Source: Bacteroidales bacterium (GTDB lineage: Bacteria > Bacteroidota > Bacteroidia > Bacteroidales > UBA932). Taken from it: a stretch of DNA of 36,681 nt. The notes beneath the pieces are model-generated. The model saw only the letters and a list, made by a program, of their open reading frames with translations, was not told the origin of the DNA and made no database searches. The stretch is from the NCBI GenBank assembly GCA_017559545.1, contig JAFYRK010000008.1, positions 1-36,681 on the forward strand. The letters are read 5' to 3'. The translations under genes were made by a program, and so were the position numbers. This document shows, in pieces, positions 1 through 36,681 of this stretch (within the stretch, counting starts at the first letter, position 1; each line of letters starts with the position of its first letter).

Positions 1-384
1 GACAAGATCCTCCAGGCAGGCGGATATGTATCAGTAAGAACAGGTGGCGTTCCAGATGGAAACGTTATTCCTATTCCTTACGAGAAGGCTGAGGAGTCTA
101 TGGACGGTGCAGCTTGTATTGGTTGCGGTGCTTGTGCTGCAACATGTAAGAACGGTTCTGCAATGCTTTTCGTTGCAGCTCGCGTAAGTTCACTTGCTCT
201 CCTTCCACAGGGTAAGGTAGAGGGTGCTAAGCGTGCTAAGGCGATGGTTGCAAAGATGGATGAGCTCGGATTCGGTGCTTGTACAAACACTCGCGCTTGC
301 GAGATGGAGTGTCCTAAGCACATCACAGTATCTCACATCGCTCGCCTGAACCGCGAATTCCTCTGCGCAAAACTTCAGGACTAA
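1..384 (+). CDS. sdhB: Fumarate reductase/succinate dehydrogenase iron-sulfur subunit, C-terminal part
   Basis: The reading frame is open from base 1 and ends with TAA at 382-384, so only the last 127 residues are present. Two cysteine clusters of the FrdB/SdhB C-terminal ferredoxin domain are visible: [13 protein letters not shown] (a 4Fe-4S type motif) and, further on, [15 protein letters not shown]. The subunit passes electrons between the flavoprotein subunit and the membrane anchor/quinone in anaerobic fumarate respiration or the TCA cycle, on the cytoplasmic face of the inner membrane. It lies last before a strong terminator, as expected for the final gene of a C-A-B type operon whose upstream genes lie outside the window. 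Fumarate reductase rather than succinate dehydrogenase is likely in an anaerobic Bacteroidales, but the sequence does not decide. Confidence 0.93.
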
Positions 385-404
385 GTATTTGATACTTAAA
401 TAAT

Positions 405-433
405 TAGAAACCGACCCTTTGGGGTCGGTTTCT
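405..433 (+). terminator. Rho-independent terminator after the fumarate reductase operon
   Basis: A 10-bp perfect stem, AAACCGACCC (408-417) with GGGTCGGTTT (422-431), encloses a 4-nt loop 24 bases after the stop codon. The A-rich left flank and the T-rich end of the right arm fit an intrinsic terminator. Confidence 0.85.
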
Positions 434-524
434 TGCGTTCTATAGGGAGGCGTAGAGCTTTCCGACAACTACACTGCGGGTTTCAATGCTGGTTTTTCAA
501 GAACAAGCAACATACTTCCTCATT

Positions 525-665
525 GTCTCGGAAAAATACCCTTTTTTTTGGGATACGATGTATCAAAAGTGGGGTAATGCGTCTAAAATGACAATCGTCT
601 CGGAAAAATATCAGAGTTTTTCCGAGACGATTACTATGTAACAGGGCCCGCGACGAAGTCGTGGG
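525..665. repeat. Intergenic inverted repeat with a duplicated arm
   Basis: This noncoding stretch lies between two converging genes. It holds a perfect 16-bp inverted repeat, AATCGTCTCGGAAAAA (593-608) with TTTTTCCGAGACGATT (617-632), around an 8-nt loop. The 14-mer GTCTCGGAAAAATA of the left arm also occurs at 525-538, so the motif is present twice in direct orientation, 72 bp apart. A further short hairpin, CCCGCGAC/GTCGTGGG with one G-T pair, lies at 647-665. No convincing ORF is present. It may terminate hflX, but no good U-tract follows, or it may be a remnant of a small mobile or REP-like element. Confidence 0.6.
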
Positions 666-705
666 AGGGATTTAGTTTTTCCAACGTTATACCTTTCAGT
701 ATGTA

Positions 706-1896
706 TTACCACAAGAAATTGTCGAATGGATAGCGACCGGCGTGGATTTCCGCTACCATCTTGTAGAGGTCTCCGCGCAGCTTGTCGATACCGATCTTCT
801 CGCGTGCTGAGATGAAGATACAAGGTGTATTCTCCTTAGCGATCCAGCTCTTCTTGAACTCATCAAGAGTATAGTTTTCCTGTCTCTTAGGCTCAAGAGA
901 GAACTCATCGTACTCCTCGTATCTATAAGCATCTATCTTATTGAATACTACGAAGATAGGCTTATCAATAGCTTTGATATCCTTAAGAGTTTCCTCTACC
1001 ACGCGGATATGATCCTCAAAATTAGGATGCGATATATCCACCACGTGCATCAGGATGTCAGCCTCACGCACCTCATCCAATGTACTCTTGAATGCCTCCA
1101 CCAACTGATGTGGTAACTTACGGATGAATCCTACTGTATCACTAAGTAAGAACGGAACATTCTCAATAACTACCTTTCTTACTGTCGTATCAAGTGTAGC
1201 AAACAATTTATTCTCTGCGAAAACGTCGCTTTTAGCCAGTAAATTCATCAAGGTACTCTTACCTACGTTTGTATATCCAACGAGGGAAATACGCACTAAA
1301 GAACCCCTGTTTCCGCGCTGTGACGCCATCTGTCTATCGACCTTCTTCAACTGTTCCTTGAGTTTTGAAATCTTGTCCTGGATGATACGGCGGTCAGTTT
1401 CAATCTGTGTCTCACCCGGACCACGCATACCGATACCTCCTTTCTGTCTCTCAAGGTGTGTCCACATCCTTGTAAGTCGTGGGAGAAGATATTGATACTG
1501 AGCAAGTTCCACCTGCATCTTAGCATACGCAGTCTTTGCTCTCTGCGCGAAGATATCAAGGATAAGATTTGTTCTGTCAAGGATTCTGATATTTAGTTCA
1601 CGCTCGATGTTTCTGAGCTGGGTAGGGGATAGTTCATCATCAAAGATCACCACCTCAATCTCATTCTCCTCGCAATATTCTCTTATTTCCTGAAGTTTTC
1701 CGCTTCGGATGTATGTTCTTGAGTCTGGTCTATCAACCTTTTGGATAAATTTCTTCACACCGACTGCTCCTGCTGTCTCAGCAAGAAATTCTAGTTCATC
1801 AAGGTATTCCATAATCTGACGCTCATCGTCATTCTGCTTTATAACGCCGACGAATACCGCTTTTTCCTGGTGCTGTGCTTCTGTAATTTTTGCCAT
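706..1896 (-). CDS. hflX: GTPase HflX
   Basis: This encodes a ribosome-associated GTPase of the Obg-HflX superfamily, which splits or rescues stalled 70S ribosomes under stress. The start at MAKITEAQ (1896) gives 396 residues. A start 14 codons upstream is possible but would fall in the leader and its promoter-like box. The N-terminal HflX domain contains the family sequence RGPGETQIETDRR, which follows a coiled segment. The G domain shows G1 GYTNVGKST, G3 DTVGFIRKLP, and G4 NKID, followed by a short C-terminal tail. The length and motif order are normal. It stands alone on the minus strand downstream of the tonB terminator, and its own -7-like box lies at 1936-1943. Confidence 0.96.
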   Translation of the reverse strand: MAKITEAQHQEKAVFVGVIKQNDDERQIMEYLDELEFLAETAGAVGVKKFIQKVDRPDSRTYIRSGKLQEIREYCEENEIEVVIFDDELSPTQLRNIERELNIRILDRTNLILDIFAQRAKTAYAKMQVELAQYQYLLPRLTRMWTHLERQKGGIGMRGPGETQIETDRRIIQDKISKLKEQLKKVDRQMASQRGNRGSLVRISLVGYTNVGKSTLMNLLAKSDVFAENKLFATLDTTVRKVVIENVPFLLSDTVGFIRKLPHQLVEAFKSTLDEVREADILMHVVDISHPNFEDHIRVVEETLKDIKAIDKPIFVVFNKIDAYRYEEYDEFSLEPKRQENYTLDEFKKSWIAKENTPCIFISAREKIGIDKLRGDLYKMVAEIHAGRYPFDNFLW

Positions 1897-1935
1897 AAAT
1901 ATATAATATAATTTCGTCCCTAGCTCGGGACGAGT

Positions 1936-1943
1936 CAAAAATA
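1936..1943 (-). promoter_or_regulatory. Candidate -7 element for hflX
   Basis: The minus strand reads TATTTTTG, a match to the Bacteroidota -7 consensus TAnnTTTG, about 40 nt before the hflX start. No TTG is present at the usual 19-21 nt upstream distance. It overlaps the foot of the tonB terminator, so its use is uncertain. Confidence 0.35.
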
Positions 1944-1974
1944 AGTCCGGTCAAATATATTGATCGGACTTATT
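1937..1974 (-). terminator. Rho-independent terminator of tonB
   Basis: A 15-bp stem (1940-1954 with 1960-1974, one G-T pair) with a 5-nt AT loop is followed on the minus strand by a run of T. It lies about 20 bases after the tonB stop codon and separates tonB from hflX. Confidence 0.85.
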
Positions 1975-1995
1975 ATATATTTGAAAATCAAATAA

Positions 1996-2688
1996 TTATC
2001 TAAGCTGGAAGATAACAGGGAAGGTGTAGGTTACAGGAACCGCACGGTCTCTCTGCTTTCCTGGCTTCCACTTTGGAGACATCGATACTACGCGAACAGC
2101 CTCCTTGTCAAGAGAAGGGTCAACACCACGAAGAACCTTAACCTTTGTTACAGAACCGTCCTTCTCTACTGTAAACTGAAGAGTTACACGACCCTGTACA
2201 CCGTTCTCCTTTGCAATCTCTGGATAAACAAGTCTTGAGTTCACCCACTTTGAGAATTGGTTTGCATCGCCACCCTGAAACGATGGCTTCTCCTCTACGA
2301 GCTGGAAAGGAATAGCTTCCTCTTCTACAACTTCTTCCTCTACTACCTCTACATAGTCCATGATCTCAACTCCGAGGCTTGCATCATCCTCAAGATTCAT
2401 GAACATATCATCTTCAATTTCAATTTCATCGTCAACGATGTCGATCTGGTCTGAAAGTACAGGAATCTTCGGAGCCTCTGGTGGTGGTGGAGGTGTCTCC
2501 ATCTGAGTTGAGATAATCTCTTCTTCAATCAAGATCTCAGTTGTATCCTCAAGAAGACTGGTTTCTGTCTCAGTACTAGTCCACTCGAATGCGAACAAAG
2601 TGATTGCAAGAGAAATTATAAGTCCGATTTCAACAAACAGCAGCTTTTTGTTCTCCAAGCTGGCTTTTTCTGACTTTTTGATTTCCAT
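1996..2688 (-). CDS. tonB: Energy transducer TonB
   Basis: This inner-membrane protein of 230 residues couples the ExbBD proton motor to TonB-dependent outer-membrane receptors. After a short basic N-terminus, one membrane anchor (about residues 17-35) is followed by an acidic periplasmic linker with a PPPPPEAP stretch. The C-terminal TonB domain (about 150-230) shows YPEIAKENGVQGRV, FTVEKDGSV and PVTYTFPVIFQL, the usual signature of Bacteroidota TonB. The linker is strongly Glu/Asp-rich rather than Pro/Lys-rich, which is common in this phylum. It is monocistronic, with its own promoter upstream and a terminator downstream. ExbB/ExbD are not in the window. Confidence 0.95.
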   Translation of the reverse strand: MEIKKSEKASLENKKLLFVEIGLIISLAITLFAFEWTSTETETSLLEDTTEILIEEEIISTQMETPPPPPEAPKIPVLSDQIDIVDDEIEIEDDMFMNLEDDASLGVEIMDYVEVVEEEVVEEEAIPFQLVEEKPSFQGGDANQFSKWVNSRLVYPEIAKENGVQGRVTLQFTVEKDGSVTKVKVLRGVDPSLDKEAVRVVSMSPKWKPGKQRDRAVPVTYTFPVIFQLR

Positions 2689-2724
2689 ATATTGTTAGTG
2701 TTTTTATATTCCCATTTTGCCCGG

Positions 2725-2755
2725 TAAAGTTAGAAATTATATTTTTTATTTCAAA
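2725..2755 (-). promoter_or_regulatory. Candidate promoter of tonB
   Basis: The minus strand carries TTTG (2755-2752), a 19-nt spacer and TAACTTTA (2732-2725). This matches the Bacteroidota TTTG-N19-TAnnTTTG pattern except for the final base. It lies 37 bases upstream of the tonB start. Confidence 0.55.
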
Positions 2756-2771
2756 CTTTTTATACATTTTG

Positions 2772-2779
2772 TAGTTTTG
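2772..2779 (+). promoter_or_regulatory. Candidate -7 element for ybeY-mnmG
   Basis: TAGTTTTG matches TAnnTTTG, and its last base is 16 nt before the ybeY ATG, which implies a very short leader. No exact TTG is seen at the -33 position. It is arranged divergently from the tonB promoter. Confidence 0.45.
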
Positions 2780-2795
2780 CATAAAATTTCATCAA

Positions 2796-3215
2796 ATGAT
2801 ATCATATTACTTCGAAGACACTGATTTTATTTTCAAAGGTAAGACCTTGAATAACCGTTGGATACGTCTTGTAGCAGAGAGTGAAATCCGCCGTATAGGT
2901 GATATATCCATCATATTCTGTTCCGATAATTATATATTGGATGTAAATCAAAAGTATCTTCAGCATGATTATTTTACAGATATCATCACTTTTGATTACT
3001 GTGAAGGAGATAGACTTTCAGGTGATCTCTTCATCAGTGTAGATACTGTAAGAGAAAACGCTATCGAATATGGAACTGAGTTCAAGGATGAGTTGAACAG
3101 AGTTATAGTTCATGGTATCCTTCATCTTATAGGTTATGATGATCATGAGGAAGATGATATCAAGATGATGAGAAGTAAGGAGAATTATTATCTTTCATTA
3201 AGAGAACTTGTCTGA
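2796..3215 (+). CDS. ybeY: Endoribonuclease YbeY (rRNA maturation factor)
   Basis: This encodes a zinc-dependent RNase involved in 16S rRNA 3' end maturation and ribosome quality control. Its 139 residues are typical for the family. The zinc signature H-x3-H-x5-H is clear in [13 protein letters not shown] near residues 108-120, and a preceding DIITFDY strand also matches the family. The stop codon overlaps the mnmG start by 8 bases (3208-3215), so the two are translationally coupled in one operon. The pairing of rRNA and tRNA maturation genes is functionally sensible. Confidence 0.95.
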
Positions 3216-5322
3216 TATGCAGAGGAATTATGATATAATTGTAGTAGGTGGAGGTCATGCCGGCTGCGAAGCTGCTATGGCCGCATCGAGGATGGGATCA
3301 TCAGTTCTTTTGATAACGATGGATATGAACAAGTTCGGACAGATGTCCTGCAATCCAGCAATCGGTGGAATTGCCAAGGGACAGATTGTCCGAGAGATTG
3401 ATGCACTTGGTGGTTATACAGGAATAGTCACTGATGCCTCAACTCTTCAGTTTCGTATGCTCAACAGGTCAAAAGGTCCTGCAATGTGGAGTCCTCGCGC
3501 TCAATGCGATAAAATCCAATTTTCTTTATATTGGCGAAAAATCCTCGAAAGTGCCTGTAAATTAGATATTTACCAAGATACTGTCGTGAATTTCCTCTTT
3601 GAGAATTCAAAAATTGCGGGCGTCCGTACAACTACAGGGGCAATTTTTAATTCTCAGGCGGTTATCTTGACAGCTGGAACCTTCCTTGACGGCAAGATGT
3701 TCATAGGACGTAATATGTTTGAGGGAGGAAGGATAGGTGAATTACCGTCTCATGGTCTGACTCAACAGTTGGTTGAAATGGGAGTTGCTACAGCTCGTAT
3801 GAAGACAGGTACTCCTCCGAGAATTGACATTTCATCTGTTGATACTTCAACATTGACTCATCAGTTCGGTGATGACCATCCTGATAAGTTTTCATATCTT
3901 CCGTTTCTTTCAACTGCTCAGAACGGAACTCCGCAGATGCCTTGCTTTGTTGTTCATACAAATGAAAGTGTTCATGATACCTTGAGAAGCGGTTTTGCCG
4001 ATTCTCCACTTTTCTCTGGATTGATCACAGGTATAGGACCAAGGTATTGTCCAAGTATAGAGGATAAGCTCAGAACCTTTGCTGATAAAACAGAACATCA
4101 ACTTTTTCTAGAACCAGAGGGTAGAGGAACGAATGAATATTATCTCCAGGGATTTTCTTCATCTCTTCCGCTTGAAGTACAGATGGAGGCACTTCATCAA
4201 ATCAAAGGTCTGGAGAATGCTAAGGTTTACCGTCCGGCATATGCGGTTGAATATGATTATTTTGACCCTACTCAGCTTAAGGCAACTCTCGAATTGAAGA
4301 ATATAGAAAATCTATTCTTTGCAGGTCAGATTAATGGTACTACTGGTTACGAAGAAGCTGCTGCTCAAGGACTTATGGCCGGAATGAATGCTCATTTGAA
4401 GGTTACGGGTCAAGATCCGTTCATATTAAAGAGAGATCAGGCGTATATAGGTGTCTTAATTGATGATCTTATTACAAAGGGTGTAGATGAGCCGTATCGT
4501 ATGTTTACGTCCAGGGCAGAGTACCGTATCCTTTTAAGACAGGATAATGCAGATTTACGTCTTACTCCTTTATCATATAAATATGGCCTTGCAGATCCTT
4601 ACAGGTATGATTATACTATGCGTAAGTATGATTCCGTTGAACGCTTCAATCAGTTTTTTGCAGATGCTGCTGTCAAGCCGGAACATGTAAATGACTATTT
4701 AGCTAGTGTAGATTCTGCAGAAATTAATTCTCGTAAACGTATTTCAGAATTGATTTCACGACCTCAGACAGATATACATTTTTTATTTAATTTAGTTCCA
4801 CGTGGAACATTTAGTAAATTTAAAATTAATCCTGATGAGGAATTTGCATCACCCCTGAAAGGATTATTGACAGCAGGGTCTACATACTCTGATATTATTC
4901 AGTATAATAAATATCAGGATCTCGGAGAGTATTTTGACTCGGATTATCCAAGTGATTTATCATATAAGGATGCAGCTTATGTCCTGCAGTATAATTCAGA
5001 ATATCCTGTATCGAAGCTTGATCAGGGTAATTTGGATAAGGTAGTTGAAGATAATTATAAGAAGGAAATACTTGATTCTTCCGAGATATCAATCAAGTAT
5101 AAAGGATATATTCAGCGTGAACAGCAGATGGCTGACAAGATTATGCGCTTGGAGAATCTTATAATTCCTGATAATTTTGATTTTGATAGGGTAGAGAGCC
5201 TTTCTATTGAGTGTCGTCAGAAACTGAAAAAGTATGCACCGAAGACTATAGCCCAGGCTTCAAGGATTTCTGGAGTTTCACCAGCGGATATATCAGTTCT
5301 TCTGGTTTACTTTGGGAGATAG
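3208..5322 (+). CDS. mnmG: tRNA uridine-5-carboxymethylaminomethyl modification enzyme MnmG (GidA)
   Basis: This FAD enzyme acts with MnmE to install the cmnm5 modification at the wobble uridine of certain tRNAs. The N-terminal Rossmann motif [12 protein letters not shown] and the family block [22 protein letters not shown] are intact. The C-terminus shows [10 protein letters not shown] and a final [11 protein letters not shown]. At 704 residues it is longer than the usual ~620-630. The extra length lies at about residues 530-605, between the segment [12 protein letters not shown] and the conserved IKYKGY. That stretch is AT-rich and starts exactly where a perfect parS-like palindrome (4795-4808) encodes V-P-R-G-T. 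It may be a lineage-specific insertion; nothing suggests loss of function. Confidence 0.96.
4795..4808. other. parS-like centromere site (inside mnmG)
   Basis: GTTCCACGTGGAAC is a perfect 14-bp palindrome matching the ParB/Spo0J parS core (GTTnCACGTGnAAC). With flanks it reads A-core-A, one base off the 16-mer TGTTCCACGTGGAACA found at 5350. It is not in a hairpin-terminator context here, which argues for protein binding. It sits in the unusual extra segment of mnmG. Confidence 0.7.
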
Positions 5323-5338
5323 TCAGGGATTAAGTTTT

Positions 5339-5376
5339 AAAAGAAAAAGTGTTCCACGTGGAACACTTTTTCTTTT
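5339..5376. terminator. 38-bp perfect palindrome: bidirectional terminator containing a parS-like site
   Basis: Bases 5339-5376 are perfectly self-complementary. The left arm begins with an A-rich tract (AAAAGAAAAAGTG) and the right arm ends with the matching T-rich tract (CACTTTTTCTTTT), so on either strand a hairpin is followed by a T-rich 3' side. It ends mnmG (stop 5322, plus) and lies against ruvA (stop codon 5376-5378, minus). The centre, 5350-5365, is TGTTCCACGTGGAACA, a full 16-bp parS-type palindrome. The two functions are not exclusive. Confidence 0.8.
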
Positions 5377-5963
5377 TACATTCGTTTGAGAGCAAGCTTG
5401 ATGATTTCCTCCAAGGTTGCTGTAGGTTTTTCTTTGAGTACAGCGCTGACAGCCTTTGTTACATTGGCTTTTGTGAATCCTAACATGACGAGTGCTGTAG
5501 TTGCTTCGTCGACTGCAGGATTTGAAGCAGGTGTAAACAGGGTAGTCTTGTCAGTTCCTCCTCCATTGGAAACTTTGTCTTTAAGCTCCAGAATCAGTCT
5601 CTGAGCACTCTTGAGACCGATTCCTTTGATGCTCTTGATCTTGTTTATGTCTTCAGCGAGAATCGCGTTTCTGATCTCATCTGAAGTGAGTGATGAAAGC
5701 ATCATACGGGCTGTAGATGCGCCTATTCCAGATACACCGATCAGAAGTCTGAACAGTTCCCTTTCATCTTTTGTTGCGAATCCGTAGTACAGTTCTTCAT
5801 CTTCTCTAAGGTAATGATGGATGTAAACTTTAGTCTCTTTCGTTCCGTTCAGTACCTCGTAAGTCTGTAGCGAAATCAGGATCTTGTATCCTATTCCATT
5901 GTTTTCTACAGTTGTTTCTGTGGCAGTAAGTTCTTCTATTGTGCCTTTGATGTAGTCTATCAT
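5376..5963 (-). CDS. ruvA: Holliday junction branch migration protein RuvA
   Basis: RuvA binds four-way DNA junctions and loads RuvB helicase during recombinational repair. The 195 residues have the normal order: an N-terminal OB fold starting MIDYIKGTIEEL, then tandem helix-hairpin-helix motifs (LLIGVSGIGASTARMML and INKIKSIKGIGLKSAQRLI), then a flexible linker and domain III ending in TLEEIIKLALKRM. The stop codon begins on the last base of the terminator palindrome. It is a single gene, with a -7-like box at 5988-5995 in the divergent region shared with sufS. Confidence 0.96.
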   Translation of the reverse strand: MIDYIKGTIEELTATETTVENNGIGYKILISLQTYEVLNGTKETKVYIHHYLREDEELYYGFATKDERELFRLLIGVSGIGASTARMMLSSLTSDEIRNAILAEDINKIKSIKGIGLKSAQRLILELKDKVSNGGGTDKTTLFTPASNPAVDEATTALVMLGFTKANVTKAVSAVLKEKPTATLEEIIKLALKRM

Positions 5964-5987
5964 ATTTGCGTATGGTTATTGTCTATG

Positions 5988-5995
5988 CAAAATTA
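5988..5995 (-). promoter_or_regulatory. Candidate -7 element for ruvA
   Basis: The minus strand reads TAATTTTG, an exact TAnnTTTG match 24 bases upstream of the ruvA ATG. No clear TTG is present at -33. Confidence 0.45.
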
Positions 5996-6029
5996 TGATA
6001 AAATCCTGTAAAAGACGGATAGTTTTTGT

Positions 6030-6037
6030 TAAATTTG
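6030..6037 (+). promoter_or_regulatory. Candidate -7 element for the suf-folK-glyS operon
   Basis: TAAATTTG matches TAnnTTTG and ends 9 bases before the sufS ATG at 6047, implying a short leader. The -33 element is not recognisable. Confidence 0.45.
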
Positions 6038-6046
6038 CAAGTTATT

Positions 6047-7273
6047 ATGAATGTACGCGAAATACGATCAATGTTCCCAGCGCTTTCCAGAAAAGTGTAT
6101 GGCAAGGATCTCGTGTATCTAGATAACGCTGCTACCAGCCAGAGGGTACAGACTGTGCTCGACGAGTGGAATCGCATAAGTGTGGAATCAAATGCCAATA
6201 TCCATAGGGCAGTGCATTGTCTTGCAGATGAGGCAACCCAGGCATATGAGGCAGCAAGGGATGCGGTGAAAGATTTTCTTAATGCCTCAGGCAGGGAGGA
6301 AATCGTATTCACAAGTGGTACTACTGCAGCCATAAACCTTGTTGCATTCTGTTATGGTGAGGCGTTTGTGAAGGAGGGAGATGAGGTCGTGGTTACTGAA
6401 GCTGAGCATCATTCCAACATCGTTCCATGGCAGATTATGTGCAGGAGGAAGGGTGCTGTTCTGAAGGTTTTACCAGTAGATGATCTTGGTCATCTTAAGG
6501 TTGATATGCTTGATGAAATCCTTACTGAGAAGACAAGGATAATGGCAGTAACTCAAATTTCGAATGTGCTAGGAATCATAAATCCTGTTAAAGATATAAT
6601 CGACAAGTGTCATTCTAAAGGAATACCGGTACTTATCGATGGCGCACAGGGAGCAGTCCACTGCAAGGTTGATGTTCAGGATATGGATTGTGATTTCTAT
6701 GTTTTCTCTGGACATAAACTCTACGCAGCTACAGGTACAGGAGTGCTTTATGGAAAGAGGAAGTGGCTTGATGCCATGCCTCCTTATATGGGTGGCGGAG
6801 AGATGGTAGGAACGGTAACATTCGCAGAGACTACCTACGCTCCACTTCCTATGAAGTTTGAGGCAGGTACGCAGAATTTTGCTTCTGCTGCGACGTTAAA
6901 GCAGGCATTATATTTTGTTAACTTATTGAATGATAATGAGTTAGTAAAATATAATGATAAGATTAGAGATTACCTGTTGGATTATTTCCTTAATGATGAG
7001 AGAATTAAACTCTTTGGTGTTCCTCGTGGAACATCGGATGAGAAGATACCTCTTTTCTCTTTTGTGGTTAAAGGTGTCCATCATGAGGATCTTGCACTTA
7101 TTCTGGATAAGATGGGTATTGCTGTAAGATCGGGACAGATGTGTGCAGAGCCTGTTATGGACAGATTTGGTGTGACAGGAATGTTGAGGGTATCTGTGGC
7201 TCCATATAATACGATTGAAGAGGCAGAGTATTTTGTGAAATGCCTTAATAGGGCAATTGACATGTTGATGTGA
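6047..7273 (+). CDS. sufS: Cysteine desulfurase SufS
   Basis: This PLP enzyme releases sulfur from cysteine as a persulfide for Fe-S cluster assembly. The start MNVREIRSMFP (6047) is chosen over an upstream in-frame Met because family members begin here and the -7-like box lies in between; it gives 408 residues. Visible motifs are YLDNAATSQR, the TEAEHHSNIVPW block, the PLP lysine in FSGHKLYAATGTGVLYG, and the active-site cysteine loop RSGQMCAEP. It is first in a tight operon with sufE (1-base gap), a SufT-like gene, folK and glyS. A parS-like 16-mer with one mismatch overlaps codons at 7018-7033. SufBCD are not in the window. Confidence 0.96.
   Translation: MNVREIRSMFPALSRKVYGKDLVYLDNAATSQRVQTVLDEWNRISVESNANIHRAVHCLADEATQAYEAARDAVKDFLNASGREEIVFTSGTTAAINLVAFCYGEAFVKEGDEVVVTEAEHHSNIVPWQIMCRRKGAVLKVLPVDDLGHLKVDMLDEILTEKTRIMAVTQISNVLGIINPVKDIIDKCHSKGIPVLIDGAQGAVHCKVDVQDMDCDFYVFSGHKLYAATGTGVLYGKRKWLDAMPPYMGGGEMVGTVTFAETTYAPLPMKFEAGTQNFASAATLKQALYFVNLLNDNELVKYNDKIRDYLLDYFLNDERIKLFGVPRGTSDEKIPLFSFVVKGVHHEDLALILDKMGIAVRSGQMCAEPVMDRFGVTGMLRVSVAPYNTIEEAEYFVKCLNRAIDMLM
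7018..7033. other. Degenerate parS-like site (inside sufS)
   Basis: TGTTCCTCGTGGAACA differs by a single base from the 16-bp palindrome at 5350-5365. It encodes V-P-R-G-T, the same peptide as the mnmG site, so codon coincidence is possible. It is the third such site in 2.2 kb. Confidence 0.45.
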
Positions 7274-7274
7274 T

Positions 7275-7685
7275 ATGACATTGATTGAAGCAGAAAACGC
7301 CATTATCGAGGAGTTCTCGATGTATGAAGAGTGGCTTGATAAATATGAATATCTGATTGAACTCGGAAAATCGCTGAAGGATTATCCTGAGGATGCTAAG
7401 ACTGAGGAAAAACTTATAAAGGGGTGTCAGTCAAGAGTTTGGTTGGATTATAAGATGGAGAATGGAAAGATTGTCTTCAATGCTGACAGTGATGCTATCA
7501 TTACAAAGGGAATTATTTCTTTGTTGATAGGTCTTTATTCAGGTAGAAGTGCACAGGAAATTCTGTCATCGGATTTTTCTGTTGTTGAGAAGATAGGATT
7601 GAAGGAAAATCTCTCCCCAACCAGAGCTAATGGTCTGGTATCAATGATTGCAAAGATCAGAGAGATAGCGACATTGAATATGTAA
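7275..7685 (+). CDS. sufE: Sulfur acceptor protein SufE
   Basis: SufE takes the persulfide from SufS and stimulates its activity, delivering sulfur to the SufBCD scaffold. Its 136 residues match the family. The acceptor cysteine lies in the conserved KGCQSRVWL sequence near residue 51, after the typical N-terminal helix EEWLDKYEYLIELGKSL. The gene starts one base after the sufS stop, which indicates translational coupling. Confidence 0.95.
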   Translation: MTLIEAENAIIEEFSMYEEWLDKYEYLIELGKSLKDYPEDAKTEEKLIKGCQSRVWLDYKMENGKIVFNADSDAIITKGIISLLIGLYSGRSAQEILSSDFSVVEKIGLKENLSPTRANGLVSMIAKIREIATLNM

Positions 7686-7730
7686 AGTCTCCAGGCGAAC
7701 TCGAGATGACATGTGAAGAAATCTTAGGTT

Positions 7731-8105
7731 ATGGGACTGAAAGATTGGATAAAGAAGAAGGCTGCAGAGGTGGCCCAGGAGGATAAGGAAAGAAAGATGA
7801 AGCTTGAAAGAGATATAATCATGGCTCTCAGACAGGTTTATGACCCTGAGATTCCGGTAAATGTATATGATCTCGGACTTATTTACGAGGTTAAGGTCGA
7901 TGATGACCATAATGTATATATCCAGATGACGCTTACTGCGCCGAACTGCCCTATGGCGGATTATGTTGTGGAGCAGGTGAGAGTGGCAGTTGCCGATGTT
8001 CCAGGAGTTGTAAGTGCAAGGGTTGATCTTGTGTGGGAACCTGAGTGGGATAAGAGCAGGATGTCAGAGGAAGCTCTTGTTGAACTCGGTCTGGACGCTG
8101 ACTGA
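7731..8105 (+). CDS. sufT: SufT-like MIP18 (DUF59) family Fe-S assembly protein
   Basis: This is a 124-residue member of the MIP18/DUF59 family, whose members help Fe-S cluster maturation or transfer. The core reads LRQVYDPEIPVNVYDLGLIY, then the conserved cysteine in LTAPNCPMAD, then VPGVVSARVDLVWEPEWD. A basic, charged N-terminal helix precedes the domain. Position third in the sufS-sufE operon supports a SUF-pathway role. Related PaaD proteins act in phenylacetate catabolism, but nothing here supports that. Confidence 0.88.
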   Translation: MGLKDWIKKKAAEVAQEDKERKMKLERDIIMALRQVYDPEIPVNVYDLGLIYEVKVDDDHNVYIQMTLTAPNCPMADYVVEQVRVAVADVPGVVSARVDLVWEPEWDKSRMSEEALVELGLDAD

Positions 8106-8126
8106 AGTCCTGAAGGGGAGAGTGAA

Positions 8127-8612
8127 TTGAGGGGTAGAGTCAGTGATGACAGAGATAAGGTTGAACTTTACCTGTCCTTGGGCTCAAATCAGGGCGATAG
8201 ACGAAAGAATATAGAGGATGCGATAAGTCTTCTTAATATTGATTTAGGAACGCCGTTTAAGCGTGTTTCTTCGCTTATAGAGACGGAACCTTGGGGGTTT
8301 GAGAGCGATGATAAGTTCATTAATGCTGTGGTGATGTATGAACTTGAACTTCCGAAGGGATATAATCCCGAAGCAGAGGGTTTGATGATTCTGGAAATAT
8401 GTAAGGATATAGAAAGGAAACTTGGAAGAACAGGAACACCACAATATGATGAGAAAGGAGATAGGATATATACCTCGAGGCCTATCGATATAGATATATT
8501 GCTCTTTGGAGACAATAAGATAGATTGCGAGGAACTGACCGTTCCGCACAAACTCATGTACGAGAGGGAATTTGTGATGGAACCATTGAAGGAGATTTCT
8601 TCAGACAAATAA
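8127..8612 (+). CDS. folK: 2-amino-4-hydroxy-6-hydroxymethyldihydropteridine pyrophosphokinase (HPPK)
   Basis: HPPK transfers pyrophosphate from ATP to the pterin in folate synthesis. Family motifs are LSLGSNQGDRRKNI near the N-terminus and RPIDIDILLFGDNKID, followed by VPHKLMYEREFVMEPL. The start is a TTG at 8127: the frame is closed by the upstream gene's TGA at 8103-8105 and no ATG or GTG lies in frame before the domain. A purine-rich AAGGGGAG lies just upstream. It sits 21 bases after the SufT-like gene and 21 bases before glyS. The protein has 161 residues, a normal size. Confidence 0.93.
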   Translation: MRGRVSDDRDKVELYLSLGSNQGDRRKNIEDAISLLNIDLGTPFKRVSSLIETEPWGFESDDKFINAVVMYELELPKGYNPEAEGLMILEICKDIERKLGRTGTPQYDEKGDRIYTSRPIDIDILLFGDNKIDCEELTVPHKLMYEREFVMEPLKEISSDK

Positions 8613-8633
8613 GAATTAAAAACTATAACAATT

Positions 8634-10175
8634 ATGACACAGGAAGAACTTTTTAAAATTCTCGTAGCTCACTGTAAGGAGTATGGATTCATTTTCCCTT
8701 CAAGTGAAATCTACGATGGTCTTGGTGCTGTTTATGACTATGGCCAGCTCGGTTCAGAGCTTAAGAATAACATCAAGAGGTATTGGTGGGAGGCTATGAC
8801 AAGACTCCACGAGAACATCGTTGGTATTGACTCAGCTATCTTCATGCATCCTAAGATCTGGGAGGCTTCAGGACACGTAGGTGCTTTCAATGATCCTCTT
8901 ATTGATAATAAGGATTCCAAGAAGAGATATCGTGCCGATGTTCTTATTGAGGACTATATTGGCAAGCTCGAGGATAAGATTGCCAAGGATGTAGAGAAGG
9001 GCAAGAGAAAGTTCGGCGAAGCTTTCAACGAGGAGCAGTTCCTTGCTACTAACCCTAACGTTCTCCGTAACCAGGCTAAGATCGACGAGGTGAAGAAGAG
9101 AATGGCAGATGCTCTCAATGCAAACGACCTCGAGGGTCTTCGTCAGATCATCCTTGATTGCGAGATCGTGTGCCCTATTTCAGGTACAAAGAACTGGACA
9201 GACGTACGTCAGTTCAACCTTATGTTCTCTACTCAGCTTGGTAGCGTATCCGGTGACACAAACATCATCTACCTCCGTCCTGAGACAGCACAGGGTATCT
9301 TCGTTAACTACCTTAACGTACAGAAGACCGGCCGTATGAAGATTCCTTTCGGTATCGCACAGATCGGTAAGGCATTCAGAAATGAGATCGTAGCACGACA
9401 GTTCATCTTCCGTATGAGGGAGTTCGAGCAGATGGAGATGCAGTTCTTCATCAAGCCAGGTACTGAACTTGACTGGTTCGCTAAGTGGAAGGAGAACCGT
9501 ATGGCATGGCACAAGGCTCTTGGAATGGGCGATGATAACTATCGTTTCCACGATCACGACAAGCTCGCACATTATGCAAATGCAGCTACAGATATCGAGT
9601 TCCGCTTCCCATTTGGCTTCAAGGAGCTTGAGGGTATCCACTCACGTACAGATTTTGACCTCGGTAACCACCAGAAGTTCTCTGGAAAGAAGATTCAGTA
9701 CTTCGATCCTGAGCTCGGTGAAAACTATGTTCCATACGTAGTTGAGACTTCTATCGGTGTTGACCGTATGTTCCTTGCGGTTCTTTCAAACTCATACAAG
9801 GAGGAGCAGCTTGAGAATGGTGAAAGCCGCGTAGTTCTCAGCATTCCAGCACCGCTTGCTCCAGTTAAGGTTGCTGTACTTCCTCTTATCAAGAAGGATG
9901 GTCTTCCAGAGCTCGCAAGAGAGATTATGGACGACCTCAAGTATGATTTCAACTGCCAGTACGATGAGAAGGACTCTATCGGTAAGAGATATCGTCGCCA
10001 GGATGCAATCGGAACTCCATTCTGCGTTACTATCGATCACGATTCACTTAACGACCGTTGCGTTACAATCCGTCATCGTGATTCAATGCAGCAGGAGCGC
10101 GTAAAGATCGAGGATCTCCACGCAATCATCGCTAAGGAGGTTAACCTCAGCAATATCCTTAAGAAGTTGAACTAA
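8634..10175 (+). CDS. glyS: Glycyl-tRNA synthetase (single-chain, class II)
   Basis: This charges tRNA-Gly. It is the alpha2 type, 513 residues, not the two-subunit glyQ/glyS form of proteobacteria. It shows class II motif 2 FRNEIVARQFIFRMREFEQMEMQFF-like sequence (about residues 243-267) and motif 3 in VVETSIGVDRMFLAVL. The N-terminal part has the family start GFIFPSSEIYDGLGAVYDYG, and an anticodon-binding domain covers about 410-505. Codon use is visibly more biased (CTC, CGT, GTA, AAC) than in the neighbouring mnmG and suf genes, consistent with high expression. It is cotranscribed with folK and followed by a secreted protein gene. Confidence 0.97.
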   Translation: MTQEELFKILVAHCKEYGFIFPSSEIYDGLGAVYDYGQLGSELKNNIKRYWWEAMTRLHENIVGIDSAIFMHPKIWEASGHVGAFNDPLIDNKDSKKRYRADVLIEDYIGKLEDKIAKDVEKGKRKFGEAFNEEQFLATNPNVLRNQAKIDEVKKRMADALNANDLEGLRQIILDCEIVCPISGTKNWTDVRQFNLMFSTQLGSVSGDTNIIYLRPETAQGIFVNYLNVQKTGRMKIPFGIAQIGKAFRNEIVARQFIFRMREFEQMEMQFFIKPGTELDWFAKWKENRMAWHKALGMGDDNYRFHDHDKLAHYANAATDIEFRFPFGFKELEGIHSRTDFDLGNHQKFSGKKIQYFDPELGENYVPYVVETSIGVDRMFLAVLSNSYKEEQLENGESRVVLSIPAPLAPVKVAVLPLIKKDGLPELAREIMDDLKYDFNCQYDEKDSIGKRYRRQDAIGTPFCVTIDHDSLNDRCVTIRHRDSMQQERVKIEDLHAIIAKEVNLSNILKKLN

Positions 10176-10191
10176 CGGAAAACAGAAGGAA

Positions 10192-10755
10192 ATGAAAAGA
10201 ATTCTCACAATTCTTGTAGCTATCGCATCTTTTCTCGTTACGGAGAATACTGCAGATGCTCAGCTCCTCAAGAAACTTTTGGGAGGAAAGTCAGAGACTA
10301 CTACAACTCAGACTACAACAACAGCAACATCAAACGGTCAGGCTGCTGGTGTGGCTCTCAAGGCTCTCTATGGACAATACAAGACAGATGGTAAGCTTGA
10401 TATGGGTAATCTCACAAACCTCATGAACCTTACTACTCTTGCAACAAACGTACAGGGTCTCAAGGGACAGTCAGACAAGTCTGCTTTCTACATGGATTTT
10501 GCTAAGGGACTTGTTCTAGGATCAAACAACCTTGTAAATGAGAATAATTCTGCGTCAGTTATGAGCGGTCTTTCAAACCTTGTAAACAACGTAGATCTTT
10601 CTGGTCTTACTGCAACAGCAGAGGAAAAGGCTCAGTCAGCGGCTTCAGCACTCACTGAGAAGCTTTCAGGTGCTTCAGACAAGGCTAATACAGCCGTTGA
10701 GAATGCATCAGAAATTGCCGGAGCAGTTACAAACATCCTTAACCTCTTCAAGTAA
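10192..10755 (+). CDS. Secreted or periplasmic protein of unknown function
   Basis: I do not recognise a family. The 187-residue protein begins with a signal peptide, MKRILTILVAIASFLVTENTADAQ, probably cleaved after ADA. It is followed by a Thr-rich low-complexity linker (about residues 36-46). The rest is Ala/Asn/Ser/Leu-rich, with heptad-like helical segments such as LTNLMNLTTLATNVQGLKGQ. There are no cysteines. It starts 16 bases after glyS with similar strong codon bias, so it is probably well expressed and exported. It ends before a strong terminator. Confidence 0.75.
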   Translation: MKRILTILVAIASFLVTENTADAQLLKKLLGGKSETTTTQTTTTATSNGQAAGVALKALYGQYKTDGKLDMGNLTNLMNLTTLATNVQGLKGQSDKSAFYMDFAKGLVLGSNNLVNENNSASVMSGLSNLVNNVDLSGLTATAEEKAQSAASALTEKLSGASDKANTAVENASEIAGAVTNILNLFK

Positions 10756-10774
10756 AGAACTTCGGTTAACAAGA

Positions 10775-10819
10775 AATAAAGAAGCACCGGGCAAAATTTT
10801 TGCCCGGTGCTTCTTTATT
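10775..10819. terminator. Bidirectional terminator
   Basis: A perfect 18-bp stem (10775-10792 with 10802-10819, core GCACCGGGC/GCCCGGTGC) has a 9-nt AT loop. A-rich and T-rich ends flank it on both strands. It ends the suf-folK-glyS operon on the plus strand and probably the ThiL-like gene on the minus strand. Confidence 0.9.
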
Positions 10820-10844
10820 AAGTCATGTTTACATGACGAGATAA

Positions 10845-11846
10845 TTAATCATTATTCCATCCTTGTGCTTTCATAGGTAGTTCAACTCCATCAGGTGTTA
10901 CCACGACAGCTCCGACTTCAGGTTTAGCCAGATGACCGATGATGTCGAAGGTCTGGAAGTCATGGCGGAACTTGTCGTGTTTGCCGATAGGGATCGTAAA
11001 GAGGAGCCTGTAGTCTTCTCCGCCGTTAAGTGCTGCAGAGATAGGATCTATGTTCATTTCCTTGCCTAGATCAAAGGTTTTGCCGGCAAATGGAAGTTTG
11101 TCTACATATACCTTGGCTCCGAGTCCACTGTCGCGTACCAGGCGCTTCACTGCGTCCGCAAGTCCGCGGGTTACGAGGTAGCCATGTGACGGCATGATCT
11201 CGGTTTCCTCCATCTGTCCTATGACTGCAGGGTTGATCTGTGGCTTCAGATATGCTCCCACCAGATTCTTGTAATTCTCAAGGTTAGCCTGTTCCTTTCC
11301 TTCCTCGAAATTCTTCTTCTCTCTCTCAAGCACCTGGAATCCCATGTATGCTGCTCCGAGGCTGCCTGAAACGCAGATCAGATCCATACTTTTGGCAGCA
11401 GGACGGCGTTTTGCCATGAGGAGGGTTGTCTCTCCTGATGCTGAAATGCAAATGGTCAGTCCGTTAGGTGATGGTACAAGGTCGAGGGATACGTCCTTGT
11501 ATCCGTGTTCTTTAGCTGCAGTTACGATACCTGCCCATACTTCCTTGATCTGCTCGAAGTCGAGTTTTGCTGAGATTCCTATACGAACATCCATTGTACG
11601 AGGATGCGAGAACTCAGCATAAAGTTCACCAGTTACAGCAGTAACGCATTTGTAGCCGAGGTGTCTGAGTGGGAAGTATACAAGATCGAAGTCCATGCCT
11701 TCGATGAATACGCGTGACTGAGTGCTGATCTGGTTCTTTCCAGAGGTCTCAAATGAGCATGTCTTATATGGTTTGTAAGGGGTACCTTCATAGAGTCTTG
11801 CAATCGCCTCGACTCTTCCAAGGTCTGAGAATCTTTCTTCTGCCAT
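10845..11846 (-). CDS. ThiL-like (AIR synthase fold) protein, probably thiamine-monophosphate kinase-related
   Basis: The protein is 333 residues long and follows the ThiL/PurM-like layout. An N-terminal MAEERFSDLGRVEAIARLY is followed by FIEGMDFDLVYFPLRHLGYK, and the C-terminal half has VSGSLGAAYMG and the well-preserved LNGGEDYRLLFT. The N-terminal metal/ATP residues are poorly kept: the GDDAA block expected near residues 30-40 is replaced by ETSGKNQI, the SDIAAMG block by TGELYAEFS, and the GGDT block by SLDLVPS. It is therefore either a divergent ThiL or a non-kinase paralogue. It is a single gene divergent from the EEP gene. Confidence 0.75.
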   Translation of the reverse strand: MAEERFSDLGRVEAIARLYEGTPYKPYKTCSFETSGKNQISTQSRVFIEGMDFDLVYFPLRHLGYKCVTAVTGELYAEFSHPRTMDVRIGISAKLDFEQIKEVWAGIVTAAKEHGYKDVSLDLVPSPNGLTICISASGETTLLMAKRRPAAKSMDLICVSGSLGAAYMGFQVLEREKKNFEEGKEQANLENYKNLVGAYLKPQINPAVIGQMEETEIMPSHGYLVTRGLADAVKRLVRDSGLGAKVYVDKLPFAGKTFDLGKEMNIDPISAALNGGEDYRLLFTIPIGKHDKFRHDFQTFDIIGHLAKPEVGAVVVTPDGVELPMKAQGWNND

Positions 11847-11866
11847 GATGTCTGATTTATGATGTA

Positions 11867-11874
11867 CAAAATTA
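11867..11874 (-). promoter_or_regulatory. Candidate -7 element for the ThiL-like gene
   Basis: The minus strand reads TAATTTTG, an exact TAnnTTTG match 20 bases upstream of the start codon. No TTG is clear at -33. Confidence 0.4.
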
Positions 11875-11888
11875 CAATAAATTATTTT

Positions 11889-11896
11889 TATCTTTG
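11889..11896 (+). promoter_or_regulatory. Candidate -7 element for the EEP gene
   Basis: TATCTTTG matches TAnnTTTG and lies 33 bases before the ATG at 11930, divergent from the ThiL-like promoter. The -33 element is not clear. Confidence 0.4.
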
Positions 11897-11929
11897 TTAG
11901 ACTGACCGGAAAATTATAAACTTAGAAAC

Positions 11930-12763
11930 ATGATCAGGAGATTTATACTTACACTTATGGCTTCAGCTTTACTGATGCCTCAGTTGTGTTTTGGACAAGA
12001 ACTTAAGGTTATGTCATATAATATCAGGCTTGGTTCAGGAGAAGATGGTACAAACTCATGGATGTACAGGTATCCTGCTACCCTGGAGATGATAAAGGAC
12101 CAGAGTCCTGATGTATTTGGAGTGCAGGAAGCACTGGACTATCAGGTAAGATTCATCAAGGAGTTTGCAGACGGGTATAATTGTGTGGGAGTAGGTAGGC
12201 AAGACGGCAAGAAGAAGGGTGAACATATGTCGATTTTCTGGAACAAGAAGACAGTAAAGTTGCTGAAATGGGGAACATTCTGGCTTTCAGAGACTCCGGA
12301 TAAACCTTCCAAGGGCTGGGATGCGAAACATTACAGAACAGCGACATGGGCACTCATGAAGGATAAGAGGACAGGAAAGAAGTTCTACTTTGTGAATACC
12401 CATCTTGACCATGTCGGAAAGGAGGCCCGTGCCAATGGTCTTACACTTATTATAGATAGAATAGCAGAGATCAATCCGGATGGTTTACCTATGGTACTCA
12501 CAGGTGACTTCAACGTAAAGCCGACCGACCCGTGTCTGACCGTTCTTGATGCCCGTATGAAGAGTGCCCGCAAGATTGCCGCAAAGACAGACAACCACCA
12601 TACGTATAATGGTTGGGGTAAGGCCGCAAAGGACTCTGTAATCGATTACATCTACATCAGCGGCTTCTCAGCCTGTGCGGAATACCAGACTATCACCAGG
12701 AAGTATTCTGGCCGCACCTTCATCTCCGATCATTATCCGATCACTGCCCGCTTGATATTTTGA
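11930..12763 (+). CDS. Secreted endonuclease/exonuclease/phosphatase (EEP) family hydrolase
   Basis: This 277-residue metal-dependent hydrolase has a signal peptide (MIRRFILTLMASALLMPQLCFGQ). Catalytic motifs of the EEP (DNase I/synaptojanin-like) fold occur in order: MSYNIRLG (metal Asn), FGVQEAL (metal Glu), NTHLDHVGKEAR (His), LTGDFNVKPTD (Asp/Asn), and SDHYPITA (final Asp-His). The substrate cannot be read from sequence; related Bacteroidota proteins are phosphodiesterases or sugar-phosphatase-like hydrolases acting in the periplasm or outside the cell. It is monocistronic and converges on dnaE. Confidence 0.9.
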   Translation: MIRRFILTLMASALLMPQLCFGQELKVMSYNIRLGSGEDGTNSWMYRYPATLEMIKDQSPDVFGVQEALDYQVRFIKEFADGYNCVGVGRQDGKKKGEHMSIFWNKKTVKLLKWGTFWLSETPDKPSKGWDAKHYRTATWALMKDKRTGKKFYFVNTHLDHVGKEARANGLTLIIDRIAEINPDGLPMVLTGDFNVKPTDPCLTVLDARMKSARKIAAKTDNHHTYNGWGKAAKDSVIDYIYISGFSACAEYQTITRKYSGRTFISDHYPITARLIF

Positions 12764-12775
12764 TTTTCAAAATAT
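12755..12775. terminator. AT-rich inverted repeat between convergent genes
   Basis: ATATTTTGA (12755-12763) pairs with TCAAAATAT (12767-12775) around a 3-nt loop. It overlaps the EEP stop codon and precedes the dnaE stop codon. A weak bidirectional terminator is possible, but the stem lacks G-C pairs. Confidence 0.35.
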
Positions 12776-12786
12776 TATCAGCCAGC

Positions 12787-15700
12787 CTATTTCTTGTTGA
12801 CGGTGTAGCGGATTCCGAGGGTCTTCAATTCCTCGAGGAATTCGTTGGTTACCTGCACTTTGAACTTGTGTGAAAGGAACTCTATGTTCCATTTCTTCTG
12901 AGGATCGTAGAGGAACATAGTCAGAGGGGTTTTCCCCTTATTTCTTTTAAGCATCTTCACGAGGTTCTCCCTGAAGGCCGGTGAAAGCATGGTTGTGGTG
13001 ATGTTCATTGACAGTCCTGTGATTCTTTCCTCTGCTACATTGCCAAGAAGGGTCATGTTTTTCGGCTTGAAGATAAGGGCTGGACGATCCTCAACCATCT
13101 TTCCGGTCTTCTCATCCTTCTTGCCCTTAGGATCAGGGCGATATTTCTCCTCAATCACTCCCTCTATCAGAATAGCACTGTTTACCTTATGGTATGAGAG
13201 ATAGGTCTCAAGGTCTTTTCCGAAGAACGCAAATTCATAGCTTCCGCTGAAGTCCTCGACGGTCATACGGGACATTGGGCGGCCGTTCTTAGTCTGACCT
13301 TCCGAGCATGCTGTGATGAGTCCGGCAAGCGCAACCTTTGTTGGTTTGCGAGTTGCATTGCACTCCGAAATCAATGCCTGAAACTCAGCCATCTGGCATG
13401 TTGCGAAAGTCTCCATCTCAAACGAGAAGGTGTCCAGAGGGTGCGACGACAGGTACATACCTACGAGCTCCTTCTCATATTTGAGTTTCTCAAGGATATC
13501 CTCGTCTCCGACCATAGCCGGAATCTCCGGCCTTTCAGGCTTAAGCTCCTCAACGTCTCCGAACAGGGAGATTGCACTCTCCATGCTGTCCTTCTTAAAG
13601 AGTTCACCGTATTTCAGCAAGGTGTCTATGAACAGGTCGCCATTTTTACATGGAAGCGTGAACTGCTTGCGTGAAATACCGAAGCTATCAAATGCTCCAG
13701 AGTGCAGCAATGCCTCAAAACCCTTTCTGTTGACGATACCGGACATACGCTCTACAAAGTTGTAGATGTCCGGGAATATGCCGTTTTCCTCGCGTTCTGC
13801 GAGGATTGCCTTCACGATGTTCTCACCAAATCCCTTGATACCTCCGAGACCGAAGCGGATTTCGCCCTGCTTGTTTACGGTGAACTTTGAATCAGACTCG
13901 TTGATGTCCGGATTGAGTACCTTGATGCCGTTCTTCTTGCAGTCGTCCATGATCTTCTTGATCTCGTCCATGTTGGAGAGATTCTTGGTCAGGTTGGCTG
14001 CCTGGAATTCAGCTGGGTAATGGGCCTTGAGCCATCCAGTCTGGTAGCTCACCCATGCATAGCATGTTGCGTGGGACTTGTTGAACGCATACGATGCGAA
14101 CTTCTCCCAGTCTGCCCATATCTTTTCGAGCATATCCTGAGGATGTCCGTTTTTTGTACCTCCTTCGATGAAGAGACCCTTAAGACCGTCCAGCACGTCC
14201 TTGAGTTTCTTACCCATGGCCTTACGGAGCGTATCCGCCTGACCTCTGGTGAAATTGGCGAGTTTACGCGACAGAAGCATTACCTGCTCCTGGTACACTG
14301 TGATACCGTATGTATCCTGGAGTGTCTCCTCCATATCAGGAAGGTCATACACGATAGGTTGACGGCCCTGCTTACGCTCAACGAAATCAGGGATATAGTC
14401 CATAGGGCCCGGACGATAGAGGGCGTTCATCGCGATAAGGTCCTCAAAACGGGTCGGCTGGAGCTTGATAAGCCACTCCTTCATGCCCGGCGACTCAAAC
14501 TGGAACACGCTGGTTGTGTCTCCGCGGCTATAAAGTTCATATGTAAGCGGGTCTTCGATATCGATTTTCTCAATGTCGAACTCAATGCCGTGGCGTTTTT
14601 TGATGTTTGCCTGGCACTCCTTGATGATAGACAGGGTTCTAAGTCCAAGGAAGTCCATCTTGAGCATTCCTACTTCCTCAATGTAGTGGCCGTCATACTG
14701 CGATACCCATACTTCCTCACCGGTAAGCTTATCGTTGGCTATACAGATAGGAATATATTCGGTAAGATTTCCTCGTCCGATGATCATGGCACATGCGTGC
14801 ACTCCTGTCTGACGGACACAACCCTCAAGTTTGCCTGCGTAAGTCAATACCTCTCTGGTCAGTTCTGTACCGTTTTCCAGCTCATCCTTAAGGTCGTGAT
14901 ACTTCAGACAATTGTTCAGCTTCGGCTTGATCTCCTTCTTCTTTTTCTTGCCGTTCTCGTCAAGCACTGGCTTTCCATTCTCATCAAGTTCGTCGATTTC
15001 AAAAGGTTTCTCCGGAACCATCTTGGTAAGTCTGTTAGACTCCTCGATGGACATGCGGCTTACGCGCGCAACGTCCTTGATGGCAGACTTTGCCGCCATG
15101 GTGCCGTATGTGATAACGTGGGAAATCTGCTCCTTTCCGTATTTTTCTTCAATATACTGGAACACCCTATAGCGGCCATCATCGTCGAAGTCAATATCCA
15201 CATCCGGCATGTTGATACGGTCCGGGTTGAGGAATCGCTCAAAGAGGAGATCATACTTGATAGGGTCAATATTGGTGATCTTGAGACAGTATGCTACAGC
15301 AGAACCTGCCGCAGAACCACGGCCAGGACCTACTGAGATGCCTTCAGAACGTGCAGCAGCGATGAAATCCTGTACGATAAGGAAGTAGTCTGGGAAACCC
15401 ATCTTACAGATGGTCTTGAGTTCGAATTCAATACGCTCGGCCTGGACTTCATTGAGCTGCTCGCCATATCTCCAGTGCGCACCTTTATATGTAAGGTGGC
15501 AGAGGTATGCAACAGAACGGCAGAACTCTTCTCCGCGCTCGTTTCCGTTTTTGTCGCATCGACCTTCATCAATGATTTCCTTGTATTTCTCCAGATATGA
15601 GTCGATGTCGGCAAGGAACTCCTCCGGGAGGTCGAATTTCGGGAGGATAGGATCCTTGTCCACCTTGAAACTGTCGATCTTATCCGCAACCTCAACTGTG

Positions 15701-16518
15701 TTTGCAAGTGTCTCAGGATGGTCAAAGAACATCTCTGCCATCTCTTCCTCGCTTTTGAGATACTCTTGCTGGGTATATCTCATTCGGTCAGGATCGTCTA
15801 CGAATGTATTTGTAGTAAGACATATCAGTCTGTCATGTGCCTGGCTGTCTTCTTTGCGTACAAAGTGTACGTCGTTTGTGGCAACCACCTTGGTTCCGGT
15901 CTTTTCGGCAAGCTCGTATATTCCGGCGTTAGCGATTACCTGTCTCTCATATACTTCCTGTGACTGGCCCGGCACGAGTGTCTTGTGCTGCTGTACCTCA
16001 AGGTAGAAGTCCTCTCCAAATACTCTCTTATGCCATTCTATAGCCTTTGTTGCTCCTTCCATGTCTCCTGCAATGATAGCTCTCGGAATTTCTCCGGCAA
16101 TACATGCGGAACAGCACACGAGATCCTGTGCATATTTCTCTACTACCTCATGACAGACACGCGGTTTGTCGTAATACTTACCCTCAATATGTCCGGTAGA
16201 ACATATCTTCATAAGGTTCTTATAACCATTGTAGTTCTTGGCAAGGAGGATGAGGTGGTAGTAGCCTCTGTGATCCTTGTCCTTTAACTTATGGTCATAA
16301 TGCCGTGTCACATAGATTTCGCAGCCGATGATAGGCTTGACCTCCGGGAACTTCTTCGCAACCTTCAGAAATTCCTTTACACCGTACATGTTTCCATGAT
16401 CTGTGATTGCCAGAGCCGGCATGCCGAGCTCCTTTGCCCTTGCAAAAAGGTCACCGATGGCCGCCTGGCCGTCTAGGATAGAATACTGTGTATGGACGTG
16501 AAGATGAACGAATGACAT
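12787..16518 (-). CDS. dnaE: DNA polymerase III subunit alpha
   Basis: This is the replicative polymerase catalytic subunit, 1243 residues from the start MSFVHLHVHTQYSILDG (16518). An upstream in-frame Met would lie inside the promoter region and is rejected. The N-terminal PHP domain shows HLHVHTQYS and ITDHGNMYG. The palm carries GPGRGSAAGSAVAYCL and PDVDIDFDDDGR with its catalytic aspartates. A helix-hairpin-helix region and an OB domain follow toward the C-terminus (KVALAGLITACSEGQTK). Length and motif order are normal. A 438-codon ORF on the opposite strand (14020-15336) is a shadow of this gene. Confidence 0.98.
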   Translation of the reverse strand: MSFVHLHVHTQYSILDGQAAIGDLFARAKELGMPALAITDHGNMYGVKEFLKVAKKFPEVKPIIGCEIYVTRHYDHKLKDKDHRGYYHLILLAKNYNGYKNLMKICSTGHIEGKYYDKPRVCHEVVEKYAQDLVCCSACIAGEIPRAIIAGDMEGATKAIEWHKRVFGEDFYLEVQQHKTLVPGQSQEVYERQVIANAGIYELAEKTGTKVVATNDVHFVRKEDSQAHDRLICLTTNTFVDDPDRMRYTQQEYLKSEEEMAEMFFDHPETLANTVEVADKIDSFKVDKDPILPKFDLPEEFLADIDSYLEKYKEIIDEGRCDKNGNERGEEFCRSVAYLCHLTYKGAHWRYGEQLNEVQAERIEFELKTICKMGFPDYFLIVQDFIAAARSEGISVGPGRGSAAGSAVAYCLKITNIDPIKYDLLFERFLNPDRINMPDVDIDFDDDGRYRVFQYIEEKYGKEQISHVITYGTMAAKSAIKDVARVSRMSIEESNRLTKMVPEKPFEIDELDENGKPVLDENGKKKKKEIKPKLNNCLKYHDLKDELENGTELTREVLTYAGKLEGCVRQTGVHACAMIIGRGNLTEYIPICIANDKLTGEEVWVSQYDGHYIEEVGMLKMDFLGLRTLSIIKECQANIKKRHGIEFDIEKIDIEDPLTYELYSRGDTTSVFQFESPGMKEWLIKLQPTRFEDLIAMNALYRPGPMDYIPDFVERKQGRQPIVYDLPDMEETLQDTYGITVYQEQVMLLSRKLANFTRGQADTLRKAMGKKLKDVLDGLKGLFIEGGTKNGHPQDMLEKIWADWEKFASYAFNKSHATCYAWVSYQTGWLKAHYPAEFQAANLTKNLSNMDEIKKIMDDCKKNGIKVLNPDINESDSKFTVNKQGEIRFGLGGIKGFGENIVKAILAEREENGIFPDIYNFVERMSGIVNRKGFEALLHSGAFDSFGISRKQFTLPCKNGDLFIDTLLKYGELFKKDSMESAISLFGDVEELKPERPEIPAMVGDEDILEKLKYEKELVGMYLSSHPLDTFSFEMETFATCQMAEFQALISECNATRKPTKVALAGLITACSEGQTKNGRPMSRMTVEDFSGSYEFAFFGKDLETYLSYHKVNSAILIEGVIEEKYRPDPKGKKDEKTGKMVEDRPALIFKPKNMTLLGNVAEERITGLSMNITTTMLSPAFRENLVKMLKRNKGKTPLTMFLYDPQKKWNIEFLSHKFKVQVTNEFLEELKTLGIRYTVNKK

Positions 16519-16538
16519 ATGCTGATTTTTAAGGAAGA

Positions 16539-16569
16539 CAAAGATAAATAATCTTGCCCTACCTATCAA
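16539..16569 (-). promoter_or_regulatory. Promoter of dnaE
   Basis: The minus strand has TTG (16569-16567), a 20-nt spacer, then TATCTTTG (16546-16539). This fits the Bacteroidota -33/-7 consensus and lies 20 bases upstream of the dnaE ATG. Confidence 0.7.
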
Positions 16570-16643
16570 TAATAAAATAATCTTGTATAGCTAACTGCTT
16601 GCCAGTCAATAGAAAAAGTTATTAACAATGTACAATGCCCAAT

Positions 16644-16679
16644 AAATAAAAAACAGAGCGACCTTTGCGGGTCGCTCTG
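16644..16679 (-). terminator. Rho-independent terminator of secDF
   Basis: A 10-bp perfect stem, CAGAGCGACC (16654-16663) with GGTCGCTCTG (16670-16679), is followed on the minus strand by TTTTTTATTTATT. It lies 22 bases after the secDF stop codon. Confidence 0.9.
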
Positions 16680-16700
16680 CATATTTATTTGTGAAGCATA

Positions 16701-19700
16701 TTACTTCTGAGCCTTCTTCTCTGCTCTCTTTGTAACGTCGTACATGATAGGAGTTGCGATGAAGATTGAAGCGTATGTACCGATGACGATACCGAGAATC
16801 AATGCAACTGCAAGACCTCTGATCACCTCACCACCGAAGATTGCAATCGCGAGCATAGTCACGAGAGTAGTGAGTGATGTATTCATTGTACGTGAGAGTG
16901 TGCTGTTGAGGGCTGCGTTCACGTTCTGCTTGAAGTCAGCCTTAGGATGCATCTCCTTGTACTCACGGATACGGTCAAAGATAACCACTGTATCGTTGAT
17001 AGCGTAACCGATGATGGTAAGGATGGCAGCGATAAAGGTCTGGTCAATATCAAGGCTGAATGGAAGGATTCCAGAGAAAAGTGAGAAGAATCCGATCACG
17101 ATAAGTGCAGTGTGTGTAAGACCTGCAACACCACCGAGACCCCAAGTCCAGCCCTTGAAACGGATTGCGATGTAACCGAAGATCACGATGAGAGCAAGGA
17201 TCACAGCGATGAATGCGTCTCTTGTGATGTCGTTCGCAATTGTAGGACCTACCTTGTCAGAACTTACGATACCGTTAGGGTTATCCTGAGTTGAAGTGAA
17301 CTCCTCTATTGCGAGTTCCTCAGCATAGAAGCCCTTGAGTGCCTCGTAGAGGATACCCTCAACTTCTGTATCAACCTCAGAAGCCTCGTTATCTACCTTA
17401 TAAGTAGTAGTGATCTTGATCTGGCTGTCACCACCGAACTGCTTAACCTCAGCAGCAGCGTTGTCTACAGTCTCGTCGTTTGAAGCCGCATTGTCGAATG
17501 CAGCGTTAACTGCAACGCGAACTGCCTCAACCTCAGCTGGCTGGTCGAATCTTACAACGTAAGTACGTCCACCTGTGAAATCAACACCGTAAGTGAAGCC
17601 CTTGATGCCGATAGAGAGGATAGAGATGAGGATAAGTGCGCCAGAAACGAAGTAAGCGATCTTCTTCTTACCGATGAAGTCTACATGTGTGTTCTGGAGG
17701 AAGTTTCTAGTGAACTTGTTGTCGAATGTCACGTTCTTGCCCTTCTCTACTCTGTCATCGAAGATAAGTCTTGTGATGAAGATTGAAGTCACCATTGAAG
17801 TGATGATACCGATGATGAGAGTAGTAGCGAAGCCCTGTACAGGACCTGAACCGAATACGAAGAGAACGAAACCGGTAAGGAGAGTAGTCACCTGACCGTC
17901 GATGATAGCTGAGTAAGCGTTTGAGTAACCGTCAGCGATAGCCTTGCTGAGGCCCTTGCCTGCGCGGAGTTCCTCCTTAACACGCTCATAGATGATCACG
18001 TTAGCGTCCACTGCCATACCGAGTGTCAGCACGAGACCGGCGATACCAGGGAGTGTGAGGACTGCACCGAATGAAACGAGGGTACCGAAGAGGAGAACCA
18101 CGTTGCAGAGGAGTGCGATGTCAGCTACGAGACCGGCACCAGCGTAGAAGAGTACCATGTAGATGAGCACGAGGATGAACGCAATCACGAATGAGATCAT
18201 ACCTGCGTTGATAGACTCAGCACCGAGTGATGGTCCTACAACCTGCTCCTGGATGATTGTTGCAGGTGCAGGGAGCTTACCTGACTTGAGGACGTTTGCA
18301 AGGTCCTCTGCCTCCTCGAGGCTGAACTTACCTGTGATCTGTGATGAACCGCCCTCGATCTTGCCGTTTACGTTTGGATATGAGTAAACCATGCCGTCGA
18401 GTACGATTGCGATCTGCTTTCCTACGTTGTCGCCAGTGAGTCTTGCCCAGATACCTGCGCCCTCACCGTTCATTGTCATGGAAACCTCAGGTGTACCTGC
18501 TGTAGTGCCGAACTGTACGCGTGCGTCAGTTACATAACCACCGTCGAGCGGAGCCTTGCCGTCAGCTGAGATAGCCTTGATGGCAACGAGCTCGTAGATA
18601 TTCTCTCCCATTGCAGAAGCGTGAACTGTCCACATTGGCTTGAACTCTGCTGGGAAGAGAGCCTTTACCTGCGGCATAGCGAGGTACTTGTTTACCTTTG
18701 CTGTATCTGAATAGTGAGCATATCCGATGCATGCGCTCTCGAACTGTGCAGGGGCAAGTGCGGCGTAGAGAGGGTTCTTCTTCATGAGCTCAGCCTCAGC
18801 TGCTTTCTGCTCAAGCTCTGCTGCGAGGAGTGAATCAGCCTCAGCAACAGGAGTTTCCTCTACTACAGTCTCGTCTACGAGAATCTCTGCAAGAAGAGCG
18901 TTAGCCTCATCGAGGTAGCTCTTTACCTCAGAGTAGTTGAATGTTGGCCAGAACTCGAGTGATGCAGTTCCCTGGAGGAGCTTTCTGACACGCTCAGGCT
19001 CCTTTACACCTGGGAGCTCAACGAGGATACGTCCGCTGTTACCAAGCTTCTGGATGTTTGGCTGTGTTACACCGAAACGGTCGATACGGTTTCTGAGTAC
19101 GTTGAATGAGTTAGCGATTGCGCTCTCTGACTCTGCTCTGATAACCTCGATTACCTCAGCGTCGGTTGACTCAGGTCCGATCTTGCCTACCATGTCGATA
19201 GTACCGAACACGTGTGCGAGTGGAAGGCCGTTTGAGGTCTGCTTCCAAGCCTCTGCGAAGAGTGTTATGAAGTCCTCTCTTGAGTCCTTCTGGTTCTCCT
19301 TGGCAAGCGCGATAGCGTTGTTGAACTCAGCGCTCTGGTTGTTCTTCGAGAGAGCTCTTACAAGGTCCTCAAGCTGTACCTGAAGCATTACGTTCATACC
19401 ACCCTTGAGGTCAAGACCGAGGTTGATAGACTTAGCCTGTACTTCCTTGTAAGTGTATCCGAAATAGATCTTCTCGGATGAAATCGAGTCGATGTACATT
19501 CTGTTAGCGACCTTCTTTACAGAGTCGATGTAGAATGCCTTATCGACGTCAGCTACCTTGCTGAAAGCAGCTGAATTCTCTGCAGCGACAGCCTTCGCCT
19601 CTGCATACTTCTCTGCTTTGTTCTCCTGCACACTGTTTACGAGTGTGAAGGAAAGCTGCCAGAGAGAAGCGAGCATGAGAAGGATCGCTACAAGTCTGAT

Positions 19701-19718
19701 TGCACCTTTACTTTGCAT
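16701..19718 (-). CDS. secDF: Protein translocase SecDF (fused SecD-SecF)
   Basis: This membrane protein uses the proton gradient to aid Sec-dependent export. SecD and SecF are fused in one 1005-residue chain, as is usual in Bacteroidota. The SecD half has an N-terminal membrane helix, the GLDLKGGMNVMLQV motif, a large periplasmic domain with an acidic Ala/Glu-rich insert (about residues 280-310), and VLTLGMAVDANVIIYERVKEE. The SecF half starts near residue 670 and has YGVDFTGGRTYVVRF and IGYAINDTVVIFDRIREY. It is monocistronic, with a strong terminator. Confidence 0.97.
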   Translation of the reverse strand: MQSKGAIRLVAILLMLASLWQLSFTLVNSVQENKAEKYAEAKAVAAENSAAFSKVADVDKAFYIDSVKKVANRMYIDSISSEKIYFGYTYKEVQAKSINLGLDLKGGMNVMLQVQLEDLVRALSKNNQSAEFNNAIALAKENQKDSREDFITLFAEAWKQTSNGLPLAHVFGTIDMVGKIGPESTDAEVIEVIRAESESAIANSFNVLRNRIDRFGVTQPNIQKLGNSGRILVELPGVKEPERVRKLLQGTASLEFWPTFNYSEVKSYLDEANALLAEILVDETVVEETPVAEADSLLAAELEQKAAEAELMKKNPLYAALAPAQFESACIGYAHYSDTAKVNKYLAMPQVKALFPAEFKPMWTVHASAMGENIYELVAIKAISADGKAPLDGGYVTDARVQFGTTAGTPEVSMTMNGEGAGIWARLTGDNVGKQIAIVLDGMVYSYPNVNGKIEGGSSQITGKFSLEEAEDLANVLKSGKLPAPATIIQEQVVGPSLGAESINAGMISFVIAFILVLIYMVLFYAGAGLVADIALLCNVVLLFGTLVSFGAVLTLPGIAGLVLTLGMAVDANVIIYERVKEELRAGKGLSKAIADGYSNAYSAIIDGQVTTLLTGFVLFVFGSGPVQGFATTLIIGIITSMVTSIFITRLIFDDRVEKGKNVTFDNKFTRNFLQNTHVDFIGKKKIAYFVSGALILISILSIGIKGFTYGVDFTGGRTYVVRFDQPAEVEAVRVAVNAAFDNAASNDETVDNAAAEVKQFGGDSQIKITTTYKVDNEASEVDTEVEGILYEALKGFYAEELAIEEFTSTQDNPNGIVSSDKVGPTIANDITRDAFIAVILALIVIFGYIAIRFKGWTWGLGGVAGLTHTALIVIGFFSLFSGILPFSLDIDQTFIAAILTIIGYAINDTVVIFDRIREYKEMHPKADFKQNVNAALNSTLSRTMNTSLTTLVTMLAIAIFGGEVIRGLAVALILGIVIGTYASIFIATPIMYDVTKRAEKKAQK

Positions 19719-19775
19719 AATGTTTTTATAGTTTTGTTGTTATTTGTTGCTGTATAAGAACCGCAAAATAGGGTG

Positions 19776-19783
19776 CAAATTTA
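19776..19783 (-). promoter_or_regulatory. Candidate -7 element for secDF
   Basis: The minus strand reads TAAATTTG, a TAnnTTTG match 57 bases upstream of the secDF ATG. The -33 TTG is not at the usual distance. Confidence 0.35.
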
Positions 19784-19845
19784 AGATTTTTTTCTTACAA
19801 ATAAAGAAACTGGCATGTTTTCTCCTCTTATAATGTAATTTTTTA

Positions 19846-19853
19846 TAATTTTG
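19846..19853 (+). promoter_or_regulatory. Candidate -7 element for the SPOR-nfeD-floA operon
   Basis: TAATTTTG matches TAnnTTTG but ends only 4 bases before the ATG at 19858. Transcription would then start at or next to the start codon, so the message would be leaderless or would use the second Met at 19864. No clear -33 element is seen. Confidence 0.4.
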
Positions 19854-19857
19854 TAAG

Positions 19858-21726
19858 ATGAAAATGGGAAAGCGTATATTCTTTTTAGCTGTTCTGGTAT
19901 TGCTTTCCGGACATTTTGCCAGTGCTCAGACCGACTCTCTGGTGCGATATGGAGAAGCTCTACACAGGGCTTATAACTTTGAAGAAGCGAGTGCAGTATT
20001 TCTGCAATTACTTGATTCTTTGGACGTAGTGGAGGATTCTGTAATGGTGAAGGATGTCCGGGAAAGGTTTCGTATGTCTGAGAACGGAAAGAATATGTCC
20101 CGTTTCGTTCAGGTACCTCACCCAGTAGGTAAAAAGCGTCTGCTCCAAGAAGAATGCTTCCTGGTTTATCCTCTTGAGGATCGCAGCTGGAGAGCCTTGC
20201 CTAATGTTCTGGATGCAGATAATAGTCATGAGTTCGCTAAGGGTCTATATGCGCCCGACTGGAACGATGTCCTTTATTATTCCGCAGAGGGGCCATCCGG
20301 CACCAGGGACATCATGATGACTATGTTGGACGACACCGTATGGACTGTGCCGGTTCCGGTTGAAGAACTTTCTGACCCATCCGCCGATGAAATCTACCCC
20401 ATCCTTTCTCCTGACGGCAAGACGATGTTCTTCGCTTCCAATGGACTTTACGGAGTAGGTGGTTATGACCTTTACAAGTCGGTATGGGACGAGCAGCGCA
20501 AGAGGTGGTCTGCTCCGCAGAATATGGGATTTCCATACTCTTCTCCTGCCGATGATTTCCTTTATGTGGAGTCGGAGGATGGCGATTATGTTCTGTTTGC
20601 CTCAAACAGAGAGTGCAGTAACGATAGTGTATATGTCTATGCGATAAGATATGAGTCTTTTCCTGTTCATGCTCCGATGACCGATCCCTTTGATCTTCAG
20701 GAACTTTCGCTGGTAAATCCTCCGCTCGCGGATGTCAAGCAGGAGCCCGTGGCTGATATTCCAGATAACGAGCTTACTATCAAGTATATGGCTAAGATGG
20801 ACGAGGTTCGTGTCTTGCGTGATTCAATTGCATCAACATCTAACGACCTGGAGACACTACGAAACGAATATGTCTTTGGAAATGACCCTGCCGAGAGGGC
20901 CCGTCTTACCAATGAGATTCTTCAGCTTGAGACCAAGATACCGTCGCTTCAGCGCGCTCTTGACAAGGCGAGCTCCGAACTTGGGGCCATAGAGATGGAG
21001 TTTCTCAAGGAGGGAATCTTCCTGAACATGGACATGCAGAAGGATGACGAAAGCCCCGTTGCAGATATGCCTGAATATGATTTCAGGATCAGGTCTATGG
21101 GTGATCCTTTGGCTATTATGGTTCTGGTGCCCGAAGTGAAGTTTGATTATACCTTCAGGATAGAACCGGAGGCCGTGTTTGCTGAGGATCAAAGTATCCC
21201 TGCTGACGGTATCGTATATCAGGTACAGCTGTTCAGTGGCGGACGCAAGGCGACAGTCTCAGAACTTAAGGGCCTGACTCCGATATACGAACATCGTACA
21301 CCATCTGGCATGTACACATATAGAGCCGGATTGTTCAGGGCATATCAGGAGGCGGTGTCAGCTGCCGAGCAGATCAGGCGCAGAGGTTTCAGGGATGCCT
21401 ATATTACTGCATTCATTGACGGTAAGGATGTGTCGGTAGTATCGGCAAGAACCGAGGAGGCTCGAAGAAATAATCAGGTGATTCTCTATGAGGTAAGAAT
21501 CATTCCAGAATCAGGCGAACTTGAGCCGGGAGTTGTTGAAGGAATGGTGCGTCTTGCCATGGGTAAGGATATCGCCAGAATCGAGGCCGAGGACGGTACA
21601 TTGGTCTTCAGTGTAGGGCCGTTTGACAACAAGGACAAGGCAGAGGAACTTGCCGCATATGTGCGCAGTAAGATTGTCGGCAAGGTAACATGCGAAATGC
21701 TTGGAAACGAGCTGGATGTAGACTAG
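19858..21726 (+). CDS. Exported propeller/SPOR-like envelope protein
   Basis: This 622-residue exported protein has a signal peptide (MKMGKRIFFLAVLVLLSGHFASAQ). The N-terminal part resembles a TPR start (YNFEEASAVFLQLLDSL). PD40/WD40-like propeller motifs follow near residues 180-265 (ILSPDGKTMFFASN, VGGYDLYKS, DDFLYVESEDGDYVLFASN). A coiled coil covers about 320-385. Two SPOR-like segments occur near the C-terminus: VYQVQLFSGGRKA with GMYTYRAGLFRAYQEA, and VFSVGPFDNKDKAEELA. PD40 plus peptidoglycan-linked domains are common in Bacteroidota envelope proteins. The gene leads the nfeD-floA operon with a 14-base gap. Its exact role is unknown. Confidence 0.8.
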   Translation: MKMGKRIFFLAVLVLLSGHFASAQTDSLVRYGEALHRAYNFEEASAVFLQLLDSLDVVEDSVMVKDVRERFRMSENGKNMSRFVQVPHPVGKKRLLQEECFLVYPLEDRSWRALPNVLDADNSHEFAKGLYAPDWNDVLYYSAEGPSGTRDIMMTMLDDTVWTVPVPVEELSDPSADEIYPILSPDGKTMFFASNGLYGVGGYDLYKSVWDEQRKRWSAPQNMGFPYSSPADDFLYVESEDGDYVLFASNRECSNDSVYVYAIRYESFPVHAPMTDPFDLQELSLVNPPLADVKQEPVADIPDNELTIKYMAKMDEVRVLRDSIASTSNDLETLRNEYVFGNDPAERARLTNEILQLETKIPSLQRALDKASSELGAIEMEFLKEGIFLNMDMQKDDESPVADMPEYDFRIRSMGDPLAIMVLVPEVKFDYTFRIEPEAVFAEDQSIPADGIVYQVQLFSGGRKATVSELKGLTPIYEHRTPSGMYTYRAGLFRAYQEAVSAAEQIRRRGFRDAYITAFIDGKDVSVVSARTEEARRNNQVILYEVRIIPESGELEPGVVEGMVRLAMGKDIARIEAEDGTLVFSVGPFDNKDKAEELAAYVRSKIVGKVTCEMLGNELDVD

Positions 21727-21740
21727 AATTCAAACAAGAT

Positions 21741-22214
21741 ATGGGTATTGTCATTTCTTTGATAATCATAGGGCTCCTGTTAGTCTTTGCAGAGGTTCTG
21801 ATCATTCCGGGAGTCGGTGTTGCTGGCATTCTCGGAATAGCCGCCATGGCCGGTTCATGTGTATATGCATTCATGGAGATGAGCCAGACAGCTGGTATCA
21901 TTGTTACAGCTGTCAACGCCGTGCTTCTTGTTCTCATTACTGTCTGGGTGCTGAGGGCAAAGACTTGGCAGAGGCTCGCTCTTCAGACCAACATCGACTC
22001 AAAGGCCATCGTTCCGGAGGCAGATGTTGTTCCCGGCACCATCGGTATTACTGTCACGAGGCTTGCTCCTATGGGTACAGCCCGTTTCGGAGACCTCAGG
22101 CTGGAGGTGACTGCCAGAGAGGGAATCATCGATCCGGGTGTCGAGGTTGAGGTAGTGGAGGTTGACGGCATCAAGGTGTATGTTGCCGCTTTAACTTCAA
22201 ATGTAATTGAGTAA
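21741..22214 (+). CDS. NfeD family membrane protein
   Basis: NfeD proteins are partners of flotillin/stomatin-type proteins in membrane organisation. The start MGIVISLIIIGLLLVF (21741) is chosen over an upstream Met inside the preceding gene; it gives 157 residues. Two to three hydrophobic helices occupy about residues 1-75, and the C-terminal OB-fold domain shows PGTIGITVTRLAPMGTARFG and DPGVEVEVVEVDGIKVYV. This is the short NfeD form, without an N-terminal ClpP-like protease. The adjacent floA confirms the pairing. Confidence 0.9.
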   Translation: MGIVISLIIIGLLLVFAEVLIIPGVGVAGILGIAAMAGSCVYAFMEMSQTAGIIVTAVNAVLLVLITVWVLRAKTWQRLALQTNIDSKAIVPEADVVPGTIGITVTRLAPMGTARFGDLRLEVTAREGIIDPGVEVEVVEVDGIKVYVAALTSNVIE

Positions 22215-22233
22215 TCTAACTAAACAATAAATT

Positions 22234-23184
22234 ATGGACGCAATGATTGTTATTTGGATCGCCGTCGCTATTGTCGGCTTGGTGATCTTCCTCTGGTTCT
22301 TCCCTGTTACCCTGTGGTTCCAGGCATTGATTTCCGGAGTTCGTATTTCGCTTATCCAGCTCGTTCTCATGCGCTGGAGAGGAGTTTCTCCTAACACCAT
22401 CGTAATGGCTATGGTGACTGGTACAAAAGCAGGTCTTACCCTTTATGCCAATGAGCTTGAAGCGCATTATCTTGCTAAGGGAGATGTCCCTAAGGTGGTA
22501 AATGCTCTCATTTCTGCAGACAAGGCTAACATCTCACTTGACTTCAAGATGGCTGCAGCAATCGATCTTGCAGGTCGTGACGTTTTTGAGGCTGTTCAGA
22601 TGTCAGTAAACCCTAAGGTGATCAACACTCCTCCTGTGACTGCAGTGGCTAAGGACGGTATTCAGCTCATAGCTAAGGCTCGTGTGACAGTACGCGCTAA
22701 CATCAAGCAGCTCGTCGGAGGTGCTGGTGAGGAGACAGTTCTTGCACGAGTAGGTGAGGGTATCGTATCATCAATCGGTTCAGCCGAGAGCCATAAGCTT
22801 GTTCTTGAGAATCCTGACAGTATCTCTAAGGTCGTTCTCAACAAGGGACTTGATGCAGGAACAGCATTCGAGATCCTCTCTATCGACATTGCTGATATCG
22901 ACATCGGAAAGAACATCGGTGCAGTCCTCCAGATGGACCAGGCAGAGGCAGACAAGAACATCGCACAGGCCCGTGCAGAGGAGCGCCGCGCAATGGCAGT
23001 TGCTCTCGAGCAGGAAATGAAGGCAAAGGCACAGGAGGCACGCGCAAGAGTTATCGAGGCCGAGGCTGAAGTTCCACTTGCAATGGCAGAGGCATTCCGC
23101 AGCGGCAACCTCGGCATCATGGACTACTACAGGATGAGGAACATGCAGGCCGATACAACTATGCGTGAGAATATTGCTAAGTAG
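22234..23184 (+). CDS. floA: Flotillin-like protein FloA
   Basis: FloA is a membrane scaffold of the SPFH/flotillin type that forms membrane microdomain-like assemblies. The 316 residues match the YqfA/FloA family. An N-terminal membrane segment (about 4-27) is followed by [21 protein letters not shown], the SPFH region with [39 protein letters not shown], and an Ala/Glu-rich coiled coil ([19 protein letters not shown]) of the flotillin type. It is last in the operon, before a strong terminator. Confidence 0.94.
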
Positions 23185-23230
23185 TGCGCTGTATCACCTA
23201 AAATATTAAAAATCAGCAGTTTATTATTGT

Positions 23231-23262
23231 GAGGGTCGGAAAATTCTCCGACCCTCGTTTGT
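23231..23262 (+). terminator. Rho-independent terminator of the floA operon
   Basis: A perfect 10-bp stem, GAGGGTCGGA (23231-23240) with TCCGACCCTC (23247-23256), loop AAATTC, is followed by GTTTGTTT. Its core closely resembles the hairpin at 24422-24467 on the other side of the transposase gene. Confidence 0.85.
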
Positions 23263-23306
23263 TTAACTTGTTGGTTCTGAGGTTTTTATCTGAACCAGAT
23301 AGTTTA

Positions 23307-24242
23307 CTACTTTGGTTCTTTCGGAACCTTAGTCTTTTTCTTTATAGGGATTTGCAGGAATTTTCTAATCTGTGTGCTTGATGCGGATGTCTTTTGCTTA
23401 AGAATTCCCGTCAGTTGCACCTTCATTCCAGTATCCATTGTCAACACAGACCTGCAGTCAGCAATATTCATATTGTTCAGGCATGAAATGATTTCCCTAT
23501 AAGGAACATCAGTCTTTCCGTAGTGATTTTCCTTGATTTCATGTTCACTGCCTGTATTCGAATTGATTGCAATGACCATGTCTTCATATGACTTATAATA
23601 CTTGCAGACCATTTCTGTGTCAAACGGAAAAAACACTTCAAGTATGTATTGGGTCAATATTCTCTTTTCGTGCTTAGAAAGGTCTTTATATAGATAGTCC
23701 AGAAGAGTGTATTTTAGGTAATACCCTTTGTTGAAATTGTCTTTTACCATTTTCATAGACCTTTTCAGTTTTCTGCTCCTTTTCATTGTTGTGCTGACAG
23801 GGGTATATTCCGGGCAATAGAGACGCAGAAAGTTCCATGTATAATCCTCCGCTTTTGTGCATAGCTGCTTTTCGACAGGATTATTGAAAAGGTATGCTAT
23901 AGCGGACCTGATCTTTTTCCACTCCATCTTGACCGCACTGCCATATGCTTTCTTGAAAAGCGGTCCGCTTCTTCCTGTGTGTAGATTGAATTCACGTACG
24001 AACACTGATGTGTATGCAGATATAAATCTGCTCAGCATCTCAAGGTTGCTGCATGATGCAAGCAGGTGCGTATGATCAATCATCAGACACATGGCCAACA
24101 GGTTTATCCCAAACTTTTTAGCATAAACCGACACAATCGTGTAGAATAGGATGAAATCTTCAAGACAATAGAAAACATTATAACCGGATATGGTTCTTTG
24201 ATAAATGTGCATAATGCCATCTTCGTTAAACTTCCTTTTCAT
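23307..24242 (-). CDS. REP-associated-type tyrosine (Y1/HUH) transposase
   Basis: The 311-residue protein belongs to the Y1 transposase superfamily. The HUH metal motif is in MIDHTHLLAS (His57, His59). The RAYT-like sequence FVREFNLHTGRSGPLFKKAYGS follows, then AYLFNNPVEKQLCTKAEDYTWN, where Tyr117 is the probable nucleophile. A basic C-terminal extension (residues 160-311) is longer than in minimal RAYTs. These enzymes nick and join single-stranded DNA at hairpins and are linked to REP palindromes. It is a lone gene flanked by two hairpins with the core GGGTCGGA/G, which could be its substrates. All motifs are intact, so it is probably active or recently so. Confidence 0.88.
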   Translation of the reverse strand: MKRKFNEDGIMHIYQRTISGYNVFYCLEDFILFYTIVSVYAKKFGINLLAMCLMIDHTHLLASCSNLEMLSRFISAYTSVFVREFNLHTGRSGPLFKKAYGSAVKMEWKKIRSAIAYLFNNPVEKQLCTKAEDYTWNFLRLYCPEYTPVSTTMKRSRKLKRSMKMVKDNFNKGYYLKYTLLDYLYKDLSKHEKRILTQYILEVFFPFDTEMVCKYYKSYEDMVIAINSNTGSEHEIKENHYGKTDVPYREIISCLNNMNIADCRSVLTMDTGMKVQLTGILKQKTSASSTQIRKFLQIPIKKKTKVPKEPK

Positions 24243-24259
24243 ACGTTCGTTTTTTCATG

Positions 24260-24267
24260 CAAAACTA
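24260..24267 (-). promoter_or_regulatory. Candidate -7 element for the transposase gene
   Basis: The minus strand reads TAGTTTTG, a TAnnTTTG match 17 bases upstream of the ATG. No TTG is at the -33 distance. The rest of 24268-24421 is AT-rich and shows no gene. Confidence 0.4.
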
Positions 24268-24421
24268 TCAATCCTGGCATAAATCAGTTTAAGAAAAAGA
24301 AAAATGTGACGGAGGTCGCGATTTATGTGGTCAAACACTGGAATTTTAAAATTCGTAAAAAGCACAAATTCATATTTTTTATTTATTTTTATGATCACTT
24401 ATAGTCTTGATACTAAAAGAG

Positions 24422-24467
24422 TTACATCTATAAGGGTCGGAGAATTTTTCGACCCTTATAGATGTAA
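24422..24467. repeat. 18-bp perfect inverted repeat downstream of the floA-transposase region
   Basis: TTACATCTATAAGGGTCG (24422-24439) is exactly complementary to 24450-24467, with a 10-nt loop. The apex (GGGTCGGAGAATTTTTCGACCC) closely matches the floA terminator apex (GGGTCGGAAAATTCTCCGACCC). No gene ends nearby on either strand: the transposase starts at 24242 and the tRNA begins at 24624. This is more likely a REP-like element or structured RNA than a simple terminator. Confidence 0.7.
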
Positions 24468-24563
24468 AATGTTGATTATCAAGATGTTTGGTGAGTAGAG
24501 TATTAACACCGCAATCGTACGTACTCTATAAATCAGTGACTGCTGAAAATAAAGAGCAAAAAG

Positions 24564-24593
24564 TTGCAAAACAATAAATTATTTGTATCTTTG
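24564..24593 (+). promoter_or_regulatory. Promoter of tRNA-Ser
   Basis: TTG (24564-24566), a 19-nt spacer and TATCTTTG (24586-24593) match the Bacteroidota consensus. It lies 30 bases upstream of the tRNA 5' end. Confidence 0.8.
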
Positions 24594-24623
24594 CAGTCCT
24601 GTTCTAGAGAATAGGCAGTTTCA

Positions 24624-24711
24624 GGTGAGATGGGTGAGTGGCTGAAACCACCAGTTTGCTAAACTGACGTACGGGATTACTGTACCGGGGGTTCGAATCC
24701 CCCTCTCACCG
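24624..24711 (+). tRNA. tRNA-Ser(GCT)
   Basis: The 88-nt gene folds as a class II tRNA. The acceptor stem is GGTGAGA (24624-24630) with TCTCACC (24704-24710). The anticodon GCT is at 24658-24660 in the loop TTGCTAA. A long variable arm closes with GTAC/GTAC, and the T arm is GGGGG-TTCGAAT-CCCCC. The discriminator base is G, as in tRNA-Ser. CCA is not encoded. Codons read are AGC and AGU. Confidence 0.95.
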
Positions 24712-24825
24712 CAGAAAAAGGAAGTCGCAAGGCTTCCTTTTTTGTATTTAGGGGGGGGTGAGAACCCTAGGGTTCGTAATCGACGAAGTCGCTGAGCTTT
24801 AGCGAAGAATCCCCCTCTCACCGCA
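24695..24825 (+). repeat. Direct repeat of the tRNA-Ser 3' end (att-like) with tRNA remnant
   Basis: The 19-mer GAATCCCCCTCTCACCGCA occurs at 24695-24713 (the end of the tRNA) and again at 24807-24825, 112 bp apart. The segment 24757-24823 also begins GGTGAGA and ends TCTCACC, so it can form a tRNA-like acceptor stem but lacks a tRNA body. A third fragment, GGTTCGAATC, matching the T arm, lies at 24901-24910. This fits attL/attR scars of one or more elements inserted at the tRNA, or a partial tRNA duplication. Confidence 0.7.
24715..24743 (+). terminator. Terminator of tRNA-Ser
   Basis: AAAAAGGAAG (24715-24724) pairs with CTTCCTTTTT (24733-24742) and is followed by more T. It lies 3 bases after the tRNA. 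Confidence 0.85.
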
Positions 24826-24861
24826 AAAACGGCACTACAAATAGTTGTAGTGCCGTTTTTG
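24824..24861. terminator. Bidirectional terminator ending the accessory operon
   Basis: A 17-bp perfect stem (24824-24840 with 24845-24861, core CGGCACTACAA/TTGTAGTGCCG) has a 4-nt loop and A/T tracts on both sides. On the minus strand it ends the channel-containing operon, about 50 bases after the stop at 24915. Confidence 0.9.
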
Positions 24862-24914
24862 TGTTTGGTGCCACAAAATGTGTGACAAAATTCCGTTACA
24901 GGTTCGAATCAAGA

Positions 24915-26615
24915 TCAGTCGATATAGTCCTGGTAGCCTATGTCCTTTACTTTTAAGTCAGGACAGTCAGGTAGGTCGAGGCCTTCAATCTGTTGCTTGA
25001 GAACCTGTGCCAGAGTCTTGGCCACATCTATCTTCTGTGCATTCCACAGGAATACGCTCCATGCGATACGCAGTACGAATCCGTTTATCTGTGCTGCGTT
25101 ATTAAGCTTGCGCAGGAAAATATCCGGGCTGGATGTGTCATGATATCTCTGCCTGTCGGTCTTGAATCCGTAGCAGATGTCCATAGTCTGCTCCAGTTCT
25201 GTGAAAAGCTTGTCAGCCTTTTCTATATTCTTGATCAAGAGGTCAGTGCCGTCAAATCCTTCATCTCCCTTCTTTCCGCCATATTCGATATGGAACTGTG
25301 TCGGGAACTCAGGCTCGTTTGCGCCGCTTGATGGGAGAAGGGTGATCACCCAGCTGTCCGCATCGGTAGTCACAGTGTTCATGTCTTCCATGAATTCATT
25401 GAGACCGGCAACTTCGCCCTTGAAACTCTGATTGTAGAACGACCTATATGGACGCGAAACGCCCAATTCGCGGCTTACGAGGTTAAATCCGCCTATTTTA
25501 GCCAGATAATAAGCATAATATCCTATCGCAGCGTCCATGCTGCTGGAAGGTGCAACGATAGTGATTTTAGAGCCTCTGTTTATGAAGCAGCCGTACGGGC
25601 GGTTAAGCACGAAATGCTCGATAGCCAACTTGTCCGGAGCCATTCTGTCAGCAGGAACAGTCGTGCCCAGATTAACTACTCTGAAGTCATCCGACATATC
25701 TACAACCTTGAAAATATCGGCTTCAGCCAATCCCTGAGAGGCCTGAACATTGGCGAACGGCAGACTCATAGGGGAGAGGTAAAATCCAGTGTGCACGTCA
25801 AGTTTTCTCTCGAATGCAAGATGCAGCTTCTTAGAGATGGACTTGAGTGTCTCCTTCTCTTTCTGCGCATTCACGGCCTGGAGGAATCCTGAGCCGATAA
25901 GTCCGGCTGGTACGGCGAAGATTGCAATTTTCAGGATACCGATTGCGCATGCGATAAGCTTTCCGATTGTCGATGCCGGTGGAACATAAGCGAATCCTCC
26001 AGGATCCTTGATATATTGGTTAAAAGCCCATACCATGGCCTTCCAACCGTTAGAATAGTATTCCGACTGCTCCTTATTCTCCACAAAGAACAGAAGGAAT
26101 GAAAGAATCAAGGTTATGATGCAAAGGAACTGAAGCGACACAGCAAGCTCTGCCTTCTTTGACATAAATGCAGCCTTGAGCAGCTTGAAAGAGGTCATGT
26201 ACCTGAAGATCCTTAGCAATCTAACGATTCGTAGTACCTTGAATGCGGAGTACGGGATAGGGAAGAAGAAACCCAGATAGAATGGATATGTCGCCAGAAT
26301 GTCTATGAATCCGTAGAAACTGAAGCAGTATTTCAGCCTACCCTTGAATCCTTTGTATTCTGGCTTTATATCCCCAGCCAACCAGATTCGGAGAGTAACC
26401 TCTATGGTAAATACGATGGTTGTGAATATATCAATGAATTTAAGGATGCCTCCTATCCTTTCGTTTACTCCTGTGAATGTAGAAAGGAAGATTTCAATGG
26501 TGCTGATAACAATCAGTGAAATGATCAAAGCATCTACCGCCTTGTCTATTCTCGTTTTCTTATCGTCATCAAGCGCCTCTGCTATGACTTTTTTTAATTG
26601 CTGAAATCTGCTCAT
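24915..26615 (-). CDS. Voltage-gated-type ion channel with large C-terminal domain (copy A)
   Basis: The 566-residue protein has the six-helix fold of the ion transport family. S1 is near 25-45, S2 60-80, S3 96-115. S4 is LRIVRLLRIFRYM with regularly spaced Arg (129, 132, 135, 138). S5 is 155-178, a pore loop 190-209, and S6 217-247. The filter position reads DPGGFA (204-209), not TVGYGD, so ion selectivity cannot be assumed. A cytoplasmic domain of about 300 residues follows, with DKLAIEHFVLNRPYG and PSSGANEPEFPTQFH; I recognise no family in it. Copy B (28140-29843) is a clear paralogue over its full length. It is last in the minus-strand operon. Confidence 0.85.
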   Translation of the reverse strand: MSRFQQLKKVIAEALDDDKKTRIDKAVDALIISLIVISTIEIFLSTFTGVNERIGGILKFIDIFTTIVFTIEVTLRIWLAGDIKPEYKGFKGRLKYCFSFYGFIDILATYPFYLGFFFPIPYSAFKVLRIVRLLRIFRYMTSFKLLKAAFMSKKAELAVSLQFLCIITLILSFLLFFVENKEQSEYYSNGWKAMVWAFNQYIKDPGGFAYVPPASTIGKLIACAIGILKIAIFAVPAGLIGSGFLQAVNAQKEKETLKSISKKLHLAFERKLDVHTGFYLSPMSLPFANVQASQGLAEADIFKVVDMSDDFRVVNLGTTVPADRMAPDKLAIEHFVLNRPYGCFINRGSKITIVAPSSSMDAAIGYYAYYLAKIGGFNLVSRELGVSRPYRSFYNQSFKGEVAGLNEFMEDMNTVTTDADSWVITLLPSSGANEPEFPTQFHIEYGGKKGDEGFDGTDLLIKNIEKADKLFTELEQTMDICYGFKTDRQRYHDTSSPDIFLRKLNNAAQINGFVLRIAWSVFLWNAQKIDVAKTLAQVLKQQIEGLDLPDCPDLKVKDIGYQDYID

Positions 26616-26640
26616 TATGTTATGTTTTAGTCTTGTTGTT

Positions 26641-27111
26641 TTACAGCACTCCCATCATCAGGAAAGGGACCGGTACCGGTCCGCCGTAAGTCATCACTAT
26701 ATCTGATGAATTTGTGTAGCGGCCTCTATACAGATGCTTTCCGTCATAAGTGAACAGAATGTCAGAAGAATTAGTGTATCTGCCCTTATAGATATGCTTT
26801 CCGTCCCATGTGTAGAGGATATCAGACGAGTTGGTGTATCTTCCGCGGTATACATGCTCACCGTCCCAAGTGTACAGGATGTCTGATGAGTTGGTATATC
26901 TGCCTCTATACAGATGTTTTCCGTCCCAAGTGTAGAGAATGTCGGAAGAGTTGGTATACCTTCCGCTGTAAAGGTGTCTTCCATCCCAAGTGTAGAGGAT
27001 GTCCGAGGAGTTTGTATAGCGTCCTCTGTAGATGTGTGTATCTGCCATAGTTAAAATGGTTCCTGCAATAAGCAGACATAAAGTTAATGTAACTTTTTGT
27101 AATATCTTCAT
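26641..27111 (-). CDS. Secreted protein made of six 20-residue repeats
   Basis: The start MKILQKVTLTLCLLIAG (27111) gives a signal peptide; an in-frame Met 11 codons upstream would lie in the decayed channel gene. The 156-residue product consists almost entirely of six units of the pattern H-[IL]-Y-x-G-R-Y-T-N-S-S-D-I-L-Y-T-W-D-G-K (residues 26-145). The end is short and hydrophobic (VPVPFLMMGVL). The repeats suggest a beta-rich repeat structure such as a propeller or solenoid. Repeat identity at protein level is very high, so copy number may vary. The function is unknown. It lies between the decayed third channel and channel copy A. Confidence 0.8.
   Translation of the reverse strand: MKILQKVTLTLCLLIAGTILTMADTHIYRGRYTNSSDILYTWDGRHLYSGRYTNSSDILYTWDGKHLYRGRYTNSSDILYTWDGEHVYRGRYTNSSDILYTWDGKHIYKGRYTNSSDILFTYDGKHLYRGRYTNSSDIVMTYGGPVPVPFLMMGVL
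26677..27036 (-). repeat. Six tandem 60-bp coding repeats
   Basis: Six in-frame 60-bp units encode the 20-residue repeats. The units differ mostly at synonymous positions, while the YTNSSDI core is kept. The units are contiguous with no spacers, so this is not a CRISPR array. Confidence 0.9.
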
Positions 27112-27140
27112 ACTAGTTGATATAATCACCGAATCCAAAA

Positions 27141-27401
27141 TCATGACCTTTTCACCTCAGGCTCGAATGCCTCGTTGAATACGTCTGCTATTGTCTTGGC
27201 AACATGGTATGCGAACCAGCCTGTAAGAGGTTCAGTATAGCCCGATGTGAAAACTATGGTGACCTATGAGCCTCTGTCGATGCATCCGATGATGGCATAA
27301 TCAACGTAGTTATGCCACTGCTTTGTGTGCAGGTTGTCATCGAACACCCTGTTCAGTTCCTGACGGAACCTATCTATTTTGGATAGTTGTTGCTCTGACA
27401 T
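27141..27401 (-). pseudogene. Decayed third copy of the channel gene
   Basis: Reading from ATG at 27401, the first 39 codons give MSEQQLSKIDRFRQELNRVF then DDNLHTKQWHNYVDYAIIG, nearly the N-terminus of channel copy B. The frame then jumps to CIDRGS, a TAG stop (27266-27264), and VTIV. In the intact channels this corresponds to the C-terminal domain sequence IDRGSKVTIV. The last part, VAKTIADVFNEAFEPEV, resembles their C-terminal tails (KIAQSMAEIIKKHVEPEA). At least two internal deletions and a Lys-to-stop change are implied. The DNA near 27285-27360 is almost identical to copy B at 29735-29815. It ends in TGA at 27143-27141. Confidence 0.85.
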
Positions 27402-27407
27402 AATAGG

Positions 27408-28133
27408 TTAGTTTTGGGTTTCAATTATTTCCAAGACAAAGTTAAGACAATTCTTTAACTGTGGGAATATAGTGTACTCACTGTTCTTATGTGCGTCATA
27501 ATATCCGCAGCTGAGGTTGCATACCGGTATCTTAAGTCCGCGCATCTTAAGTTCCACCACATCGGTCTTGCCTCCTCTTACCATTTCATATCCGTATTTC
27601 TCTAGTAAGTCTCCTGGTATGAAATCAGGATCGCACAAGATAGTGTCCATCTTTCCGATTGATACGACATCGGAGCATCCCTTGCGGTCACATTGGAGAA
27701 TGTATTTTACATCATTGAACCATCTCAGGTTGCACTGATGCGATCCGCGACAACCAGCAATGTCGCCATCACGCTCTTCCTGAACGAAAAGTGATGCCTT
27801 CATCACAGGGACAGAATGCAACAAGTTTATAATGATCCATAATCCGTTCTTGTCATCGGCTCCACATCCTACCCTGTTCCATAGTCTGTCCACAGTATAG
27901 ACCTTGTCGCCTTCGGTAATGACCTGGCGTTCACAAGGACTGTGGATCTCGTCAAGATGTGCTGCTACGCAAGGATAGGTTTCCGCCTCTCCCTTTGTGA
28001 TGAAAAGGTTTCCTATCTCGTCTGTTTCCACAGTTATGGATACGTCATTAAGACAATCAAGCACGAAGGACTTTATCATGTCCTCCATGCCTGACTTAGA
28101 TATTATTCGATATAACCGACTTAATAGTTCCAT
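27408..28133 (-). CDS. Zinc metallopeptidase of the M20/M28/M42 type
   Basis: The 241-residue protein contains the ligand set of di-zinc aminopeptidase-fold enzymes: AAHLDE (His59), GCGADDKNG (Asp93), QEERDGD (Glu119/Glu120), CDRKG (Asp149) and YYDAHKNSEYT (His215). It is shorter than most M20/M42 enzymes and lacks an obvious lid or dimerisation insert, so it may be a minimal catalytic domain. No signal peptide is seen, so it is probably cytoplasmic. It ends 6 bases after the decayed channel start and begins 6 bases after channel copy B, so it is cotranscribed with B. The substrate is unknown. Confidence 0.85.
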   Translation of the reverse strand: MELLSRLYRIISKSGMEDMIKSFVLDCLNDVSITVETDEIGNLFITKGEAETYPCVAAHLDEIHSPCERQVITEGDKVYTVDRLWNRVGCGADDKNGLWIIINLLHSVPVMKASLFVQEERDGDIAGCRGSHQCNLRWFNDVKYILQCDRKGCSDVVSIGKMDTILCDPDFIPGDLLEKYGYEMVRGGKTDVVELKMRGLKIPVCNLSCGYYDAHKNSEYTIFPQLKNCLNFVLEIIETQN

Positions 28134-28139
28134 ATCTTG

Positions 28140-29843
28140 TTAGATTGTATATCCCTCATAAGCGATACCCTTGGTCTTGAGTTCCGGATCAAGTTCGTTG
28201 CAAGCCTCTGGCTCTACATGCTTCTTTATTATTTCTGCCATTGATTGTGCAATCTTGATTCTGCGAGAATCCCAGTATATGCAGCTCCACGCCAGTCTGA
28301 TGATGAGACCATTGACAGACTCCGTATTAGATAGCTTACGCATATACAGATTTGGACTTGCGCTGTCGTGGTATTTCTGGCGGTCTGTCTTGATTCCATA
28401 CTCGCTTTCCAAGGTATGCTCAATTTCACCGAACATTGCCTTGGCAGTCTCCTTGTCATGGATGAGCACTGTAGGAGCATCAAGGCTAGGATCTCCCTTT
28501 TTTCCTCCGAAAGTGAGGTGGATTTGCGAATCCATTTCGGGTTCGTTAGCGCCGCTTGCGGCCAGCAGTGTCACTACCCAGCTTCCTTCACGTGCTGACA
28601 GTTTTTCTATATCTTCCATGTATTCCTTGAGTCCAGGAACTTCGGAACTACAGACATAGTATGATTGATAAGGGCGCAACTCTCCAAGTTCCCTGCTGAC
28701 AAAATTGAAACCTCCGAGTTTAGCGAAATAGTAAGAATACGCGCCTATTACTGGGTCAACAAGGCTGGAAGGTGATACAATCGTCACTTTTGAGCCTCTA
28801 TCTATCATGTAGCCGTATGGACGGTTGATCATAAAATGTTCAATCGCAAGTTTATCCATCGGTCTTTCGTCCACAGGTACTGTTGCGGCGATATTGATGA
28901 TTCTGAAGTCTTCGGAATTTTCTACAGCCTCGATAATATCGTTTTCCGTCAGCCTCATCCTTGCTATGATTTCCTGTATGCTGAGGTTTAAAGGAGCAAT
29001 CTGCAGACGTGTGAAGCGACAGAGTTTGCGCTCAAATGCAAGGTGGAGCTTTTCCTTGTTCTCTTTGATTTCTTCTGCATGACTATCTGCGTCCATAACT
29101 TCTGTAAACGCAGATCCGATAAGTCCGGCAGGCACGGCGAAGATAGCGATTCCGAGGATACCGATAGCGCAGGCGATGAGTCTTCCGACCAATGAGATCG
29201 GCGGTGTGTCAGCGAATCCACCTGGGTCACCGATGTACTGAGCAAAAGCCCATACGACAGATCTCCATCCGTTGTTATAGATCTCTGGCTGCACCTCGTG
29301 CTCCACGAAGAACAGGATGAATGACAGAATCAGTGTTACAATACAGAGGAACTGCAGCGATACGATCATCTCCTGCTTCTTGGCCTTGATTGCACGCGAA
29401 AGGATGCTGAATGCCTTCATGTATCTGAAGATACGGAGCAGACGCGCGATTCGGAGTGCCTTGAGAGCCGTGTACGGAATCTTGACAAAGAAGTTCAGGT
29501 AGAACGGATATGTCGATAAGATGTCGATCAGTCCGTAGAACGAGAAGCAGTATCTTACTCGTCCCCAGAATCCTTTATACTTTTCGTCAAGAAGGTCTGC
29601 GCACCAGATTCGGAGCGATACTTCGATAGTAAAGAAGAATGTTGTGAAGTAGTCCACAAAGTGCAGCCACTTTCCGTACTTCTCCACGATGCCGTCGTAA
29701 GTCGAAAGGAACACCTCGACGGTTGATAGGACGATAAGTCCGATGATGGCATAATCAACGTAGTTATGCCACTGCTTTGTGTGCAGGTTGTCATCGAAGA
29801 CTCTGTTCAGTTCGTGCCTGAACTGCTCTATTTTAGCTTTCAT
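28140..29843 (-). CDS. Voltage-gated-type ion channel with large C-terminal domain (copy B)
   Basis: This paralogue of copy A has 567 residues and the same architecture. S4 reads LRIARLLRIFRYM. The pore loop WAFAQYIGDPGGFADTPP has DPGGFA (206-211) in the filter position, and S6 contains GIAIFAVPAGLIGSAF. The C-terminal domain keeps DKLAIEHFMINRPYG, MIDRGSKVTIV and ASGANEPEMDSQIH, so both halves are under common constraint. Four bases separate it from the upstream barrel gene. Two channels may form heteromers or respond to different signals; this is inference. Confidence 0.85.
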   Translation of the reverse strand: MKAKIEQFRHELNRVFDDNLHTKQWHNYVDYAIIGLIVLSTVEVFLSTYDGIVEKYGKWLHFVDYFTTFFFTIEVSLRIWCADLLDEKYKGFWGRVRYCFSFYGLIDILSTYPFYLNFFVKIPYTALKALRIARLLRIFRYMKAFSILSRAIKAKKQEMIVSLQFLCIVTLILSFILFFVEHEVQPEIYNNGWRSVVWAFAQYIGDPGGFADTPPISLVGRLIACAIGILGIAIFAVPAGLIGSAFTEVMDADSHAEEIKENKEKLHLAFERKLCRFTRLQIAPLNLSIQEIIARMRLTENDIIEAVENSEDFRIINIAATVPVDERPMDKLAIEHFMINRPYGYMIDRGSKVTIVSPSSLVDPVIGAYSYYFAKLGGFNFVSRELGELRPYQSYYVCSSEVPGLKEYMEDIEKLSAREGSWVVTLLAASGANEPEMDSQIHLTFGGKKGDPSLDAPTVLIHDKETAKAMFGEIEHTLESEYGIKTDRQKYHDSASPNLYMRKLSNTESVNGLIIRLAWSCIYWDSRRIKIAQSMAEIIKKHVEPEACNELDPELKTKGIAYEGYTI

Positions 29844-29846
29844 ATG

Positions 29847-30602
29847 TTATTTGTTTATCTGCCATGCAACACCGCAGCTGATTGCCCAGCACTGTGCAGG
29901 ATTTGTAAGGTCAATATTGGCGGCAACGTCAAGCTGTACCCTTCTGCTGACCTGCCAGTTGAGGCCGAAGTCCATGCAGTATGCGTTGCCGAGTTCATTG
30001 AAGTAATTGTAGCTCTCCACGAAGCATCCAAGGCTGTCAGTTGCACTGAAACCAAGGCAGAGAGCCGCAAATGTTGTGGCTCCTGGGAGTGTTCCGTCCC
30101 ACTCTGCCCCCAGGTTGTATCCAATGCTCAGCCAATCACAGACTGGATTCTCAAAAAGGAGATAAAGTGATGGTGCAAGGTGATCTACGTTGAAGCCATC
30201 ACTTGCTGTGCGTGGAATAGAGAAATCCGCGAGTACAGATACAGCCGGAATAGCTCCATGGCCATCGAAGCATTTTATCTTCGTTCCTACGCTGAGGCCT
30301 GAAAATGCCGGAATATATGAAGTTGATCTTCCATCAGAAGAATAAAGGAATCCATCTCCGCCCAATCGAAGCTCCATATGGGGGAAAAGTCCATAGCGAA
30401 GCAGGGTATTGCTGAATGTGAATGTACCAGCTCCTCCGTCTCCGTCATATTGGAGTCCCTGCTCAAGCTGAATCACTCCCTTACCCACAACGCTCGGACC
30501 AGTTGATGCACCAGGCCTATCTGCAGTAAATTCTACCTCGTTTTGTGCAAACGCCGTAAAACAACAGAGGCTAAATGCCAATAATCCAAATAGTTTTTTC
30601 AT
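29847..30602 (-). CDS. Outer-membrane beta-barrel-like protein (phenol-degradation MetA/toluene-transport type)
   Basis: The 251-residue protein has a signal peptide (MKKLFGLLAFSLCCFTAFAQ). The mature part starts EVEFTADRPGASTGPSVVGKGVIQLEQGLQYDGDGGAG-like sequence, which is typical of the transporter-like barrel family annotated as MetA-pathway of phenol degradation. Alternating strands with aromatic ends continue to the C-terminus (CWAISCGVAWQINK). Despite the family name, no aromatic degradation genes are near. It is embedded in the accessory operon, 31 bases after the peptidase gene pcp. Confidence 0.75.
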   Translation of the reverse strand: MKKLFGLLAFSLCCFTAFAQNEVEFTADRPGASTGPSVVGKGVIQLEQGLQYDGDGGAGTFTFSNTLLRYGLFPHMELRLGGDGFLYSSDGRSTSYIPAFSGLSVGTKIKCFDGHGAIPAVSVLADFSIPRTASDGFNVDHLAPSLYLLFENPVCDWLSIGYNLGAEWDGTLPGATTFAALCLGFSATDSLGCFVESYNYFNELGNAYCMDFGLNWQVSRRVQLDVAANIDLTNPAQCWAISCGVAWQINK

Positions 30603-30633
30603 AATATTTCAGAAATAAAAATACTTAGTTATG

Positions 30634-31230
30634 CTAATTTAACAATATTTCTTGTTCTATAATAGTTTTTATTATCGTTCTCACTGCGTCCGCCAGAATG
30701 TCAACGGTAAAGACCTCGCTTATCTTCGGGAGGTGGACAAACACAGCCCTCATCGGAAGCGAATGCCTATATATCTCGTCAAGGGCGTTATAATATGTGG
30801 TGTTGCACACATATAATCCGGCACTGTTTGACACCCTTGCAGGTATGCCTTTCTGCAGTACGGCGTCCCTTAGCGCCTTTACAGGAAGGTTGCTGAAATA
30901 TGCGGACTCGCCATCTTTCACGATGGGTATCTCCTGCGGACAATCTCCGTCATTGTCCGGCTTGGACGAATCCATAAGGTTTACGGCGATTCTTTCGACA
31001 TCAATGCTCTGTCCTTTCCCAAGCTGCCCAAGCATTATCAGTACGTCAGGTCTGGACTCATTCAGAATTTCCCTGACAGTTTCTCCTGCCTTTCTGAAAC
31101 TCACCGGCAATCGCCGAACCTTAATATTTACATCTTTGGGAGCCAACTGCCCCACTCGGGCCGCTGTCTCCCACGACGAATTGATATCCGAGCCCCCAAA
31201 CGGCTCAAAACCAGTAATAAGAATTTGCAT
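30634..31230 (-). CDS. pcp: Pyrrolidone-carboxylate peptidase (pyroglutamyl peptidase I)
   Basis: This cysteine peptidase of family C15 removes N-terminal pyroglutamate. The start MQILITGFEPFGG (31230) matches the family; a Met 9 codons upstream overlaps the previous gene. The 198 residues contain all three catalytic positions: Glu in SIDVERIAVN, Cys in SAGLYVCNTTYYN and His in FVHLPKI. It is cytoplasmic, with no signal peptide. Its place inside an operon of nuclease, channels and another peptidase is unusual for a gene normally found alone. Confidence 0.92.
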   Translation of the reverse strand: MQILITGFEPFGGSDINSSWETAARVGQLAPKDVNIKVRRLPVSFRKAGETVREILNESRPDVLIMLGQLGKGQSIDVERIAVNLMDSSKPDNDGDCPQEIPIVKDGESAYFSNLPVKALRDAVLQKGIPARVSNSAGLYVCNTTYYNALDEIYRHSLPMRAVFVHLPKISEVFTVDILADAVRTIIKTIIEQEILLN

Positions 31231-31238
31231 GGTGTCTG

Positions 31239-31901
31239 TTAAATCTCCGCGATACAATAATAAAATGCATGTTCTCCTAATCGGGTATCTGCCCAGTTGA
31301 GGTAGTAGTCTTTAGATAAGTCAAACCCCTTACGGGACTGTGTAATGCTTGTCTCTCTCTGCCAGTGCTTGGATCTTGAGTTCCATCCCTCGCACATGCA
31401 GAATTCTCTGTTGTTGGAAGTCTCGCGCGAAAGAGTCTTATAGGCCTTGTCGTTGGTCAGAAACACTGCAAGTCCCGACTTTACGTTCGAAAACCTCTCC
31501 ATGACCATCTCGACCCTTTTAACATCCTTCCAGAAGTCATACATGCCGATATCCTGTGCCCCTTGGTTCTTTACAACGACCACATTGTCGACCTGCTCTC
31601 CGAATCGATTGAGTGAAGCCTCTATCTTTCTGGTCTTGTACTTCAGCTCGATAGGGCAGTACTCCGTACCCTTTCTCACCAAGATATCCAGTCTCAATTC
31701 TGTGTCCCAGATGTCTTTGTATCCATTCAAAAGGCTGTTCGGCACAAAATACTCCAAGTCAACATCATCGTAATGACCTGAGTCTTTGAGATGCGTAGCA
31801 AGATGCATCTGGAAATCTCTTTCATTGAAGAGAATTTCCAGATGCTTTTGATTCAGATATGAAACAATATCTGATTTTACTATGTCAATCAATCTTGCCA
31901 T
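31239..31901 (-). CDS. PD-(D/E)XK nuclease-like protein
   Basis: The 220-residue protein shows the core of the PD-(D/E)XK phosphodiesterase fold. There is an N-terminal helix with Glu28 (FNERDFQMHLATHL), then LRLDILV (Asp72) and CPIELKYKTR (Glu85-x-Lys87). It then continues with VVVVKNQGAQDIGMYDFWKDVKRVE, and SGLAVFLTND. This pattern suggests a DNA endonuclease or repair/defence nuclease. No separate methyltransferase or specificity subunit is nearby. The gene lies 3 bases after the Lys-rich module protein and 8 bases before pcp. Confidence 0.75.
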   Translation of the reverse strand: MARLIDIVKSDIVSYLNQKHLEILFNERDFQMHLATHLKDSGHYDDVDLEYFVPNSLLNGYKDIWDTELRLDILVRKGTEYCPIELKYKTRKIEASLNRFGEQVDNVVVVKNQGAQDIGMYDFWKDVKRVEMVMERFSNVKSGLAVFLTNDKAYKTLSRETSNNREFCMCEGWNSRSKHWQRETSITQSRKGFDLSKDYYLNWADTRLGEHAFYYCIAEI

Positions 31902-31904
31902 TGA

Positions 31905-32444
31905 TTATCTTGCCACTCCCTTCTTGCAGCCGTCCTTTTCGCACTCTGCATTGAACGAAGCCAGAGTCTTCTCATCATCGCTGCCGGATGTGTAATATCT
32001 CTTGCCCTCTGCTGTTGTGTAGCAGATCTGAGCGTACAGACCGAATACTGTATCAAATTCCTTCTCAAGGCTCTTGATCTTCTTGTTTCCAGAGATAGAG
32101 ATGTCTCCGCCTGAGTCTGCTCTACGAACAGAAGCCAAAGTCTTGTCCGCATCAATCTGAGTAATAGTCTCTCCCTTGGCTACCGCCTGTCTTGCATAGC
32201 TGTAATAGATTCCAAGACGGATATATGGGAACTTCTTGTTAAACTCCTTCTGAAGTGTTCCGATCTTCTTATTTCCGCTTACAGAAATCTCAGTGGTTTT
32301 CTTTACAACCGGTTTTGCAGCAGGCTTAGCTGCAGCCTTCGTAGTAGTCTTCTTGGTTGTTGTGGTTGCCTTCTTGACAGCTGTCTTAGCTGTAGTAGTC
32401 TTCTTGGCAGCTGGTTTAGCTGCAGTCTTTTTTACTGGTGGCAT
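31905..32444 (-). CDS. Lys/Ala-rich-tailed protein with two copies of a repeated module
   Basis: Residues 1-48 form a histone-H1-like basic tail of KKTAAKPAAKK/TTK repeats, a plausible nucleic-acid-binding region. Two ~50-residue modules follow: one begins ISVSGNKKIGTLQKEFNKKFP, the other ISISGNKKIKSLEKEFDTVFG, each ending with a TLAS sequence (TLASVRR, TLASFNAE). The same module occurs twice in each of three upstream proteins (32791-33105, 33151-34479, 34513-34869). The protein has 179 residues and no signal peptide or membrane segment. I do not know a function for the family. Confidence 0.75.
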   Translation of the reverse strand: MPPVKKTAAKPAAKKTTTAKTAVKKATTTTKKTTTKAAAKPAAKPVVKKTTEISVSGNKKIGTLQKEFNKKFPYIRLGIYYSYARQAVAKGETITQIDADKTLASVRRADSGGDISISGNKKIKSLEKEFDTVFGLYAQICYTTAEGKRYYTSGSDDEKTLASFNAECEKDGCKKGVAR

Positions 32445-32466
32445 AGTTTAGTGTATTTAATGATTA

Positions 32467-32712
32467 TTATTTCTTTAGTCTTGCCAGAGCCTCTTTGGCA
32501 TCCTCAATCTGACGCTTGTAGTATTCGATGTCGCGATCGTGACTTGCAGCCTTGTCGATTTTTGATTTGCGATACGAAGCCTTTGAAGACGGACTTGATG
32601 CACTCTTGATCATGCGTGCATAATACTCATTATCTCTCTTCTTCTCCTCCTTCTCTCTTGCAATCTTTGCACGAAGATCGATGATCTTCTTCTTGTAATA
32701 CTCTTTGCTCAT
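32467..32712 (-). CDS. Small basic coiled-coil protein
   Basis: The 81-residue protein is highly charged (Lys/Arg/Glu) and predicted helical throughout. It starts MSKEYYKKKIIDLRAKIAREKEEK-like and ends YYKRQIEDAKEALARLKK, with a Ser-rich break near residues 38-46. No family is recognised. It lies between two module-bearing genes, 22 bases upstream of the Lys-rich one. A DNA-binding or assembly role is possible but unsupported. Confidence 0.65.
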   Translation of the reverse strand: MSKEYYKKKIIDLRAKIAREKEEKKRDNEYYARMIKSASSPSSKASYRKSKIDKAASHDRDIEYYKRQIEDAKEALARLKK

Positions 32713-32739
32713 GATTTTAGTGTTTTATGGTTAAATAGC

Positions 32740-32769
32740 TGTCAAGGCAGCGTTCAGGCTGCCTTGACA
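32740..32769 (-). terminator. Intra-operon hairpin (possible attenuator)
   Basis: TGTCAAGGCAGC (32740-32751) pairs perfectly with 32758-32769 around a 6-nt loop. On the minus strand it follows the 32791-33105 gene, but only a weak T-rich tract (GCTATTTAACC) comes after, so it may attenuate expression or stabilise an mRNA 3' end rather than terminate fully. Confidence 0.6.
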
Positions 32770-32790
32770 ATGAAAACATGTTGGGGCAAA

Positions 32791-33105
32791 TTACTTACCA
32801 GCCTGGCAAAGAGTGAGTGAGTTGTCAGCGAGAGCTGTGTCGTCAGCGTTAGCTACCTGAACGCCGATTCCGTAGAGCTCAGCAACCTTCTTCTCGAAGT
32901 TACCAACCTGCATGTTACCCTTAACTACGAGGTCGCCACCTTTGTGACCCTCTGCACGGATTGAAGCGAGAGTAGCCTCATCATCTGCGAAACCGCCTTT
33001 GCATGATGCGCTCTTGTAAACGCGAAGTGTCGAACCGAAGTTCTCCTTGAAGTTAGCCTTAAGGGTCTTTACCTTAGTACGGCCGTTGAGTGTAAATTCT
33101 GCCAT
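32791..33105 (-). CDS. Small protein consisting of two copies of the repeated module
   Basis: The 104-residue protein is nothing but two modules. The first is EFTLNGRTKVKTLKANFKEN-FGSTLRVY and then DDEATLASIRA. The second is LVVKGNMQVGNFEKKVAELY-GIGVQV and then ALADNSLTL. Each has a strand, a helix ending in F/Y-G, a strand and a short acidic T-L segment. Its first module is almost identical to that of the OmpA-type protein next to it. It has no signal peptide. The function is unknown. Confidence 0.8.
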   Translation of the reverse strand: MAEFTLNGRTKVKTLKANFKENFGSTLRVYKSASCKGGFADDEATLASIRAEGHKGGDLVVKGNMQVGNFEKKVAELYGIGVQVANADDTALADNSLTLCQAGK

Positions 33106-33150
33106 GATTTTAGAATTTAAAATGTTAATAATTAACGTATTGAGTTGTTG

Positions 33151-34479
33151 TTATTCTACTACGATGAATTCTGTTCTTCGGTTTTCCGGTGCAGTCGGAT
33201 TTTCCGGGTTCTTAGGCTCCGATGAGCCCTTGCCTATAGCCTCGAGACGAGATGCGTCAATTCCGCGTGAGATCATGAAGTCAACAGCTGCCTGTGCTCT
33301 CTGTTCTGAAAGCTTCTGGTTGAATGTGGCGTCGCCTTCTGCAGAAGTGTGGCCGACAAGCTGAAGCTTGATAGAAGGGTGCTTCTGCATCATCTTTGCG
33401 AGGTCGTGAAGAACGAACTTTGCGCTTTCGCTGAGGTCAGCCTTTCCGGCAACGAACTCTGCTGCGTTGAAGTTCTTTTCGATCTCCTCGATCTGCTGAA
33501 CATATACAGTGTCAACTACAGTTACGACCTTCTCTACCTCTACGATCTGTGGCTCTGGCTTTCTGCCGAGGAGAGCAGCGAGAAGTGCAAGAAGTATTAC
33601 GATAGCTGCGATTGCTATCCAAAGACCTGCCTTTGACTTCTTCTTCTCCTCCGGCACCGGTGGAACGTAGCCGTTGAGGTATTCCAGATAGAACTGACCT
33701 TTTTTCCCTCCGCCGGGAGCCTTCTCGAAGTCTGCTACAAGGATTCCGTACTGTTTAGCATGAGTAGCAAATGCTTCGAAGCAGTTCTTTGTCCACATTA
33801 TGCGGAATGCTACCTTTGTTCCGTCGCCCATTGTGAGAAGTTCGTCTTCTTTGATGAAGTAGTCTAACCAGCCGTTTTCATGTGTGGCATTCTCCTCGAT
33901 AGGGATAAATATTTCTTTGCCGTCCGCTGTTGGATTAAGCTGCTTAGGGAACGCTTTGCGAAGATCCTCAAGAGTTGCATGAGGATACATGATCATATAA
34001 GCATGCGCGATGCCGAGAGCAGTGCGGTTCTGGGCCTTGCCATATACCCTTACTTTTGCACTTGCAAGCTCTGCTGCTGTTGCCTGAACGTTTGGAGTAG
34101 CTTCAACTTCAGCTTTCTTTGCGAGAGACTCTGTGGTTACCTGTGCTTTTCCGCCGTCAGCTGAAGCTGTTCCGGCTGCGGTAGCGAGAGTGGCAGCATC
34201 ATCAGCAAACTGAGTGTCGTCAGCGTTGGCTACCTGTACTCCGATACCATAAAGCTCTGCAACCTTCTTCTCAAAGGTTCCTACCTTTGTGTTGCCTTTT
34301 ACTGTAAACTCGCCACCTGCGAAACCTTCTGCGCGGATAGATGCAAGTGTTGCCTCGTCATCTGCGAGCTCCTTGCAATCAACTGTAGTGTAAACGCGGA
34401 GTGTTGCCCCGAAATTTTCTTTAAAGCTGGCCTTCAAGTTTTTGACTTTGGTTCGGCCATCCAGTGTAAAATCTGCCAT
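33151..34479 (-). CDS. Membrane-anchored OmpA-type protein with two N-terminal repeated modules
   Basis: The 442-residue protein has four parts. Residues 1-100 are two copies of the module (FTLDGRTKVKNLKASFKENFG; FTVKGNTKVGTFEKKVAELYG). Residues 140-255 are an alpha/beta domain I cannot name (ATLEDLRKAFPKQLN, TMGDGTKVAFRIMWTK). A single membrane helix lies at 285-305. The C-terminus (about 335-442) is an OmpA/peptidoglycan-binding domain with LVGHTSAEGDATFN and ENRRTEF. There is no signal peptide, so the modules should face the cytoplasm and the OmpA domain the periplasm and cell wall. This topology could connect cytoplasmic module proteins to the envelope. Confidence 0.85.
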   Translation of the reverse strand: MADFTLDGRTKVKNLKASFKENFGATLRVYTTVDCKELADDEATLASIRAEGFAGGEFTVKGNTKVGTFEKKVAELYGIGVQVANADDTQFADDAATLATAAGTASADGGKAQVTTESLAKKAEVEATPNVQATAAELASAKVRVYGKAQNRTALGIAHAYMIMYPHATLEDLRKAFPKQLNPTADGKEIFIPIEENATHENGWLDYFIKEDELLTMGDGTKVAFRIMWTKNCFEAFATHAKQYGILVADFEKAPGGGKKGQFYLEYLNGYVPPVPEEKKKSKAGLWIAIAAIVILLALLAALLGRKPEPQIVEVEKVVTVVDTVYVQQIEEIEKNFNAAEFVAGKADLSESAKFVLHDLAKMMQKHPSIKLQLVGHTSAEGDATFNQKLSEQRAQAAVDFMISRGIDASRLEAIGKGSSEPKNPENPTAPENRRTEFIVVE

Positions 34480-34512
34480 ATGTTGAATAGCTTTATCGTC
34501 GGTTGCTTGGTC

Positions 34513-34869
34513 TTAGAATTCTGTGCGGGAAGCTTCGCCGATGGTCATGTCGTTCGGAACGAGTTTGCTGCCTTTCTTGATCTGTACGGTTACACCGAAT
34601 TGTGTGTCGAAGAGTTTCTCAGCGTCACCTACCTTCATGCTGCCCTTGATCTTCATGCCGTCAGCCTTGGTGTCGACTGTCTTGCTGGTCTTGTCGTTGA
34701 GCTGCTTGAGTGTGAGGTCTCCGTCAGCGATCTGCTTTCCTTTATAGAATACGAGCTCTACGCCGAATGCTTTTTCGAATTCGGATGAAATTGTCTTCAG
34801 CTTTTTGTTAGGAGCTACTGTGAATTCAGCCTTAGTGAAATTGTCTTTGATTTTGTCAAAAAGTCCCAT
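34513..34869 (-). CDS. Small protein with two divergent copies of the repeated module
   Basis: The 118-residue protein starts MGLFDKIKDNFTK. It has one module FTVAPNKKLKTISSEFEKAFG followed by VELVFYKGKQIADGDLTLKQL, and a second, MKIKGSMKVGDAEKLFDTQFG then LVPNDMTI. The first copy looks ubiquitin-like by eye (ubiquitin has LIFAGKQLEDGRTLSDY), which hints at a beta-grasp fold; this is not proof. It is the first gene of the minus-strand run and lies about 50 bases downstream of the structured RNA. Confidence 0.75.
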   Translation of the reverse strand: MGLFDKIKDNFTKAEFTVAPNKKLKTISSEFEKAFGVELVFYKGKQIADGDLTLKQLNDKTSKTVDTKADGMKIKGSMKVGDAEKLFDTQFGVTVQIKKGSKLVPNDMTIGEASRTEF

Positions 34870-34918
34870 TGCGGTATCTGTTTTACTCTCCGTCCCTTGA
34901 GAATATAGGGTTATAAAT

Positions 34919-35113
34919 ACGGAAAGCGTGGGACGTTGGCATTATTTCAGCTGATAGGCCCTAGGAATTGCCTTGGTAATGAAATAAGCAACAGCCCACG
35001 CAGATATCGGGACCCCATGATGGGTGTAGATACCGGTGAGGAAGTCAGCTTATTCTCTTACCGTAATGAATTTCCTAGGTTCATCAGCGAGAATGAAGCT
35101 AAACACTTTCCGT
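34919..35113 (-). ncRNA. Structured RNA, 6S-like long hairpin (or structured leader)
   Basis: The 383-bp gap between the kinase and the first module gene has no credible ORF. It folds as one long interrupted hairpin of 195 nt. Nested perfect stems, in plus coordinates, are 35106-35113/34919-34926, 35083-35088/34950-34955, 35072-35079/34960-34967, 35058-35062/34975-34979, 35048-35054/34983-34989, 35029-35034/35003-35008 (one G-U), and an apical hairpin at 35014-35024. A consensus promoter (35131-35161) would start it on the minus strand. The size and rod shape with internal loops resemble 6S RNA. No U-tract terminator follows, so it could instead be the long 5' leader of the module operon. Confidence 0.65.
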
Positions 35114-35130
35114 GTTAGTCGTATGTGCTA

Positions 35131-35161
35131 CAAATATAGCAAAACAAATTTTATAAAACAA
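35131..35161 (-). promoter_or_regulatory. Promoter of the structured RNA / module operon
   Basis: The minus strand has TTG (35161-35159), a 20-nt spacer and TATATTTG (35138-35131), an exact match to the Bacteroidota pattern. Transcription should begin near 35125, about 12 nt before the long hairpin. No other promoter is seen before the gene at 34869. Confidence 0.75.
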
Positions 35162-35252
35162 CGTAACGGCTCCTCAAATGCGGGCTGTCGCTTGTTGAAG
35201 TCTTCTATTTCGCAAAAGTATATATAAAGCAGTAATGCTTCAATTGTCTTTT

Positions 35253-36449
35253 TTAGTCTTTTATCGTGCTGTATGGTCGGTATGACTCATCATTGCCTAT
35301 CAGGTTCACATAGAATATACGTTCATCTGGACTCATTTCATGGTTCATCATACTTTCCATCCGGCAGATATGATTGACGACTCTGTCGTAATGTTTGTTC
35401 ACAAGGGTTTGGTAATGGAGGGTGAATCCGCTGACAAGAGCTTGATCGTCAGTTAGTTTCGGAAATGTCTTCCATATCTTTCCTAGTTCATTGTACGTTT
35501 TAGAGAGTTCTATGTAGCCGAATTCCTGGAACGGAATGTTTTCCAATTTGCTGTCCAATTCTGCGAAGGCTGCGTCAACCTTCTTCTTTGTGTCGTTATA
35601 CACGGAGTCGCAGAACATTGCCTTGGCATTTTCGCGGTCCTTGAATTCCTTGAGATCCACGACTTTCTTGCCGAGAGATATTCCGACCGAGGCAAGCAGG
35701 GTCAAGATAATGGCAGCGGAGGCTGTGAGGAGAGGGTAGTGTCTGCGCTTTATTGCCTTCTGGAGTGATTCCACGTCAGCATATCGATCGGATGCATTCA
35801 TGCGGGACGCCTTGGACGATATCCTTCCAAGTCTTTTACCGAAAATATCCTTCATTATCTTACCGAGAGAAAAGATGTCGCTGCGACTGTCGGTCTTTTC
35901 TTGTCTCAGCAGTTCAGGTGAGGCATACTCTGCTGTGCATCCTAATGTCTTTGTAAGGTAATGGGCATCGTCGTCCGAAAGTCCGAAATCAATGATCTTG
36001 ACGGTGTTGTCGACTCGTGTTATGAGTATATTTCCCGGCTTGAGGTCGTTGTGTATAATACCTTTGCGGTGCATGTACGCAGAAGCTTCCAGAATCTGGG
36101 TGAATACCTTTTTTCTTGTCTCCATTGAGGGATTTTCAGCAATGAACTCACCAAGAGTCCTTCCGTCCACGTATTCCATTACTAAACCAGGCCCCACAGG
36201 AGAATCCTCCTCAAACGTGAATACGTTGATTATATGTGGATGAGACAGAGTGATTGATAGCTCATATTCTCGTCTTATAAGTGCTTCAAACCTGCTGTTT
36301 CCGTCTTTTGCGGTCTTTATGATGAAGTATTTTCCAGCTCTTGCGACACGATAAAGCGTGTTGATAGTTCCTTCCTTGATAAGGATGGGTCCGTAATATG
36401 TTTCACCGACTAACTTTTCAATAGGGAGAATCTCTGAATCGCTCTGCAT
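35253..36449 (-). CDS. Membrane-bound Ser/Thr protein kinase (Hanks type)
   Basis: The 398-residue protein has an N-terminal kinase domain (about 15-235). Lys45 lies in FIIKTAKDG, the catalytic loop is HNDLKPGN (Asp135), DFG is at 154-156 and the SPE triplet at 177-179. The glycine-rich loop is degenerate (KEGTINTLYRV). A membrane helix at about 239-259 leads to an extracytoplasmic helical domain of ~140 residues with no recognised family. The catalytic residues are intact, so activity is expected. It faces a divergent gene at 36532 and lies directly upstream of the structured RNA and module operon, which may contain its substrates. Confidence 0.92.
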   Translation of the reverse strand: MQSDSEILPIEKLVGETYYGPILIKEGTINTLYRVARAGKYFIIKTAKDGNSRFEALIRREYELSITLSHPHIINVFTFEEDSPVGPGLVMEYVDGRTLGEFIAENPSMETRKKVFTQILEASAYMHRKGIIHNDLKPGNILITRVDNTVKIIDFGLSDDDAHYLTKTLGCTAEYASPELLRQEKTDSRSDIFSLGKIMKDIFGKRLGRISSKASRMNASDRYADVESLQKAIKRRHYPLLTASAAIILTLLASVGISLGKKVVDLKEFKDRENAKAMFCDSVYNDTKKKVDAAFAELDSKLENIPFQEFGYIELSKTYNELGKIWKTFPKLTDDQALVSGFTLHYQTLVNKHYDRVVNHICRMESMMNHEMSPDERIFYVNLIGNDESYRPYSTIKD

Positions 36450-36494
36450 TTCTTGTCTTTTTATGTCTTATCTCTTCGTTTAGGCTTGCTGCAG

Positions 36495-36524
36495 TTGTGC
36501 CCTCAAATATAATCATTATTTTTG
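36495..36524 (+). promoter_or_regulatory. Promoter of the divergent gene at 36532
   Basis: TTG (36495-36497), a 19-nt spacer and TATTTTTG (36517-36524) match the Bacteroidota consensus. The ATG is only 7 bases further on, giving a very short leader. Confidence 0.7.
36504..36511 (-). promoter_or_regulatory. Candidate -7 element for the kinase gene
   Basis: The minus strand reads TATATTTG, 54 bases upstream of the kinase start. A -33 TTG is not evident. It overlaps the spacer of the divergent promoter at 36495-36524, so the two may exclude each other. Confidence 0.4.
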
Positions 36525-36531
36525 TCGGCAT

Positions 36532-36681
36532 ATGAATGTAAAGTCCGATTTGCCACAGATAGCACAGCTTAAAAGACAGGTCGAGCAGTCTATTGATTTT
36601 CCTCTGTCTACTCATGGTGATTTCCTGCGATTATCAGCAGGAATAGAATTCACGTTGCGAGAACACATGTCAGAAAGTACC
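36532..36681 (+). CDS. Partial gene of unknown function, runs off the window
   Basis: The frame is open for 50 codons from ATG to the last base. It begins MNVKSDLPQIAQLKRQVEQS and continues with THGDFLRLSAGIEFTLREHMSEST. The good promoter just upstream supports the start. From memory, similar N-termini occur in Bacteroidota proteins that continue with a helix-turn-helix-like region, so a DNA-binding regulator is possible, but the decisive part is missing. It is divergent from the kinase gene. Confidence 0.6.
   Translation, partial: MNVKSDLPQIAQLKRQVEQSIDFPLSTHGDFLRLSAGIEFTLREHMSEST

Follow-up and report, generated by a model that had tools for sequence, protein, structure and literature searches.

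The Zorya anti-phage system combines effectors with a membrane protein whose OmpA/MotB-like domain binds peptidoglycan, and to our knowledge it contains neither a kinase nor the paired modules (doublets) described here. In conflict systems, small adaptor domains link a sensing core to effectors that vary. Zorya is presented as ZorA/ZorB with effectors (PMC11890865), and conflict systems are presented with effector-associated adaptor domains (PMC7159879, PMC8195603). We analysed a 36,681-nt stretch of a Bacteroidales contig (JAFYRK010000008.1), hereafter the window, in which an operon headed by a Ser/Thr kinase (KIN) contains four doublet genes, A to D. PADLOC gave only weak matches to protein B (ZorB, E 3.5e-5 and 0.014, to the OmpA part; Aga_Helical-REase, E 0.028). 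Other OmpA families fit this part far better (YiaD, E 2.6e-23). No ZorA is listed to complete a ZorA and ZorB pair among the ten proteins scanned with PADLOC, which include A, B, KIN, NUC220 and the channel (for the kinase, the best 25 of 37 families); A, NUC220 and the channel had no PADLOC match. The PADLOC kinase defences PD-T4-6, mad6 and Stk2 share the Ser/Thr kinase domain (mad6, E 1.5e-39; PD-T4-6, E 2.8e-37), but the match is to a generic kinase domain, whereas the kinase here stands at the head of an operon in which adaptors are combined with exchanged effectors. As a putative adaptor, the doublet would play a part like that of the conflict-system domains; unlike in those systems, the sole P-loop NTPase family noted in the operons is an optional KAP NTPase (9/53 loci). 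In titles and the openings of abstracts, we found no description of the operon or the module.

The analysis establishes that the modules are shared, that the genes are arranged as an operon, that the distribution is patchy and that effector genes are replaced while the core is kept. From the sequences, we consider it reasonably probable that Bacteroidales carry an undescribed anti-phage (or anti-plasmid) system, spread by horizontal transfer, in which the doublets serve as adaptor domains. The operon is perhaps an unrecognised defence against viruses, and its exchangeable effector enzymes probably attack DNA.

The paired module and its likeness to ubiquitin

The preliminary description had noted eight copies of a ~45-residue module, two in each of the genes at 34513, 33151, 32791 and 31905, and this was borne out by the open reading frames and by a module profile. 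With this profile, seeded with seven of the eight window copies, A, B, C and D each show two modules and no more (E 2e-14 or better), and these four genes are the sole module matches in the assembly from which the window comes, which is 69% complete. Pairwise alignments of the modules beat all 500 of their own shuffles in 21 of 28 cases; for the remaining pairs, 1 to 12 shuffles reach the score, with the exception of C1-C2 (69/500), and B1/C1 and B2/C2 are near-duplicates. The eight copies form four doublets, in which first halves are closest to other first halves and not to second halves, and the two halves were told apart in 64/64 proteins, both ways, under 4-fold cross-validation. That the halves are distinguishable across proteins indicates one old duplication before the spread of the doublet. 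The unit is the pair, since 172 of 181 module proteins have two modules, while three have four and six have one.

A is a stand-alone doublet of 118 aa with a 13-residue N-terminal extension, predicted as an open reading frame at 34513-34869 on the minus strand, with modules at 34699-34830 and 34531-34659 (profile E 4e-18 and 6e-19). Each module has a near-invariant threonine, T53 and T109 in A. C is also a stand-alone doublet (104 aa, 32791-33105, minus strand; modules at 32959-33102 and 32800-32937). The fusion of one pair to a membrane helix and an OmpA domain holds for B (442 aa, 33151-34479, minus strand), with an additional domain X of ~125 residues between the modules and the helix. In B, the module profile places the modules at 34336-34476 and 34180-34314; domain X, its limits set by eye against homologues, spans about 33694-34068, followed by the helix at 33553-33639 (residues 281-309) and the OmpA domain at 33187-33456 (residues 342-431; PF00691, E 7.2e-17). 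D (179 aa, 31905-32444, minus strand) does carry the histone-like basic tail that had been described, but at its N-terminus (32295-32444), with 15 lysines and no aspartate or glutamate in residues 1-50; its doublet follows at 32130-32291 and 31956-32108.

The search for a well-characterised family gave no clear match for the doublet in Pfam or NCBIfam, and none in the PDB; the doublet therefore deserves its own family entry in any case. Four weak Pfam leads were set aside: DUF7018 (5/64 members, best E 0.0012), Pro-kuma_activ (6/64, best E 0.036), DUF2492 (1/64, E 0.0018) and DUF5421 (1/64, E 0.0049).

A beta-grasp fold had been proposed from a by-eye likeness to ubiquitin, and for this we obtained a hint rather than proof. 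The profile of the first half can be aligned with ubiquitin (PF00240) from its second strand through the helix and third strand to the TL segment, with a score of 20.4 (hhalign probability 18%), which is above 100/100 column shuffles and 66/66 unrelated families. The second-half profile does not stand out, with 9/100 shuffles reaching its score, and Pfam ubiquitin matches A only below the cut-off (E 0.041; 14.1 bits against 25.4) and reaches E<1 in 3/64 doublets. The best PDB sequence match, ISG15, is not significant (E 0.28). A ferredoxin-like pairing of the two halves of the doublet (beta-alpha-beta twice) was also considered. The weak ubiquitin similarity could be read to mean that the doublet is a ubiquitin-like protein serving as a covalent tag. 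We regard this as very improbable, as the C-termini in the window are ...RTEF or ...AGK instead of di-glycine, and no E1/E2/JAB-type family is listed for the representative operon proteins scanned with Pfam. The doublet also differs from ubiquitin in being paired.

Gene content and distribution of the operon

KIN (35253-36449, minus strand; Pkinase E 3e-35) has the catalytic residues K45, H133-x-D135 and D154-F-G, which are conserved across at least 95% of the 31 homologues aligned, and a membrane helix at residues 238-264 followed by about 135 more residues. Next to it is the start of REG, a divergent putative regulator (open reading frame, 36532-36681, plus strand, cut by the contig end), assigned by its likeness by eye to a REG homologue and by the adjacency of KIN and REG in many loci. 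Between C and D lies coil81, a conserved, charged 81-aa protein (32467-32712, minus strand) that is coiled-coil-like by eye; it is a core gene with a homologue in 49/62 loci and without a significant Pfam family. NUC220, a putative PD-(D/E)XK nuclease (31239-31901, minus strand), is taken as the effector of the window operon.

The accessory genes, also on the minus strand, encode a pyroglutamyl peptidase-like protein (30634-31230; Peptidase_C15 E 2.3e-53; in 11/53 loci), an outer-membrane-like protein (29847-30602; PF13557 E 4.2e-15; 8/53) and a voltage-gated-channel-like protein (28140-29843; Ion_trans E 9.8e-20; 25/53). A weakly metallopeptidase-like gene (27408-28133, minus strand; sub-threshold M42 and PepT-like matches) closes the tightly spaced run after a 6-base gap, so that ten genes from A to 27408 share one strand at a spacing of 3-78 bases. 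A second channel-like gene (24915-26615, minus strand; Ion_trans E 1.8e-17) is possibly the end of the locus.

We propose a core of the membrane-spanning Ser/Thr kinase, the divergent regulator, adaptors A and C, and coil81, often joined by an inner-membrane protein that has a peptidoglycan-tethering OmpA domain and, on the cytoplasmic side, domain X, to which a doublet or a second small domain, s68, may be attached. The kinase, the nuclease-like gene and the kinase-headed operon with its exchangeable effectors had not been named in the preliminary description. The operon is scattered over Bacteroidales (24/393 genomes, own included), is present in 3/101 relatives, own included, and its core recurs in distant Bacteroidales. 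In six relatives of the same genus whose sequence extends at least 12 kb past FloA, no operon gene is seen in that region. One contig scan used A only as the query and favours close relatives of A. Searches of phages and plasmids with C and the L029 doublet, and of viral contigs with A and the L029 doublet, gave no match.

Candidate effectors in the window and in relatives

The active site of PD-(D/E)XK nucleases follows the pattern E ... D-x(n)-E-x-K. NUC220 fits this pattern through E27, D72 and E85-L-K87, which together with Q31 are invariant in 18/18 aligned homologues, and is thus a putative member, although it has no match in Pfam, NCBIfam or PADLOC and nothing significant in the PDB. 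Like NUC220, c12/c26 and c33 do not significantly match any nuclease in the databases searched. The c12/c26 protein may resemble an OGG-type glycosylase, a likeness that Pfam, NCBIfam, PADLOC and the PDB did not confirm, the PDB sequence search giving nothing significant among solved structures. Similarly, L014_04 and L036_10 may be kin of uracil-DNA-glycosylase, which Pfam, NCBIfam and PADLOC did not confirm.

Other effectors in the relatives' operons include three that PADLOC lists as anti-phage, namely the PvuRts1I-like modified-DNA restriction enzyme mREase_II (E 3.5e-74), the GIY-YIG protein PD-T4-3 (E 5.2e-47) and UzuA (E 1.5e-63), which sits between A and C in locus L117. While members of all three lie inside relatives' operons, none was found in the window, whose effector NUC220 is unnamed. 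A UzuA search matched 1/20 class genomes, partially.

Exchange of effector genes and a possible mechanism

Genes in the relatives were called with a codon-usage script, which missed some, and these calls gave no overlap between NUC220 and other effectors (0/53 loci). We rechecked this with tblastn on the DNA of 62 loci, with the s68 domain trimmed from the queries. NUC220 occurs in 22/62 loci and another of seven classes of effector in 33/62, but both together in 0/62 (hypergeometric 4.5e-11, not corrected for kinship); 7/62 loci lack all of these effectors. Three NUC220/PDDEXK4 overlaps in the untrimmed tblastn were rejected, as all were hits to the s68 domain with which one of the queries ended. 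In eight of the 62 loci, two or three effectors other than NUC220 occur together, so exclusiveness holds for NUC220 and not for all effectors. Parsimony requires at least 10 changes between NUC220 and other effectors on a quick core tree (36 of 44 rows labelled, from the codon-usage gene calls). L027 and L051 have flanking genes in common and very similar cores, yet L027 carries NUC220 and L051 carries c12.

The doublet is fused to effector c12 in L118_10, and the s68 domain is fused to a PDDEXK_4-like protein in L084_12 and, by eye, to c12 in L083_11 (identical with L008_01). On X-OmpA, again by eye, the doublet and s68 occupy the same N-terminal position. Across relatives, an OmpA anchor, an LRR protein, domain X, a basic tail and an effector are found joined to the doublet or bear it at places that other domains can also take. 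These varied partners and the exchange of effector genes support the modular recognition or assembly system suggested earlier.

The loci with several effectors, and flanks with defence-type genes of their own (among them one type I specificity subunit), could mean that defence genes gather at a hot-spot in which the doublet/kinase operon, unrelated to them, happens to be placed, without a joint mechanism. We consider this quite unlikely, as the effectors are located within the operon, interspersed with A, C and coil81, NUC220 is exclusive, and some effectors bear adaptor domains. For a PADLOC comparison, 75 genes drawn at random from 190 operon genes (150-700 aa, excluding doublets, kinase, REG and coil81) were set against 75 drawn at random from 173 flanking genes, matching 36 and 118 families, respectively. 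The best 25 of 36 in the operon set include KAP-type (4 members), mREase_II (3), PD-T4-3 (3), and AbiEii, PDC-S01, PDC-S04 and SoFic (1 each). The best 25 of 118 in the flank set include mad3, mad8 and PDC-S07 (2 each) and single members matching PDC-S02, PDC-S34, type I specificity, SspA and DndA models. The two sets are not clearly different, and the contrast proves little.

The operon could also serve an envelope or general stress response, like tellurite/Ter-type clusters, in which the kinase, wall-anchored sensor, channels and lipoproteins would repair or protect the envelope and the nuclease-like genes would be incidental cargo. Relatives' loci contain TerB (E 3.7e-9), DUF4230 (E 4.8e-30), WG repeats and, by eye, lipoprotein-like genes; the accessory TerB, DUF4230, peptidase, lipoproteins and channels fit stress and defence equally. 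Distant doublets adjoin universal-stress (UspA), CBS and cbb3-type oxidase genes (by eye), with no such effectors in view. Incidental cargo, however, would hardly replace NUC220 without overlap (0/62) or be fused to adaptor domains, and we regard the stress operon as unlikely. Against the defence reading, we count that NUC220, c12/c26 and c33 have no significant nuclease match, the unclear PADLOC contrast, the stress-type accessory genes and neighbours, the effector-free loci, the loci with several effectors, and the lack of matches in the plasmids, phages and viral contigs searched.

For the defence reading, we tentatively suggest, with less than even confidence, a new class of immune system with a plug-and-socket code, in which paired ubiquitin-like adaptors (and s68 as an alternative) would connect exchangeable effectors that attack DNA with the transmembrane kinase and a sensor anchored in the wall; a lineage could then swap its weapon by one gene with the sensor kept. 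In the adaptor reading that we hold reasonably probable, envelope disturbance during phage entry would be sensed by the kinase together with the wall-anchored protein, and the signal would go on to the doublets, perhaps via phosphorylation. The doublets would then deliver the effector (NUC220 in the window) to the incoming DNA or set it free there, the basic tail of D may assist at DNA, and the channel-like genes may form a second arm that targets the membrane. If this is right, it would be a testable case of a sensing core that accepts different effectors via small adaptor domains. Gut Bacteroidales would also gain a multi-gene defence system that is not yet listed, its core readily found by profile search and its effector collection including the unnamed NUC220, c12/c26 and c33.

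The doublet as the unit of the module family

The preliminary description had placed module-bearing genes at four positions with two modules apiece; the gene calls agree on A (34513-34869), B (33151-34479), C (32791-33105) and D (31905-32444), and a search with a module profile detects exactly one pair per protein. In pairwise alignments of the window copies, 21 of the 28 module pairs scored above all 500 of their own shuffles, while the weakest pair, the two halves of C, was equalled by 69 of 500 and the six remaining pairs by 1 to 12 of 500. The eight copies do form a real family, as had been proposed, but its true unit is the doublet, two ~45-residue modules in one protein, and not the single module. 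Among 181 proteins from the window and from loci fetched in relatives, in which a few overlapping loci cause some proteins to be counted twice, 172 contain two modules, three contain four and six contain one. These six comprise a 60-aa ORF, a protein whose start lies inside a module (L130_11), and four distant relatives whose other half seems discernible by eye. Because cross-validated half-profiles place 64/64 first halves and 64/64 second halves correctly and the two half-profiles are mutually related (hhalign probability 97%, E 1.1e-11), the sequences indicate that the doublet was born by duplication and afterwards spread as a pair.

Searches of the doublet against Pfam and NCBIfam gave nothing close to the cut-off wherever bit scores were given, and none of the sequences of solved structures matched significantly. 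Searched singly against Pfam, 64 doublets gave scattered weak matches, the best being DUF7018 (5 members, E 0.0012) and the commonest Pro-kuma_activ (6 members, best E 0.036); C had a single odd NCBIfam match (E 3.3e-4, 19.7 bits; cut-off 709). A matched Pfam ubiquitin at E 0.041. Against a profile of five ubiquitin-family sequences, the first-half profile scored 20.4, compared with maxima of 13.5 for shuffles (0/100 reached the score) and 16.9 for 66 unrelated families; the second-half profile was unremarkable, its score being reached by 9/100 shuffles. This weak likeness to ubiquitin merits testing. No description of the operon or the module was found in the part of the published journal literature that was searched.

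The kinase operon and its genome setting

The window has a run of ten same-strand genes, A through 27408, with 3-78 bases between neighbours, and the kinase lies 383 bases upstream of A, across a gap with two candidate strings of the Bacteroidetes promoter-like type. A beta-flower protein with a hydrophobic N-terminus (26641-27144; PF21786, E 3.1e-41) is located between both channel-like genes; repeats in a protein of locus L012 look like its own by eye. A 45-aa frame at 27264-27401 copies, by eye, the start of the channel-like gene at 28140-29843 and then stops; lying between that gene and the second channel-like gene, it is probably the remnant of an incomplete, decayed copy.

Gene calls in 53 loci gave the core genes coil81 (at least 38), kinase (at least 31) and REG (at least 31), together with the channel (at least 25), X-OmpA (domain X, membrane helix and OmpA domain; at least 24), s55 (at least 21), the putative PD-(D/E)XK effector NUC220 (at least 19) and lipo8 (at least 15), and more rarely a peptidase (at least 11), a KAP NTPase (at least 9) and TerB, DUF4230 and an outer-membrane-like protein (at least 8 each); these are lower bounds because contigs are often cut and the gene caller skips genes. 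With tblastn on the DNA of 62 loci, coil81 was found in 49, REG in 40 and the kinase in 37. The s55 group, called in 21 of the 53 loci (for example L052:7796-7960), is a strongly conserved basic peptide of ~55 aa that begins MKIPGLSFSLKRAVG; one member searched against Pfam matched no family.

With A as query, genome contigs gave 51 loci from 158 pattern matches, chiefly in Bacteroidales MAGs from herbivore guts, with Phocaeicola faecicola, two Flavobacteria-type records and a Muribaculaceae MAG among the few exceptions. The doublet profile matches 10/395 Bacteroidota and 24/393 Bacteroidales genomes, and A is present in 3/101 close relatives, so most lack it (the window's own genome is counted in each set). 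Doublets occur in three contexts: the kinase operon, orphans, some of them 202-aa proteins with a tandem of doublets (L125-L127), and distant doublets near stress- or oxidase-like genes. The last (L075-L082, L131, L132) have the motif FPFLKIEFY or alike, many adjoin UspA-, CBS-domain- or oxidase-like genes by eye, and they possibly represent a stress-linked branch of the family.

In six same-genus relatives whose sequence extends at least 12 kb past FloA, the conserved gene adjoining the window locus, that stretch contains none of the operon genes (L147-L151, L154; L146, L152 and L153 were too short past FloA and were excluded). The single same-genus relative found with the operon, G035, has it on contig C122 and its sole FloA match on C130. 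No mobile element bearing the operon was found among the plasmids, phages and viral contigs searched with doublets. An IS200-like transposase (23307-24242; Y1_Tnp, E 4e-6) lies where the locus meets the conserved block of NfeD and FloA, and a related copy follows FloA on contig C84 of the same assembly (L152). The assembly, 69% complete, may mix two species, since C84 carries a second g16701-g19858-NfeD-FloA-transposase block (86, 59, 64, 97 and 57% identity, respectively).

Effector classes and their replacement

Eight effector classes were counted. E27, Q31, D72 and E85-L-K87 of NUC220 (31239-31901) are unchanged in 18/18 homologues. The others are a PvuRts1I-like protein with an SRA domain (PADLOC mREase_II, E 3.5e-74), a GIY-YIG protein of PD-T4-3 type (PADLOC, E 5.2e-47), a second GIY-YIG class (E 1.2e-12), UzuA (E 1.5e-63), a PDDEXK_4-like protein (Pfam E 0.0018, below cut-off; PADLOC PDC-S26, E 6.7e-8), the mutually related c12 and c26 (probability 93%) and c33. 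We infer DNA as the target of NUC220, c12/c26 and c33. A PADLOC comparison of operon genes with flanking genes gave no clear separation. Two loci without a listed effector contain unmatched proteins (L014:3892-4857 and L036:6584-7333), which may be additional effectors; by eye we take them to recall uracil-DNA glycosylases, and database scans gave no confirmation of this.

By tblastn, 22 of the 62 loci have NUC220, 33 have another effector, none has both and seven have neither (P 4.5e-11, with loci taken as independent and kinship ignored). Three overlaps in an untrimmed count disappeared once the s68 domain was trimmed from two queries. On one quick tree of the joined core proteins A, C and coil81 (44 loci, 14/41 inner branches starred), the 36 rows labelled with an effector imply a minimum of 10 switches from NUC220 to another effector or back, and of 15 among five classes; the 8 loci without a called effector were set aside. 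The cores nearest to that of the window, L012 (PvuRts1I and GIY-YIG) and L010 (GIY-YIG), both lack NUC220. Four flanking genes are common to L027 and L051, and their cores are very similar, yet the first carries NUC220 and the second c12; the orientation of the kinase also differs between them. A single effector per locus is not universal, because eight loci carry two or three non-NUC220 effectors together.

Putative exchangeable domains and a possible signal relay

The kinase has catalytic residues, a single membrane helix and ~135 residues past it. X-OmpA also has a single helix, and since its basic flank is on the doublet side, the doublet is probably cytoplasmic and the OmpA domain periplasmic. 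The kinase and X-OmpA might sense the state of the envelope, and soluble doublets would relay the signal, for which phosphorylation is a candidate form, to the effector.

Judged by eye, X-OmpA starts with a doublet in L016, L017 and the window, and with a domain of the s68 type, a second small domain alternative to the doublet, in L013, L021 and L084 (= L006), whereas L047, L113 and L118 lack this N-terminal part; tblastn shows an s68-type start in L046. Both domains are also fused to other proteins: the doublet to effector c12 (L118_10) and at the end of a leucine-rich-repeat-like protein (L016_07) and of a lone X domain (L036_09), and s68 to a PDDEXK_4-like protein (L084_12) and, by eye, to c12 (L083_11). 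This pattern of fusion and N-terminal exchange is as would be expected for exchangeable adaptor domains.
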